This document shows, piece by piece, positions 1-64,000 of a DNA stretch of 64,000 nt (position 1 is its first letter; each line of letters begins with the position of its first letter). Below the pieces are notes generated by a model. The model had not been told where the DNA came from, searched no databases, and saw only the letters and a program-made list of their open reading frames with translations. The stretch comes from Acidobacteriota bacterium (GTDB lineage Bacteria; Acidobacteriota; Vicinamibacteria; Vicinamibacterales; 2-12-FULL-66-21): contig QHWT01000049.1 in the NCBI GenBank assembly GCA_003222675.1, positions 105,313 through 169,312 on the forward strand, written 5' to 3'. The translations under genes and the position numbers were made by a program.

Positions 1-2
1 AG

Positions 3-806
3 GATCTGATCGACAAGTATCAACCCGACCTGCTCTACTTCGACGACACCGAATTGCCGCTCGGCCAGGCGGGACTCGACATCGCGGCGCATTTCTACAA
101 TGCGAGTATCAAAAATCGCGGCCGACTCGAGGCCGTGCTGACCTCGAAGGGACTGCAGCCGGATCGCGTCGGCGCGATGGTGCTCGACATCGAGCGCGGC
201 CGCGCGGATCGGATTCTGCCGGCGGCCTGGCAGACCGACACGTGCATCGGCGACTGGCACTATCGACGCGAGACCTTCGAGCAGCACCGCTACAAGTCGG
301 CCGACACGGTCATCAAGATGCTCGTGGACATCGTCAGCAAGAACGGCAACCTGCTGCTGAACGTGCCGTTGCGCGGCGATGGCACGATCGACGATGACGA
401 ACGGAAGATCCTCGCGGACCTCGCCGCGTGGATGCCGATCAGCGGCGAAGCCATCTACGGCACGCGGCCGTTCACCGTGTTCGGTGAAGGTCCTCCCGAC
501 GTGAAGGGCTCCGGCAACTTCAACGAGAACACGGCGCGTCCTTATACGTCCGAAGACATCCGCTTCACCACGAAAGGCGATCTGCTTTACGCGTTTGCCC
601 TCGCGTGGCCGGCGGACGGGAGGCTCTCGATCAAGAGCCTTGCGCGGGGCAGCGCGCATTATCCGAAGGAAATCGGACGCGTTGAACTGCTCGCCGAGAA
701 GCCGCGCGCGGTCGAGTTCACGCGCGACGCGAATGCGCTTGCCGTCACGCTGCCCGGCGCCAGGCCGAGCGAGTTCGTCGCGACGCTGAAGCTGACGCCG
801 AGGTAA
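3..806 (+). CDS. Alpha-L-fucosidase (GH29), C-terminal part; 5' end outside window
   Basis: Retaining exo-fucosidase that removes terminal L-fucose from glycans, probably secreted or periplasmic. The frame is open from the window edge. It begins just before the GH29 nucleophile region: the run YQPDLLYFDD ends in the first Asp of FDD, which aligns with the family nucleophile. The family block NGNLLLNVPLRGDG follows at about 350-380 nt, then a C-terminal beta-sandwich. The first ATG-like start inside the window (TTG at 54) lies after the nucleophile, so it cannot be the true start; the catalytic barrel's N-terminal part is missing. The call is from family motifs; substrate linkage is not visible. 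The gene ends about 100 nt before a perfect hairpin with a T tract, which could be its terminator. Confidence 0.9.
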   Translation, partial: DLIDKYQPDLLYFDDTELPLGQAGLDIAAHFYNASIKNRGRLEAVLTSKGLQPDRVGAMVLDIERGRADRILPAAWQTDTCIGDWHYRRETFEQHRYKSADTVIKMLVDIVSKNGNLLLNVPLRGDGTIDDDERKILADLAAWMPISGEAIYGTRPFTVFGEGPPDVKGSGNFNENTARPYTSEDIRFTTKGDLLYAFALAWPADGRLSIKSLARGSAHYPKEIGRVELLAEKPRAVEFTRDANALAVTLPGARPSEFVATLKLTPR

Positions 807-840
807 TCAGGCGCTCATCGCCGCGAAACGCTTCAGAAGG

Positions 841-908
841 TAGAGCAGGCTTGCACTTTTGCCGGTGTTGCGCCACACTTTCGTGGGCGTACCGCCCAGC
901 TCCCCAGC
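841..908 (+). promoter_or_regulatory. Structured 5' leader, candidate cis-regulatory RNA (locus A)
   Basis: The leader of the cyclase gene folds into several short hairpins: GTGT/ACAC around 866-878, and TGGGCG (884-889) with CGCCCA (893-898). It carries the 10-mers CACTTTCGTG (876-885) and GCTCCCCAGC (899-908). The same two 10-mers occur in the same order and orientation at 41125-41172, upstream of the TonB receptor. No known riboswitch consensus was recognised. That it is a regulatory RNA is inference from the shared words plus structure. Confidence 0.4.
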
Positions 909-933
909 CTCGCCGCGGCGAGGCTTTTTCTTT
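906..933 (+). terminator. Intrinsic terminator or attenuator directly upstream of the cyclase start
   Basis: AGCCTCGCCGCGGCGAGGCT (906-925) is a perfect 20-nt palindrome followed by TTTTTCTTT. This is the form of a rho-independent terminator. It ends at the ATG of the cyclase (934), and the only SD-like bases (GCGAGG) lie inside the stem. It may simply end the fucosidase transcript, or it may attenuate the cyclase. Confidence 0.65.
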
Positions 934-2952
934 ATGGTCCGAAAACTGTTCGCGGGTCTCGCGCTCGGGCTCGGCTCGGCGATCATCGTGCTTGTACTCG
1001 GCGTCACCGGGCTGCTCGATACGGCCGAGATGAAGTCGTACGACCGCCGCATGCAATGGGCGGCGGCGCCTGAGGCCGTCAGCAAGGACATCGTCCTTGT
1101 TGAAATCAACGATGCCAGTATTCGCGACTATGCCGTTGCCGTCGGCCGCTGGCCCTGGCCCCGCGTGCTGCAGTCGGAGCTGATTGACTTCCTCGAGCGC
1201 GGCCCTGCGAAAGTGATCGCCTACGACGTGCTCATGTCCGAGCCGTCACAAGGCAGTTTCCAACTCGGCGACCAGACGTGGACGGCCGAGGAATCGGACG
1301 CCGCGATGGTGCAGTCGGTGCGCGCGGCCGGCAACGTCATCATGCTGTCGGACGCGGTGAACCCCGGCGTCACAGGTACCGACGCTGCGGCCGTCGCGCG
1401 TTGGCAGGGTCCGGCCTATCGGCTTGCGCCGGTGATTGAGCAGCGCCCGCTCGTTCTTCCGCCGTTTCAGGCACTCACGGATGCCGCATCCGGCCTCGGC
1501 CACAACTTTCTCGCACTCGATCCGGACGGTCCTGCGCGCCGGATGGCCCCGTTCATCCGCAAGGGTGATCAGTACCTCCCATCTCTCGGCGTAGCGGCCG
1601 CACTCGCTGCGAACGGTGTGAAGCCAAATGACGTGGTGCTGGAGGGGAATGCGATTCACCTGCGGGACCGGATCCTGCCGCTGGTATCCGTGCGCGTGCC
1701 CGAAGGACCGGGCGGCCCCGCGCACGATCAGTTGACCACGATGATCAACTATCGCGCGCCCGCATTTCTCGACAACGGCCGGCGTCCTTATCAGGCGTAC
1801 GAAGCCCGTCACCTTCTCCATTCCGAAGATCAATTGCTGAACGGCGCCGCTCCTGACCTCGACCCTGCCGTTTTCAAGGACAAGATCGTCTTCATCGGGC
1901 TGACCGCATCGGGCCTTCTCGACATTTTCCAGACGCCGTTTGGTGACCAGGGGACGATGCCGGGGATACAGCTTCACGCCAGCATCGCCGACAGCATCCT
2001 GTCATCCACCTTCATCCGTCCGGCACCGTCCGTCTCTCGCATTGCGACCGTCGTCATTGCCGCGATCGCCGTCGGACTGTTGTCCGCGTTTCTGCCGTTC
2101 GCGGGCGCGGCGGCGGCGGCCGCCGCGATCATCGGCGGGTGGACGTGGTTCGCCGTGAGCGCGTTCAAGACAGGGCTCTGGCTGAACATGGTCCAGCCTC
2201 AGATAGCCGGCGGCATCGCGCTGTTTGCCGGCACCGCGTACCAGTACTTCGTGGAAGGGCGCGAGAAGCGGAAGATGAAACGCCTCTTCGGGCGTTACGT
2301 ATCAAGAGATGTCTACGCACAACTCGTCGCGCACCCGGAGCTGGCGGAGCTTGGCGGCAAGCGCCGCGAGATGACGGTGCTGTTCTCCGACATCCGCGGC
2401 TTCACCTCCGTCACCGAGCGCGGCGACCCCGAGGAGATCGTCGCGCAATTGAACGAGTACTTCTCGAAGATGGTGGAGATCGTTTTCAGGCACAAGGGCA
2501 CGGTCGACAAGTTCGTCGGCGACATGGTCATGGCCCTCTTCGGCGCACCGCTCGACGATCCCGATCACGCCGAGCACGCGGTGCAGGCAGCCATCGACAT
2601 GGTCGAGGAGCTTGGCCGGATGAACAGGAGCTGGAAGGAAAAAGGAATGGCCCAGCTCGATATCGGCGTCGGCATCAATTCCGGCGACATGATCGCCGGC
2701 AATATCGGCTCCTCGTCGATCATGAGCTACACCGTCATCGGCGATAACGTGAATCTCGGATCCAGGCTCGAATCCTTGAACAAGGATTACAAGACCCGGA
2801 TTATCATGTCCGACGCCACCCGAACCAGATTGACGCAGGCCTACGAGACACGTCCGCTCGGCGACGTGGTCGTCAAGGGCAAGAGCAAGCCGGTGGCGAT
2901 TTTCGAAATCAAGGTTCCCGCTCCGCTCGTCCAAGAGGTACAGACCACATGA
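934..2952 (+). CDS. CHASE2 sensor / class III adenylate-guanylate cyclase
   Basis: Membrane-bound nucleotide cyclase of about 672 aa. Layout: one N-terminal membrane segment (LALGLGSAIIVLVLGV), a periplasmic CHASE2 domain (about 30-370), two or three membrane helices (about 375-450), and a class III catalytic domain (about 480-640). Catalytic features are visible: the first metal Asp in VLFSDIRGFTS, the second in DKFVGDMVMALFG, and the transition-state Asn/Arg in GDNVNLGSRLE. The start at 934 is chosen because it places the first membrane helix at the N terminus; the longer frame from 859 would translate the hairpin leader. The stop overlaps the next start (ATGA). A cyclic-nucleotide-binding channel two genes downstream may be a target of the product; whether cAMP or cGMP is made is unknown. 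Confidence 0.9.
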   Translation: MVRKLFAGLALGLGSAIIVLVLGVTGLLDTAEMKSYDRRMQWAAAPEAVSKDIVLVEINDASIRDYAVAVGRWPWPRVLQSELIDFLERGPAKVIAYDVLMSEPSQGSFQLGDQTWTAEESDAAMVQSVRAAGNVIMLSDAVNPGVTGTDAAAVARWQGPAYRLAPVIEQRPLVLPPFQALTDAASGLGHNFLALDPDGPARRMAPFIRKGDQYLPSLGVAAALAANGVKPNDVVLEGNAIHLRDRILPLVSVRVPEGPGGPAHDQLTTMINYRAPAFLDNGRRPYQAYEARHLLHSEDQLLNGAAPDLDPAVFKDKIVFIGLTASGLLDIFQTPFGDQGTMPGIQLHASIADSILSSTFIRPAPSVSRIATVVIAAIAVGLLSAFLPFAGAAAAAAAIIGGWTWFAVSAFKTGLWLNMVQPQIAGGIALFAGTAYQYFVEGREKRKMKRLFGRYVSRDVYAQLVAHPELAELGGKRREMTVLFSDIRGFTSVTERGDPEEIVAQLNEYFSKMVEIVFRHKGTVDKFVGDMVMALFGAPLDDPDHAEHAVQAAIDMVEELGRMNRSWKEKGMAQLDIGVGINSGDMIAGNIGSSSIMSYTVIGDNVNLGSRLESLNKDYKTRIIMSDATRTRLTQAYETRPLGDVVVKGKSKPVAIFEIKVPAPLVQEVQTT

Positions 2953-4055
2953 GAGCAGCAGTCTTCATTCTCGCATCGTTGCTGGCGGCCCCCGCGCACG
3001 CGCAGTTTGGCAGCATTCTGAACAAGGCGCAGAAAGCCAAGGACACCGCCGACAAGGTCGCGGATCTCAACATCACCGAGGAGGAGGAACGCAAGCTCGG
3101 TGAAAACGTCAGCACGAGTCTTCGCGACAAGTTCGGCGTCTACCAGGACGCCGAGGTCGCCAAATACGTGACGCTCGTCGGCAACGTGCTGGCGCAGGGA
3201 AGCAGCCGTGCGAACCTGAACTGGACGTTCATCGTGCTCGATACCGACGCCGTCAACGCGTTCGCAGCGCCGGGCGGCATCATTCACGTCACGCGGGGTC
3301 TCCTCGGCCTGGCGAAGAATGAAGCGGAGCTTGCCGGCGTACTCGGTCACGAGATCACCCACGTCACCGCGAAGCACACGGTGCGCTTCATTCAAAAGAG
3401 CAAAGGCATCTCGGTTGGCTCGGATTTGGCCGGCGGCGGTTCTACCCGGGACTACATCATTTCGAAGATGTCCGAGAAGGCGTTTCATGTCCTCCTCGAC
3501 GGCACGTTCAGCCGTGAGGATGAAAATGAAGCCGACAAGGCCGGCGTGGAGCTCGCGAACAAGCTGGGGTACGCAGCAAACGGCCTTGCCGAAGTACTCA
3601 AGAAGCTGGACGCGCGCAACAGCGGCCGTGAAGATCGCAATGGCCTGTTCGCGTCGCATCCCGATACGAAGGATCGAATCGCGAAGATCGAAAAGGAAGT
3701 AAAGGACGAGAAGCTCACCGGCTCCGCTACCGTTTCGTCCCGCTATGCGAAATACATTACGTTCGACGCCAAGCCGATCGAGGAAATTGCCGTAAGCACG
3801 GAAGGCGCGGCCGGCCTCGCGGGAGACGGAAAGGAAGCCAAGAAAGACGAGCCGAAGAAGAAGGGTGGCCTGTTCGGCAAAGTCGGGCTGTCCAGCGGCT
3901 CGCAGGCACAGAATACGCAGACGACCGCTTCTGCCGGATCGCGGGGAGTGGGCATTCCCGATCGCGACGCGACGGGCGGTTCGAACAAGAGCACGCTCGG
4001 CGTGAAGATCACGCCGGCCGACCTCGTGGCCTTCAAGAAGGGAATCGTCGGGTAA
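2949..4055 (+). CDS. M48 family zinc metalloprotease, exported
   Basis: Secreted or periplasmic metalloprotease of 368 aa, of the kind acting in envelope protein quality control. A signal peptide (MRAAVFILASLLAAPAHAQ) is followed by the zinc motif HEITH within LAGVLGHEITHVTAKHT (about residues 132-142). The third ligand is the Glu in EDENEADKAGVELANKLGY. The C-terminal 100 residues are a Lys/Gly/Ser-rich low-complexity tail without a TPR domain, unlike BepA. It overlaps the cyclase stop by 4 nt (ATGA), so the two are translationally coupled. Peptide substrate cannot be told from sequence. Confidence 0.9.
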   Translation: MRAAVFILASLLAAPAHAQFGSILNKAQKAKDTADKVADLNITEEEERKLGENVSTSLRDKFGVYQDAEVAKYVTLVGNVLAQGSSRANLNWTFIVLDTDAVNAFAAPGGIIHVTRGLLGLAKNEAELAGVLGHEITHVTAKHTVRFIQKSKGISVGSDLAGGGSTRDYIISKMSEKAFHVLLDGTFSREDENEADKAGVELANKLGYAANGLAEVLKKLDARNSGREDRNGLFASHPDTKDRIAKIEKEVKDEKLTGSATVSSRYAKYITFDAKPIEEIAVSTEGAAGLAGDGKEAKKDEPKKKGGLFGKVGLSSGSQAQNTQTTASAGSRGVGIPDRDATGGSNKSTLGVKITPADLVAFKKGIVG

Positions 4056-4056
4056 G

Positions 4057-5422
4057 TTGGGCCATTATCCCGATCAGTTGATCCTGGGCGTCGCGGCGCT
4101 GGCCGTGACGCTCGGGATCATCAGCCTCACGATCAACCGGCTCGTCAAGCGCAAGCTCCGGCTGTCGGTCTTCCTCCTCGCAATCTTCATTGCCATCAAC
4201 CTGCTGCTCATCGCGGCGCCGAACCGGTTCAGCGCTACAACCGAGGGGCAGCTGCGCGCATTCGAGAAGCTCGCGCTGGCCGCGGCGCTCATCAACGGGC
4301 TCGTCATTTCGTTCATCAATCCACTGCGCGCCGACCGCGTGCCGGATCGGTTCCCGGTCATCCTGCAGGACGCGATGGTCATCGGCCTCGTGCTGCTGAC
4401 CTCCACGTTCATCAGCAACGAGCTGATCACGGATCCAGAGCGAGAAGCCGTTCCATGTGGGTCACTGGGTGCGCGTCGGCGATCACGAGGGGCGCGTCGC
4501 CGAAGTGACGTGGCGCGCGACGAAGCTGCGCACGAAGTCCGGCAACTTCGTCATCGTGCCCAACAACATCGTCTCGAAGGAAGCCATCATCAACTACTCC
4601 GAGCCCGCGGCGCCCACGCGGCTCGAGGTGGAAGTCGGCGCCTCGTACCTCGTACCGCCCAATCAGGTGAAGGCGGCTATCCTCGAGGCGGTGCGTCATT
4701 GCTCGCGCGTGCTCGAGGCGCCCGCGCCCGACGTGGTGCTGCTGTCGTTCGACGCATCCGCGATCACCTACAAGGCGCGATTCTGGATCGAGGACTACGA
4801 GCGCGATGAAGGCGCGCGCGACCAGGTCCGCACCGCCATTTATTACGCATTCCAGCGGCACAACATCGATATCCCGTGGCCGATCCAGGTGCAATACGAG
4901 CGGGACCTGCCAGCTGAGGATCCCGATGCCAGGCTCGCGCAGGAAGAGCATCTGCTGAGCGGTGTCGATCTGTTCGCCACGCTGACACCTGCTCTTCGTC
5001 ACGAGGTGGCCATGTCCGCGCCGATGGTCGTATTCGGCGCGGGCGAAACAATCGTGCGCCAGGGACAGCCCGGCCAATCGATGTTCATTGTCGCGCGCGG
5101 CACGGTGAGGGTTGTGCTGGAACCGTCCCGGCAGGAGGTCGCGCGGATCGAGGCGGGCGGCTACTTCGGCGAAATGTCGCTGCTGACGGGAGAGCCGCGC
5201 TCGGCAACCGTGCTGGCGGTCGATGACGTCACGACGGTCGAGATCAATGCGGATCTTTTCCGGAGGCTCGCGACCGTGCATCCACAGGCGATTGAACAGA
5301 TCGGGATTGCGGCGATGACGCGTCGCGCGGACCTGGAACGCGTCAAGACCGCCACTGCCGGAGCCGTGGCGGTCGAGACGAACACATTACTCGCGCGAAT
5401 GAAGAAGTTCCTGCGCCTGTGA
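4057..5422 (+). pseudogene. MscS-type channel with cyclic-nucleotide-binding domain, broken by an internal deletion/frameshift
   Basis: Two frames together make one gene. 4057-about 4430 encodes N-terminal membrane helices (ILGVAALAVTLGIISL, VFLLAIFIAINLLLIA, MVIGLVLLTSTFISNEL). From about 4433, in the next frame, IQSEKPFHVGHWVRVGD begins the MscS beta domain; a cNMP-binding domain follows (IEAGGYFGEMSLLTGEPRS, near 5150-5205). Intact relatives have about 25 residues between these parts, carrying the pore-lining helix and the LGN..AGL block; here they are missing and the frame shifts. GATC occurs at 4425-4428 and 4432-4435, so a deletion between short repeats is plausible. The start is TTG at 4057, one base after the M48 stop. 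As it stands, no channel can be made; an assembly collapse is the alternative. Confidence 0.8.
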
Positions 5423-5423
5423 T

Positions 5424-5548
5424 CGGAGGCCACGGAAAGATCTACTCGGAGGCCACGGAGCGCATTTCTTCCAAAGGAATTCCTCGGGCTGCGGAGGAAC
5501 AGAGCGCATTTTCACAAAAGAATTCTCCGTGGCCTCCGTGGCCTCTGA
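5424..5548. repeat. Inverted word-like repeat (GGAGGCCACGG / CCGTGGCCTCC)
   Basis: GGAGGCCACGG-type words at 5426-5460 reappear as their complement TCCGTGGCCTCCGTGGCCTC at 5526-5545. Between them lies a second pair: GAGCGCATTTCTTCCAAAGGAATTCC and GAGCGCATTTTCACAAAAGAATTC. The element fills the convergent gap between the channel gene and the Tyr/Arg-rich secreted protein. Confidence 0.7.
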
Positions 5549-5573
5549 GTGAAGAAGAGTCCGTCCGTCCCCT

Positions 5574-6290
5574 CTAGTACCGGCGCGCGTCACGGTACGC
5601 CCGCTGATAGCCTTCCTGAAAGCCGCGTCGATACTGATCCTTGTAGGCTTCCCTCGATCCGTAGCGTCCCTCGTAGTGACGATCGGCCGAGCGATACCAC
5701 TTCTGCCGCGCCGGATCCGGATACTTCCGATCGCGCGCGTCGTCGAGCCCCTTCTCGTAGCCGTCGTTGACACCGTTCTGGAATGCGATGTTCGCGACGC
5801 CGGCGCCATAGTCGCCGTAACGGCCCTGCGGATACGTCCGGCCGCTCTGCGGATAGTTACCGGGGTAGTTGCCGGGATAGCCATAGCCGCCGTCGCGACG
5901 CGGTATTGCGCGCCCGCCGGCATAACCGCCGTTGGAGTACACGCGATCGTACGCCGCGCGGTACCCGTCGCTGTAACCGCTCCTGAAGGTATCGCGATAT
6001 CGATCCTTGTCGCCGTAGCTGCGGTTATAGCCGGCGTCCGCCTTGCGCCAGTGTTTCTCGCGCTGGACGTCGAACGGCCTGCGATCGTGCGCTGCCGAGT
6101 CGCCGTCGCGCAATCCTTCTCGATACCCGTTGTCGTATGCCACTCGTCGCGAGTCGTAATACGACTGGCGATAGTCATCTGAATATGCCGGCCGCTGATC
6201 CAGCCAGCCGTTCACCTGGGCCTGCGCACGCCCACTGAACAGGAATAGCGCAGCCGCGCCTGCGAAGGCAGTAATAGATCGGTTTCGCAT
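5574..6290 (-). CDS. Secreted Tyr/Arg/Gly/Asp-rich repeat protein, function unknown
   Basis: 238-aa protein with a clear signal peptide (AFAGAAALFLFSGRAQAQ). The mature part contains two copies of a unit of about 63 residues: the first runs from YDNGYREGLRDGD, the second from FQNGVNDGYEKGLDDA. Each copy has a W-R-KAD or W-YRSAD core and ends in a G-Y-x-x-G-Y-x-x-A-Y-R/D helix. A linker rich in Gly, Tyr and Pro (GYGYPGNYPGNYPQSG) separates them. The copies look like charged amphipathic helices with regularly placed Tyr. Such proteins are seen in acidobacterial genomes as hypotheticals; I know of no assigned role. It stands alone on the minus strand. Confidence 0.75.
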   Translation of the reverse strand: MRNRSITAFAGAAALFLFSGRAQAQVNGWLDQRPAYSDDYRQSYYDSRRVAYDNGYREGLRDGDSAAHDRRPFDVQREKHWRKADAGYNRSYGDKDRYRDTFRSGYSDGYRAAYDRVYSNGGYAGGRAIPRRDGGYGYPGNYPGNYPQSGRTYPQGRYGDYGAGVANIAFQNGVNDGYEKGLDDARDRKYPDPARQKWYRSADRHYEGRYGSREAYKDQYRRGFQEGYQRAYRDARRY

Positions 6291-6300
6291 GGTGTCTCAC

Positions 6301-6380
6301 CTGCCGGGGTTTAGAGATCCGGCCTACGGGTGCCGTGTCAGAGCGGGTCTTCAAACCCGCCTCTCGGGCTCAAACCCGGT
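6301..6380. repeat. GGGTCT...AGACCCG-type intergenic repeat
   Basis: Contains GCGGGTCTTCAAACCCGC (6343-6360) and neighbouring CGGGCTCAAACCCGG words. The same family (GGGTCTAAAGACCCGGCC) recurs at 30352-30498 and, degraded, at 36870-36920. Confidence 0.6.
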
Positions 6381-6475
6381 TGCGCCATCAGAGGAGCAAG
6401 AATCTTTCCACTCCAGCCCTGAAAATGGGCCGGATTTCCGATGGCGCGACGGCCGGGGTCGCCGTTGATGGACAG

Positions 6476-6973
6476 TTACTGGGACCAGACGAGGACACGC
6501 TCGCCGCTTCGTCCCTTGTGATCGACGATTAAGGTCGGACCGAACCGCTCGAGGTCCTCGACGGTCAGATGCAGTTCATGCAGATCGATCGCGCCATTGC
6601 CGACGCTGAACCGAGTCCCCTGCATCTTCAGCCGGAGCAGCCAGAATGGAATGTCCATTCGCACGACCTTTTCATCATCAGGGTCGAACGCCATGATGTT
6701 GAGCGACTCGGGGCGCCGAGTTCCGGCGGGACGATCGGTGTTCGTGCGAGTGAGGTGACCGCGCTCGTCGAGCTCGATCAGCGGCTTCTGGCTTGCGAAC
6801 TGCCGGCGGACGCGCGCGAAGTCTTCGGAGACAGTGACAGGGGACGCTGATCGGATATTGATGTGGGTCTTCGCGAACCAGAGCCCTGCGGCCGCCATCG
6901 CGACGAGGCCTAGAATTCCGCACACCACGACGCCGACGACAACCCAAACCCAGGTTTTGACCCTACCGGCCAT
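6476..6973 (-). CDS. Membrane-anchored hypothetical protein, 165 aa
   Basis: Begins with a single membrane helix (TWVWVVVGVVVCGILGLVAMAAAGLWF). A soluble domain of about 125 residues without recognised motifs follows, rich in beta-prone segments (MDIPFWLLRLKMQGTRFSV, LHELHLTVEDLERFGP). The topology suggests a periplasmic domain. It lies 15 nt downstream of the TPR protein on the same strand and is probably co-transcribed with it. No function can be assigned. Confidence 0.7.
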   Translation of the reverse strand: MAGRVKTWVWVVVGVVVCGILGLVAMAAAGLWFAKTHINIRSASPVTVSEDFARVRRQFASQKPLIELDERGHLTRTNTDRPAGTRRPESLNIMAFDPDDEKVVRMDIPFWLLRLKMQGTRFSVGNGAIDLHELHLTVEDLERFGPTLIVDHKGRSGERVLVWSQ

Positions 6974-6988
6974 GGTTTTCGCATCCCA

Positions 6989-8179
6989 TCATTTGCCGAT
7001 ACGCTTCGCGGCGTTGAGACAGATCGGATCGTAGTCCTTCTCGCATTCGCCGGCCGCGAGCGTCGCTTCGCGCCGCGCGTCCTCGCGCCGATTCTCCTGC
7101 AGCGCCAGCCGGGCGAGCTCGAGGTGGGCTCGGCCCCGGACCCATCCGGCCGACTCCGGCTGCACGGCGATCCGCAGGTCCGCGAGCGCATCCTCGTGCC
7201 GGTTCAGCAGCACGCGCGCTGCGCCGCGTTTGTAATGCCACAGGCCGGTTTCTCCTGGAATCCGCGGGCGCGTATCGCGCGCGAGCATCGCGATCCCCTC
7301 CGTCAGCAGCGCCTCCGCTTCGACGGCGCGGTTCCCCCGCGTTGCGGTGGCGCCCTCTTCGAGCAGTACCAGGCGATTACGTGGGTAGCGGCGCCTGAGG
7401 TCGGCCAGAATCCGCAGCGCATCCGCGTACCGCTGCTCGCGGTTATACAGCAATACGAGCGCGAACATCGCGTCGGTTCGGTCGTCGCCTTTCCCCCCGG
7501 CTGCTTCCTCGATCAGCCGGAGCCCGCGCTCCCTCCCGCCGCCGAAACCGGCCACATAGGCCATCCATCGCACAGGGAATGAGAGTGTCGACACGAGGTA
7601 CCGGTAGGTTCCGACCACGAGCCCTGCATCCTTGCGTGATGGGTCGAGCGCCAGCACGCGCTCCTGCTCGTCGTAGCTCCTGCGCGCGGCTGTGAATCCG
7701 GCGAGAAGCTTTCCTTCAACCGATGCTATATACGATGCGCGCAACCCCAGGGCGGTTCCGAGATCGTAGTGGGCCTGCGCATCCCTCGGAGCGGCGGCCA
7801 CACGTTTCTCGGACAGATCGATGGCCTGCGCGAGCGCGCGCTTGAACTCCGCGTCGAGATCCGCCGGGGGTTTCTTCACCTCGATGCTGGTCCGCGAGAA
7901 GCTTCCCAGGTAGTGATCGACCGTCACGGCACCGCGGCGAAACAAGATGTTGAGCCAGATGGTCGATGCGAGCGCCCGATGGTTGGCGGGATCGCCGGGA
8001 TCTATCGCGACGGCCTGTCGCAGCAGGCGCAATGCCTCATCGTGGTCCAGGTTATAGGCAAGGTCGGATGCGCGCTGCCTCAGTTCGTTCCCGGACTGCG
8101 CCGAGACTACGCGCATGGATACTGCCAAGGCCAGGACGACGGCAAGTGGCAGCCTGACGGTTGGTTGGTGCCGCGTCAT
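6989..8179 (-). CDS. Exported TPR-repeat protein
   Basis: 396-aa protein with a signal peptide (PLAVVLALAVSMRVVSAQ) and several tetratricopeptide-like helical pairs. Examples are DEALRLLRQAVAIDPGDPANHRALA near the N terminus, AQAHYDLGTALGLRA, and EDALADLRIAVQPES near the C terminus. TPR domains serve as protein-binding scaffolds; partner and process are unknown. First gene of a two-gene minus-strand unit with the membrane protein at 6476-6973. Confidence 0.8.
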   Translation of the reverse strand: MTRHQPTVRLPLAVVLALAVSMRVVSAQSGNELRQRASDLAYNLDHDEALRLLRQAVAIDPGDPANHRALASTIWLNILFRRGAVTVDHYLGSFSRTSIEVKKPPADLDAEFKRALAQAIDLSEKRVAAAPRDAQAHYDLGTALGLRASYIASVEGKLLAGFTAARRSYDEQERVLALDPSRKDAGLVVGTYRYLVSTLSFPVRWMAYVAGFGGGRERGLRLIEEAAGGKGDDRTDAMFALVLLYNREQRYADALRILADLRRRYPRNRLVLLEEGATATRGNRAVEAEALLTEGIAMLARDTRPRIPGETGLWHYKRGAARVLLNRHEDALADLRIAVQPESAGWVRGRAHLELARLALQENRREDARREATLAAGECEKDYDPICLNAAKRIGK

Positions 8180-8204
8180 CAGACTATGATAGCGAGGCTG
8201 TAGG

Positions 8205-8300
8205 GTCGGAGGCTTCAGGCTTCAGGCTCCGGGATGGTCCAAGCTTCGGCGTACGTACTCAAGCGTCCGACGCCTGAGCAAACCCAAAGCCCGAGGTCAG
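8205..8300. repeat. (GGCTTCA)n-type intergenic repeat
   Basis: GGAGGCTTCAGGCTTCAGGCTCCGGGATGG and degenerate neighbours sit between two divergent genes. The same words recur at 9709-9750 and, as complement CCTGAAG, at 51960-52070. Confidence 0.65.
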
Positions 8301-8333
8301 AAGCCCTGAGCTGATAACTGACGGAGGATACGA

Positions 8334-8657
8334 ATGCCCAGAGGCAGGCCGCGGAAGAATCCGGAACACGTGTTGATTAAAGGTGCGGAGATGATTGGCT
8401 GGGCGCTCGGGGGACTCGAGCGAGAAATCATGCAGACGAAGCAGCGGCTGACCACGCTGACGTCTCAGGCTGCACAGCTGCGCGGGAGGCTTCCGGGAGG
8501 CGCGCAGGCCCGCGGCCCCGCGGCTGCCGCGTCGTTCGACGAGCCCGGCATAACCGCGCCCGGCCGCAAGCGCCGTCGACGCAGGATGTCACCGGAGGCC
8601 CGCAAGCGTATTTCCGACATGATGAAGAAGCGGTGGGCTGAACGCAGAAAGAGGTAG
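8334..8657 (+). CDS. Small basic AT-hook-like DNA-binding protein
   Basis: 107-aa, strongly basic protein. The N terminus PRGRPRKN is an AT-hook-like core (RGRPRK), which binds the minor groove of AT-rich DNA. A middle coiled-coil-like stretch (LEREIMQTKQRLTTLTSQAAQLRG) may dimerise. The C terminus (RKRRRRRMSPEARKRISD then MMKKRWAERRKR) is an arginine-rich helix of the kind seen in chromatin-like proteins. A good SD (GGAGG) precedes ATG 8334. A nucleoid-associated role is inference. It is divergent from the TPR gene and monocistronic. Confidence 0.75.
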   Translation: MPRGRPRKNPEHVLIKGAEMIGWALGGLEREIMQTKQRLTTLTSQAAQLRGRLPGGAQARGPAAAASFDEPGITAPGRKRRRRRMSPEARKRISDMMKKRWAERRKR

Positions 8658-8705
8658 GCCACAGAGTCGCATCTCAGAGGCGGTCGTAGATAAGCTCCGT
8701 CGCTT

Positions 8706-9701
8706 CTACAACACGAAGCCTCTCCCAAATCCTCTCTCCGAGGCGCGTTCCCACGCGAGGCGCGCAGCGGCGACGTCTTCGACCGCCATTCCAAGCGATT
8801 TGAAGATCGTGATCTCGTCGGCGCTGCGGCGGCCTTGAACACGTCCGCCCAGCACTTCTCCCAGTTCCGCCACGATGTGTGACGCGGCGAAGGCGCCTTC
8901 CTTGATTGGGATCACGAGATCGCCGGCCTCAGCGAGCGCTCCGACGCGCGAGTCGACGAAAACGCGCGCGTCGCGGACGAGGGACGTGTCCATTTCGCGC
9001 TGATCCGGGCGGCACGCGCCGACGGCGCAGATGTGCGCGCCCGGCGCGATCCACACGCGTTCGACGACCGGTTCACGCGCGGCGGTGACGAGCGCCACAA
9101 TGCCCGCATCGCGCACCGCCTCGCGTACGGACTCGACGGGCACGAGTCTCGTTCCCACCCGCGGCAGCATCTCTTCGACGAGCGAGAACAGGCGCGCGGG
9201 ATCGCGTCCCCACACGCGGATCTCCTCGAATCGCTGCACCCGGATCAGCGCTTCGATGTGACTGCGCGCCTGCACGCCTGATCCAACGATCGCCAGCACA
9301 CCGGCGTCAGGACGCGCGAGGTGTTTTGCTGAGACTGCCGAGACCGCGGCGGTGCGCGCCTCCGTGATGTAGCGCCCGTCGAGAATCGCGAGCAGCTCAC
9401 CGGTCTCTGGATCGAGCAGCACGATCGTTGCGAGATGCGTCGGCAGCCCGCGCGCGGCGTTCGATTCGTATACGGTGACCAGTTTGGTGCCGAGCGCCGC
9501 CGGTTGCGGCAAAAACGCCGGCATCACGCCGTAGAATCCGCCTTTGCCGCTACGCGCGTTCGCTTCGACGCCGATAACCGTCCGCAGCGGTTGCTGGACC
9601 TTGCCGCTTGAAAACTGCACGAGGGCCGCGTGCATCGATTCGATCAGATCGTCCATCGACAGCACGGCGCGGACATCTTTTTCGGAAAGGAGAACGGGCA
9701 T
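8706..9701 (-). CDS. Ornithine cyclodeaminase / mu-crystallin family NAD(P)-dependent enzyme
   Basis: 331-aa member of the OCD/mu-crystallin family, which includes ornithine cyclodeaminase, alanine dehydrogenase (archaeal type) and imine reductases. The Rossmann nucleotide site LAIVGSGVQARSHIEAL lies in the middle. Family signatures AALGTKLVTVYESN and DGRYITEARTAAVSAVSAKHL precede it, and AVGACRPDQREMDTSLV follows. The exact substrate cannot be decided. It is followed on the same strand by a gamma-glutamyltransferase upstream of a repeat, so a shared amino-acid role is possible but unproven. Confidence 0.88.
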   Translation of the reverse strand: MPVLLSEKDVRAVLSMDDLIESMHAALVQFSSGKVQQPLRTVIGVEANARSGKGGFYGVMPAFLPQPAALGTKLVTVYESNAARGLPTHLATIVLLDPETGELLAILDGRYITEARTAAVSAVSAKHLARPDAGVLAIVGSGVQARSHIEALIRVQRFEEIRVWGRDPARLFSLVEEMLPRVGTRLVPVESVREAVRDAGIVALVTAAREPVVERVWIAPGAHICAVGACRPDQREMDTSLVRDARVFVDSRVGALAEAGDLVIPIKEGAFAASHIVAELGEVLGGRVQGRRSADEITIFKSLGMAVEDVAAARLAWERASERGFGRGFVL

Positions 9702-9704
9702 GAC

Positions 9705-9752
9705 AAGGGCTTCAGGCTTCAGGCTTCGGGTTTCGGACCTCGGACCTCGGAA
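9705..9752. repeat. (GGCTTCA)n / (GGACCTC)n intergenic repeat
   Basis: GGCTTCAGGCTTCAGGCTTC is followed by GGACCTCGGACCTCGG. Two different repeat words are joined head to tail between two minus-strand genes. Confidence 0.7.
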
Positions 9753-9753
9753 T

Positions 9754-11451
9754 CTACCATCCAGCCGCCATTCCGTCCTTGCGCGGATCCGATCCCGCCA
9801 TCAGCATGCGCGTCTTCGGGTCGATCAGGATGCCCTGGAAGCCGCCGAACACACCTGGCGTTTCGGTGAGGTGATGACCCCGGGCGTTGAGGCCGAAGCG
9901 CGTCTCCGCGGAGATCGCCGATTCCAGCGCCAAACCGGCGGCCGAGTGACGGAAGCGCGCGGCTTCTCCCGCTTCCTGGATGTTCATGCCGAAATCGATC
10001 AGGTTCAGCAGGACCTGCACGTGTCCCTGCGCCTGCATATCGCCCCCCATCACGCCGAACGAGAAAAACGGCTGATGATCCTTGAGCACCATCGCGGGAA
10101 TGAGCGTGTGGAACGGCCGCTTCCCGGGCGCGAGCTGGTTAGGATGCCCCGGCGTCAGCGAGAAAAGGCTGCCGCGGTTCTGCAGGACGATGCCCGTGTC
10201 GCCCGCCACCAGACCGGAGCCGAAGATTTCGAAGACGGACTGAATCAGCGAGATGACGTTGCCTTGCGCATCAGCCGCCGTGAGATAGACGGTATCGCCC
10301 ATTCCCATGGGATGTCCGCCGCCATCGGGCGATGATCGACCGTCGAGCGTCAGCGCCTTTACGTCGCGCGCGGCGGCATCCGCATTGATCCCGCGGCGCC
10401 GCTGGGCGGCGTAGTCTTTCGACAGCATGCGCTCGATCGCCGCCTTTGGCGTCGACTCGGGGTCGCCGATCCACGCGTCGCGATCGGCAAACGCGATGCG
10501 CTTCGCTTCGACGAGCAGATGGAGGTACGCGGCGGAATTGTGCCCCAGCGCGCGGAGGTCGTAGCCCTCGAGGATGTTCAGCATCTCGAGCGGGACGATG
10601 CCCTGCGTGTTCGGCGGCAGCTCCATGACCTGATATCCACGATACGTGGTCGAGAGCGGGTCCACCCAGTCGGCGTGGTGCGCGGCCAGGTCGTCGGCAC
10701 GAATGAGGCCGCCGCGCCGCTGCATATCGTCAGCGATTGCCTTCGCGATCGCGCCGCGATAGAACACGTCGCGGCCACCCTTGGCGATCTGCTCGAGCGA
10801 CGAGGCGAGCGCGGGATTCTTGAATACGTCGCCGGCGACGGGAGCCTTGCCACCGGGTAAGAAGATGGAGGCCGCCTTCGGATCGCGTGCGAGCACCTCC
10901 TCGACCTCCCGCCACTGCCACGCGACGATTTCGGTGACGGCGAAGCCCTCGCGTGCGTACCTGATTGCAGGCTCGAGCGCCTGCGCGAGGCTGATCGTGC
11001 CGTGCTTCGTCAGCAGCTCGTTCCAGCCGTCCACCACGCCTGGCACGCTGACCGACAGCTCGCCGCGCAGCGGAATGCGATCGAGCTTGCGCTTCTGGAA
11101 CTCCTCCACGGTAGCCGCGGCCGGCGCGCGTCCGCTGGAGTTGAGCCCGTGGATGCGCCTGGTCTTCGCGTCGTAGACGATCGAGAAGAGATCGCCGCCG
11201 GCGCTGTTCATCGTGGGCTCCACCACCGCCAGCACGGCGGCCGCGGTGACCGCCGCGTCGATGGCATTGCCGCCGTTCTGCAGCACGCGCAGCCCCGCCG
11301 CCGTCGCCAGCGGGTGGCTCGTGGCGATCACGCCATTCTGTGCCATGACTACCGATCGCGTGGATCGCGGGTTCGGCGCAGGACGATCGCCTGGAAGTTG
11401 TGGCGTCAGTGCTGCAGCGAGCATCATCGCGGTGATACCAACGAGGCGCAT
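9754..11451 (-). CDS. ggt: Gamma-glutamyltransferase
   Basis: Periplasmic Ntn-hydrolase that cleaves or transfers the gamma-glutamyl group of glutathione and related peptides. 565 aa from ATG 11451, chosen because it gives the signal peptide MRLVGITAMMLAAALTPQ; the longer frame translates a tandem repeat. The large-subunit signature NGGNAIDAAVTAAAVLAVVE and the self-cleavage region GMGDTVYLTAADAQGN are present. The Thr after GMGD should be the nucleophile that starts the small subunit. Glycine-rich FGSGLVAGDTGIVLQNRGSLF, which forms the oxyanion region, follows. Length fits the family. Confidence 0.92.
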   Translation of the reverse strand: MRLVGITAMMLAAALTPQLPGDRPAPNPRSTRSVVMAQNGVIATSHPLATAAGLRVLQNGGNAIDAAVTAAAVLAVVEPTMNSAGGDLFSIVYDAKTRRIHGLNSSGRAPAAATVEEFQKRKLDRIPLRGELSVSVPGVVDGWNELLTKHGTISLAQALEPAIRYAREGFAVTEIVAWQWREVEEVLARDPKAASIFLPGGKAPVAGDVFKNPALASSLEQIAKGGRDVFYRGAIAKAIADDMQRRGGLIRADDLAAHHADWVDPLSTTYRGYQVMELPPNTQGIVPLEMLNILEGYDLRALGHNSAAYLHLLVEAKRIAFADRDAWIGDPESTPKAAIERMLSKDYAAQRRRGINADAAARDVKALTLDGRSSPDGGGHPMGMGDTVYLTAADAQGNVISLIQSVFEIFGSGLVAGDTGIVLQNRGSLFSLTPGHPNQLAPGKRPFHTLIPAMVLKDHQPFFSFGVMGGDMQAQGHVQVLLNLIDFGMNIQEAGEAARFRHSAAGLALESAISAETRFGLNARGHHLTETPGVFGGFQGILIDPKTRMLMAGSDPRKDGMAAGW

Positions 11452-11454
11452 GGG

Positions 11455-11562
11455 GACCTCACTATCGGGATGCGGGGTGCGGGATCCGGGGTGCGCCGGT
11501 CCAGCGTGATGAGATGCGGCACGACTCGAGCTCCGCCGCGCCCCGCGTCCCGCATCGCGCAC
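11455..11562. repeat. (GCGGGRTGC)n intergenic repeat
   Basis: GATGCGGGGTGCGGGATCCGGGGTGCGCC (about 11469-11497) and its complement CGCCCCGCGTCCCGCATCGCGCACCCCG (about 11538-11565) form an imperfect inverted repeat between two minus-strand genes. Confidence 0.6.
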
Positions 11563-11568
11563 CCCGAT

Positions 11569-12219
11569 TTATTTCAGCGCCGCCAACTTATTCATGTCAA
11601 TCTTGCCGGCGATATCGTGGAGCACTTTCGTGTCGGCGATCTGGTTGCCTTCGATCGTCACCAGGAATCGTTTGCCGACGAGCGCGTTGAGCTCGCCGTC
11701 CTTGCCTTCGCTGTTCCACTTCTCCCATCCGGGCTGGTTCGCGACCTGGACCGACTTCTCGTAGCCGCTCTCCGTCTCCTTCTCGTAGCCGGCCTGCAGG
11801 AACATCGCATACGGCGTGAGCAGGAGCTGATTGAATCCGGAGTCGACGATCTTCAGTTCGATGTTGGATTCTCCCTTCGTGTATCGCACCTGCGCCTGTG
11901 AATAGGCAAATGGCGAGGTCATCCGCTCGCCGGTTGGCTTCTCCTTCGTCCATCCATCGAGCTCCGGAAAGAGCGCCTGCATATCGTGGAAGCTGACGGG
12001 AGCGACCGGCTTCTGGTCGCCGCCCGATGCCATCGCCTCGAGCCCCTTCGCCATCTGCTCGAGTCCCTTCGCCGCCTGCTGCGATGCTTGCTCCGCGGTC
12101 TTCGCCGTCTGCTCTGCCTGCTTTGCCGCTTCTTCCTTCCGCTGTTCTTCCGTCGATTTGCCGCACGCCCCGACACCAGTCAGCGCCGCCACCGCGGCGA
12201 TATACACGAATCGCTTCAT
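11569..12219 (-). CDS. Lipoprotein with Ala/Gln/Lys coiled-coil spacer
   Basis: 216 aa from ATG 12219; GGAGGG lies about 9 nt upstream. The signal peptide MKRFVYIAAVAALTGVGAC ends in a lipobox (VGAC). A spacer of about 50 residues made of KQAEQTAKTAEQASQQAAKG-like heptads follows, likely a coiled coil crossing the periplasm. After it comes a globular domain (VSFHDMQALFPELDGWTKEK ... VGKRFLVTIEGNQIADTKV) of unknown family. It probably faces the periplasm as a membrane-tethered binding protein. Function is unknown. Confidence 0.8.
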   Translation of the reverse strand: MKRFVYIAAVAALTGVGACGKSTEEQRKEEAAKQAEQTAKTAEQASQQAAKGLEQMAKGLEAMASGGDQKPVAPVSFHDMQALFPELDGWTKEKPTGERMTSPFAYSQAQVRYTKGESNIELKIVDSGFNQLLLTPYAMFLQAGYEKETESGYEKSVQVANQPGWEKWNSEGKDGELNALVGKRFLVTIEGNQIADTKVLHDIAGKIDMNKLAALK

Positions 12220-12242
12220 CAAGGGGGACCCTCCATGGTGAG

Positions 12243-12420
12243 ACCTCGGAATTCTATCGCGGAAGCTCGCAGAGGAGCGCACGGAGGGAGACGGAGGCAA
12301 CGGATTTTTCAAACGAAGCAACGGAGGCAACGGAGGTCAACGGAAGAAACGCGTGTCACGAAGGCATTCACGCAAAGGCGCACGAGGCGCAGAGGGGCGG
12401 CCAAGACAATTGACGAAGTG
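12243..12420. repeat. (ACGGAGGCA)n / (AAGGCGCACGAGGCG) mosaic repeat, left part
   Basis: ACGGAGGGAGACGGAGGCAACGG and GCAACGGAGGCAACGGAGG runs, then CACGAAGGCATTCACGCAAAGGCGCACGAGGCGCAGAGG. The complement (TTAGCGCCTCC, TCTCTGCGTGAG, CCTTCGTTGC) is found at 12597-12740 beyond the palindrome, so the whole gap is roughly symmetrical. Confidence 0.65.
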
Positions 12421-12429
12421 GCTGCCTTG

Positions 12430-12580
12430 GCGATGCGCCGAACGCCGGCCTTCGGCTGCCGAAGGCCGACGTCTGCGGGTGACGCGATCCGCACATACAA
12501 GCAAGAGGGGTGCGGGCGTTGCTTGTATGTGCGGATCGCGTCACCCGCACCCCGCGCGCAGCGCGGGTTCGGCGCATCGC
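12430..12580. repeat. Large nested palindrome (four-stem cruciform), possible MITE/REP-like element or structured RNA
   Basis: An outer 14-bp stem joins 12430-12443 to 12567-12580. Inside it are three hairpins: GGCCTTCGG/CCGAAGGCC (about 12448-12468); a perfect 31-bp stem (12474-12504 with 12519-12549, 14-nt loop); and CCCGCGC/GCGCGGG (about 12551-12567). All arms checked by eye are perfect. No open frame or transposase is present. It sits at the centre of the inverted mosaic repeat that fills the gap. Confidence 0.75.
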
Positions 12581-12755
12581 GTTCCGCAGCCCTTCTCGGC
12601 GCCCTTAGCGCCTCCTGAATTTTCTCTGCGTGAGGCTGTCTTGGCCGCCGGGCCGCGCCGTAGCGTCTGCTCCTCCGTTCGTCTCCGGTGCCTTCGTTGC
12701 TTCGTGTGTGGTATCCGTTCCCTTCGTCTACTTCGTTGGCAAGCGTCTATACTGG
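12581..12755. repeat. Mosaic repeat, right part (CTTCGTTGCTTCGT words)
   Basis: Words such as CCTTAGCGCCTCC, TCTCTGCGTGAGGCTG, CTCCGTTCGTCTCCG and CCTTCGTTGCTTCGTGTG are complementary to the left part at 12243-12420. They run up to within a few bases of the oxidoreductase start at 12760. Confidence 0.6.
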
Positions 12756-12759
12756 CCCT

Positions 12760-14718
12760 ATGTGCACGCGCGACCGGGTGGGCCGTCTCGTTTCCGAGCT
12801 GCCGCAGGCGCCGCAGTATCCAACCCAGGGCGCCACGCTCTTTGTCGATCTCGAGCGGCGCGAGGTGCGCCGCGGCTATACGCCGATGCGGGTCGTGCAC
12901 GGCCTGCTCGCCGGGCGCGGCGCGAACATGTTCTACCTCCATCGCCTGCTCGACGAATCGCTGCACCCGCTCCACCCCGAGATTCCGCTCATCTTCGGGT
13001 CCGGCGTCCTGACGGGGATCGTCCCGAGCGCCGCGCGCGGCAATGCCTCGTCATGGTCTCCGGAATCCGGCGTGCTGATGGATTCGAATGCGGGGGACTA
13101 CTTTCCGTCGTTCATCCGCATGAACGGCATCGATCATCTCGTGCTGTTCGGCGAAGCGTCCATGTGGACGCTCCTGCACATTCGTGACGGCCAGCTCGCG
13201 TTCGTCGACGCCGTGCGGTACGTGGGCCTCGACAACATCGATCTGCGGCAGCGTATCCCGAATGACTTCGGCGGCACGTGGACGCGCGATCTCGCAATGG
13301 TGAACATCACGCGCGCCGGCGAGAACCTCGTGCTGACGAGCGCGATCATGGCCGGGCCGAAAGCCTGCTATGCGCGCGGCGGCCCCGGCGCGAAGATGGG
13401 ATCGCTCAAGCTGAAAGCCATCGTCGTGCAGGGGCAGACCCGCGATTTCGAGACCGCGCAGCCCTATAAGGGCTACAACCGCACGATCGCCCAGAAGCTG
13501 CTCGACACGTCGGTCGTGAAGCACGCGCTGAAGACGACCGGCACGCCCTTTCTCTACAAACCGAGCCGGATGCTCGGGGCGATGGGGACGAAGAACCACC
13601 AGGAAACCACCTGGACCGATCGCCTCGATGCCGAGCACATCACGCCGTATCGCCCCGGTATGGCGGGATGCTTTCGCTGTCCGGTGAACTGCCGCCCGTT
13701 GAACGAGCTGACTCCGGACCCTGCCGACAAATACGGCCGCGGCGACGGCCCCGAGTACGTGACGCTCGGCAAGTTCGGTCCGAATGTCGGCATCGATCGC
13801 ATCGAGCCGGTCATCCGATTGAACAACATCTGCAACGATCTCGGCCTCGATACCGCGTCGACCGGATCGACGATCGCATGGGCCATGGAGCTGTATCAGC
13901 GCGGACTCGTGACGCGCCATGACACGGATGGTCTCGATCTCACGTGGGGGAACGCGGAGACCGTCGAACAACTGCTCTTCAAGATGGCGGCGCGCGATGG
14001 ATTTGGCAGCACGCTCGCCGACGGCACGCGCGCGGTCGAGCGCGGAGGTTATCCCGCGGACGCTCTGAAGTACCGGATGGCGGTGAAGGGGTTGATGCAG
14101 AGCGATCCCCACGACGCACGGATCCTGAAAGCCTTCGCCCTCGGACTCGCCGTCGCGACGCGCGGCATGGATCATCTGCGCAACCGCGTGACGCTCGAGA
14201 TCAACGCGCGCATCAACGACGATCCAGCCTTCAAGGCGCGGCTCTATGGCGGTCCCGTCGGCGCCGCGCCGAACAGCTACGACGGCAAGGAGCGCGCGGT
14301 GCGCGTCTGCGAGAACGTGTATGCCATCGGCGACTCCGTCGGCATGTGCCGGTTCACGACGAAGCTGTTCAACAGCCCGTCGCTGCCGGGACTCGAGGAG
14401 TTCGCAAACCAGATCGGCAACGTCACCGGTCTGGAGATCGCGCCCGAGCAGCTCGACACGATCGGACACAACGTCATGGGCGTCGAACGGCTGATCAACT
14501 ACCGTCTGGGCGTCCGTCGCGAGCACGATACGCTGCCGGATCGCTGGTTCGACGAACCCGTCACCGTTGGCGCATACGCCGGCGAGAAAATCGACCGCGG
14601 CGAGTTCGACCGCATGCTCTCGCGTTTCTACGAGATCTCGGACCTCGACGAATCCGGGGTCCCGCGACCCGAGTGGCGGAACGAGCTCGAACGGGTGTTG
14701 GGGGCGCCCTACAACTAA
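12760..14718 (+). CDS. Aldehyde:ferredoxin oxidoreductase family (tungsten/molybdenum-pterin) enzyme
   Basis: 652-aa enzyme of the AOR family, which oxidises aldehydes (or reduces acids) with a bis-pterin W or Mo cofactor, one [4Fe-4S] cluster and ferredoxin. Cluster ligands are visible: C-x2-C-x3-C in AGCFRCPVNCRPL (near 13668-13700) and the distal Cys in GDSVGMCRFTTK (near 14330-14355). Start 12760 (ATG) is used because everything upstream is intergenic repeat. The stop overlaps the next gene's ATG (TAATG), a MoaD-like sulfur carrier, which supports a pterin-enzyme role. Aldehyde specificity is unknown. Unusual for an otherwise aerobic-looking region. Confidence 0.92.
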   Translation: MCTRDRVGRLVSELPQAPQYPTQGATLFVDLERREVRRGYTPMRVVHGLLAGRGANMFYLHRLLDESLHPLHPEIPLIFGSGVLTGIVPSAARGNASSWSPESGVLMDSNAGDYFPSFIRMNGIDHLVLFGEASMWTLLHIRDGQLAFVDAVRYVGLDNIDLRQRIPNDFGGTWTRDLAMVNITRAGENLVLTSAIMAGPKACYARGGPGAKMGSLKLKAIVVQGQTRDFETAQPYKGYNRTIAQKLLDTSVVKHALKTTGTPFLYKPSRMLGAMGTKNHQETTWTDRLDAEHITPYRPGMAGCFRCPVNCRPLNELTPDPADKYGRGDGPEYVTLGKFGPNVGIDRIEPVIRLNNICNDLGLDTASTGSTIAWAMELYQRGLVTRHDTDGLDLTWGNAETVEQLLFKMAARDGFGSTLADGTRAVERGGYPADALKYRMAVKGLMQSDPHDARILKAFALGLAVATRGMDHLRNRVTLEINARINDDPAFKARLYGGPVGAAPNSYDGKERAVRVCENVYAIGDSVGMCRFTTKLFNSPSLPGLEEFANQIGNVTGLEIAPEQLDTIGHNVMGVERLINYRLGVRREHDTLPDRWFDEPVTVGAYAGEKIDRGEFDRMLSRFYEISDLDESGVPRPEWRNELERVLGAPYN

Positions 14719-14969
14719 TGATCACCGTCCGATTACCTTCGACACTGCGCGTCGGCCCGGGCGACACACTGGACGTGACCGATCACGTCGCGACGATCGC
14801 GCAATTGATCGACGTTCTCGATCGCCGAATTCCCGGGTTCCGCGAACAGTTGGACGACTCCGTGTTCAACTTCGCCGTGAACGACGAGATGCTGCTGTAT
14901 CGCGCCCGGGACCGTCAGTTGGCGGACGGCGACACCGTCGAAATCGTCCCCACGATCTCCGGCGGGTAA
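14718..14969 (+). CDS. MoaD/ThiS-family sulfur carrier protein
   Basis: 83-aa ubiquitin-fold protein starting at ATG 14718, which shares its A with the upstream TAA stop. It ends in the diagnostic Gly-Gly (PTISGG), which is adenylated and thiocarboxylated to deliver sulfur for the pterin dithiolene. The segment DGDTVEIVPTISGG is typical of MoaD. Coupling to the AOR gene suggests a dedicated MoaD2-type carrier for the W/Mo cofactor. A larger open frame upstream in the same phase is non-coding. Confidence 0.88.
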   Translation: MITVRLPSTLRVGPGDTLDVTDHVATIAQLIDVLDRRIPGFREQLDDSVFNFAVNDEMLLYRARDRQLADGDTVEIVPTISGG

Positions 14970-15054
14970 TCCGCCGTGCCCCTGAGGCCGATAACGTACC
15001 GATGAGGCGTGTTCGTCCACATCTGGGCTCGATCGATGGAGAAAGGGAGACGAG

Positions 15055-16389
15055 GTGTCCACGGCCAAGGTGCTGCGAGAACAGATTGCGTCCCTGGTCC
15101 GCCAGTACTACCGGGAGCAGTTCTCGAATCGAACCTTCAATCCTGAGGTCGATCTCGCACATTACGCGGGACGTGTGTTCGACGCCGAGGAGCTGTGCAA
15201 TCTGGTCGACGCCAGTCTCGACTTCTTCCTGACAGCCAATCGCTACGCGGAAAAGTTCGAGGCCGACTTCGCGGATTATCTCGGCGTCTCCGATGCGCTC
15301 CTCGTGAACTCGGGTTCGTCGGCGAACCTGGTGGCGCTGACGGCCCTTACCTCTCCGAAGCTTCGCGATCGACGCCTCGAGCCGGGCGATGAAGTGGTGA
15401 CCGTGGCCGCCGGATTTCCCACGACGCTCGCACCCATCCTCCAGAACAACCTCGTCCCGGTGTTCGTGGACGTGAACCTGGGGGACTACACGGCGAACTC
15501 CGATCAGCTGCGTGACGCCATCGGACCGAAGACCCGCGCGATCATGATGGCGCACACGCTCGGCGTGCCGTTCGATCTGGACGTCGTGACTGACCTCGCG
15601 AAGAAGCACGACCTCTGGGTGATCGAGGACAACTGCGACGCGTTGGGGTCACGATACCGCGGCCGGCTGACAGGCACGTTCGGTCACCTGGCCACCTTCT
15701 CGTTCTATCCGGCGCACCACATCACGATGGGCGAGGGAGGGGCAGTCGCGACCAATGACGAGCAGCTGGGACGCATCGCGCGGTCGTTCCGCGACTGGGG
15801 TCGAGACTGCTACTGCGCGGGTGGAGAGAGCAACACCTGCGGCACGAGGTTCAGCCAGCAGTTCGGGACGCTGCCGCATGGCTTCGACCACAAGTATGTC
15901 TACAGCCATATCGGCTACAACCTGAAAGTGACGGACATGCAGGCCGCGATCGGCTGCGCTCAGCTCGATAAGCTGCCTGGTTTCATCGCGCGCCGCCGGG
16001 CGAATTTCGATCGGCTGATGGACGTGCTGCGTCCCTACGAAGATCGGCTGCTGCTGCCGAGGGCCTTGGCCCACTCGGAGCCGTCCTGGTTTGGATTTGT
16101 CGTCACGGTGCGCGAGGACGCTGGCTTTACTCGTGCAGAGATGGTCAGGTTCCTGGAAGCCAACCGTGTGGAGACCCGCAGCCTGTTTGCGGGAAATCTG
16201 CTCCGGCATCCAGCATTCCAGACCATCCCGCATCGGATCGTCCGCGATCTGGTGAATACCGATATTGTAATGAGGAATACATTTTTCGTCGGTGTGTATC
16301 CAGGGCTCGACGCAGTGCGTCTCGATCACATGGCCGGCGTCCTCGGCCGATTTTTGCGGGGCGAACGCGCGGCCGGCGCGGCCGTATAA
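15055..16389 (+). CDS. rfbH: CDP-6-deoxy-L-threo-D-glycero-4-hexulose-3-dehydrase (E1), RfbH
   Basis: PMP- and [2Fe-2S]-dependent dehydrase that removes the C3 hydroxyl of CDP-4-keto-6-deoxyglucose, the committing step to 3,6-dideoxyhexoses. 444 aa from GTG 15055 (AAAGGGAG upstream). Two diagnostic features separate it from ordinary sugar aminotransferases. The Schiff-base Lys is replaced by His in FYPAHHITMGEGG (His221). The cluster motif C-x57-C-x-C-x7-C is exact: Cys194 in EDNCDALG and Cys252, 254, 262 in DCYCAGGESNTC. First gene of a tightly packed operon; a reductase partner starts 4 nt downstream. Confidence 0.95.
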   Translation: MSTAKVLREQIASLVRQYYREQFSNRTFNPEVDLAHYAGRVFDAEELCNLVDASLDFFLTANRYAEKFEADFADYLGVSDALLVNSGSSANLVALTALTSPKLRDRRLEPGDEVVTVAAGFPTTLAPILQNNLVPVFVDVNLGDYTANSDQLRDAIGPKTRAIMMAHTLGVPFDLDVVTDLAKKHDLWVIEDNCDALGSRYRGRLTGTFGHLATFSFYPAHHITMGEGGAVATNDEQLGRIARSFRDWGRDCYCAGGESNTCGTRFSQQFGTLPHGFDHKYVYSHIGYNLKVTDMQAAIGCAQLDKLPGFIARRRANFDRLMDVLRPYEDRLLLPRALAHSEPSWFGFVVTVREDAGFTRAEMVRFLEANRVETRSLFAGNLLRHPAFQTIPHRIVRDLVNTDIVMRNTFFVGVYPGLDAVRLDHMAGVLGRFLRGERAAGAAV

Positions 16390-16393
16390 CCCG

Positions 16394-17113
16394 ATGGCCG
16401 TGACGCAGAAGCTGGCGTGCGTGGTCGAGCGGGTCGTCTCTCACGGTGAGCGCGTTTATACCCTGGAACTGCGGCCCGAACGGCCGGTGCCGCGGTTTCG
16501 CGCGGGCCAGTTCCTCCACCTGGCGCTCGATCCCTACGATCCGAGCGGCTTCTGGCCGGAGTCCCGCGTGTTCTCGATCGCCAGTCCACCGGCCGAACGC
16601 GATGCCGTTCGGATCACGTACGCCGTCCACGGCCGTTTCACAGCCCGCATGGAGAGCGACGTGGTCGAGGGGTGCCGGGTCTGGATCAAGATGCCCTACG
16701 GCGACTTCGTCGTGGACAGCCGCGCTGATGTCGTGCTGTTCGCCGGAGGTACTGGAATCACGGCGTTCACCGCGTTTCTCGAGGACGTGACACCCGCGTC
16801 GCGCCAGCTGGTGACGCTCGCGTACGGCGCCCGCACGAACCGCTTGTTGATCTATCGCGACGTCGTGGAGCGCTGTGCCGCGCGCCTGCCCTCGCTCGAC
16901 GTGTCGTATTTCGTCGAGCACGATGGCGGCGGCGATCGCGATGCGGTCATTCCCGGCAGGGTCTCGGTCGCGGTCGTCTGGCCTCGACTGTGCCACCCGT
17001 TCGACCGGTCCTATTACATCTCCGGCCCGCCGCCGATGCTCCAGAGCATCCGCGACGATCTGCGGGCCCGCAACATCTCCTCGGAGTCCATTCACATTGA
17101 CGCCTGGGAATAG
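16394..17113 (+). CDS. FAD/NAD(P)H reductase, probable E3-like partner of RfbH
   Basis: 239-aa flavin reductase of the ferredoxin-NADP reductase fold. Visible blocks: FAD binding around [17 protein letters not shown] binding around [19 protein letters not shown], and the C-terminal [19 protein letters not shown]. It lies 4 nt after rfbH, so it most likely supplies electrons to the RfbH cluster, as DdhD/AscD (E3) does. Classical E3 carries an N-terminal plant-type [2Fe-2S] domain with a CxxxxCxxC motif; this protein lacks it entirely. Electrons would have to pass directly from FAD to RfbH or via a separate ferredoxin. Confidence 0.85.
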
Positions 17114-18137
17114 CGTAGCGGCGGCATCCTCGTCCTTCTGGCGGGACAGACCGGTCTTCGTGACGGGTGCGACGGGCCTCGTGGGTGGCTGGCTCGTGCG
17201 GCACCTCGTGGCCGCCGGTGCAGACGTTCTTGCTCTCGTGCGCGACTGGGTTCCCCGCTCGGAGCTCGTCGGCGCGGGATTGATCGAACGGGTCCGAGTC
17301 GTGCGCGGCGACGTGCGCGATCAGGAGATGCTCGAGCGCGCGCTGGGCGAATACGAAATCACCACCGTCATCCATCTCGCCGCCCAGACGACAGTGGGCG
17401 TGGCCAACCGGAATCCTGTCTCCACGCTCGACACGAACATCCGGGGAACGTGGGCACTGCTCGAGGCCTGCCGGCGCAGTCCGATCGTTCAACAGGTTGT
17501 CATTGCATCTTCCGACAAGGCTTACGGCGATCAGGAAGTCCTGCCGTACACGGAGGACGCGCCGGTGCTGGGCCGTCATCCCTACGACGTGAGCAAATCC
17601 TGCGCTGACTTGCTGGCGCAGATGTACGCGAAGACCTATCGGGTCCCCGTGTGCGTGACCCGCTGCGGCAACTTCTATGGCGGCGGCGATCTGAACTGGA
17701 ACCGCCTCGTGCCGGGAACCATCCGTTCCGTCATCCGCGGCGAGCGGCCCGTCATTCGATCGGACGGCAGGTTCACGCGCGACTACCTGTATGTGGAGGA
17801 CGGCGCACGGGCGTACGTGCTGTTGGCCGAGCGCCTGGCCGCGAATCCCGCGCTCGCCGGTGAAGTGTTCAATTTCTCCTACGAACAGCGGATGACGGTC
17901 CTGGAGCTGGTGGATCGCCTCCTCCACGCGATGGATTCCGATCTCGAGCCGGACGTGCGCAACGAGGCGTCGAACGAAATCAGGGATCAGTATCTCGATG
18001 CGTCGAAGGCGAAGCGGATGCTCGGCTGGTCGCCGGCGTTCACGCTCGACGCGAGCCTGCGTGCCACCATCGATTGGTATACGCGTTATTTCGCAGCGGT
18101 CGGCGGCACTCCGCAGCCCGAGGCCAGACGTGGCTGA
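17097..18137 (+). CDS. rfbG: CDP-glucose 4,6-dehydratase-type SDR (RfbG)
   Basis: Extended short-chain dehydrogenase, about 346 aa. The NAD motif is [18 protein letters not shown], and [22 protein letters not shown] is characteristic of CDP-glucose 4,6-dehydratases. The catalytic Tyr/Lys lie in [13 protein letters not shown]. It converts CDP-D-glucose to CDP-4-keto-6-deoxy-D-glucose, the RfbH substrate. Start TTG 17097 (GGAG about 11 nt upstream) overlaps the reductase by 17 nt; no ATG lies closer to the Rossmann fold. The call is strong because rfbF, the cytidylyltransferase, follows with an 8-nt overlap. Confidence 0.88.
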
Positions 18138-18909
18138 CCAGCGGATTCCTGTGGTCATTCTGTGCGGCGGATCCGGCACTCGCCTCGCCGAGCACACCGA
18201 CGTGCGTCCGAAGCCTCTCGTCGAGATCGGCGGCCGCCCGATCCTGTGGCACATCATGAAGCACTACTCGAAGTACGGCTTCAATGAGTTCGTGCTGGCG
18301 CTGGGCTACAAGGGCGATCAGATCAAGCGGTACTTTCTGGACTATCACGCGATCGGCCGCGACATGACGATCTCGCTCCAGGACGGGCACGTCGCGCCGA
18401 TCAGGAACAGCCTCGAGCCGTGGAAGGTGCACCTGGTCGACACAGGAGAGGCGACGTTGACCGGCGGCCGGCTCCGGCAACTGGAACCCCTGATTCGTCA
18501 GGGCACGTTCATGCTGACATATGGCGACGGCGTGGGGAACGTCCGCCTCGACGAGCTGCTGGCGTTTCATCGCTCGCGCGGAGCGCTGGTGACGCTGACC
18601 GCCGTGCGTCCGCCGGCCCGATTCGGCGCGCTGGAGTTCGACGGCGATCGCATCCGTCACTTCAAGGAGAAGTCCACGCTCCACGAGGGCTGGATCAACG
18701 GCGGGTTTTCCATCGTCGAACCGGCCGCGCTGAAGTACATCCAGTCGGACGTGATGTGGGAGCACGCGCCTATGGAGTCGCTTGCCGCCGAAGGGCAGCT
18801 GGTCGCGTATCGGCACGAAGAATTCTGGCAGTGCATGGATACGCTCCGCGATTTGCGGTATCTGGAGTCGTTGTGGGACTCGGGCCGCGCTCCGTGGAAG
18901 ACGTGGTAG
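18130..18909 (+). CDS. rfbF: Glucose-1-phosphate cytidylyltransferase (RfbF)
   Basis: 259-aa nucleotidyltransferase that makes CDP-glucose from CTP and glucose-1-phosphate. The signature [20 protein letters not shown] plus [20 protein letters not shown] is typical of RfbF rather than Rml[22 protein letters not shown] and the C-terminal [20 protein letters not shown] are also family-specific. GTG at 18130 overlaps the rfbG stop by 8 nt. Normal length. Confidence 0.95.
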
Positions 18910-18920
18910 GCCAGGTAGCG

Positions 18921-19979
18921 ATGCGGAATCCACTGGCGCACGATCTGGATCACGTGCTGGCGAGGACGTCCGGACTGTGGGACGACCTCCGCGGCGCGCG
19001 CCTCTTCATCACGGGCGGAACGGGGTTCTTTGGCTGCTGGCTGCTCGAGACCTTCGTGTGGGCGAACGACCACCTGAAGCTCGATGCGTCAGTTGTCGTG
19101 TTGACGCGGGACCAGAACGCCTTCGAGCGAAGGGTTCCCCATCTTGCGTCGCATCCGGCGGTGACGCTGCACGAAGGCGACGTGCGCACCTTCGAGTTCA
19201 GCGGCGGAGCGTTTTCGCACGTCATCCATGCGGCGACCGATTCTGGTACGCCGCTCGCGGAACGCGACCGGCTGCTGATGTTCGACACGATCGTCGGCGG
19301 AACGCGCCGGACGCTGGAGTTCGCGCGCCGCACCGGCGCCCGGCGGTTCCTGCTCACGAGCTCCGGCGCCGTCTACGGACGTCAGCCCGCGGAGCTCACC
19401 CACGTTCCCGAGGATTACGCCGGCGGACCCGACCCGGCGAACGCGGGTCACGTGTACGGCGAAGGCAAGCGCGCCGCGGAGATGCTCTGCGCGGTGCATG
19501 CCGATGTCGATCTGCAGCCGACGATCGCGCGGTGCTTCGCGTTTGTCGGACCTTACCTTCCTCTTGATGTGCACTTCGCCGTTGGAAATTTCATCCGCGA
19601 CGCGCTCCATGGAGGTCCGATTCGCGTGTCGGGCGATGGCACTCCGTATCGGTCGTACTTATACGCCGCCGATCTTGCGATCTGGCTGTGGACGATCCTG
19701 TTGCGGGGCCAGTCCATTCGTCCGTACAACGTCGGTTCGGAGGCGGCGATATCGATCGCCGACCTGGCGCATCTCGTCGCGCGAAGGCTCACCTCGGGAT
19801 CCAAGGTCGAAGTGGCCAGGACGGCGATTCCGGGTCGACCTGCGGAGCGCTACGTCCCGAGCTCGGCGCGAATTCGGACAGAGCTTGGCGTAAAGGTGAC
19901 GGTCGATCTGGAAGAGGCGTTGATCCGCACCGCCGAATGGCACCGCAGACGGTTGATACCAGCACATGTCGAAAACTAA
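18921..19979 (+). CDS. NAD(P)-dependent sugar epimerase/reductase (SDR), YerF/abequose-synthase-like
   Basis: 352-aa extended SDR. The Rossmann motif is LFITGGTGFFGCWLLETF, and the catalytic Tyr and Lys are in HVYGEGKRAAEML. The active-site Ser lies in FLLTSSGAVYGRQ. In CDP-dideoxyhexose clusters this position is occupied by the last reductase/epimerase (abequose, paratose or yersiniose type), acting on the 4-keto group or on the branched side chain. With a TPP enzyme two genes downstream, a YerF-like ketone reductase is my preferred inference. Start ATG 18921 is 11 nt after rfbF; an in-frame GTG at 18903 is possible. Confidence 0.85.
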   Translation: MRNPLAHDLDHVLARTSGLWDDLRGARLFITGGTGFFGCWLLETFVWANDHLKLDASVVVLTRDQNAFERRVPHLASHPAVTLHEGDVRTFEFSGGAFSHVIHAATDSGTPLAERDRLLMFDTIVGGTRRTLEFARRTGARRFLLTSSGAVYGRQPAELTHVPEDYAGGPDPANAGHVYGEGKRAAEMLCAVHADVDLQPTIARCFAFVGPYLPLDVHFAVGNFIRDALHGGPIRVSGDGTPYRSYLYAADLAIWLWTILLRGQSIRPYNVGSEAAISIADLAHLVARRLTSGSKVEVARTAIPGRPAERYVPSSARIRTELGVKVTVDLEEALIRTAEWHRRRLIPAHVEN

Positions 19980-20565
19980 GCGCCGCCCCGTCGTGATTTG
20001 GGACGTCGACGACGTGCTGAATGAGCTCATGCGCGAGTGGTTCGACGAATGGTGGCGTCCTCGTCACCCGGAGTGCGTGCATCACTACGCCGACATCGCG
20101 GCGAATCCGCCGCACACGGTTCTCGGAATACCCGAAGCGACGTATCTCAGCTCGCTCGATGCGTTCCGCGAGGAGCGATTCGCGAAGCTCGTTCCCAGAC
20201 CGGAAGTCGTCGAGTGGTTTTCAGAGCACGGGCATCGTGCGCAACACGTCGCGCTCAGCGCGCCACCTGAGTCATTCGCGCATTTGTCCGCCGCGTGGGT
20301 GATCAAGCACTTCGGTCAATGGATTCGAACGTTTGCATTCGTGCCTGCCCGGCGTGGACGGTCTGAGGTCGCTGAAGCCCGTATTGCAAAAGGGGACTAT
20401 CTCGAATGGCTCGGTCATGGCGACGTCTTCCTCGACGATAGAGAGGCCAACGTCGAAGGCGCCCGGGCGCTGGGCCTGAAAGGCATTGTCGTGCCGCAGC
20501 CATGGAACGGCTCTTCCTATGGTTCCCTGCAGGCGGCACTCCTCGATCTGACGGCGCTGATCTAA
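19966..20565 (+). CDS. HAD-like hydrolase / phosphatase
   Basis: 199-aa protein with the HAD nucleophile motif DVDDVLNEL near the N terminus (VVIWDVDDVL), motif II-like VALSAPPESFAHL, and the acidic motif DVFLDDREANVEGARALG near the C terminus. It is related to 5'-nucleotidase- and NIF-type HAD proteins. It overlaps the SDR by 14 nt, so it belongs to the sugar operon. A phosphatase on a sugar phosphate or NeuB product is possible, but the substrate is unknown. Confidence 0.8.
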   Translation: MSKTKRRPVVIWDVDDVLNELMREWFDEWWRPRHPECVHHYADIAANPPHTVLGIPEATYLSSLDAFREERFAKLVPRPEVVEWFSEHGHRAQHVALSAPPESFAHLSAAWVIKHFGQWIRTFAFVPARRGRSEVAEARIAKGDYLEWLGHGDVFLDDREANVEGARALGLKGIVVPQPWNGSSYGSLQAALLDLTALI

Positions 20566-20575
20566 TCGGACCGAC

Positions 20576-22390
20576 ATGAAGTTATCCGACTATGTGGCGC
20601 AGCGTATCGCCGATCACGGCATCACTCAGGTCTTCATGATGACCGGTGGCGGCGCCATGCACCTCAACGACTCGTTTGGATACGAGCCTCGAATGAAAGT
20701 CCTGTTCAATCATCACGAGCAGGCATCTGCGATTGCCGCTGAAGGTTATGCCAGGGTCACGGGAATTCCTGCGCTCTTGAACGTGACGACCGGACCCGGC
20801 GGCGTGAACGCGCTGACTGGCGTGTACGGCGCGTGGACGGATTCCATTCCGATGCTGATCGTCTCGGGCCAGGTGAAGCGCGAAACGATGATGACGAGCT
20901 ACGACCTGCCGGGCCTCAGGCAGCTCGGCGATCAGGAAATCGACATCATTCGTATGGCGAAGGGCATCACCAAGTACTCCGAGGTGGTGATGGATCCGGC
21001 CTCCATCCGCTACTGCCTCGAGAAGGCCCTGCACCTCGCCACGCATGGGCGTCAGGGGCCGTGCTGGCTCGACATTCCGATCGACGTTCAGGCCGCGCAG
21101 ATTAATCCTGGCGAGCTCGCCAGCTACGATCCCGGTGAGGATCCGCCAGCCTGCGACCTTGAAGATGTGCGCGAATGCTGCCGCGAGGTTCTTCGCCGGT
21201 TTCGCGGCGCTGAGCGGCCAGTCATCCTGGTGGGGACAGGCGTGCGCCTCGCCGGAGCGCAGAAGATTTTCGATACCGTCGTTCACAAGATCGGCGCGCC
21301 GGTGGCGCCCGCGTGGACGGCGATCGATCAGGTGGCATCCGACGACGATCTCTATTGCGGGCGGACCGGGACGATCGGCGACCGCGCGGGGAACTTCGCC
21401 GTGCAGAATGCCGACCTCGTCCTCGTGATCGGCAGTCGCCTGAACATCCGCCAGGTCAGTTACAACTGGCCGTCGTTTGCACGCTGCGCGTTCAAGATTC
21501 AAGTGGACGTCGACGAGGCGGAACTCAAAAAGCCGATGGTGCGCCCGGACCTGGCGGTGCACTCGGATGCAAAGGTGTTTCTCGAGGAGTTGAACCGGCA
21601 GATCGATGCCTGCGGGCACGACAAGAACCGGCACGCCGAATGGGTCGCCTGGTGCAAGGCGCGCGTAGCCCGCTATCCGGTCGTTGAAGCGAGGCACCGC
21701 GCAGTGAAAGGACGCCTCATCAATCCGTATCACTTCATCGAGCAGCTGTTTGCGAGACTGGGCCCGGACGATATCGTTGCCTGCGGAAACGCGACAGCGA
21801 GCGTCGTCACGTTTCAGGTGGCACGTGTTGTCCCGGGTCTCCGCGTCTTTGCGAACTCGGGGTGCGCCGCGATGGGTTACGACCTCCCGGCTGCGATAGG
21901 CGCGGCGATGGGCGCCAACGGCCGGCGCGTCGTCTGCCTTGCGGGCGACGGCAGCATTCAACTGAACGTGCAGGAACTGCAGACCCTCGCTCAGCATCAT
22001 CTTCCGGTGAAGATTTTCGTGCTGAACAACGACGGGTATCTGTCGATGAGGATGAGCCAGGGGAGCTTTTTCCGGCGTTTCGTTGGCGAGGGACCACGAA
22101 GCGGTCTCTCCTTCCCCTCGATGACCGCCCTCGCGGCAGCCTACGGAATTCCTGCTGGAACCGCCGAGGGAGAAGATTTTACGGCGGCGGTGGAGAAGGC
22201 GCTTGCCAGCGAAGGCCCGTTCCTCTGCGACGTCATCCTCGATCCGGACCAGCCGTTCGAACCCAAACTGAGCTCCCGGCAATTGCCGGATGGGCGCATG
22301 GTGTCATCACCGCTGGAAGATCTGCATCCCTTTCTTCCGCGCCACGAGCTGCTCGAGAACCTCTGCATTCCGCCCGTCGATCCGCAGTAA
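20576..22390 (+). CDS. Thiamine-diphosphate enzyme, acetolactate synthase-like (YerE-like candidate)
   Basis: 604-aa ThDP enzyme with the three domains of the acetolactate synthase family. The catalytic Glu is in NHHEQASAIAAEGYARVTG (near 20717-20760). The central domain follows, and the C-terminal ThDP/Mg motif is GDGSIQLNVQELQTLAQHHL with the Asn in NNDGYLSM. Ordinary AHAS genes sit with ilv genes; this one sits inside a CDP-dideoxyhexose operon. The matching precedent is YerE, which transfers the two-carbon unit of pyruvate to C4 of CDP-3,6-dideoxy-4-ketoglucose to make yersiniose. That role here is inference from context. Confidence 0.85.
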   Translation: MKLSDYVAQRIADHGITQVFMMTGGGAMHLNDSFGYEPRMKVLFNHHEQASAIAAEGYARVTGIPALLNVTTGPGGVNALTGVYGAWTDSIPMLIVSGQVKRETMMTSYDLPGLRQLGDQEIDIIRMAKGITKYSEVVMDPASIRYCLEKALHLATHGRQGPCWLDIPIDVQAAQINPGELASYDPGEDPPACDLEDVRECCREVLRRFRGAERPVILVGTGVRLAGAQKIFDTVVHKIGAPVAPAWTAIDQVASDDDLYCGRTGTIGDRAGNFAVQNADLVLVIGSRLNIRQVSYNWPSFARCAFKIQVDVDEAELKKPMVRPDLAVHSDAKVFLEELNRQIDACGHDKNRHAEWVAWCKARVARYPVVEARHRAVKGRLINPYHFIEQLFARLGPDDIVACGNATASVVTFQVARVVPGLRVFANSGCAAMGYDLPAAIGAAMGANGRRVVCLAGDGSIQLNVQELQTLAQHHLPVKIFVLNNDGYLSMRMSQGSFFRRFVGEGPRSGLSFPSMTALAAAYGIPAGTAEGEDFTAAVEKALASEGPFLCDVILDPDQPFEPKLSSRQLPDGRMVSSPLEDLHPFLPRHELLENLCIPPVDPQ

Positions 22391-22396
22391 CACGTC

Positions 22397-23548
22397 ATGT
22401 CCGAACTTTTTTCAGACGGCGGCGCGGTTCGGGAGGCTGGTGCGGCGATCCTGTATGGCGCCGGACAGGTCGGTCGCGATGTCTGTCGCGTGCTGACCGA
22501 GGAAGGCATACGCGTCCTTTGCATGCTCGATCGGCGGGCCCGCGAGGGGGAGCGGCATCTTGGCGTGCCGCTCTATACGCCAGACGCGTGCCCTGTTGAA
22601 CCGGCCCGCAGGTCGGCCGTCCCTGTTGTTCTGAGCATCTTCAATCGGGACGTCGACATACCGGATCTGGCGCTCGCGATGCGCGCGCTGGGATTCACGC
22701 GCATCGTGTCATTCGTGGATCTGCATGCACACTTTCCGAATGAGCTCGGCGATCGCTTCTGGCTGACCCGTCGCGGCTACGTGGAATCGCATCAGAAGGA
22801 CATCGCAGCCGCCGAAGCACTCTGGGCGGACGACGAGAGCCGTGCGCAGTATCGCGGATTCATCGCATTGCGGCGCAGCGGCGTCTTCGATTCCCGACTG
22901 AACCCGCGTCCCGAGGACACTCACTATCTTCCGTCGGATGTGCCTTCCTGGTTGAAGTCTCGGCCGCTTCGCTTCATCGACTGTGGAGCGTACGAGGGGG
23001 ACACGCTCGAGCAAATGATCGAGGCGTCCCTTCAGATAGAGGCGTCAGCTCATTTCGAACCGGACCTGCGAAATTTCGCCGGCCTCGCACGGCGAGTGAG
23101 AGGGCTCCGAAAGGATCTCAAAGGACCGGCCATGTTGTGGCCGTGTGCGGTCAGCGACCGTTCCGGCACCGTCAGCTTCTGCAGCGGGCTCGACGAAGCC
23201 AGCGGCGTGAGCGATGACGGGCCGATCAACGTGACCGCGGTTGCGCTCGACGACGTGCTCGCAGGCTGGCGCCCGACCTTCATCAAGATGGATATCGAGG
23301 GGTCGGAGTTGGAGGCCCTTTCCGGGGCACGGCAGATCATCGCAGAGAGTCTCCCGAGCCTTGCCATCAGCGTGTATCACCGGCCCGACCATCTGTGGCG
23401 CATTCCGCTGATGCTCGCCTCCTGGTCGGAGCTCGGCGGGTATCGGTTCTACCTGCGGTCGCACGGGTTCAACGGCTTCGATACCGTTCTCTACGCCAGT
23501 CCTGAACAATCATCCGGGTCTCATACATCCACAGAGGTGCGGTCTTGA
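22397..23548 (+). CDS. FkbM-family methyltransferase with N-terminal nucleotide-binding-like domain
   Basis: 383 aa. The N-terminal 120 residues contain a Rossmann-like [18 protein letters not shown], as in PglD-type or CoA-binding-like modules. Residues about 195-370 form an FkbM SAM-methyltransferase: [17 protein letters not shown] is the SAM loop, and [23 protein letters not shown] is the FkbM signature. It probably O-methylates a sugar of the glycan made by this operon. It starts 7 nt after the TPP gene, and its stop overlaps the next gene's TTG start. Confidence 0.85.
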
Positions 23549-24627
23549 TAGAGCGTGATTTCTTCGAAGACCTGTTCGTCCTGGAAATGGCCAACAATCA
23601 TCTGGGCAGCGTCGAGCGCGGCCTCAAGATCATCTCTGCCTACACCCGCGTGGTCCGCTTCAACAACGTCCGTGCGGCGATCAAGCTTCAATTCCGGGAC
23701 GTGGACTCGTTCATCCACAAGGACTTTCGTGAGCGAACGGACATCCGCTACATCAAGAAGACGCTCGACACGCGGTTACGTCACGACGAGATCGCGATGC
23801 TGGTGCAGGCCATACGTCAGGGCGCCTGCATCCCGATGGCGACGGCTTTCGACGAAGCGTCGGTCGATTTGTGCATCGAACTGGGGATGCCCGTCCTCAA
23901 AGTCGCGAGCGCGGACCTCAATGACTGGTTTCTGCTCGAAAAGATCGCCAAGGTCAGGCGCCCCGTCATCGTCTCCACGGGAGGATGCTCGCTCAAGGAC
24001 ATGGACGATCTCGTCACGTTCTTTGAAAACCGGAATATTCCGCTTGCGATCAATCACTGCGTCGCGATCTACCCGTCCGAGGACAACGAGCTCGAACTGA
24101 ATCAGATTGATTTCCTCCGACAGCGCTATCCGACCCACACGATCGGCTTCTCGACGCACGAGTATCACGACTGGAATACGTCGATCGCGATTGCCTACGG
24201 CAAAGGCGCGCGCACCTTCGAGCGGCATGTCGACATCGATGATGGCGCCGCGAAGGTGTCGCCGTACTGCTCGCTTCCGGAGCAGATCGACGACTGGTTC
24301 AGGACCTGGAACAGGGTCCGTTCGATGTGTGGCGCGCCCGGGACGCAGCGCCGGATGATTCCGGAGAAGGAGATGCGATACCTGGACTCGCTGATTAGAG
24401 GCGTGTACGCAAAGCGCGATCTCCCGGTGGGGCACATCCTGGGGGAGGACGACGTGTATATGGCGGTGCCGCTTCAGAAGCAGCAGTTGTCCTGCCGCGA
24501 GCTGATGCGCGGCCAGGTCATGATCAAAGCCTGCAAGACCGATGCGCCGATCACGGTCGACAGCGTCGACACGCCGTATGCCTACAGTGAGTCGATGCGC
24601 GCGCGCATCAACGATCGTGGCCTCTAA
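23545..24627 (+). CDS. NeuB-like N-acylneuraminate synthase family protein
   Basis: 360-aa TIM-barrel PEP-condensing enzyme. It opens with the family block [12 protein letters not shown] and has [30 protein letters not shown] and [20 protein letters not shown] in the barrel. The metal/PEP His is in [10 protein letters not shown]. The C-terminal SAF (antifreeze-like) part is seen in [18 protein letters not shown]. Family members condense PEP with N-acylmannosamine-type sugars to nonulosonates. No CMP-sugar synthetase or 2-epimerase gene is nearby, so the acceptor may be non-standard. Start TTG 23545 overlaps the previous stop. Confidence 0.88.
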
Positions 24628-25882
24628 CGAATCGCGGGTCACGGTGCAACAGGTGGCGCCTCTGCACAAGTCAATCGCAACGAGCCGTCCGTGCCCGGTG
24701 TGCGATCACCGGAAGGGCGAAGTGCTGCACGCGCAGAAGTTCGTCCTGCCCGAGGACCAGAAGCTGACGGCCGGCTACAACGTGGTCGTGTGCGAGGTGT
24801 GTGGCGCTGCCTTTGCCGATACGACGGTCAGGCAGCGGCATTATGACGAGCTGTATGCCCAGCAGTCGCGATACGCGGCCGGTCCCGCAGCGCACGCGAG
24901 CGACAACGACAGGGACATCGCGCGATTCCGCGACATGGCCGCGGCAGTTGGCCGCAGAGTTCCCGACAGGTCCGCTCGCATCGTCGACGTCGGCTGCGCG
25001 AACGGACAGATGCTGGCGGCGCTGGCGCAGCTCGGATTCTCGAGTCTGTCCGGCATCGACCCGTCTCCCGCATGCGCGCAGCAGGCTGCCGCGATCCCCG
25101 GCGTCGCGGCGTACGCCGGCTCTCTCACCAAGATGCCGGAAGACGTCGAGCCGTATGACGTCGTCATTCTTTCGCACGTGCTCGAACACGTGCGCGACGT
25201 CAAGGCGTCGCTGACCTACCTGAAACGGTTCGTCACGGCGAGCGCGCTCATCTATGTTGAAGTGCCGGACGCGTCACGGTATGTCGATTTCGCGTGGTCG
25301 CCCTTCCAGGACTTCAACACCGAGCACATCAACCACTTTTCGCTCGTCTCGCTCGGCAACCTGATGCGGCAATGTGGTGTCCGTCCGGTGCAGGCGGCGG
25401 CGAAGGAAATCCTCTCCGCTCCAGGCATGCCCTATCCTGCGATCTACTGCTTCGCGGAGGTGGACGCGAAGGTTCCCGCCACGCTGGAAAAAGACGCCGA
25501 TTTGAAAGAGCGGCTGCTGGCGTACATCCGCGTCTCGAGGGAATTGATGGACGGGATCGATGCCAGGCTGACCGAGAACGTGCGCAATGGAGCATCCGTT
25601 ATCGTGTGGGGCACAGGTGAGCTGACAGCGAAGCTCCTCGTCGATACCGCGCTGCGGCACGCCAACATCGTGCGCTTCGTCGACAGCAATCCAATCAATC
25701 AGGGACGTGTCCTTCGGGGGATTCCTATCGTGGCCCCATCAGACCTCCACTCCGGCGATGAGATCATCGTGGTCGCGTCGATCCTCCATCACGAGGCAAT
25801 CGTTCGAGCCGTTCGCGCGCTCGGACTGCGCAATCCTGTTCTCCGGCTTACGACCGGCGCGCTGGAGTCGCCGTCCTCATGA
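24617..25882 (+). CDS. Zinc-binding sugar C-methyltransferase (TylC3-type architecture)
   Basis: 421 aa from GTG 24617. The N terminus has a four-Cys zinc site (CPVCDHRKG, then CEVCGAAF). A class I SAM domain follows ([20 protein letters not shown] ... [16 protein letters not shown]). The C-terminal Rossmann-like domain ([20 protein letters not shown]) is typical of NDP-4-ketosugar C-methyltransferases. Such enzymes add a methyl branch next to a keto group. In this operon it implies a second branched-sugar modification besides the ThDP enzyme. It overlaps NeuB-like by 11 nt and the GT2 by 4 nt. Confidence 0.88.
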
Positions 25883-26904
25883 CCCCGTCCCGCGATCGTC
25901 GCGCTCGCTATCACGTCAGCGTTCTCACCCCTTGCTATAACGAAGAGGGGAACGTTGAAGTGCTTTACGAGCGAGTACGCGCGGTATTCGACCGCCTCCC
26001 GGAGTACTCATACGAGCACGTCTTCATCGACAACGCGTCGACCGACGGCACCGCGTCGAGCCTGAGGCGACTCGCCGCGCGCGACCGGAACGTCAAGGTC
26101 ATCATCAACACGCGCAACTTCGGGCACATCAGATCGCCTTACCACGCGCTGCTGCAGTGCCGCGGCGATGCGGTGATTGGCATGGCGGCCGACCTGCAGG
26201 ATCCGCCTGAGCTCATTCCACTGTTCCTCGAAAAATGGCGGGAAGGCTACAAGGTCGTTCTCGGCGTCAAGGAGGCGAGCGAGGAATCGCCATTGATGTT
26301 CGCCATCCGCCGCGTCGGGTACGCCCTGATCGATCGTCTGTCGGAAGTGAAGCAGGTTCGGAACAGCACCGGGTTTGGACTCTACGATCAGGCGTTCGTG
26401 TCGGTGCTGCGCCGGCTGTCGGATCCTTATCCGTATTTCAGAGGCATCGTGGCGGAACTGGGTTTCCGGTACGCGACGATTCCGTACACGCAGCCGCGGC
26501 GCAGCAAGGGCATCACCAAGAATAACGCGTATCTCCTCTACGACATCGGCGTGCAGGGCATCGTCAATCACTCGAAGATTCCTCTTCGGCTTGCGACGAT
26601 GCTCGGGTTCGTGAGTTCGGTCGTGACCTTTGTGACGGCCCTGGTGTATCTCGTGATGAAACTGTTGTTCTGGTACAACCTGCCGATTGGAGTTGCGCCG
26701 GTCATCATCGGCCTGTTCTGCGTCGCGTCCGTTCAGCTCTTCTTTCTCGGGATTCTCGGGGAGTACGTGGGAGCGATCTACACGCAGGTCCGCGATCGAC
26801 CGCTGATCGTCGAGCAGGAACGGATCAACTTCGATGACGGCGCGGAGGCGGACGCAGACGACGCCCGCGCGCGCGCGACGGACAGTCGCGGCGTCCTCGG
26901 CTGA
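25879..26904 (+). CDS. Family 2 glycosyltransferase with C-terminal membrane anchor
   Basis: 341 aa. The GT-A fold begins with VSVLTPCYNEEGNVEVLYER, followed by the DXD-like and acceptor blocks (FIDNASTDGTA, GMAADLQDPPELIP). Two C-terminal membrane helices (VTFVTALVYLVMKLLFWYNL and PVIIGLFCVASVQLFFLGIL) give the DPM1/ArnC/GtrB layout. It probably transfers a sugar to undecaprenyl phosphate at the inner face of the membrane. ATGA overlap with the upstream gene. Confidence 0.9.
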   Translation: MTPSRDRRARYHVSVLTPCYNEEGNVEVLYERVRAVFDRLPEYSYEHVFIDNASTDGTASSLRRLAARDRNVKVIINTRNFGHIRSPYHALLQCRGDAVIGMAADLQDPPELIPLFLEKWREGYKVVLGVKEASEESPLMFAIRRVGYALIDRLSEVKQVRNSTGFGLYDQAFVSVLRRLSDPYPYFRGIVAELGFRYATIPYTQPRRSKGITKNNAYLLYDIGVQGIVNHSKIPLRLATMLGFVSSVVTFVTALVYLVMKLLFWYNLPIGVAPVIIGLFCVASVQLFFLGILGEYVGAIYTQVRDRPLIVEQERINFDDGAEADADDARARATDSRGVLG

Positions 26905-26911
26905 TGCCTGG

Positions 26912-27925
26912 ATGTCGGACGACGCCGCCCTATCGAAGCTGCTGAAGCCGTCATCGGCGATCCCGGCGAAGAGCGTTATCTCTTTCAGCGCCGCCGCTGT
27001 CCTGGCGGCCGTGCTCCTGTATTACTCGCTTCGCGGTATCGAGTGGAGACAGGTTGCGCGGATCATCACGAGCGCAAACCCAGGCCCTCTGATCCTGGCT
27101 TGCGTCATGGCGACCGTGAGCCTGTTCCTGCGCGCAGTGCGGTGGCGCATCCTGCTCAATGCCGGCGGCGACGTCCGCGTCGCGACCGCATTCTGGGCCA
27201 CGGCGGCAGGGTTCTTCGGCAACAACTTTCTGCCCGCGCGCGCCGGCGAGCTCGTTCGCACCTTCATGATCAGCTCGCGCAGCACGCTCGACACGGTCTA
27301 CGTGCTGGCGACGGCGCTGTCAGAGCGTGTCGCGGACGCGGTCGCGCTGGTGATTATCAGCGCAGTGGTGCTGTTGATTCTGCCGGCGCAACCCGGATGG
27401 CTGGCGGGGGCGGCGCGACCATTTGCGATCGTCGGCCTGCTCGGCGCGGCCGCCATCGCGATCCTGCCGCTGGTTGGATCGATGGGACGCGCCGTCATCG
27501 AGCGCGCGCCGGTCCCTCACGCGCTGCGCCCCAGGATCATTGGCGCAATGGAGCAGGGCCTGCGCGGCATTCGAGCCTTCCATGATGCGCGCCGCTTGGC
27601 CGGTTTTCTCGCGCTCACGATTGTGATTTGGTGTCTCGATGCGGTGGGAACGATCGTGGGAGGGACTGCCCTTGGATTTCGGATCCCGCTATCCGCGGCG
27701 TTCCTGCTCATTGCGGCGCTGGGACTCGCGAGCGCGCTGCCCTCGACGCCCGGATACGTCGGCATCTACCAGTTCGTCGCGGTGACGGTCTTGACGCCGT
27801 ACGGTTTCAGCCGCACCGATGCTATCGCGTATATCCTCGTCGCGCAGGCGTTGATGTACGTCGTGATCGGATTCTGGGGGTCCTTAGGACTTCTGCGTTA
27901 CCGTCGGACGCGGCGGTCCACGTAA
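26912..27925 (+). CDS. YbhN/AglD-type integral membrane protein (lysylphosphatidylglycerol-synthase TM family)
   Basis: 337-aa protein with about eight membrane helices and the family pattern LFLRAVRWRILLNAGG, FFGNNFLPARAGELVR and LPSTPGYVGIYQF. Members include the transmembrane half of MprF and flippase-like proteins linked to glycolipid export. As last gene of the sugar operon it may help move a lipid-linked sugar across the membrane; this is inference. ATG 26912 is chosen (8 nt after the GT2 stop). The 3' end overlaps the convergent YfhO gene by 28 nt. Confidence 0.85.
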   Translation: MSDDAALSKLLKPSSAIPAKSVISFSAAAVLAAVLLYYSLRGIEWRQVARIITSANPGPLILACVMATVSLFLRAVRWRILLNAGGDVRVATAFWATAAGFFGNNFLPARAGELVRTFMISSRSTLDTVYVLATALSERVADAVALVIISAVVLLILPAQPGWLAGAARPFAIVGLLGAAAIAILPLVGSMGRAVIERAPVPHALRPRIIGAMEQGLRGIRAFHDARRLAGFLALTIVIWCLDAVGTIVGGTALGFRIPLSAAFLLIAALGLASALPSTPGYVGIYQFVAVTVLTPYGFSRTDAIAYILVAQALMYVVIGFWGSLGLLRYRRTRRST

Positions 27926-30129
27926 GCCGCCGCACCTGCCCATACGATCAGCGCCGACACCGCCAGCATCGTGATCCACAAGCCGCGCACGAAGCCCGGC
28001 GCGTCGTACGTGAAACGCACGTCGTGCCGCCCCTTCGGCAGGCGTATCCCTCGCACGGAGATGTTGGCGCGGTAAACCGGCGTTCCATTGCCGTCCACCT
28101 GCGCCGTCCAGCCTGGATAGAACGTATCGGCCAGCAGCAGGAACCCGTCCGCCGGCGCCTCCGCATCGATGACGATGTGACGCGCATCCTCCCGCGTTAT
28201 GACAGCGCGGCCCGCGCCAGCGTTCGATGAGGCGTCGCGCTCGCCGACGCTTGGACGGATTGAATCCGGCGCGTCGTGCAACAGAATCTCGCGATCGGGA
28301 TCGAAATCGGCAGCGAGCAGGCGGCCAGCGGCATCGCGGTCGTTTGTCACGCGCCGGGCCGCGCGCACGAACCGCGCACGCGCCGCACCGTCGACGCGAT
28401 ACACGTAAGCAATCCCGTCGTGGCTGACCGGCGTCAGCACCGCCTCTTGCTGAGGGAAGGGGCTGAGCACGTGAGTGACGCCATAGGTCCTCAGCACTCT
28501 GGGAAGCGCGGGATGGATCCGCAGCATCCCTCCTTCGAGGTCGTAGTACATCAGCAGCGATACGAGCGATCCCTCGCGATTGTGATCGCCCCACAGGTTG
28601 ACATACCAGGTGGCGGCGATACCGGCGTAGCAGTCCGCCGACGGTGTATTCCAGAAACCGCCGCCGGTATTTGGCGCCAGCACATCGCGGAGCTCGTAGT
28701 ACGGGTTCACGTTCGTCCACCCTTGTGCGAACTGGAAGCTGCGTCGATGCAGATCGCGGTGGCGAGGGGTGAACGTGCGGGGCCGCATCGTGTCGGCGCG
28801 AATCGTGTTCACCGCAGGAGGCGCGGCGAGCCAATCGCGTGCCGACACCATCGGATTCTGACGCGGCTGGTGGACGAACAGGTCGAGTGCAGTGCCCGCG
28901 CAGATCGCCACGGCAATGAGCGTCGGTGCCTTCCGTCTGAAGGCGGAAGCCACGCGGGTTGAGAGGAGATCCGCGCGAAGGCGTGTCAGTCCCACGGCTC
29001 CGAGGAGCGCGAGACCCAGATCGACGACGATCAGGAACCTGGTGGGGAAGCGGAACATCTTCATCCCCGGAACCAGGAGGTACGCCACATGAAAGACGGG
29101 CGTCGCCTGTCCGAGGACGAAGAGATACGCGACGAGCGTCATCAGGATTGCGAACGCCACTGCCGGCCGCCGCCGCTCTCGAACAGCGCCATAGATCGCG
29201 AGCAGAAACGTCGCCGCGCCGACGTAGCCATAGTCCTCCCAGAAAAACGGCGGCCCGACGTACGTGTTGTTCGAGATGTCGCCGTGGATGTACGGCAACA
29301 GGAACGTGAGGACGTTCGGCGGCCAGTACGCGAGGCGAGTCGACCACACCCAGCCGAGCGCTTCGGCGCGGTCCGACACTTTTCCGAGCTCGAACAGCGG
29401 GAGGAGTACGACCGCGCCTGCCGCCGCACCGAGCGCCGTCGCGACGCCGACGCCGCTCAGCACCGGCAACCACGCAGGCAGAGATCCGAAACGCCGTCGA
29501 TCGACAAGCGCACGGAACAGCGCAAAGGCTGCGTACACCAGCGCGCAGATGTACGCCGACTGCGGGAAGCCGGAGAGCACCTGCTGCGCGAACACGAGGC
29601 CGAACGTCGCCAGCAGAAGTGCGCGACGCGCACGCGAGATCGCATCGTCACCGAGCGCGCGATCGAGCAACACGAGTCCCACCGGCAGCCAGACGACAGT
29701 GGAGACGATGGCGAGGTGTTTCAGTTGGCAGGCGATGTAGCCCGAGCCGGCGAACGCGATGCCCGCGAGGACGGCTCCCGTTCGGTCCGCGCCGAAGCGC
29801 CGCGCGAGCGAGTAGGCGCCGTGCGCAGCGACGAGCAGCAGCACGATCACGAACAGATCGAGCGCCGCGGCAGTCGGCAGCAGCGAGAAGGCGCCCAGTC
29901 CGATTGGATCCGCTGCTGATCCCGCGAGCGGAAGGCCTGAGCACAGTTGATTCGTCCACACCGGCGCCTGGCCGTGACGAACCATCTGGCCGACCAGCGC
30001 GCGTCCAGCGAGCTCGCCGTTGAAGATGTCGGACGCGAAGTAATCGTCGGTGATGTAAATGACGCCGAACGTGAGAAGGCGCCGGTACGGCAGCAAGGCA
30101 CCGAGGGTCAGGAATACGCGCGCCAACAT
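27898..30129 (-). CDS. YfhO-family polytopic membrane protein
   Basis: About 743 aa, more than ten membrane helices in the first 430 residues (e.g. LDLFVIVLLLVAAHGAYSLA, ALLLATFGLVFAQQVLSG). A large extracytoplasmic domain follows (about 440-700), then a final helix near the C terminus (MLAVSALIVWAGAAAY). DDYFASDIFNGELAGR near the start and LADTFYPGWTAQVDG near the end are family blocks. YfhO proteins modify teichoic or other glycopolymers with sugars, using the GT-C fold. Start ATG 30129 is used; TTG 30165 is also open. A palindromic repeat (28927-28947) lies inside the coding sequence. Confidence 0.82.
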   Translation of the reverse strand: MLARVFLTLGALLPYRRLLTFGVIYITDDYFASDIFNGELAGRALVGQMVRHGQAPVWTNQLCSGLPLAGSAADPIGLGAFSLLPTAAALDLFVIVLLLVAAHGAYSLARRFGADRTGAVLAGIAFAGSGYIACQLKHLAIVSTVVWLPVGLVLLDRALGDDAISRARRALLLATFGLVFAQQVLSGFPQSAYICALVYAAFALFRALVDRRRFGSLPAWLPVLSGVGVATALGAAAGAVVLLPLFELGKVSDRAEALGWVWSTRLAYWPPNVLTFLLPYIHGDISNNTYVGPPFFWEDYGYVGAATFLLAIYGAVRERRRPAVAFAILMTLVAYLFVLGQATPVFHVAYLLVPGMKMFRFPTRFLIVVDLGLALLGAVGLTRLRADLLSTRVASAFRRKAPTLIAVAICAGTALDLFVHQPRQNPMVSARDWLAAPPAVNTIRADTMRPRTFTPRHRDLHRRSFQFAQGWTNVNPYYELRDVLAPNTGGGFWNTPSADCYAGIAATWYVNLWGDHNREGSLVSLLMYYDLEGGMLRIHPALPRVLRTYGVTHVLSPFPQQEAVLTPVSHDGIAYVYRVDGAARARFVRAARRVTNDRDAAGRLLAADFDPDREILLHDAPDSIRPSVGERDASSNAGAGRAVITREDARHIVIDAEAPADGFLLLADTFYPGWTAQVDGNGTPVYRANISVRGIRLPKGRHDVRFTYDAPGFVRGLWITMLAVSALIVWAGAAAYVDRRVRR
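28927..28950. repeat. FRLKAEA palindrome, copy 1 (inside the YfhO gene)
   Basis: CCTTCCGTCTGAAGGCGGAAG is an imperfect stem-loop. Read on the plus strand it encodes AFRLKAEAT; on the YfhO strand it encodes SAFRRKAPT. A second copy at 50908-50928 reads NFRLKAE. I recall this palindrome as common in Vicinamibacteria, a memory rather than a search result. Confidence 0.6.
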
Positions 30130-30194
30130 GTTGGCGCGAATCTGGGGCCGGGCGGTATGTGTCAAGTATGTGAAATCTGCGGGATCGCTAAACC

Positions 30195-30230
30195 GACGGA
30201 GGCGTGTCTCCGTCTAACTGTATGAAAGGA
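30195..30230 (+). promoter_or_regulatory. Stem-loop and SD ahead of a 27-aa membrane peptide
   Basis: GACGGAG (30195-30201) pairs with CTCCGTC (30208-30214). It is followed by a strong SD AAAGGAG (30224-30230), 11 nt before ATG 30242. Confidence 0.5.
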
Positions 30231-30241
30231 GAAAACACATC

Positions 30242-30325
30242 ATGTTTGAATGGAACTTTTCGAGCAACGCCGACAAGTTGGTGGCATTTCTGCTGGTCGT
30301 CACGATTCTCGCGGTCCTGGTGTAA
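30242..30325 (+). CDS. Small single-span membrane protein, 27 aa
   Basis: Short gene encoding a polar N terminus (MFEWNFSSNADKL) and one hydrophobic helix (VAFLLVVTILAVLV). Support: a strong SD (AAAGGAG), an upstream hairpin, and codon use unlike the surrounding repeats. A GC hairpin (about 30328-30351, CCGGCGGG/CCCGCCGG) follows the stop and could terminate the message. Role unknown; small membrane peptides often regulate partner proteins. It could still be a chance frame. Confidence 0.5.
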   Translation: MFEWNFSSNADKLVAFLLVVTILAVLV

Positions 30326-30327
30326 AC

Positions 30328-30498
30328 CCGGCGGGCCTTCCTCCCCGCCGGATCTCACCGGGCATCGCCGGGTCTAAAGACCCGGCCTACAAAGGCGACC
30401 CGGCCGACATCTGAGGACCCGGCCTGCAAGGACGATCCGTCCTGCACGGCCGGCGGGTCTAAAGACGGCGGGTCTCAAGCCCTACAGACAGACCGGCC
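30328..30498. repeat. GGGTCTAAAGACCCGGCC repeat block
   Basis: A GC-rich hairpin is followed by several copies of GGGTCTAAAGACCCGGCCTAC and variants (GCCGGCGGGTCTAAAGACGG, CGGGTCTCAAGCCC). Each copy is itself palindromic. No gene is seen in this 170-nt gap. Confidence 0.7.
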
Positions 30499-31467
30499 CT
30501 ACAACCCTGATGGCGCGGCGCTCGCGGCAACGTAGCTTTTACGCGCGCGGGCGTTCATGCCACCCTTCTTCACGCGGACCTCGAGCTTGTGCACCTTGCC
30601 GTCCAGTGTGTCGGGAGAGAACCCGAGCACGTACTGGCTGTGCAGCTCCTGCGCCACGCGGGTGAAGGTCTCGTTGAGATCGGCCGTGCGCTTGAGCTCG
30701 AAATAGCCGCCGCCCGTATCTTCGGCCAGCCGCTTCAGCCCGCGATCCGGCTGGCTCCTCACACGCTGCTGGCCGTTGAAGTAATCGTTCACCAGCCCGA
30801 TCGCGTACACCATCACGTCTTTCTCGCGCGCGCGATCGTTCACCTTCCCGACGCCCACCTTGCTGCTCGTGTCGTCGCCATCCGTGAAGACCAGCACCAC
30901 CTTGCGCTCGGGCATGTTTTCGAGGCGGACGATGCTCTCTTCGACCGCGTCGTAGAGCCGCGTCGGATAGCCGAAGTCGAGCTCTTTCAAGAGCGACACC
31001 AGGCGATCGCGATCGCTCGTGAACTCGGTCTCGGGATGAAACTCAATCTTGTCATTGAACGCGCCCACCTGCCCCTGATCTTCCGGCAGCAGGCGCAGCA
31101 GGAACTGCTCCGCCCCCTGTTTCACGAGGTCGAGTGCGGTCGTCATGCTGCCGCTCGTGTCGAGCATGACTATCGTCGAGATGGGCGTCGGCTTGTTGTC
31201 GAACGTGGTGATCGTCTGCGGCTTGCCGTTATCGAGGATCTCGAAATCCGCCTGCACGAGATCGGGGACGAGCCGCTTCTCGGGATCGGTGACCGTCACA
31301 TAGATCGGGACCGACAACGTCGACAGCTTGAACTTCTGCCCGGCGGCCGGCACGGCCAGCAACGCGAGGGCAGCGACTGAAGCCACCAGCCGCCAGCCTC
31401 CAGCCGTCAGCGAAGAAGCCGCCAGCCGCCAGCCGCCAGCGGCCAGCGAAGACAACGAAGCGCGCAT
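30499..31467 (-). CDS. VWFA-related domain secreted protein
   Basis: 322 aa from ATG 31467. A signal-like N terminus is followed by a beta-sandwich-like segment (VPIYVTVTDPEKRLVPDLV, ADFEILDNGKPQTITTFDN) and a von Willebrand A domain. The MIDAS motif is IVMLDTSGSMT, and KVVLVFTDGDDTSSK carries the later metal residues. This is the acidobacterial VWFA-related family, thought to bind proteins or metals outside the cytoplasm. The signal region LAAGGWRLAASSLTAGGWRL is encoded by the tandem (GCTGGCGGCTG)n repeat that continues from the intergenic gap. The hydrophobic core (VAALALLAVPAAGQ) follows it. Confidence 0.85.
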   Translation of the reverse strand: MRASLSSLAAGGWRLAASSLTAGGWRLVASVAALALLAVPAAGQKFKLSTLSVPIYVTVTDPEKRLVPDLVQADFEILDNGKPQTITTFDNKPTPISTIVMLDTSGSMTTALDLVKQGAEQFLLRLLPEDQGQVGAFNDKIEFHPETEFTSDRDRLVSLLKELDFGYPTRLYDAVEESIVRLENMPERKVVLVFTDGDDTSSKVGVGKVNDRAREKDVMVYAIGLVNDYFNGQQRVRSQPDRGLKRLAEDTGGGYFELKRTADLNETFTRVAQELHSQYVLGFSPDTLDGKVHKLEVRVKKGGMNARARKSYVAASAAPSGL

Positions 31468-31516
31468 CACAGCTGAAAGCTGGAAGCTGGAAGCTGGAAG
31501 CTGGAGGCTGGCAGCT
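31376..31516. repeat. (CCAGCCGCCAGC)n and (AGCTGGAAGCTGG)n repeats
   Basis: Two repeat words lie side by side: CCAGCCGCCAGCC-type (31386-31446) lies inside the VWA gene's signal-peptide codons, and GAAAGCTGGAAGCTGGAAGC (31475-31503) lies upstream of its start. Confidence 0.75.
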
Positions 31517-31595
31517 AATTTATGGATTGAGCGCATAAAACTCCGCTGGGCAGGGGGGCAGATCCACTATAAACCGGTTCCGCTACAATCCGGTC

Positions 31596-33401
31596 GTGCG
31601 CGCCCTTTATCTGATTCTGCCGATCCTGGGCATTCTGGCAATTGCCTATCGGTATTACAGCGCCTTCATCGCGGCGCGGATCCTCGTGCTCGATGACGCC
31701 CGGCTCACGCCGGCCCACGTGCGTCCCGATCGGCACAACTACCACGCGACCACTCGGTGGGTGCTGTTCGGCCACCATTTCGCGGCAATTGCGGGCGCGG
31801 GGCCGCTGATCGGACCTGTGCTCGCCGCGCAGTTCGGGTATGCGCCGGGGCTGATCTGGCTGGTTGGCGGTGTCTGCCTCGCGGGCGCCGTCCACGACCT
31901 GGTGATCCTGTGGGCATCGACGCGCTCGGGAGGACGCTCGCTCGCCGAGCTCGCGCGCACCGAAATCGGCCCCGTCGCCGGCGGGACCGCCGCTGTCGCC
32001 ATTCTCTTCATCATCGTGATTGCGCTGGCGGGGCTCGGCCTCGCCGTGGTCAACGCACTGCAACAGAGCGCGTGGGGAACGTTCACGATCGGCGCGTCGA
32101 TTCCACTCGCGCTGTTCGTCGGCTTCTACATGTACCGCCTGCGGCCGGGACAGATCACGGAGGCGACGATCATCGGCGTCTCCGGGATGCTGGCTGCCGT
32201 CTTCTTCGGCAAGCCGATCGCCGCCTCATCGATCGGGCATTTCTTCCAGTTCAATCGCACCGAGCTCATCGTGCTGCTTGCCGGCTATGGGTTCATCGCG
32301 TCGGTGCTGCCGGTCTGGCTGCTGCTCACGCCGCGCGACTACCTGAGCTCGTTCATGAAGATCGGCACCATCGGCGCGCTCGTGCTCGGCGTCATCATCG
32401 TGAACCCCGAGCTGCGGATGCCGGCCTTCACCGAGTTCACATCGGGGGGCGGGCCGATCGTGCCGGGCCCGCTCTTCCCGTTCGCGTTCATCACCATCGC
32501 CTGCGGCGCGATCTCCGGGTTCCATGCGCTGATCGCGTCAGGGACGACCCCGAAGATGATCAATCGCGAATCGGATATCCGCGTGATCGGCTACGGCGCG
32601 ATGTTGATGGAAGGGCTCGTCGGCGTCATGTCGATGATCGCGGCATCGGCGCTCTATCCCGGCGATTACTTCGCGATCAATACGCCGCCGCAGGTCTTCG
32701 CGAACCTGGGGATGAGCGTCACGAATCTGCCGGCGCTCGAAGCGGCCGTCGGCGAGACCGTCACGGGGCGCACGGGCGGGGCCGTGTCGCTCGCCGTCGG
32801 CATGTCGCAGATCTTCAGCGGCCTCCCGGGCATGCGCGCGCTCGTCGATTACTGGTACCACTTCGCCATCATGTTCGAGGCGCTCTTCATCCTCACGACC
32901 ATCGACGCCGGCACCCGCGTCGCGCGTTTTCTCGTCGGGGAGTTCTTCGGCCGCGCGTACGAGCCCTTTGGTCGACCCGATTGGGTGCCGGGCGCGATCA
33001 TCTCGTCGCTCCTGGTGGTTTCGGCGTGGGGCTACTTCATCTGGGCGGGCAGCATCTCGACGATCTGGCCGATGTTCGGCATTGCGAACCAGCTGCTCGC
33101 GTCGGTCGCGCTCGCGGTCGGTTCGACCGTGATCATCAACGCAGGTCGCGCCCGCTACGCGTGGGTCACGCTGCTGCCGATGGCATTCGTGTCGATCACG
33201 ACCCTCTCGGCCGGCGTGCTCAGCGTCCGCGACAACTTCTGGCCCATGGCGATCGGTCGCAACGAGGCGCTTCATCTCCAGGGGTATCTGAACTCGATTC
33301 TGACGGTCGTGATGATGGTGTGCGTGCTCGTGATTCTGGCCAGCGCGGCGATCCGGTGGATCAAAGTGCTGACGGCTCAAGGCTCATGGCTGAAGGCTTA
33401 G
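31596..33401 (+). CDS. cstA: Carbon starvation protein A (CstA) family peptide/pyruvate transporter
   Basis: 601-aa membrane protein with about 15 helices. The family starts with [17 protein letters not shown] and has the conserved [20 protein letters not shown] and [17 protein letters not shown] blocks. [20 protein letters not shown] is also diagnostic. CstA takes up peptides or pyruvate during carbon limitation. Start GTG 31596 gives a full N-terminal helix. Shorter than E. coli CstA (about 700 aa), like many non-enteric homologues. Confidence 0.92.
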
Positions 33402-33421
33402 GCCGGCCTGAGCCGTGAGCC

Positions 33422-34567
33422 CTACGCCTTGAGCCATTCGATGATCACCCGCTCGATCGCCTCCGCCATCTTTCGATAGCCCGCCGCATCGGGGTGCAAG
33501 CCGTCCGGAGAGCTGACCAGGCGATCGGCGTTGCCCGGCGCGGCCACCGCGGCGCGCGTGTCGACGAAGCGCACGTTGGGGTCCACTTTCGGCTGCGCCC
33601 TGATCCAGTCATTTATCGCGTGCATCCGCGCGTTCTGATCGGCCGTCGCCGTGTTGTAAGGAATGATGCTCCCGGCGACGACCTTGATACCCGCGTCCTT
33701 CGCGCGCTTGTACATGGCCGCGAGCTCCGTCTTCACGTGATCGACGCCGCGTCCCTGGTAGACATCATTGACACCTGCGACGATCACAACCACCGCGGGC
33801 TTCTTCGCGACGACATCTTCTTCGAACCGCCCGTGGATCTGATCGCTCCGCTGCGCGTTGATGCCCTGGTTGATCACTTCCCAGTCAGGGTGCGCCTTCA
33901 TCAGCCAGTAGGCGTATTGACTCGTCTCGTCGCCGCTGCCGCTCGGCGGCGCCTCGCGCGGCGACGTGAACGCCGGAGTCCCCGCCGTCGTCGAGTCGCC
34001 CATTGCAACAACGCGCAACCTGGCAGCGGATTGCGCCGACGGAGTGGTGGTGATGGACGGGAGCGCCAGCCTTCCCTCGTCACCATTGGCTCGCGAGCCG
34101 CTGCGGACCAGATCTTTCACCGTGGCGGTGTCGGTGCGAATCCAGCGCTGGACGCCTGCCGCTTCGTCGATGTGCCGCTCCAGGTCCCGCAGCGGCTTCG
34201 GCGCGCCCACGTAATCTTCGACCGTCTTGGAACGTTCTCCCAAACGGAGGGTCACATAGGTCGTCGGCAGGTCCGTGACGGGTGCGTTATACCTGTCTTT
34301 CAACGAAAAGAAGTCGATCTGCTGGAATTCGTCGAGGAGCGCCTTGACCGCCGCCGCCGAAATCCGCGCGGTCTGACGGCCCGTGACACGTACGAATCGC
34401 CGCCCGTCGTAGGCGACGGTTCCGTCACGATCGATCGTGACCGTGTAATCGGGGCACTCGCCAAAACATGGCGTCCGGCGCAGCGTGATCCGGGCGGGCG
34501 CCTCCGCGGGCGTGGACGGCTCCTGGATTGTGAACGTAATCGCAAGCAGCGGCCATAGAAACACCAC
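33422..34567 (-). CDS. DUF6438 domain fused to SGNH/GDSL hydrolase
   Basis: 381-aa exported protein. A short hydrophobic N terminus (VFLWPLLAITFTI) is followed by a DUF6438 domain with TPCFGECPDYTVTIDRDG and TVAYDGRRFV (about 28-130). From about 185 an SGNH hydrolase begins: block I is VAMGDSTTAG, the Asn block is IVAGVNDVYQG, and the catalytic Asp-x-x-His is SPDGLHPDAAGY. The hydrolase probably cleaves ester groups of lipids or glycans. I do not know this domain pair as a described fusion. Confidence 0.82.
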   Translation of the reverse strand: MVFLWPLLAITFTIQEPSTPAEAPARITLRRTPCFGECPDYTVTIDRDGTVAYDGRRFVRVTGRQTARISAAAVKALLDEFQQIDFFSLKDRYNAPVTDLPTTYVTLRLGERSKTVEDYVGAPKPLRDLERHIDEAAGVQRWIRTDTATVKDLVRSGSRANGDEGRLALPSITTTPSAQSAARLRVVAMGDSTTAGTPAFTSPREAPPSGSGDETSQYAYWLMKAHPDWEVINQGINAQRSDQIHGRFEEDVVAKKPAVVVIVAGVNDVYQGRGVDHVKTELAAMYKRAKDAGIKVVAGSIIPYNTATADQNARMHAINDWIRAQPKVDPNVRFVDTRAAVAAPGNADRLVSSPDGLHPDAAGYRKMAEAIERVIIEWLKA

Positions 34568-34625
34568 AGCACCTCGTGGAGTATTAGACGCCTTCTTCGA
34601 TCCTGCGCTGTCCTTCGACGTTCGA

Positions 34626-35876
34626 TTACTTGAAGACTGCTGTTGACGGTCCGCGCTCGGACTGAAGCCGCTTCGAGACCTTCTCGACCTCGCGCATGAC
34701 GCGCAGGACGTTCTGGCCGGTGATCTTCTTGACGTCGCCGTCGCGATATCCGCGGCGCAGGAGCTCCGCCGTCAGGTTCGGATACTTCGACACGTCGTCG
34801 AGGTCCTGAATCACTTGCGTGATGCCGTCGAAGTCTCCACCGAGGCCGATGTGATCGATGCCGGCGATCTTGCGAATGTGATCGATGTGGTCGGCGACCT
34901 CGGAAACCGTCGCGCGGGGCGCGGCGTTCGCAGCCGTCCATGCATCGACGCCTGCCTTCACGGTGGCGGCATCGTTCGGATGCAGCACCTTCAGCCGATC
35001 CTGCTCGGCGGTCTGCGCCTTGTTCCATGCGTTGACCTTCGGCGAGATGAAGCCCGGGACGAACGTGACCATGACCACGCCGCCGTTCTTCGGCAGCATC
35101 TGAAGAATACTGTCCGGAACGTTGCGGGGATGATCGTTGACGGCGCGCGCATCCGAGTGCGAGAAGATCACCGGCGCAACGCTGACGCGCAGCGCGTCTT
35201 CCATGGTGTCTGGCGAGACATGGCTCAGATCGACGAGCATGCCGAGCCAGTTCATCTCCTTCACCACCTCCTCGCCGAACGGCGCCAGGCCGCCGAGCTT
35301 CGCCGTGTCGGTCGCGGAGTCGGCCCAGGGCGTGTTGCTCGAGTGCGTGAGGGTCATGTAGCGCGCGCCGAGGCGATAGAACATGCGCAGGGCCGCGAGC
35401 GAGTTGTCGATCGAGTGGCCCCCCTCCATACCGATCATCGACGCGATCTTTCCCTGCTTGAAGATCCGCTCGATCTCGTCCGCTGTCAGCGCCAGCTCGA
35501 ACGTGTCCGGATACCGGCGCATCATGCGATGGACGGTGTCGATTTCTTCCATCGTCGCCGTGACCGCCGCCTGTCCCTGCAAATCGACGGGTACGTAGAC
35601 TGACCAGAACTGCCCTCCGACCCCGCCCGCCTTCAATCGAGGGATGTCCGTCATGATGCCGGGCTGCGGCTGTCGAATGTCGAGCTTCGCCAGATCGCGG
35701 GCCGGATCGTGCTCGCGGACGGCCCATGGGTAGTCGTTGTGACCATCGATGAGCGGAGACGCCCTGTGAAGCGCCCGTGCGCGCGCGAGCAGATCGGCGG
35801 ACGAAGCGGGTTGCTGCGCGGAGGCAAGCGTCAATGACAGGATCACGACGGAGCACAGGGACGCGTATCGGGGCAT
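34626..35876 (-). CDS. Membrane (renal-type) dipeptidase, M19 family
   Basis: 416-aa exported zinc dipeptidase. A signal peptide (LCSVVILSLTLASAQ) precedes the metal ligands: His-x-Asp in IDGHNDYPWA, Glu in IGMEGGHSID, and His residues in LVDLSHVSPDT and IFSHSDARAV. GIDHIGLGGDFDGI is the C-terminal signature. It hydrolyses dipeptides, including D-amino-acid ones. It is divergent from the FTR1 gene. The longer overlapping frame 34300-35856 on the same strand is a GC-driven artefact. Confidence 0.92.
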   Translation of the reverse strand: MPRYASLCSVVILSLTLASAQQPASSADLLARARALHRASPLIDGHNDYPWAVREHDPARDLAKLDIRQPQPGIMTDIPRLKAGGVGGQFWSVYVPVDLQGQAAVTATMEEIDTVHRMMRRYPDTFELALTADEIERIFKQGKIASMIGMEGGHSIDNSLAALRMFYRLGARYMTLTHSSNTPWADSATDTAKLGGLAPFGEEVVKEMNWLGMLVDLSHVSPDTMEDALRVSVAPVIFSHSDARAVNDHPRNVPDSILQMLPKNGGVVMVTFVPGFISPKVNAWNKAQTAEQDRLKVLHPNDAATVKAGVDAWTAANAAPRATVSEVADHIDHIRKIAGIDHIGLGGDFDGITQVIQDLDDVSKYPNLTAELLRRGYRDGDVKKITGQNVLRVMREVEKVSKRLQSERGPSTAVFK

Positions 35877-35914
35877 GGCGAAATTATCGCTGATTGTGCG
35901 TCGAGCTTGGGTGT

Positions 35915-36000
35915 GTCCGCCTTCGCCCGCAATGAAGTCCCTGCGGGCTACGGCGCGACTCGCCTTGTCCGGCGCTTCGCGGCGGACAAGGCTGGGACTG
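35915..36000. repeat. (TCCGCCTTCGCC / GGCGGACAAG) palindromic repeat
   Basis: GTCCGCCTTCGCCCGC... CTTGTCCGGCG...GCGGCGGACAAG forms overlapping inverted words in the divergent gap. A related word (CCCGCCGAGCCGAAGCTCG) is found near 60172-60192. Confidence 0.5.
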
Positions 36001-36035
36001 TCGAAGTCCTACATCGGGCAGATTTGAAAGGCGAC

Positions 36036-36093
36036 TTGACTGGTCGGACTTCGGCCGCTATGATTTCTGATATCCGACCTGAACGGTCGGATA
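36036..36093 (+). promoter_or_regulatory. Sigma-70 promoter with IscR/Rrf2-like operator for the iron permease
   Basis: TTGACT (36036-36041), a 17-nt spacer and TATGAT (36059-36064) make a near-consensus promoter. At the expected start site lies a perfect 9-5-9 inverted repeat, TATCCGACC-tgaac-GGTCGGATA (36071-36093). Its layout, ATA..CCGAC...GTCGG..TA, resembles the type 1 IscR box. A further half-site GGTCGGA (36042-36048) is in the spacer. Confidence 0.75.
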
Positions 36094-36104
36094 CCACACA
36101 CATC

Positions 36105-36869
36105 ATGATCCAGGCATTCGTCATCACACTGCGGGAAGGGCTCGAGGCGTTCCTGATCGTGGCGATCAGCCTCGCCTACCTCAAAAAGACGGGTCGTCGC
36201 GCGCTGTTGCCGGCCGTGCACTGGGGGATTGCGGCATCGGTGGCGCTCAGCATCGGAGCCGGGCTGCTGCTGGGGCGGGCGCGCAACCAGGCGCTGTGGG
36301 AAGGGATTCTGGCGGTCGCGGCGGCGCTCCTCGTCGCCTCGCTGACGGTGCACATGTGGCGCTCCGGACGCTACATGAAAAAGGATATCGAGGGACGTCT
36401 CGAGCAATCGTCCGTGAAGACGGGTGCGTCCGCGTGGTTCGGCGTGTTCGTCTTCACGCTCCTGATGATCACGCGCGAAGGCATGGAGACCGCCATGCTG
36501 ATGAACGCGCTGCTGTTTCAATCGGGCGCGTGGACGATCACGTCGGGCGCCTTCATCGGGATCATCGTCGCGGCGTTCATCGCATTTCTCTGGTCCCGTT
36601 TTGGTCATCGCGTGAACCTTGCGCGCTTCTTCCAGGTGACGGCGATCTTCCTGCTCGTCTTCGTCGCGCAGTTGCTCATCTACGGCTTCCACGAATTCAC
36701 CGAAGCCAATCTGTTTCCGGGGAGCGAACGCCTCCACTGGGCAACGGAACCTTATGGGCCTGACGGCATCTACGGCCACTACCTCACTTATATGCTCATC
36801 GCACTGCCGCTCGGCTGGCTCGCGCTCTCCACGATGTTCGGCCGCAGCCAACGTTCGCAGGCAGCCTAG
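36105..36869 (+). CDS. FTR1-family high-affinity iron permease
   Basis: 254-aa inner-membrane iron permease with seven predicted helices. Both REXXE iron motifs are present: ITLREGLEAFLIV at the N terminus and MITREGMETAMLM in the middle. Start ATG 36105 sits just after the promoter/operator and directly before the first helix; the longer frame would translate the promoter. FTR1/EfeU proteins usually need an oxidase or EfeO/EfeB partner; none is adjacent. The operator predicts repression by an Fe-S or iron-responsive Rrf2-type regulator. Confidence 0.92.
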   Translation: MIQAFVITLREGLEAFLIVAISLAYLKKTGRRALLPAVHWGIAASVALSIGAGLLLGRARNQALWEGILAVAAALLVASLTVHMWRSGRYMKKDIEGRLEQSSVKTGASAWFGVFVFTLLMITREGMETAMLMNALLFQSGAWTITSGAFIGIIVAAFIAFLWSRFGHRVNLARFFQVTAIFLLVFVAQLLIYGFHEFTEANLFPGSERLHWATEPYGPDGIYGHYLTYMLIALPLGWLALSTMFGRSQRSQAA

Positions 36870-36929
36870 ACGACGGGTCTAATAGGCTGCGTCTTCAGCA
36901 GCCCGCCAGAGCCCGGCCTACCTGACGGG

Positions 36930-37221
36930 GACCGCTGCGGGTGGGACGTCGAGTTGGCGAGCCACGCGAGCGGCTGAATCATCGAATAGATTGCCTCGCG
37001 CATGTGCGCGCAGTTCACCAGCCCGGGTTTCATCGCGGGAGTGGCTGTGATGTGCTCGTCGCGTGGCCGTTCATGGCGTCGCTCGCGGGGAACTCCAGGT
37101 GCGCGCGTATCGATGCTTCGGTGACGCGCTGAGATGTGCGTGCCGGCGCGCCGCGCGAGTGAAGGGACGCGCACGCGCCGGGCATGAGGAGGAGCACGAG
37201 GTACAGATGACGTGGCCGCAT
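36930..37221 (-). pseudogene. Remnant of an M28-family aminopeptidase gene (N-terminal part)
   Basis: A signal-like N terminus (YLVLLLMPGACASL) is followed by TEASIRAHLEFPASDAMNG, which matches the start of acidobacterial M28 peptidases (SEASIRAHVEFLASDAMNGR). The frame then shifts; the next frame reads RDEHITAT, where intact relatives have RDEWIAAT. No zinc-binding part of the peptidase follows before 36930, so the gene is truncated as well as frameshifted. The match is from memory of the family. The remaining DNA to 36870 has a degraded GGGTCT repeat only. Confidence 0.5.
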
Positions 37222-37241
37222 GGAGCGCGCATAATACGCGC

Positions 37242-37655
37242 ATGAAGCCGCCGCTCACGCTGCAGCTTGTGTGGGAGAAGGATCTCGTGTTCGGCGGCCG
37301 CTCCGGCGCCGCATCCATCACGCTCGACAGCGCAGGGCAGTCCGGGCCGTCTCCGGTGCAGGCGCTCGCGTTTGCGCTCGCGGGCTGCATGGGTATGGAC
37401 GTCGTGTACATCCTCCGGAAAGGGCGGCACGAGCTGCGCGGGCTGGGCATCGAACTGACCGCCGAGCGCGCCCAGGAAGACCCGCACCGCGTCGTGGCGG
37501 TCGACATCCGCTTCGCGGTGACCGGCGATGTGCCCGACGCGCAGGTCCAGCGCGCCGTCGGCCTGTCGCATGAGAAATACTGCTCGGTGTGGCACTCGAT
37601 GCGGCGGGACATCAGGCTGAAAACGTCCTTCACCGTGACCGCTGCCAGCACATGA
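37242..37655 (+). CDS. OsmC-family peroxiredoxin-like protein
   Basis: 137 aa. The two redox cysteines of OsmC/Ohr-type proteins are present: FALAGCMGMDVVYIL and HEKYCSVWHSM. OsmC/YhfA proteins reduce organic hydroperoxides. Start ATG 37242 gives a normal family length. Its TGA overlaps the next gene's ATG (ATGA). Confidence 0.88.
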   Translation: MKPPLTLQLVWEKDLVFGGRSGAASITLDSAGQSGPSPVQALAFALAGCMGMDVVYILRKGRHELRGLGIELTAERAQEDPHRVVAVDIRFAVTGDVPDAQVQRAVGLSHEKYCSVWHSMRRDIRLKTSFTVTAAST

Positions 37656-38755
37656 CCCCGCCCGTCGGACGACGCATGTATCTCGACGTTCTGCGCGGCC
37701 TCGCCGTGCTCGTGATGATCGAGGCGCACGTCATCGACAGCTGGACGGGTGCCGCGGACCGCGCGTCCGCCGGGTTTGGATGGTCGCTGATCCTGGGCGG
37801 TTTCGGCGCGCCGCTGTTTCTGTTTCTCGCCGGCATGACGGTTGCGCTGTCTGCCGCGTCCAAGGCCCGAAAGCTCGGTGACGATCGCGCGGCCGCTTCG
37901 GTGGTGCAGAGACGCGGCGTCGAGATTTTTCTCCTGGCGTTTCTCTTTCGCCTGCAGGCATTCGTGCTGAGCGGCTCGCCCGCTTACACGCTGCTGAAGG
38001 TCGACATCCTCAACATCATGGGACCCGCGATCGTCGCGACCGCGCTGTTGTGGGGCCTCGCCTCGTCGGCGCGTGTTCGGCTCGTCGTTTTTGCGATGAC
38101 GACGGCGGCGATTGCGTTCGCGACGCCGATAGTTCGCGCATTCGGATGGCTCGCGTTGCTACCGGATCCGCTCGAGGGCTACATCCGCCCGGTGCCGGGT
38201 CTCACGAACTTCTCCATTTTTCCGTGGGCGGCGTTCGTGCCCGCTGGCGCCGTCGCGGGCGTGCTGATCGATTGCGCGCGCACGGCAGCGCAGGAGAGGC
38301 GCCTTAATTGGCGATTCGCGATCGCCGGTGCATCGCTCGCGATGGCCGCCTATGCGGCGTCCTTCCTGCCGACGCCGTACGCGCGATCGGACTTCTGGAC
38401 GAGCTCCCCATCCTTCTTCTTCCTGCGCACCGGCCTCATGACGTTCGTGATTGCGCTCGCCTACGCATGGGAACAACGTCCCGGTGCCGCACGAAAATGG
38501 AGCGGGCTGCGGCTTCTGGGACAAACCTCGCTGTTCATCTACTGGATTCACGTCGAAATGGTGTATGGCCTGATCTCGACGCCGCTCCACCGCTCCATGA
38601 CGCTCGCGCAGGCGTGGGGCGCGCTGGCCCTGTTCTGCCTGTTCATGCTGCTGCTGGCAACGCTCAAGGTTCGTGTGGCGAATTGGTGGAGGGGCGCCGG
38701 CTGGGCTGTGGCAATTCGTGGCCACTCCGCTCCCGGTGCCCAGAAACAGGCGTAA
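37652..38755 (+). CDS. DUF1624 / heparan-alpha-glucosaminide N-acetyltransferase-like membrane protein
   Basis: 367 aa, about ten membrane helices. The N-terminal block RRMYLDVLRGLAVLVMIEAHVID contains the conserved R-G-x-A and the His found in HGSNAT/acyltransferase-like proteins. LRLLGQTSLFIYWIHVEMVYG near the C terminus is also typical. Family members move acyl groups across membranes onto sugars. Coupled to OsmC by a 4-nt overlap; no functional link is obvious. Confidence 0.8.
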   Translation: MTPPVGRRMYLDVLRGLAVLVMIEAHVIDSWTGAADRASAGFGWSLILGGFGAPLFLFLAGMTVALSAASKARKLGDDRAAASVVQRRGVEIFLLAFLFRLQAFVLSGSPAYTLLKVDILNIMGPAIVATALLWGLASSARVRLVVFAMTTAAIAFATPIVRAFGWLALLPDPLEGYIRPVPGLTNFSIFPWAAFVPAGAVAGVLIDCARTAAQERRLNWRFAIAGASLAMAAYAASFLPTPYARSDFWTSSPSFFFLRTGLMTFVIALAYAWEQRPGAARKWSGLRLLGQTSLFIYWIHVEMVYGLISTPLHRSMTLAQAWGALALFCLFMLLLATLKVRVANWWRGAGWAVAIRGHSAPGAQKQA

Positions 38756-38887
38756 GCTAGGCCCCTTCTGATTGGAGCGGTCCTTGCCCTGCAGATAGGT
38801 AGAGCGCTGGCGGACGCGATAGAGGGCCGCCCGCCTCGCGCGAGGCCCTAGCGCGAGCCAGCGAGCGAAGTGAAAAGGAGGACGCCG

Positions 38888-39079
38888 ATGACATTACGAA
38901 CCCACGCGCCAGCCTGGGTGGAAGACGAGCGGGTCTTGCTCCGTTACCTGATGTCGCCGCACGAGGGGCATGCGTACCCCGAGGACCTGCTCGATGGCAT
39001 CAGCCTCATTACGTCGTGGACCCTGGTGGCGATATCCGTGCTGGCCGTCGTCGGCGTGCTGATCGATGCGATGTTGTGA
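38888..39079 (+). CDS. Small membrane protein, 63 aa
   Basis: ATG 38888 is preceded by an excellent SD (AAAGGAGG, 6 nt upstream). It encodes a polar N terminus (AWVEDERVLLRYLMSPHEGH) and one C-terminal helix (LITSWTLVAISVLAVVGVLID). GTG 38870 is also open but the SD supports 38888. The leader at 38820-38870 can form a GGGCC/GGCCC stem with an internal CCTCGCGCGAGG palindrome. No family recognised. Confidence 0.65.
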   Translation: MTLRTHAPAWVEDERVLLRYLMSPHEGHAYPEDLLDGISLITSWTLVAISVLAVVGVLIDAML

Positions 39080-39830
39080 AGTACGAGGTCCCACGTCGCA
39101 TTCCAGCGTCCGTTTTTGAGTTGAACCCCTCGCGGCGCCCACGCCGCGACGTCTGGATCGGATGACGGTTCGTCGCTTACCGATAGCGCGACGATGCCGG
39201 CGGCGGCGAGCGGTCGGATCTCGCCAGGTTCGCTCGTACCATTGCTGTTGACGTCCTGCCACACCGGCGATGCCTGCGAGCTCCGGGCCTCGTAATTGCC
39301 CGTCGCCCGCAGCGCGTGATAGCCATTCTCCCAGAACAACCAGAACGTAGCGTTCCCGAACAGCTGCAGCGCCGACGTGATCGATCCGGAGTGCGCGGGA
39401 TCGAGTACGAGCCACGCGGCGTCCGGCGCGATCCACGTCCATATTTCGTGCAGAGCCCGATCCACCCGCATCAAATCGGACGCGCGCCATTGGCGCGCGC
39501 GGCGGTTCGCAGCGTGACGTCTAGTCGGGAGAGAGCCGCAGCGCGATCGGCGTCACCCAGCGCGGCAGGCCGCGCCAGGTTCAAATGGAGCTCGACGTTG
39601 GCCGGGTCCTGCCTGATTTCGGCTTCGAGATTCGCGACCAGCCGGTTTACCGGGACCGTGCGTATTTCGGGTAGCTCGAACAATGCTTCGAGGACCACGG
39701 CCCGGCGGCAGCGGCGGCGACGACGGCCAGCGACGGGAGGATGCGGCGGAACGGTCTGGGCGGCAGCAATTTGCGACCTCCTGGGTCCGGACGCGGCAAA
39801 CCGGTTGGGAATCTCGTCTCGAGACAATAT
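39077..39830 (-). pseudogene. Multiply frameshifted remnant of an exported TPR/EF-hand protein
   Basis: Pieces of one protein family lie in order in different frames: a signal peptide (RRILPSLAVVAAAAAGP); then FELPEIRTVPVNRLVANLEA and LHLNLAR (TPR start); an apparent internal deletion; ARVRFDAGGSG; then in another frame IWTWIAPDAAWLVLDP and LQLFGNATFWLFWENGY; then in a third frame GDGQLRGPELAGIA (EF-hand-like); and back to VWQDVNSNGTSEPGEIRPL. Intact members (known to me from Planctomycetes/Acidobacteria) read straight through these blocks. At least four frame changes make this a decayed gene rather than a sequencing slip. Confidence 0.7.
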
Positions 39831-39833
39831 AAG
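39805..39833 (+). promoter_or_regulatory. Promoter with palindromic spacer for the DGQHR gene
   Basis: TTGGGA (39805-39810), 17 nt, TATAAG (39828-39833). The spacer contains the perfect palindrome GTCTCGAGAC (39816-39825). The expected start of transcription is only a few bases before ATG 39846, and no SD is visible, so the mRNA may be leaderless. Confidence 0.5.
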
Positions 39834-39845
39834 ATTCGGAAACTT

Positions 39846-40982
39846 ATGATCAGTGTTGCCGCGATCAGGATGCAGCAGTTCGGTGTGCAGTTCTATCAGG
39901 CCTCTCTCTCAGCCAACGACATCGACAAGCTCGTCCGTTTCGAAGTGCTCAGCTACGGCGAGCAGGCGCAGCCAGTCCGCGGCGGGCGCAAGAAGACGGC
40001 AGCCCCGTCAAAGGTCAACTGGGACTTGCTGGAGCGCCGCATTGCCGCGAACGAGAAGGCGTACCAGCGGCAGATCATCCGCCGGAAGATCGACGAGCTG
40101 GTGCAGTACTACGAGCAGTGCCGGCAGGCCCGCGACCTGCCGTCGATCGCGGGCGCGGTGATCATTTCCTGCGACGAGACGCTCAAGTTCGAGGCGGTTG
40201 ATGAGGGCTCGTCACTCGGGCTTCTGAAAGTGCCCGAACGTGAAGGCATTCTGCGCGCTATCGACGGGCAGCACCGGCTGCTCGCGCTGCACGCCGACAT
40301 CGACCGCTTCGGCGAGGAGCCCTTCACCGTTCCAGCGGTCATCTTCGATCGCCTTCCCGAAGATCACGTCGTCCAGATGTTCGTGACGATCAACGCGAAG
40401 CACACGCGGTTGAACGCATCGCATCTCGTGTCGCTCTCGGGGCGCCAGCTTTACAGCGACGAGAACCTGGCGGCCGCGCACGACGTCGTCCGTGCGCTGA
40501 ACGATCGCGAGGACTCGCCGCTCCACGGGGAGATCAAGCTGCTGGGCGTCGGCGGCGGCCGCGTCGCGCAGGCGCCGCTCGCGCAGGAGCTGAAGAAGCT
40601 GTTTGCCAGCGATGCATTCGGCGCCGGGCGCAAGGGGGACACATTCCGGGAAGATGCGAAGAAGTTCTTCGTCAATTATCTGAAGCAGGTCGCGCAGGTG
40701 TTCAACGCGGCCTGGAACGGCCGCAAGTACAGCATCAAGAGCGCCACGGCGCTGCGTGCGTTCATCCGCGTCGCGCCGGATGTGGTCCGGCGGCTGGATC
40801 AGGAGCATGCGGATCGCAGCGATTTCCGCGCGATCGGCCGCGTCATTTCGCCGTGGGGCCGCCGCATCGGCGACCTGCGGTTCGAGACGGAAGGGGCCTG
40901 GAAAAGGGGCGTGACAACCGTCGATTTGCTCGCGAAGGAACTGCGACTCGCGCTTCAATACCCGGAAGGGGCGCAGGTCTGA
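39846..40982 (+). CDS. DGQHR-domain protein (DndB/ParB-like fold)
   Basis: 378 aa. The naming motif is present in REGILRAIDGQHRLLALHAD (near 40240-40285), followed by VQMFVTINAKHTRLNASHL, which resembles the N-K-x-x-x-R block of DndB-like proteins. DGQHR proteins accompany DNA phosphorothioation (DndB) and other DNA modification or defence loci, but no dnd genes are adjacent. The C-terminal half (KFFVNYLKQVAQVFNAAW) is helical. It is an orphan with its own promoter, so a DNA-binding or regulatory role is inference only. Confidence 0.82.
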   Translation: MISVAAIRMQQFGVQFYQASLSANDIDKLVRFEVLSYGEQAQPVRGGRKKTAAPSKVNWDLLERRIAANEKAYQRQIIRRKIDELVQYYEQCRQARDLPSIAGAVIISCDETLKFEAVDEGSSLGLLKVPEREGILRAIDGQHRLLALHADIDRFGEEPFTVPAVIFDRLPEDHVVQMFVTINAKHTRLNASHLVSLSGRQLYSDENLAAAHDVVRALNDREDSPLHGEIKLLGVGGGRVAQAPLAQELKKLFASDAFGAGRKGDTFREDAKKFFVNYLKQVAQVFNAAWNGRKYSIKSATALRAFIRVAPDVVRRLDQEHADRSDFRAIGRVISPWGRRIGDLRFETEGAWKRGVTTVDLLAKELRLALQYPEGAQV

Positions 40983-40983
40983 G

Positions 40984-41110
40984 GATTTGGTGATTGGGTG
41001 ATCCGGTGATTTGGTGATCGGGCTTGCGGTACCCGCCCGCGCTTCAATAGCAACCCGCGGTAGCGGGTGCGATGCGAGATCACCAAATCACCGGACTACA
41101 AAATCACCAA
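40984..41110. repeat. Inverted (GATTTGGTGATT)n repeat enclosing a palindrome
   Basis: GGATTTGGTGATTGGGTGATC and GGTGATTTGGTGATC (40983-41020) are answered by GATCACCAAATCACC and AAATCACCAAAT (41090-41112). Between them, CGGTACCCGCCCGCGC...CGCGGTAGCGGGTGCG forms a second inverted pair. Confidence 0.7.
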
Positions 41111-41111
41111 A

Positions 41112-41141
41112 TAAAAAGGGGCACCACTTTCGTGATGCCCC
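41112..41141 (-). terminator. Minus-strand intrinsic terminator without an obvious minus-strand gene
   Basis: On the minus strand a 10-bp stem (GGGGCATCAC/GTGGTGCCCC) with a GAAA loop is followed by five T residues. It lies between two plus-strand genes. Either it ends a small antisense/intergenic RNA, or the hairpin is part of the plus-strand leader. Confidence 0.6.
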
Positions 41142-41215
41142 GGCGGTTGTGCGGGCGACCCGGCTCCCCAGCAACTCACGGCTCCCTGCCGTAAATATTC
41201 AGGCCGCCTGCGTCA
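41118..41215 (+). promoter_or_regulatory. Structured leader upstream of the TonB receptor, candidate cis-regulatory RNA (locus B)
   Basis: Contains the hairpin with CACTTTCGTG (41125-41134), a CGGG-CGA-CCCG hairpin, GCTCCCCAGC (41163-41172), and an ACGGC/GCCGT hairpin (about 41178-41192). The two 10-mers are shared, in order and orientation, with the cyclase leader at 876-908. No known riboswitch class was recognised. Confidence 0.45.
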
Positions 41216-41293
41216 TCTTATTGAGCAAGGGGCGTACCGCTGTATTTCCAAGCATTTCTGCGCAAACGTCACGCATTCCATCTGCGGAAATGG

Positions 41294-43591
41294 TTGGTGC
41301 GCTTACAATTCTGTCTCGCGCTAACGATTTGGGTTGTGGCGCTCGGCGTCCGGGGTCTGACCCCACTGTCCGCAGCCGCGCACCAGGGTCAGACCCCGGT
41401 TGCTGAAGTTCACACGCTGCGTGGGCGCGTCGTGGACGGACGCACTGGCGCGCCGCTCGAGAAGGTCCTGGTCCTCGTCGAGGACGCCGGCAAGTCGGTG
41501 CTGACCGCCACTGACGGGGGTTTCGAGATCGCTGGCGTCCCCGCCGGTCCGCACCACCTCTATGTGTCGGTGGTGGGCTACGCGCTGGAGCGGCGGGAGA
41601 TCACACTAGCCGCGGGCATGTCGCCGCTGATCATCCCCCTCGGCGAGGGCACCGCCACTTACAGCGAGACGGTGACGGTGACGGCGGGCGCCTTCCGCGA
41701 GCCGGTGGACCCCATCCCTTCGGCTCAAATCCTCGGGAGCGCGGAGCTCCAGAACCTGCGCGGCGTGCTTGCCGACGACCCCCTGCGGGCCGTCCAGGTG
41801 CTGCCCGGGGTCGCGACGGGGGACGACCTTCGGAGCGAGTTCACGGTCCGTGGCAGCGATTTCCGGCACATCACCTTCACAGTCGACGGGTTTGCGACGC
41901 CGTACCTCCTGCACACTGTTCGCGGCGTCGAAGACCGGGGCCCAACGGGCTCGGTCGCGATGATCAACAGCGATGTCCTCGAAGACGTCACGCTCCTGAA
42001 CGGCGGCTATCCCCAGCGCTACGGCGGGCACACCGGCGCGGAGGTGGATTTCCGGCTGCGCGACGGCTCCCGCGATCGACGCCGGGCGCACGCGTCCGTC
42101 AGCGGCACCGCTGCGTCGGCTGTCGCGGAAGGGCCGATCGGATCGGCGCACAAGGGCTCCTGGCTGATCTCCGGACGGCAGTCGTACCTCGATCTGGTCG
42201 TCCATCGACTGAGCGACGATGCGTTCAGTTTCGGGTTCAGCGATGCGCAGGCAAAAGTGGCGTACGACCTGGTGCCGGGGCAGCGCGTCGACCTCACGGT
42301 GCTCGCAGGGCGCTCGCGGTTTCAGAACGCGGCGGAGGCGACCGATATCGACAACATTTTCGTCGGACGGAACGCGTCGGCGGTTGCGGTGGGCGGGTGG
42401 CGTTTCACCAACTCGCGCGTGCTCCTCGCCGAACGCGTACTCGTCGCCGAGAACCATTTCCGCAACGAGAATGCCGACCGCGTCGAACTCGATCGCGGTA
42501 AGGACCGCCAGCTCGCCTGGCGATCGGATGCGGCGTGGTCGCTTCATCCGCGGGTGCAGATCGAGGGCGGAGGCGACCTCGAGCGCCGCGACGACAGCCG
42601 ACTTCGGAAACGCCGCTCGGCGGTCCGCGAGTCGCTCGTCACGCTGGACGACTATTCGGCGGATGCCACGCACGCCGGCGTCTACACGGCCGCGCGATGG
42701 ACGCCCGTTGCCGCCGTCACGCTCTCGCCGGGCGTGCGCGCGGATCGATGGACGCTCACCCGTGCCGACACGGCGTCCCCATGGATGCAGGCAGAATGGC
42801 GCGTGACGCCCGAGACCCGCCTTCGCGCATCCACCGGCATCTACCATCAGTTTCCAGACTTCGATCAGGTGCTTGGCGTCTCAGGTGCGCAACTGCAGCC
42901 TGAGCGCGCGAAGCAGTACGACGTGGGCGTCGATCGGCGGATCGGGCGCGCCTGGCGGGTGACGGCAACCGGGTACGATCGCGAGGAATTCGACGTGATT
43001 CGCCGCCCGGGCAGCGAAACGCGCGTGGAGGCGTCGCGCGTCGTGCGCGGCTCACGCACGGCGATCTACGCGAATCGTCTCGACGGCTACGCGCGCGGCC
43101 TCGAGCTCCTCGTTCAGCGCAGCAGCGCACACGGCATCTCCGGCTGGCTGTCTTACGCGTTCTCTCACAACCGATACCGGGATCGCGTCAACGGCGAAAC
43201 GTTCTGGGGAGACTTCGACCAGCGGCATACGCTGAACGCGTACGCGCTGTATCGATGGTCGGAACGTGCGAGCTTCGTCGCGAAACTCCGCGTAGGGAGC
43301 AATATCCCAATCCCCGGCTATCTCGGCGAGCAGGGAGACGAGTTCTTCGTCACCGACGTGCGCAACACCGCGCGCCTGCCGGTCTACTCGCGCCTGGATT
43401 TCCGCGCCAACCGCACGTTCAACTGGTCGCGCCGGAGGCTGACGCTGTTTGGCGAAGTCATCAACGTGCTGAATCGCGAAAACGTCCGCTTCACTCCGCC
43501 GGGGATCAACGTCGTCACGCGCCAGGCGTCGCGCCCGTTCGATTCGATGCTGCCGATCATTCCGTCCGCCGGGGTGTTGATTGAGTTCTGA
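41294..43591 (+). CDS. TonB-dependent receptor with carboxypeptidase-regulatory domain
   Basis: 765-aa outer-membrane receptor. After a signal-like N terminus comes a CarboxypepD_reg domain (LRGRVVDGRTGAPLEKVLVL, about 40-115). The plug follows (PVDPIPSAQILGSAELQNLR ... VRGSDFRHITFTVDGF). The barrel ends in Phe (SAGVLIEF), as outer-membrane barrels do. It is shorter than the 1000-aa Oar-like receptors of this group. Ligand unknown. The start is uncertain: TTG 41294 or GTG 41297. The signal-peptide region contains GGGGTCTGACCCC (41352-41364) and its reverse complement (41385-41397). Confidence 0.85.
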   Translation: MVRLQFCLALTIWVVALGVRGLTPLSAAAHQGQTPVAEVHTLRGRVVDGRTGAPLEKVLVLVEDAGKSVLTATDGGFEIAGVPAGPHHLYVSVVGYALERREITLAAGMSPLIIPLGEGTATYSETVTVTAGAFREPVDPIPSAQILGSAELQNLRGVLADDPLRAVQVLPGVATGDDLRSEFTVRGSDFRHITFTVDGFATPYLLHTVRGVEDRGPTGSVAMINSDVLEDVTLLNGGYPQRYGGHTGAEVDFRLRDGSRDRRRAHASVSGTAASAVAEGPIGSAHKGSWLISGRQSYLDLVVHRLSDDAFSFGFSDAQAKVAYDLVPGQRVDLTVLAGRSRFQNAAEATDIDNIFVGRNASAVAVGGWRFTNSRVLLAERVLVAENHFRNENADRVELDRGKDRQLAWRSDAAWSLHPRVQIEGGGDLERRDDSRLRKRRSAVRESLVTLDDYSADATHAGVYTAARWTPVAAVTLSPGVRADRWTLTRADTASPWMQAEWRVTPETRLRASTGIYHQFPDFDQVLGVSGAQLQPERAKQYDVGVDRRIGRAWRVTATGYDREEFDVIRRPGSETRVEASRVVRGSRTAIYANRLDGYARGLELLVQRSSAHGISGWLSYAFSHNRYRDRVNGETFWGDFDQRHTLNAYALYRWSERASFVAKLRVGSNIPIPGYLGEQGDEFFVTDVRNTARLPVYSRLDFRANRTFNWSRRRLTLFGEVINVLNRENVRFTPPGINVVTRQASRPFDSMLPIIPSAGVLIEF
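41352..41397. repeat. GGGGTCTGACCCC inverted pair inside the TonB receptor's N-terminal codons
   Basis: GGGGTCTGACCCC at 41352-41364 and GGGTCAGACCCC at 41386-41397 are reverse complements 20 nt apart. They encode RGLTP and QGQTP in the export signal region. Confidence 0.7.
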
Positions 43592-43594
43592 AAT

Positions 43595-43690
43595 CGAAGG
43601 TCCGAGTTCCGAGGTCCGAGGCGCGGCGGCCAGTCGCCGCTAGCCAACTGGTAACTGGTAACTGGTAACTAATAACCGGCAACTGGCGCC
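43595..43690. repeat. (GAGGTCC)n and (AACTGGT)n intergenic repeats
   Basis: AAGGTCCGAGTTCCGAGGTCCGAGG (43599-43621), then AACTGGTAACTGGTAACTGG and TAACTAATAACCGGCAACTGG (43647-43687). Two words are joined head to tail between receptor and pxpA. Confidence 0.75.
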
Positions 43691-43703
43691 CGGAACTCCT
43701 TCC

Positions 43704-44468
43704 ATGCACATCGACATCAACTGCGACATGGGGGAGTCGTTCGGCCCGTGGATGATGGGGGCGGACGAGCAGGTCATGCCGAACATCACATCGGCGAACA
43801 TCGCCTGCGGCGCGCACGCCGGCGATCCGTCGGTGATGCGGCGGACGATCAGGCTCGCTCGCGCCGCCGGGGTCGCAATCGGAGCGCACCCGGGCTTTCC
43901 CGACCTTCAGGGATTCGGACGACGCGAGATCAACATCGCTGTGTCGGAGGTCGAGGATTCGGTGCTGGCGCAGATTGGCGCGCTCGCCGCCATTGCACGC
44001 AGCGAAGGGACGAGCCTCCAGCACGTGAAGGCACACGGGGCGCTCTACAACATGGCGGCGCGGAGCCGCCCGCTCGCCGATGCCATCGCGCGGGCCATCA
44101 AGGGATTCGATGCATCGCTCGTGATGTTCGGGCTGCCGAATTCGCCGATGATCGAAGCCGCGCGTGATGCAGGGCTGCGCGTCGCCGCGGAAGGATTCGC
44201 TGATCGGGCGTATCAGCCCGATGGATCGCTGACGCCGCGCACGCAGCCCGGCGCCGTGATCGACGATCCGGAAACGGTCGTCGAGCGTGCGCAGCGGATG
44301 GTGCAGGGTGGCGTCGTCCTGACGGCTGATGGACGCGAGGTCGCGCTGAAGATCGACACGATCTGTGTGCACGGCGACACAGCGGGCGCCGCGGAGCTCA
44401 CGCGGCGGCTGCGCGCCGCGCTGACCGGAGCGGGAGCAATCGTTCAGCCCATCGGCACGTGGCGATGA
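43704..44468 (+). CDS. pxpA: 5-oxoprolinase subunit A (LamB/YcsF family)
   Basis: 254-aa TIM-barrel-like protein that with PxpBC hydrolyses 5-oxoproline to glutamate. Diagnostic start HIDINCDMGESFGPW, then SANIACGAHAGDPSVMRRTI, AIGAHPGFPDLQGFGRR and VKAHGALYNMA. ICVHGDTAGA is near the C terminus. The partner genes pxpB and pxpC are not adjacent in this window. Its TGA overlaps the MFS start (ATGA). Confidence 0.93.
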   Translation: MHIDINCDMGESFGPWMMGADEQVMPNITSANIACGAHAGDPSVMRRTIRLARAAGVAIGAHPGFPDLQGFGRREINIAVSEVEDSVLAQIGALAAIARSEGTSLQHVKAHGALYNMAARSRPLADAIARAIKGFDASLVMFGLPNSPMIEAARDAGLRVAAEGFADRAYQPDGSLTPRTQPGAVIDDPETVVERAQRMVQGGVVLTADGREVALKIDTICVHGDTAGAAELTRRLRAALTGAGAIVQPIGTWR

Positions 44469-45682
44469 CGTGGTGGCGGGCGGCGGACGCCGACGCCCGG
44501 CGTGCGTTGATCGCGGGCACGCTCGGCTGGGCGCTCGACGCGTTCGATGTCATGTTGTTTGCGCTCGTGCTGCCGGCCGTGATTGCCGATCTCGGATTGA
44601 CGACAGCGCAAGGCGGACTCCTCGGCTCCGTCACGCTCGTGGCCGCGGCTGCAGGGGGCGTCGGATTCGGATGGATTGCCGATCGTTTCGGGCGCACGCG
44701 CGCGATGATGCTGAGCGTCGCGCTCTATTCGGTGTTCACGGCGGCCTGCGGCCTCGCTGGATCGTTCGTCGTGTTCGCGTTGTGTCGCATCCTCCTCGGC
44801 ATCGGCATGGGAGGCGAGTGGGCCAGCGGCGCGGCACTGGTGAGCGAGTCGTGGCCCGCCGAGCACCGCGGCAAGGCGCTTGGCTTGATGCAGAGCGGAT
44901 GGGCGGTCGGCTACGCGATGGCCGCGCTCGTCAGCGGCCTCGTGCAGCCGCGGTTCGGCTGGCGCGCCGTGTTTTTCGCCGGCATCCTCCCCGCATTCTT
45001 CACTCTCTGGATTCAGCGACGCGTCAGGGAGCCTGAAATCTGGCGGACGCGCGGCGCCGTCGCCTGGACGAGCGGCCGGCTGGCGTCGCTTTTTGGCAGC
45101 GACATCGCGCCGCTGACCGTGATCCTCACGCTGATGAACGCGTGCACGCTGTTTGCGTGGTGGGGCTTCAACCTGTGGCTCCCGAGCTATCTGAAATCAC
45201 CCCGCGACCAAGGAGGTATCGGACTGGGCGGCGCCGCCGCGTCGGCGTTCGTCGTGATCATGCAGGTTGGCATGTGGTTCGGCTACGTCACGTTCGGTTT
45301 TGTTTCCGATCGCGTCGGCCGCAAGCGCACCTACGTCACGTACCTGCTCGCCGCCGCGACGCTGCTCGCACTTTACGTCACGGTTCGCGTGCCCACGGTG
45401 CTCTTGATACTCGGACCGTTCGTCGCGTTCGCCGCGACTGGATACTTCAGCGGCTTCGGTGCAGTCACGGCGGAGGTCTACCCGACGTCGATTCGCGCCA
45501 CTGCCCAGGGGTTCACTTACAACACCGGTCGCCTCGTCAGCGCGTTCGCGCCATATACCGTCGGCACGCTCGCGCAAGCCCACGGTTTCGGCACCGCACT
45601 CCTGGTGTGTTCGGCTGCATTTGTGCTCGCGGCGCTGTTCTGGATATGGATACCGGAGACGAGAGGACGCGCACTTGCGTGA
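44465..45682 (+). CDS. MFS transporter, sugar/aromatic-acid-type
   Basis: 405 aa with twelve membrane helices. The MFS signature between helices 2 and 3 is GWIADRFGRTRAMM, and GFVSDRVGRKRTY is the second-half copy. The start ALIAGTLGWALDAFDVMLFA (D in helix 1) is typical of the AAHS/SHS acid-symporter branch. LLGIGMGGEWASGAALVSE is also conserved. Translationally coupled to pxpA, so uptake of 5-oxoproline or a related acid is a reasonable inference. Confidence 0.88.
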   Translation: MTWWRAADADARRALIAGTLGWALDAFDVMLFALVLPAVIADLGLTTAQGGLLGSVTLVAAAAGGVGFGWIADRFGRTRAMMLSVALYSVFTAACGLAGSFVVFALCRILLGIGMGGEWASGAALVSESWPAEHRGKALGLMQSGWAVGYAMAALVSGLVQPRFGWRAVFFAGILPAFFTLWIQRRVREPEIWRTRGAVAWTSGRLASLFGSDIAPLTVILTLMNACTLFAWWGFNLWLPSYLKSPRDQGGIGLGGAAASAFVVIMQVGMWFGYVTFGFVSDRVGRKRTYVTYLLAAATLLALYVTVRVPTVLLILGPFVAFAATGYFSGFGAVTAEVYPTSIRATAQGFTYNTGRLVSAFAPYTVGTLAQAHGFGTALLVCSAAFVLAALFWIWIPETRGRALA

Positions 45683-46263
45683 TGGTTAGAATATGTGGCC
45701 ACATGCGGCGGACTCTTGCCTTGTTCATCGCCATCGTCGCAGCCGCCGCGTGCTCCGGCTGCCTCGTGCTTTCGTTGGAACCGGCATACGACGACGAGTC
45801 GCTGGGATGGGATCCGGATCTGATCGGCGCGTGGCACGATGTCGACGACAACGCGTCCGTGAAGATCGAGGCGGCGGAGTGGCGCTCCTACCGATTGCAC
45901 TACGAGCATCCCAGCGAAAAGGGAGACGTCACGGGCTTCCTGACGATCGTCGGCGACGATCACTATCTCGATCTGATGCCTCCGCGTGGTGAAGATCGTG
46001 GCTCGTTCCTGCTTCCGGCGCACGCACTCCTGCGCGTCGATCTTGCCGGCGACGGGCTCGTGCTCACGCCGCTGTCGTACGACTGGTTCGCCGATCGCCT
46101 GCGCTCCGGACGTTTGTTGGGCGGTGCGCTGTCGGCGGTGTTCGATCAAAAGCAGAACGCGCTCATCGTGTCGCCAACGTCACGGCTTCGAGCGTGGCTG
46201 CGCACGCAGCCGAAGGAGAGCATGGCGTGGGGCGCGCCGGCCACGTTCGTACGGGTCAAATGA
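45682..46263 (+). CDS. Lipoprotein of unknown function
   Basis: 193 aa. The signal peptide (RRTLALFIAIVAAAACSGC) ends in a lipobox; both AAAC and CSGC could be cleaved. The mature part has a beta-rich look (HYLDLMPPRGEDRGSFLLPA, ALLRVDLAGDGLVLTPLSY). It resembles small acidobacterial lipoproteins that check envelope load, but I recognise no family. ATG 45682 shares a base with the MFS stop; ATG 45703 is an alternative start. Confidence 0.72.
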   Translation: MVRICGHMRRTLALFIAIVAAAACSGCLVLSLEPAYDDESLGWDPDLIGAWHDVDDNASVKIEAAEWRSYRLHYEHPSEKGDVTGFLTIVGDDHYLDLMPPRGEDRGSFLLPAHALLRVDLAGDGLVLTPLSYDWFADRLRSGRLLGGALSAVFDQKQNALIVSPTSRLRAWLRTQPKESMAWGAPATFVRVK

Positions 46264-46265
46264 CG

Positions 46266-46322
46266 GTCGAGGGTTGCCGGTTGCCGGTTGCCGGTTGAGG
46301 GCTGACGGTTGACGAAGGATGA
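46266..46322. repeat. (GGTTGCCGGTTGCC)n intergenic repeat
   Basis: GGGTTGCCGGTTGCCGGTTG then GGGCTGACGGTTGACG; located directly after the lipoprotein stop. Confidence 0.7.
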
Positions 46323-46329
46323 AGGGCGG

Positions 46330-46551
46330 TTACGACTTCGTGATGTGGGTGACGACTCCGAGGACGTAGTGCAACTCGACGCGATCGCCCGCCTCCAGGT
46401 CGCGTGGCACGGATTCCTGCCCGACGCGCGCGAGCCTCACGTGGCTCTGGGAATCATCAGGATCGTGGTAATAGACGTCCAACGACAATTGGCCGTGAAT
46501 ACTGACCGGTTGGATCTTCGTCACCACGGCCGTCTTCGATCCCCTGAGCAT
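46330..46551 (-). CDS. Small hypothetical protein, 73 aa
   Basis: ATG 46551 opens a compact beta-rich protein (KTAVVTKIQPVSIHGQLSLD, VELHYVLGVVTHI). The composition (PRDLEAGDRVELHYVLG) suggests a small OB- or SH3-like barrel. Upstream residues of the longer frame overlap a decayed gene and are not coding. No family recognised; could be fragmentary. Confidence 0.5.
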   Translation of the reverse strand: MLRGSKTAVVTKIQPVSIHGQLSLDVYYHDPDDSQSHVRLARVGQESVPRDLEAGDRVELHYVLGVVTHITKS

Positions 46552-46599
46552 GACGGCAGTATACCGGGGTGCGAGAATCGATAACCGTCCTGCGTCCAC

Positions 46600-46931
46600 C
46601 GACAAACCGTCATCCGACCACCGACAGCCGTCCTCCTCTACATTCTGTCTGCGGATTGTGATCGAGGTCCACGCGCAGCCGTTCGGTCGGACGCCATTCG
46701 AGTGACATCGTCGAATAGACGATGTTCGCCGAGGACCACTCGTCATCGGGCGCATACTGCGAGAAGCTGGTGAGCCGTGCCGCCTGTGGCCATGGGTTCC
46801 GACAAGTGCCCGTCGACCTCGACGGTCGCTTCGATGCGCGGGATCTCGGCGCGGACATTGCGCTCCGCACCGGAGTACGCCGGCCCGGTCGCGGCTGCGC
46901 CGAGCGCGAGCATCAGAAACGGAAATGTCAT
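46600..46931 (-). pseudogene. Remnant of a DUF5916 (CBM9-like plus barrel) outer-membrane protein
   Basis: ATG 46931 starts a signal peptide (MTFPFLMLALGAAATGPAYS) and the CBM9-like segment IPRIEATVEVDGHLSEP. The frame then shifts; the next frame continues WPQAARLTSFSQYAPDD as in intact DUF5916 proteins. This is joined directly to SLEWRPTERLRVDLDHNPQT, which looks like the C-terminal barrel, so several hundred codons are missing. It is a deletion derivative with a frameshift. The nearby small frame at 46330-46551 may be unrelated. Confidence 0.65.
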
Positions 46932-47032
46932 GGGGATGTCACGCTGGCACGCTCGGAGCGGTAACTGCGCGGCACTTGCGACGAATTGAGATAAACTTGA
47001 GCGGTTCCCCGCCTGCTTCAGGAGTTCCTTCA

Positions 47033-47848
47033 ATGTTCTTCACGAGTTCAAGGGACGGCCGCGCCGTGCCCGTGTTGATTGTTGCGCTCGCGGCGGTCTC
47101 GCTTTACGCCGCGCCGGTTTACGCGCAAGCGCCGGCGACCCCGCCGCCTGCCGCGGCGAAGCTCGAGGCGGAGCTGCCGTCAGCGCGTTCGCTCATCGAC
47201 CGGCACGTCAAGGCGATTGGCGGCCGGGACGCGGTGCTGTCGCACACCTCGCAGCACGCGACGGGGACCTTCTCCGTGCCGGCCCAGGGCCTCGTCGGCA
47301 CCGTCGAGATCTTTGGAGCGGCCAATCCGAACCGCGCCGCTTTGAAAGTCAACGTGCCCGGACTCGGCGAGATCGCCAGCGGCTTCGACGGAGCGCACGG
47401 CTGGTCGCTCTCGCCGCTGCTCGGTCCGATGCTCCAGGTGGGGAAGGAACTGGAACAAGCAAAGTTCGATGCGGACTTCTACGGGGACCTGCGCGATTCC
47501 AAACGGTATCGAAGCATGAAGACCGTCGAGAAGACCACGTTCGACAACAGGGCTTGCTACAAGGTGAGCATGGTCCGAGAGGACGGCTCGGAAGACCTTG
47601 ACTTCTACGACGTCGCCACGGGACTCCGCGCCGGAAGCATGAACACGCGCGAGACGCCGATGGGATCGGTGAAGACGACGAGCATCGAAGGGGATTACAA
47701 GAAGTTCGGCAACCTGCTCCTCGCGACGAGCGTGGTGCAGCAGATCATGGGCATCGAACAGAAGATTACGCTCGCGACGGTCGACTTCGATACGGTGCAG
47801 CCGTCCGCTTTCGACCTGCCTGATCAGATTAAGGCCCTGATCAGGTGA
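47033..47848 (+). CDS. Exported outer-membrane-lipoprotein-like (LolA/DUF620-type) protein
   Basis: 271 aa. The signal peptide is VPVLIVALAAVSLYAAPVYAQ. The mature domain has SLIDRHVKAIGGRDAVLSHT at its start, the usual opening of acidobacterial LolA/LppX-fold proteins that bind lipids. Later strands are KVNVPGLGEIASGFDGAHGW, YKVSMVREDGSEDLDFYD and GSVKTTSIEGDYKKFGNLLL. ATG 47033 has an SD (AGGAG) 7 nt upstream. Its TGA overlaps the next gene's GTG, so it is coupled to an S41 protease. Confidence 0.8.
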   Translation: MFFTSSRDGRAVPVLIVALAAVSLYAAPVYAQAPATPPPAAAKLEAELPSARSLIDRHVKAIGGRDAVLSHTSQHATGTFSVPAQGLVGTVEIFGAANPNRAALKVNVPGLGEIASGFDGAHGWSLSPLLGPMLQVGKELEQAKFDADFYGDLRDSKRYRSMKTVEKTTFDNRACYKVSMVREDGSEDLDFYDVATGLRAGSMNTRETPMGSVKTTSIEGDYKKFGNLLLATSVVQQIMGIEQKITLATVDFDTVQPSAFDLPDQIKALIR

Positions 47849-49128
47849 AGGGATCCCTCGCGGCGCTCCTCGTCATCGCCGGGCTGTCGATCGTCGGATC
47901 AGCGCAGGCACCTGACGCCGCCGCGACGTTTGACAAAGTCTGGACGATCGTCCGCGACACGCACTTCGATCCGTCATTCGATCGCGCGACCTGGGATCGC
48001 GCGCGCGAGGAACTGCGTCCTAAGGCGGTTGCGGCTAAGACGCCGGGCGAACTCCGCAGCGTGCTGCGTGATCTGCTCGGCCGCCTCGGTCTGTCGCATT
48101 TTGCCGTCATCCCTGCATCGCCGGATACGCCGGGCGAACTTGGCGACCTCAGCGGACAACCAGGCTTCGAGGTCAGGCTGATCGAAAAGCAACTTGTCGT
48201 TACTGCTGTTGACCCCGAGAGCGCGGCGGCCGCAGCGGGCGTACGGCCGGGATGGATTGTGGACACCGTCGCCGGCGTTCCGATGGCCCGTACGCTTGCA
48301 CCCATTGCAGACGGAGCGCCCGAGCGGATTGCACAGCTCGAGGCGTGGCGTCTTTCGCTCGCGCAACTCCGCGGACCGTCGGGCTCAAAGCTGGAGGTCA
48401 CATTCATCGACGGCGGCGGCACGCACGTTGCGAAGTCAATTCGTCGCACGGCGGAAGCGGGTGATCCAGTCCATGTGGGCAGTCTCCCGACGATGTATGT
48501 GCGGGTGCGCTCGTCGCTGAAGGAAACGCCCGGCGGCGGCAAGGCCGGTGTCATCGCGTTCAACGTGTGGATGGCGGCGGTCGACGCCAGGTTCCAACAG
48601 GCGATCGATCGCTTCCGCACGGCCGACGGCATCGTGATTGATTTACGTGGGAATCCCGGTGGCCTCGCCGCAATGATCATGGGAATCTCCGGGCACTTCC
48701 TGTCGGAGCGCCTCACCCTCGGTGTGATGAAGACGAGAGATTCCGAGCTCCGCTTCGTCGCCAACCCGCGGCTTGTCAATGCCGCGGGAGAACGCGTCGA
48801 GCCGTTCCGCGGGCCGGTCGCGATTCTCGTCGACGGCTTGTCGGCGAGCGCGTCGGAGTGTTTTACCGGTGGCCTGCAGTCGCTGGGACGCGCCCGCGTG
48901 TTCGGACAGCCGTCAATGGGACAGGCGCTACCGGCCCTGTTCGACACGCTGCCGAACGGCGATGTGCTCATTCACGCATGGGGTGATTTCGTCACGGGAA
49001 CCGGCGTGCGGCTGGAAGGTCGCGGCGTCATGCCGGACGAAATCGTGCCGGCGATGCGCGCGGATCTGCTCGCCGGGCGCGATCGGCCGCTGGAATCCGC
49101 GCTCGCGTGGATCGGCCGGGGCATGTAA
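47845..49128 (+). CDS. S41-family C-terminal-processing protease (PDZ plus tail-specific)
   Basis: 427-aa exported protease (signal ALLVIAGLSIVGSAQ). A PDZ domain lies at about 90-160 (VTAVDPESAAAAAGVRPGWI). The S41 catalytic domain follows, with DGIVIDLRGNPGGLAAMIMG. The nucleophile Ser lies in VDGLSASASECFTGGLQSLG, and the general base would be in the following GRARVFGQPSMG block. Start GTG 47845 overlaps the upstream stop. Confidence 0.88.
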   Translation: MKGSLAALLVIAGLSIVGSAQAPDAAATFDKVWTIVRDTHFDPSFDRATWDRAREELRPKAVAAKTPGELRSVLRDLLGRLGLSHFAVIPASPDTPGELGDLSGQPGFEVRLIEKQLVVTAVDPESAAAAAGVRPGWIVDTVAGVPMARTLAPIADGAPERIAQLEAWRLSLAQLRGPSGSKLEVTFIDGGGTHVAKSIRRTAEAGDPVHVGSLPTMYVRVRSSLKETPGGGKAGVIAFNVWMAAVDARFQQAIDRFRTADGIVIDLRGNPGGLAAMIMGISGHFLSERLTLGVMKTRDSELRFVANPRLVNAAGERVEPFRGPVAILVDGLSASASECFTGGLQSLGRARVFGQPSMGQALPALFDTLPNGDVLIHAWGDFVTGTGVRLEGRGVMPDEIVPAMRADLLAGRDRPLESALAWIGRGM

Positions 49129-49255
49129 AGAAAACCCGAAAGCGGCAGACTTACGGGTCAATTGTTGCGCTTGGGACGAGGCGTCTGTTAAACTTGGGTC
49201 ACCTGCAAAACGCGGTCTTTTCCCAGCCCATCATCAGGACAATTCGGGGGAGTGA

Positions 49256-49909
49256 ATGGAGCAGCGCCGGCTGCGTCTCGGTGACATTCTGGACGACTAC
49301 TGTCCGCGCGAACGCCGTGTGACCAATCACGCCGTGGTCGCGATGATCGATGAGGACGTCAAGCAGACGCGGTGCACCACCTGCGACGCCGAACACGTGT
49401 ACAAAGGCGGCAAGGCGCCGCGTCGCCGTAAGGGAGAACCAACCGCGCCGACTGTTTCGGGACCCACCATGAGCGCACACGAAGAGCACAACAACGGCCT
49501 CGACACAGACATCGTCGATGAACCGATCGCCGCTGGCGCGATCATCGATCCGCCTGCGATCATCGCCGCGCCGGAGCCCGAACCCGAGCAGCCGATCGCG
49601 ACGGACGAAGGTCCCGTGCATCGTCCGCTGATTCGCGCGACGCTGCCCCGGCCCGAAGGCATCAAGACGGAGCGCCCCGCTCCGGACTTCACGGTCCGCC
49701 AGAACAACGGCCGCGGCAACGGCAATTTCCGCGGGCGCGGCACGCACGCACAGGGCAACAGCGGACGTCCTGGCGGCGGCGGGCGATTCAGCCGCGGACC
49801 GCAGCAGGGTCAGGGTCGTGGCCAGGGCCGCGGCGCCAACCAGGGTTTCGGACGCGCCGCGGGCGGCGGACAGCGTCACGGCGGCGGACCGAAGAAGCGA
49901 TCACGGTAA
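49256..49909 (+). CDS. Zn-ribbon-like protein with a long RGG-rich tail
   Basis: 217 aa. The N terminus has paired cysteines (LDDYCPRERR, then TRCTTCDAEHVYKGGKAP), consistent with a small zinc site. A Pro/Glu-rich linker (APEPEPEQPIATDEGP) follows. The last 70 residues are RGG/GRG-rich (NFRGRGTHAQG, GRPGGGGRFSRGP, GQGRGQGRGANQ), a composition typical of RNA-binding, phase-separating proteins. A strong SD (GGGGGAG) precedes ATG 49256. No bacterial RGG protein with this layout is known to me by function. Confidence 0.78.
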   Translation: MEQRRLRLGDILDDYCPRERRVTNHAVVAMIDEDVKQTRCTTCDAEHVYKGGKAPRRRKGEPTAPTVSGPTMSAHEEHNNGLDTDIVDEPIAAGAIIDPPAIIAAPEPEPEQPIATDEGPVHRPLIRATLPRPEGIKTERPAPDFTVRQNNGRGNGNFRGRGTHAQGNSGRPGGGGRFSRGPQQGQGRGQGRGANQGFGRAAGGGQRHGGGPKKRSR

Positions 49910-50134
49910 TCGACAATCACGGTAATCGACAATCCCTGATCCCTGATCCGGGATCCCTTATCGTCAATCCTCAATCTCGAATCCCGAATCGACCATCGGG
50001 ATCGTCGAAGCACGTATATCCTCTCGCCGCGCGCTCCGATTCAGAATCGACGTGTGGGATTTGATTCAGGATTGACGATGAAGGATTGGGGATCAACGAT
50101 AAGGGACTCAGGATCAGGGATGAGGGATTAACGA
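49910..50134. repeat. (CCCTGATCCCTGATC)n inverted repeat block
   Basis: ACGGTAATCGACAATC occurs twice (49905-49932). CCCTGATCCCTGATCCGGGATCCC lies at 49934-49958. The complement (GATTGAGG, GATTGACGATGAAGGATTG, GGATCAGGGATGAGGGATT) lies at 50065-50132. The gap has inverted symmetry, centred near 50030. No gene is seen in it; the FabI start lies directly at its end. Confidence 0.7.
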
Positions 50135-50908
50135 TTGCCGTCGCTCTCCAACAAAACTGGTCTCATCGTCGGAGTCGCGAACAAACGATCCATCGCCTGG
50201 GCGATCGCGCAGGCGGCCTCAACAGCCGGCGCGCGCGTCGCGCTGACTTACCAGGGTGAACGGCTCGAAGAGAACGTGCGTGAGCTGGCCGGTGATCTGA
50301 CGGATCCGCTCGTGCTCCCCTGCGACGTCACGGAAGACGCGCAGATCGCGCGGGTGTTCGACGAAGTGGAGCGATCGTTCGGCGGTCTCGATTTCGTCGT
50401 GCATGGTGCCGCATTCGCGGCGCGCGAAGACCTCAGCAATCCATTCGTCCAGACGTCGAGAGACGGGTTCAGGCTGGCGCTCGACGTCAGCGCCTACTCG
50501 CTCATCGCGCTCTCGCGGGGCGCGCTGCCGCTGATGGAAAAGCGCGGCGGCGGATCGATTCTGACGCTGACGTATCTCGGCAGCGAGCGCGTCTTCCAGA
50601 ACTACAACGTGATGGGCGTTGCGAAGGCGGCACTCGAGTCGACCGTCCGCTATCTCGCCGCCGACCTCGGGCCGAAGAACATTCGCGTCAACGCGATCTC
50701 CGCGGGGCCGATCAAGACGCTCGCCGCGTCGGGCATCTCGGGCTTCTCGAGCATCCTCCAGCACTATCGCGATCGCGCGCCACTCCGACGTACGGTCGAC
50801 ACATCTGAAGTCGCCGACGCCGCAGTGTTCCTCTTAAGCGACGCGGGCCGCGCCGTCACCGCCGAAGTGCTGATGGTCGATGGCGGCTATCACGCGACCG
50901 GGATGTGA
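50135..50908 (+). CDS. fabI: Enoyl-[acyl-carrier-protein] reductase, NADH (FabI)
   Basis: 257-aa SDR that makes the last reduction of the fatty-acid elongation cycle. The FabI-type start GLIVGVANKRSIAWAIAQAA binds NAD. The active-site Tyr and Lys are in NYNVMGVAKAALE (spacing Y-x6-K as in FabI). IRVNAISAGPIKTLAASGI and DSSEVADAA-like ends are typical. The start TTG 50135 lies at the edge of the repeat block; no ATG is available near the Rossmann motif. FabI is the triclosan/isoniazid-type target enzyme. Confidence 0.92.
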   Translation: MPSLSNKTGLIVGVANKRSIAWAIAQAASTAGARVALTYQGERLEENVRELAGDLTDPLVLPCDVTEDAQIARVFDEVERSFGGLDFVVHGAAFAAREDLSNPFVQTSRDGFRLALDVSAYSLIALSRGALPLMEKRGGGSILTLTYLGSERVFQNYNVMGVAKAALESTVRYLAADLGPKNIRVNAISAGPIKTLAASGISGFSSILQHYRDRAPLRRTVDTSEVADAAVFLLSDAGRAVTAEVLMVDGGYHATGM

Positions 50909-50928
50909 ACTTCCGCCTAAAGGCGGAA
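50908..50928. repeat. FRLKAEA palindrome, copy 2
   Basis: CTTCCGCCTAAAGGCGGAAG is a perfect 8-bp stem with a TAAA loop, placed between fabI and the BON gene. Copy 1 is at 28927-28950. Confidence 0.7.
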
Positions 50929-50946
50929 GAGGGTACTCTCTCGATC

Positions 50947-51417
50947 ATGAAGGCAGCCGCGGCTCTCTTCCTGTTGATCACGTGCAGCGTCCCCCTCATC
51001 TCCGCCTGCGCGAGCAGCGCCGCCGTCAGCCGCACGATCGACGATGCGACCATTACGACGCGCGTGAAAACCGCCCTGCTGAACGACACGGTCCTCGACG
51101 CCACAAAGATCGACGTGGACACCTCCGCTGGCGTCGTCACGCTCAAAGGCGTTGTGAAGTCCAAAGAAGAAGAGATGAAGGCTATCGAGCTCACGCGCCA
51201 CGTCTCCGGCGTTCGCGATGTGAAATCGGCGCTGCAAATTCAGTCAGGAGTCAGGAGTCAGGACGCCTCAGTGCGAATCCTCTCTGGCGCCACGCCGAGC
51301 GAACGGAGAATTTCCGGGACTTCGGTAATCATGGAGGGCGGGCCGCAGAGGAAGCAAAGCGTTTCGTTATCGACCAGCGGCGCCAGCAGCTCGGTGCCCG
51401 CGCGCCCGCGCGAGTGA
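50947..51417 (+). CDS. BON-domain lipoprotein, reading through a repeat into an antisense tail
   Basis: 156 aa from ATG 50947. Signal (AAALFLLITCSVPLISACAS) with lipobox ISAC. A BON domain follows (DDATITTRVKTALLNDTVLD ... VTLKGVVKSKEEEMKAIEL, ending near SALQIQ at 51240). BON proteins bind phospholipids at the envelope. After the domain the frame enters a (GTCAGGA)3 repeat (51241-51262) and continues 155 nt antisense to the flavin reductase gene. The normal stop has probably been lost, and the last 50 residues are likely non-native. Confidence 0.78.
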   Translation: MKAAAALFLLITCSVPLISACASSAAVSRTIDDATITTRVKTALLNDTVLDATKIDVDTSAGVVTLKGVVKSKEEEMKAIELTRHVSGVRDVKSALQIQSGVRSQDASVRILSGATPSERRISGTSVIMEGGPQRKQSVSLSTSGASSSVPARPRE

Positions 51418-51950
51418 CGCCAGCGATCCGCAATTCCCGTCAACGTCAGCGCAAGACCGATGGTTCCCTCGCGCGCGAGCGCGCGTAGTTCGGGCAGATA
51501 CGCGAACTCGACGGGGGTGCGGGCCGAATAGAGGAGCGTCTTCACGCCCGGCACGTTCGCATCAATCGCGTGACGCAGCATCGACCTGAGCGGCGCGATC
51601 CCCGTTCCTCCGGCAATGAAAAGAAACCGCCGCTCGATCGGTGCGTCGGGAAAGACGAACGCGCCGATGGGGCCGTGAACGAGCACCGTCGATCCGCGGT
51701 GCAGCTCGTCGACGTGCGCGCCGAAGCGACTGGATTGATCGGTCTTGACGAGGAACTCGAGCCATCCCTGCCGGGACGTCTCTTCAGGTGACGAAGCAAT
51801 CGAGTACGGCGTCTGCTCGCGCTCGGCACCAACACGTAACCAGGCCGCCTGCCCGGCACGATATGTAAAGGAATGGCTGCCGACCGCGAGACGCAACACG
51901 CGCGACGTCGGCGTGGCGCGTCGGTTCGACGCTACCTTCAGCGGGAACAC
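51258..51950 (-). CDS. FAD/NAD(P)H oxidoreductase (ferredoxin-reductase fold)
   Basis: 230 aa. FAD-binding motif TPYSIASSPEET (RxYS-like, with Pro) and NAD-binding FLFIAGGTGIAPLRSML are visible, plus the C-terminal LCFLCGPPSMITEVPEIL. No iron-sulfur domain. Electron partner unknown. Its 3' end (last codons) is within the GTCAGGA repeat that the convergent BON gene also uses. Confidence 0.85.
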   Translation of the reverse strand: MFPLKVASNRRATPTSRVLRLAVGSHSFTYRAGQAAWLRVGAEREQTPYSIASSPEETSRQGWLEFLVKTDQSSRFGAHVDELHRGSTVLVHGPIGAFVFPDAPIERRFLFIAGGTGIAPLRSMLRHAIDANVPGVKTLLYSARTPVEFAYLPELRALAREGTIGLALTLTGIADRWRHSRGRAGTELLAPLVDNETLCFLCGPPSMITEVPEILRSLGVAPERIRTEAS

Positions 51951-51956
51951 GACAGG

Positions 51957-52069
51957 ATCTTACAGGCTTCGGGCTTCGGCCTTCGGGTCGGACAAGAGAC
52001 GTCGGGCCTGGGTTTTCCTGAAGCCTGACACCTGAGGCCTGAAGCCTGACGCCTGAAGCCTGAAGCCTG
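51957..52069. repeat. (CCTGAAGCCTGACG)n repeat block
   Basis: CAGGCTTCGGGCTTCGGCCTTCGG (51963-51986) then TGAAGCCTGACACCTGAGGCC and GCCTGAAGCCTGACGCCTGA up to 52073. It joins two minus-strand genes and supplies the final codon region of the HD-GYP gene's neighbourhood. Confidence 0.75.
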
Positions 52070-54565
52070 TTACAGGATTCCAGCAGCAGCTCTTTGAATA
52101 TCGATCTCCGTGAGATCCGGATACGCGGCGGGAGCGGCGGGCGTGCCGCCGCGGCCCACCTTGTCGCGACCCGTGAGGCGCTTGCGGTTGGACTTGTCCT
52201 GATACATGCGGCTGTCGGCCGTCGCGAGGAGCGCCTCGTACGACTCGCCGTCCTGCGGGAACACCGCGGCGCCGATGCTGATCCCGAGCTGCAGGCGCTT
52301 GCCGGGGCGTGCCTCGAAATACACCTCGTCGATGCTCTGCTGCAATTCCTGGCGCTTGTGTTCCGCTTCGTCCGCGCTGCAGCCGGAGAGGACGATGATG
52401 AACTCGTCGCCCGCGTAGCGGACGCAGATATCGTAGGGCCGGATCGCGGCGCGCAGGACGCGCGCGACTTCGCACAGCGCGCGGTCGCCGACGTGATGGC
52501 CGTGGTTGTCGTTGATTTCCTTGAAGCTGTCGAGGTCCATGACCATCAGCGACACCTCGGACTTGAGGCGCTCGGCGCGCGCCAGCTCGCGCGTCAGGTG
52601 CATGAACAGGAAGCGGGTGTTCGGCAGTCCCGTCAGCGGATCCGTCAACGAGTCTTCCTGCGTCTGCTCGAACAGCATCGAGTTGTTGATGACAGCCGCG
52701 GCCTGCTCCGACACGCGATCGAGGAGTCGGCGGTGATCGTCGCGGTAGAACGCCGCATCCGTGTGATACACCGAGAGCGTCCCGATGAAGCGATCCGCGA
52801 ACATCAGCGGACACACCAGCGCGGACTGCAACGTCGTCGAGAGCTCCGTCAGCCCCGCCGCTTCGAGATCGGCGCTGGGACGCGCATTCACGAGCGGCCG
52901 GCGGTTGCGCGCGACCCACCCCGTGAGCCCCTCGCCGCTGTGGACGGCGACCTGCTGGATGACGTCCGCATCCGTGCCCGTTGCAAACCGGCAGCGCAGC
53001 GTTTCCGTTTCTTCATCGTAGAGGAACAGCGCGGCGCACGAGAACGGCACGAGGTTGCTCAATTTCGCGGAGATGAGCGCCATCGTATCGGAGACGCCAA
53101 GGCTGGTGCCCATCGCTTGCGCGATCTCGTACAACGCGTAGATCTCGCGGTGCGCGAGCGCGATGTCCTCGAAGACGTTCTTCTTCGTCGGCTCGGGCTG
53201 GAGACCCGTCGCGGGACGCCCGGTCTGCGGCGTGTCTTCCGCGGCCGGACGCCGCACCGCCTGCTCGAGCCTGACGGCTTCCTCCTGCATGCCCGGAATC
53301 AGCTCGATGAACTTCGCGACGACCGCCGGGTCGAGGCCTTTACCGGCTTCCTGCTGCAGCAGTCCGATCGCCGCATCAAAGCTCATCGCCTTGTGATATG
53401 GGCGCTCCGCCATCAGCGCGTCGAAGTAATCGACGACCGACAGAATGCGCGCGCCGAGCGGAATATCTTCCCCTTTGAGCCCCGCGGGATACCCCTTGCC
53501 GTCCCATCGTTCGTGATGGCTGAGGATCAGCGGCGCGACGGGGTAGGGGAATGGCACCGAGCTGACGATATCGGCGCCGACCTTGGGGTGCGCGCGGATC
53601 TTCTGGAACTCCTCGGGCGTGAGCGGGCCCGGCTTCGACAGAATGTGTTCGGGCACGGCGAGCTTGCCGATGTCGTGCAGCAGCGCAGCGGTCTTCACGC
53701 CCTGGATGTCGTTCTCGTTCATCCCGAGCGCGCGCGCCACGGCGGCCGCATACAACTGCACGCGGCGGATGTGCGACTGCGATGTCTGATCCTTCGCGTC
53801 GATCGCGAGCGCGAGCGCCTCGATTGTCGCAAGGTGCAGGTCCGCCATCTCCCGAACGTGACGCTGCTCGTCCTCGATGCGACCAAGGTAGACCTTGTAG
53901 GTGCGATACGTCAGATACAGCGGCGCGGCGGCCAGCGGCGCGAGCCAGTGCCCAGAGATGCCAACGATCCAGGTCGCGGCCGCGGCGGCGCCGGCGCCGA
54001 CGAAATAGCTCGGCGCGCTCCAGAGGAAGTTCTCGTTCCAGACCTTGATGATCGCCTGGCGCGTCGACAGCGCAATTGCGGTGGCGATCGTCAGCGTGTT
54101 GATCAGGAAGTAGGTCGTGGCTGCGCCGACGAGCGGTTTCGCGAGCGTCGACACGTCCATTACGCCGGGCACGCCGCCGAGCCAGACGTACACGGCGCCG
54201 GCGGCCTGCACCGTCACCACGAGGCACGCCATGCTGAAAAGCGTCCGGTAGGTAGGGTTCCGTTCCTTGATGCGGAACGTGCACTGGCTGAACGCACTCA
54301 CCGCCGCGACCAGCATCGTCTCCGGCGCTCCGAGAAGGAGCAGCGAGGCGAAGTCGACCGCGTACGACACCGACATTGTCGACGACCGCCGCGCGAGCGG
54401 CAGGTTCACCTTGAAGACCGAGGTGATCGACGACAACAGGAGCAGCAGGAAGAACAGCTCCGGGCGTCCGGTGAAATGCGTGGGGAAGAACGCGACGAGC
54501 AGCGCTGCGCCCACGCCGATGACCGCGGCGACGAAGAGTCTCGCGGTTAACGGCAGGTTCTTCAT
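52070..54565 (-). CDS. Membrane HD-GYP / GAF / GGDEF cyclic-di-GMP hybrid protein
   Basis: 831 aa. An N-terminal membrane sensor region with about seven helices (residues 1-210) is followed by an HD-GYP phosphodiesterase domain (about 225-430: HDIGKLAVPEHILSK, HHERWDGKGYPAGLKG). A GAF domain follows (about 470-620) and then a GGDEF cyclase domain (about 640-800). The GGDEF signature is AGDEF, a variant often still active. The inhibitory RxxD site (RPYD) sits five residues before it. The protein may both make and break c-di-GMP. Which activity dominates cannot be told. Confidence 0.92.
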   Translation of the reverse strand: MKNLPLTARLFVAAVIGVGAALLVAFFPTHFTGRPELFFLLLLLSSITSVFKVNLPLARRSSTMSVSYAVDFASLLLLGAPETMLVAAVSAFSQCTFRIKERNPTYRTLFSMACLVVTVQAAGAVYVWLGGVPGVMDVSTLAKPLVGAATTYFLINTLTIATAIALSTRQAIIKVWNENFLWSAPSYFVGAGAAAAATWIVGISGHWLAPLAAAPLYLTYRTYKVYLGRIEDEQRHVREMADLHLATIEALALAIDAKDQTSQSHIRRVQLYAAAVARALGMNENDIQGVKTAALLHDIGKLAVPEHILSKPGPLTPEEFQKIRAHPKVGADIVSSVPFPYPVAPLILSHHERWDGKGYPAGLKGEDIPLGARILSVVDYFDALMAERPYHKAMSFDAAIGLLQQEAGKGLDPAVVAKFIELIPGMQEEAVRLEQAVRRPAAEDTPQTGRPATGLQPEPTKKNVFEDIALAHREIYALYEIAQAMGTSLGVSDTMALISAKLSNLVPFSCAALFLYDEETETLRCRFATGTDADVIQQVAVHSGEGLTGWVARNRRPLVNARPSADLEAAGLTELSTTLQSALVCPLMFADRFIGTLSVYHTDAAFYRDDHRRLLDRVSEQAAAVINNSMLFEQTQEDSLTDPLTGLPNTRFLFMHLTRELARAERLKSEVSLMVMDLDSFKEINDNHGHHVGDRALCEVARVLRAAIRPYDICVRYAGDEFIIVLSGCSADEAEHKRQELQQSIDEVYFEARPGKRLQLGISIGAAVFPQDGESYEALLATADSRMYQDKSNRKRLTGRDKVGRGGTPAAPAAYPDLTEIDIQRAAAGIL

Positions 54566-54604
54566 CAGGCGCCCCAGACGGCCTTGTGACGGATTCTCAC
54601 AGCG

Positions 54605-56466
54605 CTACCTCCGATCGGTCGGCGCTGCAACATGAGTGCGCCGTCGGGTTGTCGTTCCCCAGACGATGTTGTCGAAGTCGGCGAGCCCGTTCGATCCCCA
54701 CACGACGTTCTCGGTGTCGGCATCGACCGAGGTTCCCCAGACGGTGTTGTCGCGGCTGCTCGCTGCGCTCCAGACGGTGTTATCGGCGGCAAGGCTCGTT
54801 CCCCACACGATGTTCGCGCAGTCGGCGCCACCGCAGTCCGTGCCCCACACGATGTTCTCGACATCCTTGGTTGCGCCCCAGACGATGTCGTTGCCGTCAA
54901 CGCTGGTGCCCCAGGCGATGTCTGCCGCATCGAGTACCGTCGCGCCGTCGACGGGCAACCGTGCCGCCTTCCCCCAGACGTAGCTGTCGCATTTCGCGGC
55001 GGAGCATTCCGCGCCCCACGCGACGTTCCTGCCGTCCGGCGTGCGAGGGCTGCCCCACGCCACGTCGGTGCGCCACGCATTGGCCGCCGGCAGCAGCTGT
55101 CCCTGCGAAAGACGATGATTGCCCCAGACGATCGCGCCGGCCCACGGCGAGGGATCCGCCTGGCGCGACCTCGAAAGGCCGCGGCCTGCCGCGAACGAAC
55201 GCGACAACTCGACCGCGCCGCGCGCGTTCAGGAAGCCGGCTCCCTGCGCGAGCGGCCTGACGTGCTTGTTCTCCGCCGTGTACTGGAGGATCGCCTTGAC
55301 GAGATTCGGCGTCAGCTCGGGATTCGCCTGCAGCATCAGCGCAATCGTGCCGCTGACAACCGGTGAGGCCATGCTGGTGCCGCTCAACGCGAGATAGGGT
55401 TCGGTCGCCGTCGCAATCGTGCCCCACAGCCGCGCACCGGGTTTGGTGAGATAGAGCGTGCTCGCCGCATCCGCCAGCGATTCGGTGCCGACGCCCGGTG
55501 CGACGAGATCCGGCTTCGCGCTGAAGTCGATCGCGCTCGGACCACGCGAGCTGAATCCTGCCACGATGTCGTCGCGGCGATCGCTGGTACCCATGTGTCT
55601 CGAGGCACCCACGGTGACGACCCACGGCGCGTTGCGTTCCTTCCGAGATTGCCTGCCGCGGTGACAACGACGATGCCCGCTTCCACCGCGCGCTTGGCCG
55701 CGAGCGTCAGCGGATCGGTCATGTACGACTCGTAGACGCCTGCACTTACCGACAGGTTGATGATGCGGATCCGCAAAGCGTCCCGGTTCGCAACCGCGTA
55801 ATCGATCGCTGCGATGACGTTGCTGATGTAGCCCTGCCCGTTGGCGTCGAGCACCTTCTCGACGAGAAGCGACGCGCCCGGAGCGATGCCGCGGCGGCGC
55901 CCTTCGGAATCGAACCCGCTACCCGCGAGGATCCCGGCCACGTGCGTGCCGTGGCCGTAGTCGTCGTAGGCGCCCGACTGGAAATTGACGAAATCCACGA
56001 AGCGCACGACACGATTCGAGCCGAGATCGTCGTGCCACGACGTGACGCCGGAGTCAATCACCGCGATGCCGACGCCGGTGCCGTCGTATCCGAGATTTTC
56101 GCGGACCCAGGTCGCGCCGATCGTGGCGCTGGTCCGTTCGAGTGTGCCGTGCACGCCGCGATCGAGGCTGATGCCGGCAATACCCGGGAGCGACGCGAGC
56201 GCGTCGAGCGCCGTGTCGGGAATCTCGGCAACCTGGCCGCCGACCAGCGAGAGGGGGCGCCCGAGCGTGCCGCGCAGGCTCTCGACGATGGCGTCCGCGC
56301 TGACGCCTGGCGCGAGGCGGACGATCACGCGCGAGCGGCCGCGCGGCGCGTGGGCGCGATCGCGGAGCTCGGAATCGAGCTTCGCATCGCCCAGGTGCGA
56401 CGCGGCAACCGCGTGCGAACTCGCGGCTGCGAGGAGCGCGGCGGCGAGCAGAAGTCGTCTGAGCAT
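54605..56466 (-). pseudogene. S8 (subtilisin-like) serine protease with VWG repeats, frameshifted by a small deletion
   Basis: ATG 56466 opens a signal peptide (LLLAAALLAAASSHAVAA), an inhibitor-like prodomain and the catalytic Asp (IAVIDSGVTSWHDD) and His (GHGTHVAGILAGS). The frame ends after VTAAGNLGRN at about 55632. In the next frame NAPWVVTVGASRHMGTS continues, and the Ser follows in GTSMASPVVSGTIALML. Intact relatives have about 13 more residues between GRN and NAPW; AACGC is repeated at the junction. The C terminus (55130-54620) holds twelve VWG/AWG units. If this is an assembly error, the enzyme is complete. Confidence 0.82.
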
Positions 56467-56526
56467 TTTCGCAGGGTGAGAGACAGAACCGGACGGCCGC
56501 AGGCTTGCAATCCGCTTGCCTGTCAA

Positions 56527-56747
56527 GCAGATAGGCCCCTCCCCAAGTAACCCCTTATTTGACGTTCGTTACCTCGCGATTTGTCTGACGGTTTTGCGCC
56601 GTTCGGACAGTACTTGGGCCATGCCTGTTCCGTTTCGACACAGCCGCATTCAATATTGACAATAAGCGGCAATACGCCGCAATGCTCCATGTTCAGCAAC
56701 GGAGCAGGACTTAGTCGCGCTTTTCCGGGATTTTTGAGGGATTTCCG
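56527..56747. promoter_or_regulatory. AT-richer intergenic gap with inverted repeats
   Basis: A 220-nt gap with lower GC than its surroundings. TGTCTGACGG (about 56583-56592) pairs imperfectly with CCGTTCGGACA (about 56600-56610) around TTTTGCG; this could be a terminator of the sigma-54 activator gene. TATTG-A-CAATA (about 56656) is a short palindrome. No convincing -24/-12 promoter was found. Confidence 0.4.
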
Positions 56748-58091
56748 CTAGCTGCCCGCGACGCGTGTCTTGTTCCGGGACGGCCGCGAATCCGCCTCCA
56801 GGCCGTACTCGACGATCTTGCGGTACAACGTGCCGCGGCTGATTTCGAGCACCGCCGCCGCCTGTTTCTTGTTCCAGTTCACGCTCTCGAGCACGCGGAC
56901 GACGTGAGCGCGCTCCGCCTCGGCGAGCGACGGCATCCTCTCGCGGGCGGCCTCGACCGGCGTTTCCGTCGCGTGCAGGAACTCGACGTCGGCCGCACGG
57001 ATGACGCGTCCCGGCGACGACAATGCCGCGCGCGACACCGTGCTTTCGAGCTCGCGGATGTTGCCCGGCCAGTGATATTGCATCAGCAGATCGGAGGCTT
57101 CCTTGGCGAAGCTCTTTCCGTCGAGCGCCAGACCGTTAGCTGCGCAGTACCGCGCGAGGAAGCGCTGGGCCAGCACGGGAATGTCGCTGGCGCGCTCGCG
57201 GAGCGACGGCAAACGAATCGCGAACGCGTTGACCCGGTAGTAGAGATCTTCGCGGAATCGGCTGTCGCGGACGAACTGATCCAGCGGCCGGTTCGTCGCG
57301 GAAATCAACCGGAAGTTCACTTCAATCGACGTGTTGCCGCCGAGGCGCTCGAACCGGCGATCCTCCAGCACGCGCAACAGCTTTGCCTGCGCCACGATCG
57401 ACAGGTCGCCGATCTCGTCGAGGAACAGGGTGCCGTTGTTGGCGAGCTCGAGCCGTCCGGGTTTCCGATCATGCGCGCCGGTGAACGCGCCCTTCTCGTA
57501 ACCAAAGATTTCCGACTCGAAGAGCGTATCCGGGAGCGCCGCGCAGTTGACCGCCTGGAACTTGTGCGTCCCGCGCCGGCTCAGTTCGTGGATCATCCGC
57601 GCGACGACTTCCTTGCCCGATCCCGTCGGTCCCAGGATGAGCACGGAGATGTCCGACTTTGCGGCCGTGCGGATCCACTCGAAGACGACGAGCATCTTCT
57701 CGTCGCGGCCGATCATCTCGCGGAATCGCTGCACCGCGGGAGACCGGTCCTCGTGGCTGACCGTCGCGCGGCGCTCGAGGAACTGATCCAGCAGATCGCG
57801 GACGACCTCGCTCTCGGGCTGCGTGAATCCGTACTTTGCGGCGCCTGGCCCCGAAGACTTCCGTGCGACGCCGAACGCGGCGAGCTCGCGCACGCAGTTC
57901 TCGACGTCGAGCCGCATGCGGCCAAACGTCGACATCAGCGCCTCCACGTCGAACGATTCCTCCGGACGTGCGCAGAGGAACCGCAGGATCGCCGCGCGCA
58001 GCGGCGACTGCACGAGCGCCTGGAACCGGGTTTCGGTCTCGGTTGGTTCAGCGCGCCGTGTCGCGACAGGAAGGTCGTTTAGGTTCGACAT
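56748..58091 (-). CDS. Sigma-54-dependent Fis-type transcriptional activator
   Basis: 447 aa from ATG 58091. The N-terminal 110 residues form a helical region with a winged-helix look (LRAAILRFLCARPEESFDVE), not a receiver domain. The AAA+ domain (about 135-365) has Walker A LGPTGSGKEVVA, the sigma-54 loop GAFTGA in YEKGAFTGAHDR, and Walker B GTLFLDEIGDL. The C-terminal Fis helix-turn-helix is NKKQAAAVLEISRGTLYRKI. It would activate sigma-54 promoters, perhaps the S8 gene downstream; no site was identified. Confidence 0.92.
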   Translation of the reverse strand: MSNLNDLPVATRRAEPTETETRFQALVQSPLRAAILRFLCARPEESFDVEALMSTFGRMRLDVENCVRELAAFGVARKSSGPGAAKYGFTQPESEVVRDLLDQFLERRATVSHEDRSPAVQRFREMIGRDEKMLVVFEWIRTAAKSDISVLILGPTGSGKEVVARMIHELSRRGTHKFQAVNCAALPDTLFESEIFGYEKGAFTGAHDRKPGRLELANNGTLFLDEIGDLSIVAQAKLLRVLEDRRFERLGGNTSIEVNFRLISATNRPLDQFVRDSRFREDLYYRVNAFAIRLPSLRERASDIPVLAQRFLARYCAANGLALDGKSFAKEASDLLMQYHWPGNIRELESTVSRAALSSPGRVIRAADVEFLHATETPVEAARERMPSLAEAERAHVVRVLESVNWNKKQAAAVLEISRGTLYRKIVEYGLEADSRPSRNKTRVAGS

Positions 58092-58149
58092 GCTTTTTTT
58101 TGCCTCGCGGGGCATTTCTCATGCCTCGCGGCTCGGCCTCTTGCTGCGC

Positions 58150-58199
58150 TCTGCCGCTCACCTTGCGGCGCATACCGTCTACCGCTAACGGCCTACCGC
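58150..58199. repeat. (TACCGCTAACGGCC)n short repeat
   Basis: GTCTACCGCTAACGGCCTACCGCTTACGAC lies just before the PH-like gene's stop. The sequence GCCTCGCGG appears twice near 58102-58132. Confidence 0.5.
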
Positions 58200-58649
58200 T
58201 TACGACTTCGTCTGCGGCGGCGCCGGCGCAGGCTTGGCCTGCGGCGATCCGTAATATGCCGTCTGGTACTGTTCGATCAGCTCTTTCATTCGGATCGCGT
58301 CGCGTTTGCGATGCCCGTGGCAGCGCACAGGGCTCGCGCCCCCGCTCGACTCGATCATCACGTTCGAGAAGAACAGGTTCGTGTCGATCAGCACCGACGC
58401 GACGTGCGCCATGTGGATCGACTGGTCACGCCGGCCGAACCACTCCGGCGTGTAATGCACGACGCTTGTGGGCGTCACCGCGACTTGCGTCGGAAACACG
58501 TGGTTTCCGCGGCTCCAGCGGCTCGCCCGAAATACATGTTCTCCGGGGACACGACGCCCTCGAAGTACGACCAGGTAGACGACGAGCGCGACCGAGGCAC
58601 CCACGCCGGCGCCCACGATCCAAAGCACCAGCGAATTCGCGTCGCTCAT
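58200..58649 (-). CDS. Small membrane protein with PH-like domain
   Basis: 149 aa. One N-terminal helix (LVLWIVGAGVGASVALVVYLVVL) is followed by a beta domain (FRASRWSRGNHVFPTQVAV, IHMAHVASVLIDTNLFFSNV) similar in layout to bacterial PH domains. A Pro/Ala-rich C terminus (KPAPAPPQTKS) ends it. Start ATG 58649 or 58652; GGAG is adjacent. Function unknown. Confidence 0.65.
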   Translation of the reverse strand: MSDANSLVLWIVGAGVGASVALVVYLVVLRGRRVPGEHVFRASRWSRGNHVFPTQVAVTPTSVVHYTPEWFGRRDQSIHMAHVASVLIDTNLFFSNVMIESSGGASPVRCHGHRKRDAIRMKELIEQYQTAYYGSPQAKPAPAPPQTKS

Positions 58650-58764
58650 CATCTCCGAGAGTGGCAGGGGGACAATACCTTCGCTCCGAGGGGTGCCTGA
58701 TGTCAAGTGTGAGCTGAATATCGGCGGGAATTCGCGTGCGCTGCAATGGGTGAGGCGTTCCGGG

Positions 58765-58815
58765 CACGAGTCGCCAGTTACCGGTTGCCAGTCACCAGTT
58801 GCCAGTTGGCTGGCA
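58765..58815. repeat. (CCAGTTGCCAGT)n intergenic repeat
   Basis: GTCGCCAGTTACCGGTTGCC then AGTCACCAGTTGCCAGTTGG. This is the complement-related word of the AACTGGT block at 43647-43687. Confidence 0.75.
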
Positions 58816-58926
58816 GCGTCCATCCGTCTCCCCTCGTCTCCGTCGGCCTTGTCGTGCCGGCGACATCGTTTACCGTCCTCCGTCATCTGACAACCGGCCT
58901 CCGTCCTCCGTCTCTACCTTTCTGCT

Positions 58927-60096
58927 ATGCTCGCCCGTATGCCGCATCGTGCGCCCGGATCACCCGGTCAGGGCCCCTCGCAGTACCTCAAAGGCAAGCA
59001 GATTCGTTACTACAGGCCGAAGGGCAGCGCCGAGGTGCGGCAATTGATCGATGGCGGGTTCCAGGCCTTCAACGCGGGGCGGCTTTCCGAGGCCTGCCAC
59101 ATCTTCAGCGACAAGATGCTCGCGCCCGACAAGGACACGACGATCGCGCTGACCGTCGCCGGTGCGCTCACACCGGCGGGGCTCGGCGGCTGCGTGATCG
59201 AGCTCATGGATCGCGGGCTGATCGACTTCATGATCAGCACCGGCGCGAACCTCTATCACGACCTGCATTACGCGCTGAACTTCACGCTCCACCGCGGCTC
59301 ACCGTTCCTCGATGATGTGGAATTGTACGAGCAGGGCATCATCCGCATCTACGACGTGCTGTTTCCCGCGACGGTACTTCTCGAGACCGACGCGTACATC
59401 CGCGACTTCCTCGTCGGCGCGAAGCTCTCCGGGCCGATGTCGACCTCGGAGTTCCACTACCGTCTCGGCAAGGATTTGATCGCGCGGCGTCCCGACTCGG
59501 TCGAGCATTCCGTCGTCGCCAAGGCCGCGCAGTGTGGCGTGCCGATCTACACCTCGTCGCCGGGCGACAGCTCCATCGGAATGAATATCGCGTATCACGA
59601 GCTGATGAACGGCAGCACGTTCAAGATCGACCCGAACAGGGACGTCAACGAGGTCTGCGCGATCATTCTCGCGGGCACGCACAACGGCTGCGTCATTCTC
59701 GGCGGCGGATCGCCGAAGAACTTCTACCTGCAGGGGCAGCCGACGTTATGGGAGGTGTACGGGATCCCCAAGGGTGGCAATGACTTCTTCATCCAGATCA
59801 CGACCGACCAGGCGGTCTGGGGCGGGCTGTCGGGCGCGACGCCCGCCGAAGCCGTCAGTTGGGGGAAGGTCAATCCGGGCGTGCTGCCCGACACCGTCGT
59901 CGCGTACTGCGATTCGACGATTGCATTCCCGTTGTTCTGCGAATACGCGGTCGGCTCGCCGAACGGGCGCCGCGCACGCCGTGAGCTGGTGCTGAAGCGC
60001 GACGCGCTCGTCGCCGACTTGCTGCGTCAGGCGAGGGCTGCGAAAGACACGAAGCACATGACTGACGAACCTGCTGAACTCGATCGACACCGGTAG
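58927..60096 (+). CDS. Deoxyhypusine synthase-like / homospermidine synthase-like protein
   Basis: 389-aa NAD-dependent enzyme of the deoxyhypusine synthase family. The active-site Lys is present in ATPAEAVSWGKVNPG (Lys314). NAD-binding blocks are PDKDTTIALTVAGALTPAGL, DFMISTGANLYHDLHYAL, TSSPGDSSIGMNIAYHEL and ILAGTHNGCVILGGGSPKNF. Eukaryotic and archaeal DHS modify eIF5A/aIF5A with a spermidine aminobutyl group. Bacteria lack that target, so the enzyme may make homospermidine or modify an unknown protein. It is a standalone gene. Confidence 0.88.
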   Translation: MLARMPHRAPGSPGQGPSQYLKGKQIRYYRPKGSAEVRQLIDGGFQAFNAGRLSEACHIFSDKMLAPDKDTTIALTVAGALTPAGLGGCVIELMDRGLIDFMISTGANLYHDLHYALNFTLHRGSPFLDDVELYEQGIIRIYDVLFPATVLLETDAYIRDFLVGAKLSGPMSTSEFHYRLGKDLIARRPDSVEHSVVAKAAQCGVPIYTSSPGDSSIGMNIAYHELMNGSTFKIDPNRDVNEVCAIILAGTHNGCVILGGGSPKNFYLQGQPTLWEVYGIPKGGNDFFIQITTDQAVWGGLSGATPAEAVSWGKVNPGVLPDTVVAYCDSTIAFPLFCEYAVGSPNGRRARRELVLKRDALVADLLRQARAAKDTKHMTDEPAELDRHR

Positions 60097-60229
60097 CAGC
60101 CGCAAGCGGGCGCCGTCCGTCTTCGCGTGCTGGTAACCTACACGCTACGGCGGGACAGGACAGTCTTCGCGGCCCGCCGAGCCGAAGCTCGCGCGCTGCA
60201 TAGGGTGAGCGGAGGAGCGGAGTCAAGGA

Positions 60230-60670
60230 TTGGGCACACTCTCTTCGGAGCTCGGGCCGTTTGTGGAACGGAGCAACGGTCGGCCGCGCGTGTATGCCGA
60301 CGCCAACATCCCGACGGGTGTCGTCGCATATATGCGAGCCACGCTCGGATGGGACGTGCTGTTCGTGCTCGAGCACGACGAGCTGCGCCGCGCGCGCGAC
60401 ATCGAGCACTATCGACTCGCGCGGCAGCTCGGTCGCACGCTGATCACGCTCGATCACGACTATCTCGACGATCGCGGCTTCCCTCCAGCCGAAGGCGCGG
60501 GGGTGATGGTCTTTTCAGCCCCCGACGAGCGATGGCTGCGCCGTCTGGTGAGAAAGATGGATCGACAGCTCTTTCGCGCCGAAGGGGCGCGTGCGCTTCC
60601 GCTCGAACGGCGCAAGGCGGAGTGGCACATCGGCGGTCTGGACGACAACGATGACGACGCTGGGGGTTGA
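60230..60670 (+). CDS. DUF5615 PIN-like protein (possible toxin)
   Basis: 146 aa. The PIN-like start RVYADANIPTGVVAYMRATL contributes the first Asp. RTLITLDHDYLDDRGFPP contributes the next acidic cluster. DUF5615 proteins are PIN-type nucleases usually paired with a DUF433 antitoxin; none is next to it. TTG 60230 is the likely start. The 3' end overlaps the ROK gene by 20 nt, so it is embedded in a sugar-metabolism operon. Confidence 0.75.
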   Translation: MGTLSSELGPFVERSNGRPRVYADANIPTGVVAYMRATLGWDVLFVLEHDELRRARDIEHYRLARQLGRTLITLDHDYLDDRGFPPAEGAGVMVFSAPDERWLRRLVRKMDRQLFRAEGARALPLERRKAEWHIGGLDDNDDDAGG

Positions 60671-61478
60671 CCTCACGGGCGCGCCGCGCGCCGTGATCGT
60701 CGACGATGCGGGCGCGGTGACCGCGCGCGAGCAGGGCAGCAGTCGCGAAGACGTGATCAAGGCCGCCACGCGCGAGACGCGCGTGAAGGCTGTCGGCATC
60801 GCGATCCCGAACGACGCGGACCACAAGATCGGTATTGCCGGCGCACCGGTCACGCGCTGTTCTCCAGGGTCCGCAGCGGTTACCGCGGAAGTGTGGATCG
60901 GCATGGCTCAGGGCGCGAAGCACGCGATCGCGCTCAGCATCGGCGAGCAGGTCTATGCGGGACTTCTGCTCGAGGGTCGTGTCTGGACCGGCGCGCACAA
61001 CCGCGCCGGCGCCGCCGCGTGGCTCGCGCTGAATCCGGTGGAGCGCCAGGATTATCGCAAGCTCGGAAGTCTCGCCGCGGAGGTCGGGTTCAGGGGGATT
61101 GCCCGCCGGCTGTCCTGGCGGGTTCAGGCCGGCGACGAATCCGCCGTCCTCGAACGCGCCGGCGATCTCGACGCGATCACCGCGGCCCACGTGTTCGACG
61201 GAGCGCGCAGTGGCGATGGTGTCGCGATCTCTGTCGTCCGCGACACTGCGAAGTACATCGGTATGGCGGTCGCCAACCTCACAGCAACCATCGATCCCGA
61301 GGTCATCGTCATCAGCGGCGAGATCGCCGAGGCGAAAGATCTCCTGCTCGAGCCCGTCCTGCAGGAGTGCGCACGACGACTGCCGACCGCGACGATGGAC
61401 GCGCTGCGCGTCGGATTCTCGGCGCTTGGCAGCGATGCCGTCGCGATCGGCGCTGCACGCCTGGCCATGTCCGCATGA
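60651..61478 (+). CDS. ROK-family-like kinase (degenerate)
   Basis: 275 aa. The actin-like ATPase fold is suggested by the N-terminal LGVDLTGAPRAVIVDDAGAV and the later HNRAGAAAWLALNP and PEVIVISGEIAEAKDLL. The canonical DxGGTK phosphate motif is replaced by DLTGAPR, and the zinc CxCGxxGC motif is missing. It may not be an active kinase; a regulator or inactive paralogue is possible. Its ATGA overlap with nagA argues for a role in amino-sugar use. Confidence 0.7.
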   Translation: MTTLGVDLTGAPRAVIVDDAGAVTAREQGSSREDVIKAATRETRVKAVGIAIPNDADHKIGIAGAPVTRCSPGSAAVTAEVWIGMAQGAKHAIALSIGEQVYAGLLLEGRVWTGAHNRAGAAAWLALNPVERQDYRKLGSLAAEVGFRGIARRLSWRVQAGDESAVLERAGDLDAITAAHVFDGARSGDGVAISVVRDTAKYIGMAVANLTATIDPEVIVISGEIAEAKDLLLEPVLQECARRLPTATMDALRVGFSALGSDAVAIGAARLAMSA

Positions 61479-62743
61479 TCCTGCTGTCGGGCGCCGACCT
61501 CGTGCTCCCCGATCGCGTGCTCGCGGAGGGCACGCTCGCTCTGGACGGCGATCGCATCGCCGATGTGATTCACGGTACTCGCTCCAACCCGGCGCCGGGC
61601 TCCAGCGCACCACAATCCGTACACTTCGATCTCTCCGGCCACTACATCGTTCCCGGCTTCATCGACGTGCACGTGCACGGCGTCGAAGGCACGGATACGC
61701 TCGACGGGACGGATGCGATCAGCACGATTGCCGGCCGGCTACCCAAGTACGGCGTGACGGCGTTCTGTCCGACATCGCTCGCCTGCACGCCCGGGGTGCT
61801 GCGGACGATGCTGGAGGCCGTGCGCGGCGCGCGCACGACGCGCGCCCCCGGCGGCGCGCGCGTGCTGCCCGCGCACCTGGAGAGCAACTTCATCAACCCC
61901 GAGTACAAAGGCGCACAGCCGCTCGAATGCCTGCGTCTTCCGCGGACCTCGGACCTCGGACCTCGGACCTCGGAGCTCGGACCCCGGCGCTCGGACCTCG
62001 CAACTCGGACCTCAAACGACGAATGGACCGGCGACGACATTCTCCGGGAGATCGCGGACGCGCGTCCCGACGTCGGCATCGTCACGATCGCGTCCGAGCT
62101 CGAGGGCGCGCTCGAGTTGATCGAGTCGCTGGTCGGTCACGGCCATCACGTGTCGCTCGGACATTCGGCCGCGTCATACGGGCAGGCGCTCGAGGGAATC
62201 CGGGCAGGCGCGCGACAGGCAACACACCTTTTCAACCGCATGCCTCCCGTCCCCCATCGCGCACCCGGACTCGCGGGGGCGGTCCTCGAATCCGACGACG
62301 TAATCGCGGAGCTGGTATGCGACGGCGTGCACGTGCATCCCGCGATGATGCGCGTGGCGGTCGCGGCGAAGCGTCCCGACCGAATCATGGCCATTACGGA
62401 TGCAACCGCGGGTGCCGGCCTTCCGGCCGGATCGCGCACGCACATCGGCGGACGGCCCATTCGGATTGCCGACGCCGCCTACCTCGACGATGGGACCATC
62501 GCCGGCAGCGTGCTGACGATGGACCGCGCGTTCGGAAAGCTGACGGCCGAGGTGGGACTCAGCCTGAGCGACGCAGCGGTGGTGTGCTCGACGACCCCCG
62601 CGCGCGCGCTCGGCCTGCAGGGTTTCGGCGTGATTTCACAGGGGGCGATGGCCGACCTCGTCGTCCTCGACCGCGACTTCCGCGTCGTCCAGACGTGGAT
62701 TGCGGGAACGCTCGCCTGGGGGGCACCGTCTACTCCGGTATGA
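61475..62743 (+). CDS. nagA: N-acetylglucosamine-6-phosphate deacetylase, with a repeat-encoded insertion
   Basis: 422-aa amidohydrolase converting GlcNAc-6-P to GlcN-6-P. Metal and substrate blocks: FIDVHVHGVEGTDT, PAHLESNFINPEYKGA, VSLGHSAASYGQ, THLFNRMPPVPHR, CDGVHVHPAMM, and the catalytic Asp in IMAITDATAGAGL. Between QPLECLRLP and NDEWTGDD the protein has about 24 extra residues (RTSDLGPRTSELGPRRSD and on). They are encoded by the (GGACCTC)n tandem repeat at 61942-62014. The insertion keeps the frame and sits where homologues have a surface loop. Confidence 0.9.
   Translation: MILLSGADLVLPDRVLAEGTLALDGDRIADVIHGTRSNPAPGSSAPQSVHFDLSGHYIVPGFIDVHVHGVEGTDTLDGTDAISTIAGRLPKYGVTAFCPTSLACTPGVLRTMLEAVRGARTTRAPGGARVLPAHLESNFINPEYKGAQPLECLRLPRTSDLGPRTSELGPRRSDLATRTSNDEWTGDDILREIADARPDVGIVTIASELEGALELIESLVGHGHHVSLGHSAASYGQALEGIRAGARQATHLFNRMPPVPHRAPGLAGAVLESDDVIAELVCDGVHVHPAMMRVAVAAKRPDRIMAITDATAGAGLPAGSRTHIGGRPIRIADAAYLDDGTIAGSVLTMDRAFGKLTAEVGLSLSDAAVVCSTTPARALGLQGFGVISQGAMADLVVLDRDFRVVQTWIAGTLAWGAPSTPV
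61942..62014 (+). repeat. (GGACCTC)n tandem repeat inside nagA
   Basis: GCGGACCTCGGACCTCGGAC and further copies, degenerating to GGACCCCGGCGCTCGGACCTC and ACTCGGACCTC. The total length is a multiple of three. The word is the same as in the intergenic repeats at 9730-9750 and 43605-43621. Confidence 0.85.
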
Positions 62744-63630
62744 AATCTGTCCTCTCGGCCGTGGTCTGCACTTTGGCCGCCACTTTTGCGAGCGCCTGCG
62801 TGGTGGTGGACTCGCAGGGGCACATCGTCCGCGAAGAAAAGCGGTTCACGGTTTCCGGCAGACCCGAGTTGCGGCTGACGACATTCGATGGCGCGATTGA
62901 TATCCGGCCGGGCGACGGCCGCGACGTGGTCGTGGAGATCGAAAAGCGCGGGCCGACGAAGGAGACGGTCGAACGGCTGCAGGTCGAGGCGAAGCAGGAA
63001 GGCAACCGTATCGAGGTCGAAGTCAAGCGTCCTGCCGAGGGCGCCGTATTTTTCGGGATTGGCCATCACATGTCGCCCACCGCGAAGCTGATCGTCACGA
63101 TGCCGAAGGAAGGCGATGTCGTGGCGCGGAGCGGCGACGGGTCGATCCGCATCGAGAGCGTCCGCGGCCACCTCGAGCTCCGCACGGCGGACGGCAGCAT
63201 CCGCGCACGCGAGATCAGCGGAGACATACTGCTGGAAACGCACGACGGCTCAGTGGTGCTCGACGGCGTCGTCGGCGACATCGATCTCACGACCGGCGAC
63301 GGCAGCGTCAGCGTGTCGGGGAAGCCCGGCGCGTTGAAGCTGAAGACCGGCGACGGGTCCATCACGCTTCGCGCGGAAGCCGGAACTGTGATGAAGGACG
63401 ACTGGTCGGTGTCGACCGGAGACGGCGGCGTCACGCTGTTTCTGCCATCGGACTTTTCGGCCGACATCGACGCGCATACCGGCGACGGGACGATCCGGAG
63501 CGAGCTGGACGTGAACGCCGGCGGAGCCGGCGAGAGCGAGCGACGCACGCTGCGCGGGCGCCTCGGGTCCGGCGGCAAGATGCTGAAGATTCGAACCTCC
63601 GACGGCTCGATTCGCCTGAAGGTGAGCTGA
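62740..63630 (+). CDS. DUF4097 beta-strand-repeat lipoprotein
   Basis: 296 aa. Signal (LSAVVCTLAATFASACVVVD) with lipobox FASAC. The remainder is a stack of GDGSI-type beta turns (RSGDGSIRIESVRG, RTADGSIRAREI, ETHDGSVVLDGV, TTGDGSVSVSG, KTGDGSITLRA), the DUF4097/LiaG-like beta-helix. Such proteins sit at the envelope; role not known. ATG 62740 overlaps the nagA stop (ATGA). Confidence 0.85.
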   Translation: MKSVLSAVVCTLAATFASACVVVDSQGHIVREEKRFTVSGRPELRLTTFDGAIDIRPGDGRDVVVEIEKRGPTKETVERLQVEAKQEGNRIEVEVKRPAEGAVFFGIGHHMSPTAKLIVTMPKEGDVVARSGDGSIRIESVRGHLELRTADGSIRAREISGDILLETHDGSVVLDGVVGDIDLTTGDGSVSVSGKPGALKLKTGDGSITLRAEAGTVMKDDWSVSTGDGGVTLFLPSDFSADIDAHTGDGTIRSELDVNAGGAGESERRTLRGRLGSGGKMLKIRTSDGSIRLKVS

Positions 63631-63631
63631 C

Positions 63632-63668
63632 GGATTTGGTGATTTGGAGATTTGTGATTTGGTGATTG
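63632..63668. repeat. (GATTTGGTGATTTG)n intergenic repeat
   Basis: GGATTTGGTGATTTGGAG and ATTTGTGATTTGGTGATTGG; same word as 40984-41110. Confidence 0.8.
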
Positions 63669-63672
63669 GCCG

Positions 63673-64000
63673 TCAGCGAAGCGGGATCTGCTTGTAAGGC
63701 GTCGGGTCGTCCACGCCGGCTTCTCTGAACGCGTCGCGGCGCTCGCGGCATTTGCTGCAGCGGCCGCAGTGCAGTCCGCTCGCGGGCTGCATGCACGACA
63801 ACGTCAGCTCCAGCGGTGCATCCAGCGCGACGCCCTTCCTGATCACGTCAGCCTTGTGCAGCTTCGCAAATGGCGCTTCGATGTGAATCGGATGCGCGAG
63901 CCCCAGTGAGAGCGCGCGGGCCATCGCTTCGAAGAACTCAGGTGTCGCGTCGGGAAACGGATTGCCGGCGAGCGGCCCCATCAGCACGCGCGAGATGCCG
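63673..64000 (-). CDS. queC: 7-cyano-7-deazaguanine synthase (QueC), C-terminal part; 5' end outside window
   Basis: C-terminal 109 residues of QueC, which makes preQ0 from CDG and ammonia for queuosine. The zinc-binding motif is intact: ELTLSCMQPASGLHCGRC plus SKCRERRDAF (four Cys). The frame stays open to the window end (GISRVLMGPLAG), so the ATP-pyrophosphatase N terminus lies beyond it. The ATG at 63987 is internal. The stop is followed by a GATTTGGT repeat. Confidence 0.93.
   Translation of the reverse strand, partial: GISRVLMGPLAGNPFPDATPEFFEAMARALSLGLAHPIHIEAPFAKLHKADVIRKGVALDAPLELTLSCMQPASGLHCGRCSKCRERRDAFREAGVDDPTPYKQIPLR

Follow-up and report, generated by a model that had tools for sequence, protein, structure and literature searches.

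The intergenic gap at about 12220-12760 of the window, by which we mean the whole 64,000-nucleotide stretch of acidobacterial DNA analysed here, is bounded by a leftward gene on one side and a rightward gene on the other. It harbors a palindromic unit of four stems, which we term "clover", in which an outer stem encloses a long hairpin with a short one on either side (Table 1). Repeat search and DNA folding agree on this layout, which the initial annotation had read as a 14-bp outer stem enclosing three hairpins, and they recover the proposed perfect long stem together with its loop. The further statement that all arms are perfect holds for the outer stem and the long hairpin, but not for hairpin 1. 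Folded as DNA, the clover strand adopts exactly the four-stem structure at -87.9 kcal/mol, compared with -45.7 ± 3.2 kcal/mol for its shuffles (z -13.3; 0/200 as good). The same stretch also folds as RNA. No Rfam family reaches its gathering score for the feature, and a known RNA family was rejected as a candidate, the matches lying far under that score and resembling long-hairpin artefacts.

Table 1. Coordinates of the clover stems and of the mosaic arms around them (window positions).
Feature	Position	Strand	Properties and support
Clover outer stem, 5' side and 3' side	12430-12443 / 12567-12580	+	14 nt, 100% complementary; repeat search; covaries between copies
Clover hairpin 1 (GCCGGCC type)	12442-12472	+	Arms 12442-12456 / 12458-12472, 93%, one mismatch; repeat search and DNA fold
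Clover long hairpin	12474-12549	+	Arms 12474-12504 / 12519-12549, 31 bp, 100%, 14-nt loop
Clover hairpin 3, CCCGCGC(GCA)GCGCGGG, C(GNA)G triloop	12551-12567	+	Sequence reading and DNA fold
Outer left mosaic arm, type A (ACGGAGGCAACGG / AAACGAAGCAACGGAGG units)	12284-12347	+	77% complementary to 12671-12734 (64 nt)
Outer right mosaic arm, type A'	12671-12734	+	Pairs with 12284-12347
Inner left mosaic arm, type C (TTCACGCAAAGGCGCACGAGGCGCAGAGG ... AAGACAATTGACGAAGTGGCTGC)	12355-12429	+	Aligns with the inner arms of L063, L065, and L072
Inner right mosaic arm, type C' (complementary orientation)	12581-12662	+	Arm alignment

The flanking mosaic repeats had been described as roughly complementary, and this is borne out by the outer arm pair as well as by a further pair at 12386-12408 / 12637-12659 (23 nt, 83%; repeat search). 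Moreover, the entire gap (12243-12755, 513 nt) folds with a z of -14.7, in agreement with the earlier view of one large inverted structure, and the ORFs across it look accidental, in line with the lack of coding capacity noted before. According to the ORF list of the gap, no GxxExxY ORF (see below) lies between the arms; the copy in the window is solo and is classed as a derivative lacking the gene rather than as a full unit. The type-A arm occurs at about 30 other places in the genome, including both sides of a GxxExxY gene on contig C9. Because the inner arms are of type C, which surrounds other clovers without type-A arms (L063, L065, L072), while the outer arms are of type A, the window copy is, as judged from the alignments, a composite of a type-C clover unit within a type-A arm pair. 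Either nested insertion or exchange could have produced it. Elsewhere in the window, at 40930-41135, a second three-branch fold (stems 13, 49, and 2; paired fraction 0.71) is weak and may be coding sequence.

Clover copies and the covariation of their stems

Matches to the gap sequence occur at >100 places of the 7.16-Mb source genome, mostly through the mosaic arms, and the clover plan recurs repeatedly among about 40 matching loci that were folded. A covariance model (R1), built from 13 copies, all of them solo and taken without the outer stem, retrieves about 24 full clovers from the source genome along with several decayed or partial ones. It further finds at least 25 matches in the complete genome G008 and 11 in G003, and no clover in the same-genus genome G001 or in G010. 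The clover is thus demonstrably dispersed. All 22 copies that were checked lie between genes, and the orientation of their neighbors (convergent 7, co-directional 12, divergent 3) resembles the background.

The long hairpin keeps its middle position and its length of about 33 bp. Over 43 distinct clovers, an outer stem of 7-26 pairs surrounds three hairpins, the long one measuring 33.2 ± 2.5 pairs. Its middle position was a condition for counting these 43; in a first set assembled without the condition, 26/26 comply. Of the small hairpins in the same 43 clovers, 64/70 have triloops closed by C-G, and 51/70 loops read GNA or the complement TNC; CCGCGCGNAGCGCGG from hairpin 3 has 36 copies in the genome, whereas its reversed control has 3. 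As a single-stranded DNA mini-hairpin, C(GNA)G has unusual stability, which we take as a lead and not as a test. Decayed copies without the long hairpin persist (L040, L063, L070), a loss that is expected of an unstable palindrome.

In the alignment of copies (A4), 94.6% of the cells are paired and both sides have changed in 20/36 pairs. Doubly changed cells number 61, compared with 18.8 ± 3.9 after shuffling (0/500) and 5-13 with slid partners. As the A4 copies were picked by their fold, the outer stem, which R1 does not contain, was used for a check designed against this selection bias. Complementarity of these flanks (score ≥10) is seen in 83% of 35 R1-found copies versus 5.4% of flanks swapped between copies, and the outer-stem sequences differ widely among the 35. 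Arms of the long stem share 91% identity within a copy and 65% between copies, a difference that is partly biased by choosing copies for their fold. At the level of DNA sequence, all stems covary with the exception of the near-invariant hairpin 3. Selection on the stems, one of the two options raised by the initial annotation, is supported by this covariance check across copies. A single-copy feature with unconserved stems, which would have refuted that reading, is not what we find.

Covariation could also arise without selection if a mutational process, such as template switching or inversion at quasi-palindromes, copies one arm onto the other. Two observations would fit such a process: the two clovers of L122 have the long-hairpin tip in opposite orientations, and a mismatched pair that recurs (A4 columns 89/115) appears in both orientations between copies. 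However, the outer stem, with about 120 nt between its arms, shows equally strict covariation, and the mosaic arms have not been homogenized within the window copy, where they remain at 77%. Nor does arm copying explain the dispersal of the clover or its linkage to a nuclease gene. As a complete explanation we therefore consider it unlikely; arm-to-arm copying may still contribute to stem matching and could act alongside selection. In the L122 clovers (1121-1260 and 2011-2151), which are otherwise in direct orientation, the tip aligns with a score of 32 inverted versus 20 direct, and this flip-flop may reveal strand exchange within the palindrome.

GxxExxY genes, mosaic arms, and clovers

On C9 (82501-83220), the type-A arm pair encloses an ORF matching PF13366 and TIGR04256 (GxxExxY), and R1 detects a clover remnant beside this gene (L077 1373-1443, E 2e-4). 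All 3/3 intact GxxExxY genes of the source genome lie within inverted arms, formed from three different unit motifs. Across the order, clovers are present in 8/32 GxxExxY loci versus 0/54 control loci (about p = 2e-4), the controls comprising 30 Y1_Tnp, 8 PF05635, and 16 flanking-gene loci. R1 places clovers at 9/32 GxxExxY loci with E < 0.01, including the C9 remnant. In G036, two R1 clovers are located 140-165 bp from GxxExxY genes, and at L122, L132, L140, and L232 the gene is bracketed by two directly oriented clovers, which the arms enclose in turn. GxxExxY is the only gene seen inside clover units. These loci document a physical linkage of clover and arms to GxxExxY genes.

The arms, whose motif is a repeated unit of about 9-10 bp, extend far beyond the order. 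In a set of 80 GxxExxY loci from many phyla, of which 76 were scorable, inverted arms within 700 bp score >16 in 62/76 versus 5/269 shifted controls, and units of the CACAGAG kind are the most frequent. A clover is present in none of these 76 loci (L150-L225). Thus, as far as sequence comparison reaches, arms accompany GxxExxY widely, and clovers are seen only in acidobacterial loci. The family has no match in phages, and it occurs in eight plasmid records (one region read). A defence system was considered and set aside, PADLOC giving only weak matches (E 0.03 or worse).

A similar layout surrounds PF05635 genes (23S_rRNA_IVP, four-helix-bundle) of the source genome, which lie within inverted mosaic arms in 8/8 cases (L082-L089). 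Their arms score 18-49.5 against a control maximum of 15 and are composed of TAGGAGC, TGCGGGG, GGTTCAC, and TGATCCC units. PF05635 is, by its arm-gene-arm' arrangement, a second small gene family of this layout.

The GxxExxY protein has the motifs and the modelled fold of a nuclease family. The family alignment contains invariant E23, D63, E73-x-K75, and Q87, and the linked gene meets the criteria of the E, D, ExK, and QxxxY motifs and of a PD-(D/E)XK (RecB/Cas4-like) fold; its active-site residues are intact. The AlphaFold model is PD-(D/E)XK-like (pLDDT 96). Its best solved structural matches are of the RecB/Cas4 and lambda-exonuclease types, namely SSO0001 (4ic1; Z 9.3) and LHK-Exo (Foldseek E 4e-3); Hjc resolvases rank below these (Z 7.2). 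No solved relatives of GxxExxY were found by sequence. The structural matches are of middling strength and indicate the fold, not the function; nuclease activity is inferred.

Intergenic palindromes in many copies are known from REP/REPIN elements, which are believed to be moved in trans by the single-copy RAYT gene (TnpA-REP), itself flanked or accompanied by the palindromes, with recognition of single-stranded hairpins (PMC8266576, PMC3116915, PMC8049555). The clover resembles them in being short palindromic DNA dispersed between genes. Unlike a REP, a single or paired hairpin of 20-40 bp, it has four stems in about 150 bp and is nested in long mosaic arms, and the gene linked to it encodes a putative PD-(D/E)XK nuclease instead of an HUH/Y1 transposase. 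The clover might nevertheless be REP/REPIN-like and be moved by a Y1 (HUH) RAYT transposase, with GxxExxY genes as passengers, given that REPs, also palindromes, are believed to spread in trans (PMC8266576, PMC3116915) and that Y1_Tnp genes are present in G008, the source genome, and most relatives, so that G008 would possess a mover. Yet a clover is found next to 0/30 Y1_Tnp genes from nine genomes, where R1 gives only two marginal matches (E 0.015 and 0.036), and these genes have different inverted REP-like repeats of their own (20/27; L317-L343; e.g. GGGGTCAGACCCC). Further, G003 has its 11 clover matches but no Y1_Tnp match. We regard a RAYT-driven clover as quite unlikely.

Orthologous sites and the question of an RNA role

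In G001, from the same genus, the orthologous gap holds about 45 bp against the roughly 500 bp found in the window, and R1 detects no clover when applied to the orthologous locus of 13 relatives. A recent insertion, the second option of the initial annotation, which recognised no transposase ends, is thereby supported. In G006, the orthologous gap (L097, upstream of the orthologous gene) contains a different inverted mosaic repeat with units like GACGTGCGACGTGCG, as if a single gap attracted different mosaic elements.

Two units from another family of the order are likewise absent from related genomes. The L140 unit of G076, with the order arm-clover-gene-clover-arm' over about 920 bp, is missing at the same spot in the congeners G120 and G069, and the L232 unit of G036 is missing in G076. 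Gain or loss takes, as inferred from these comparisons, the entire arm-to-arm stretch. The junctions at the window locus and at the two other units are too diverged to define a target-site duplication (relatives about 70-85% identical; low-complexity arms). At the site of the L232 unit, G069 (C12 near 50452-50584; L273) has neither gene nor clover, just two short mosaic arms of a different kind, GACACGGTGACACGG ... CTGAGTCTCTGTGG.

The non-Watson-Crick cells of the long stem comprise 8 G.T and 6 A.C in the per-pair table. Because G.T is no commoner than A.C, and selection on RNA would favor G.U, DNA and not RNA is most likely the level at which the fold is maintained. That the clover acts as RNA under host selection, be it a structured transcript, an attenuator, or a bidirectional terminator, is very improbable: it does fold as RNA and its stems do covary, but G.U should prevail and does not, the neighbor orientations are ill-suited to a terminator, the copy is missing at the orthologous site of relatives, and copies without the long hairpin survive. 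Of the readings as RNA, as a terminator, or as the product of arm correction alone, none passes every test.

A putative nuclease-linked mobile element

We consider it probable, without regarding it as settled, that the window feature represents a dispersed mobile element linked to GxxExxY, here as a solo copy without the gene, the nuclease being its inferred mover. This assignment upholds the interpretation of the initial annotation, which had missed the family-wide architecture, the link to the GxxExxY nuclease gene, and the nesting of two arm families. The role of the nuclease as mover is inferred because it rests on the physical linkage of the gene to clovers and arms.

A full-length member carries the small PD-(D/E)XK nuclease gene (GxxExxY, PF13366/TIGR04256) within the arms, beside one clover or between two. 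When one strand becomes single-stranded, for example as lagging-strand template, arms and clover could fold. The RecB/Cas4-like GxxExxY nuclease would then recognize and cut the folded DNA, and the released or copied unit would be joined into another intergenic gap. Gene-less copies such as that in the window would be moved in trans, in the manner of MITEs with their transposase or of REPs with RAYT. Three points are inferences, with no cutting or joining data: the nuclease as mover of the clover, the fold as substrate of the nuclease, and the single-stranded route.

Among known elements, MITEs are close to the window copy, which is gene-less, has inverted ends, is missing at orthologous sites, and shares its arms with a gene-carrying copy, that at C9 with its type-A arms and decayed clover. 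Unlike MITEs, the clover element has no known transposase, and its ends are variable mosaic arrays and not fixed terminal repeats. We therefore describe it as a dispersed palindromic element akin to REP/RAYT and MITE, which would constitute a new class if the nuclease is the mover.

Two observations count against this reading of the window feature. No PF13366 gene was found in the clover-rich genomes G008 and G003 (L228, L229, L240, L241); either the autonomous copy was lost, as for MITEs, or these clovers have a different mover. Conversely, most GxxExxY units are without a clover, as are all of L150-L225, and consequently spread of the gene itself does not require a clover. On a broader and more tentative view, possible but not one we would yet call probable, these elements form a class of bacterial mobile DNA without a known transposase that depends for its movement on a small PD-(D/E)XK nuclease active on folded DNA, and in which mosaic arms occur in many phyla and the acidobacterial three-hairpin clover spreads as a gene-less parasite.

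The open-access papers searched give no account of mobility, arms, or clovers for GxxExxY (TIGR04256/PF13366), an absence that is weak evidence; they mention GxxExxY twice in passing, PF13366 once, and TIGR04256 not at all. GxxExxY genes are widespread and their role is not known; their regular siting between inverted mosaic arms suggests an overlooked mobile element, for which the clover provides a testable DNA substrate. If true, this proposal would also hint at where the periodic intergenic repeats of the acagagacacagag type come from. To our knowledge, the PD-(D/E)XK class has not been known to mobilize elements of the clover kind, and if the nuclease does move the clover, bacterial mobile DNA would gain a new class of mobilizing enzyme.
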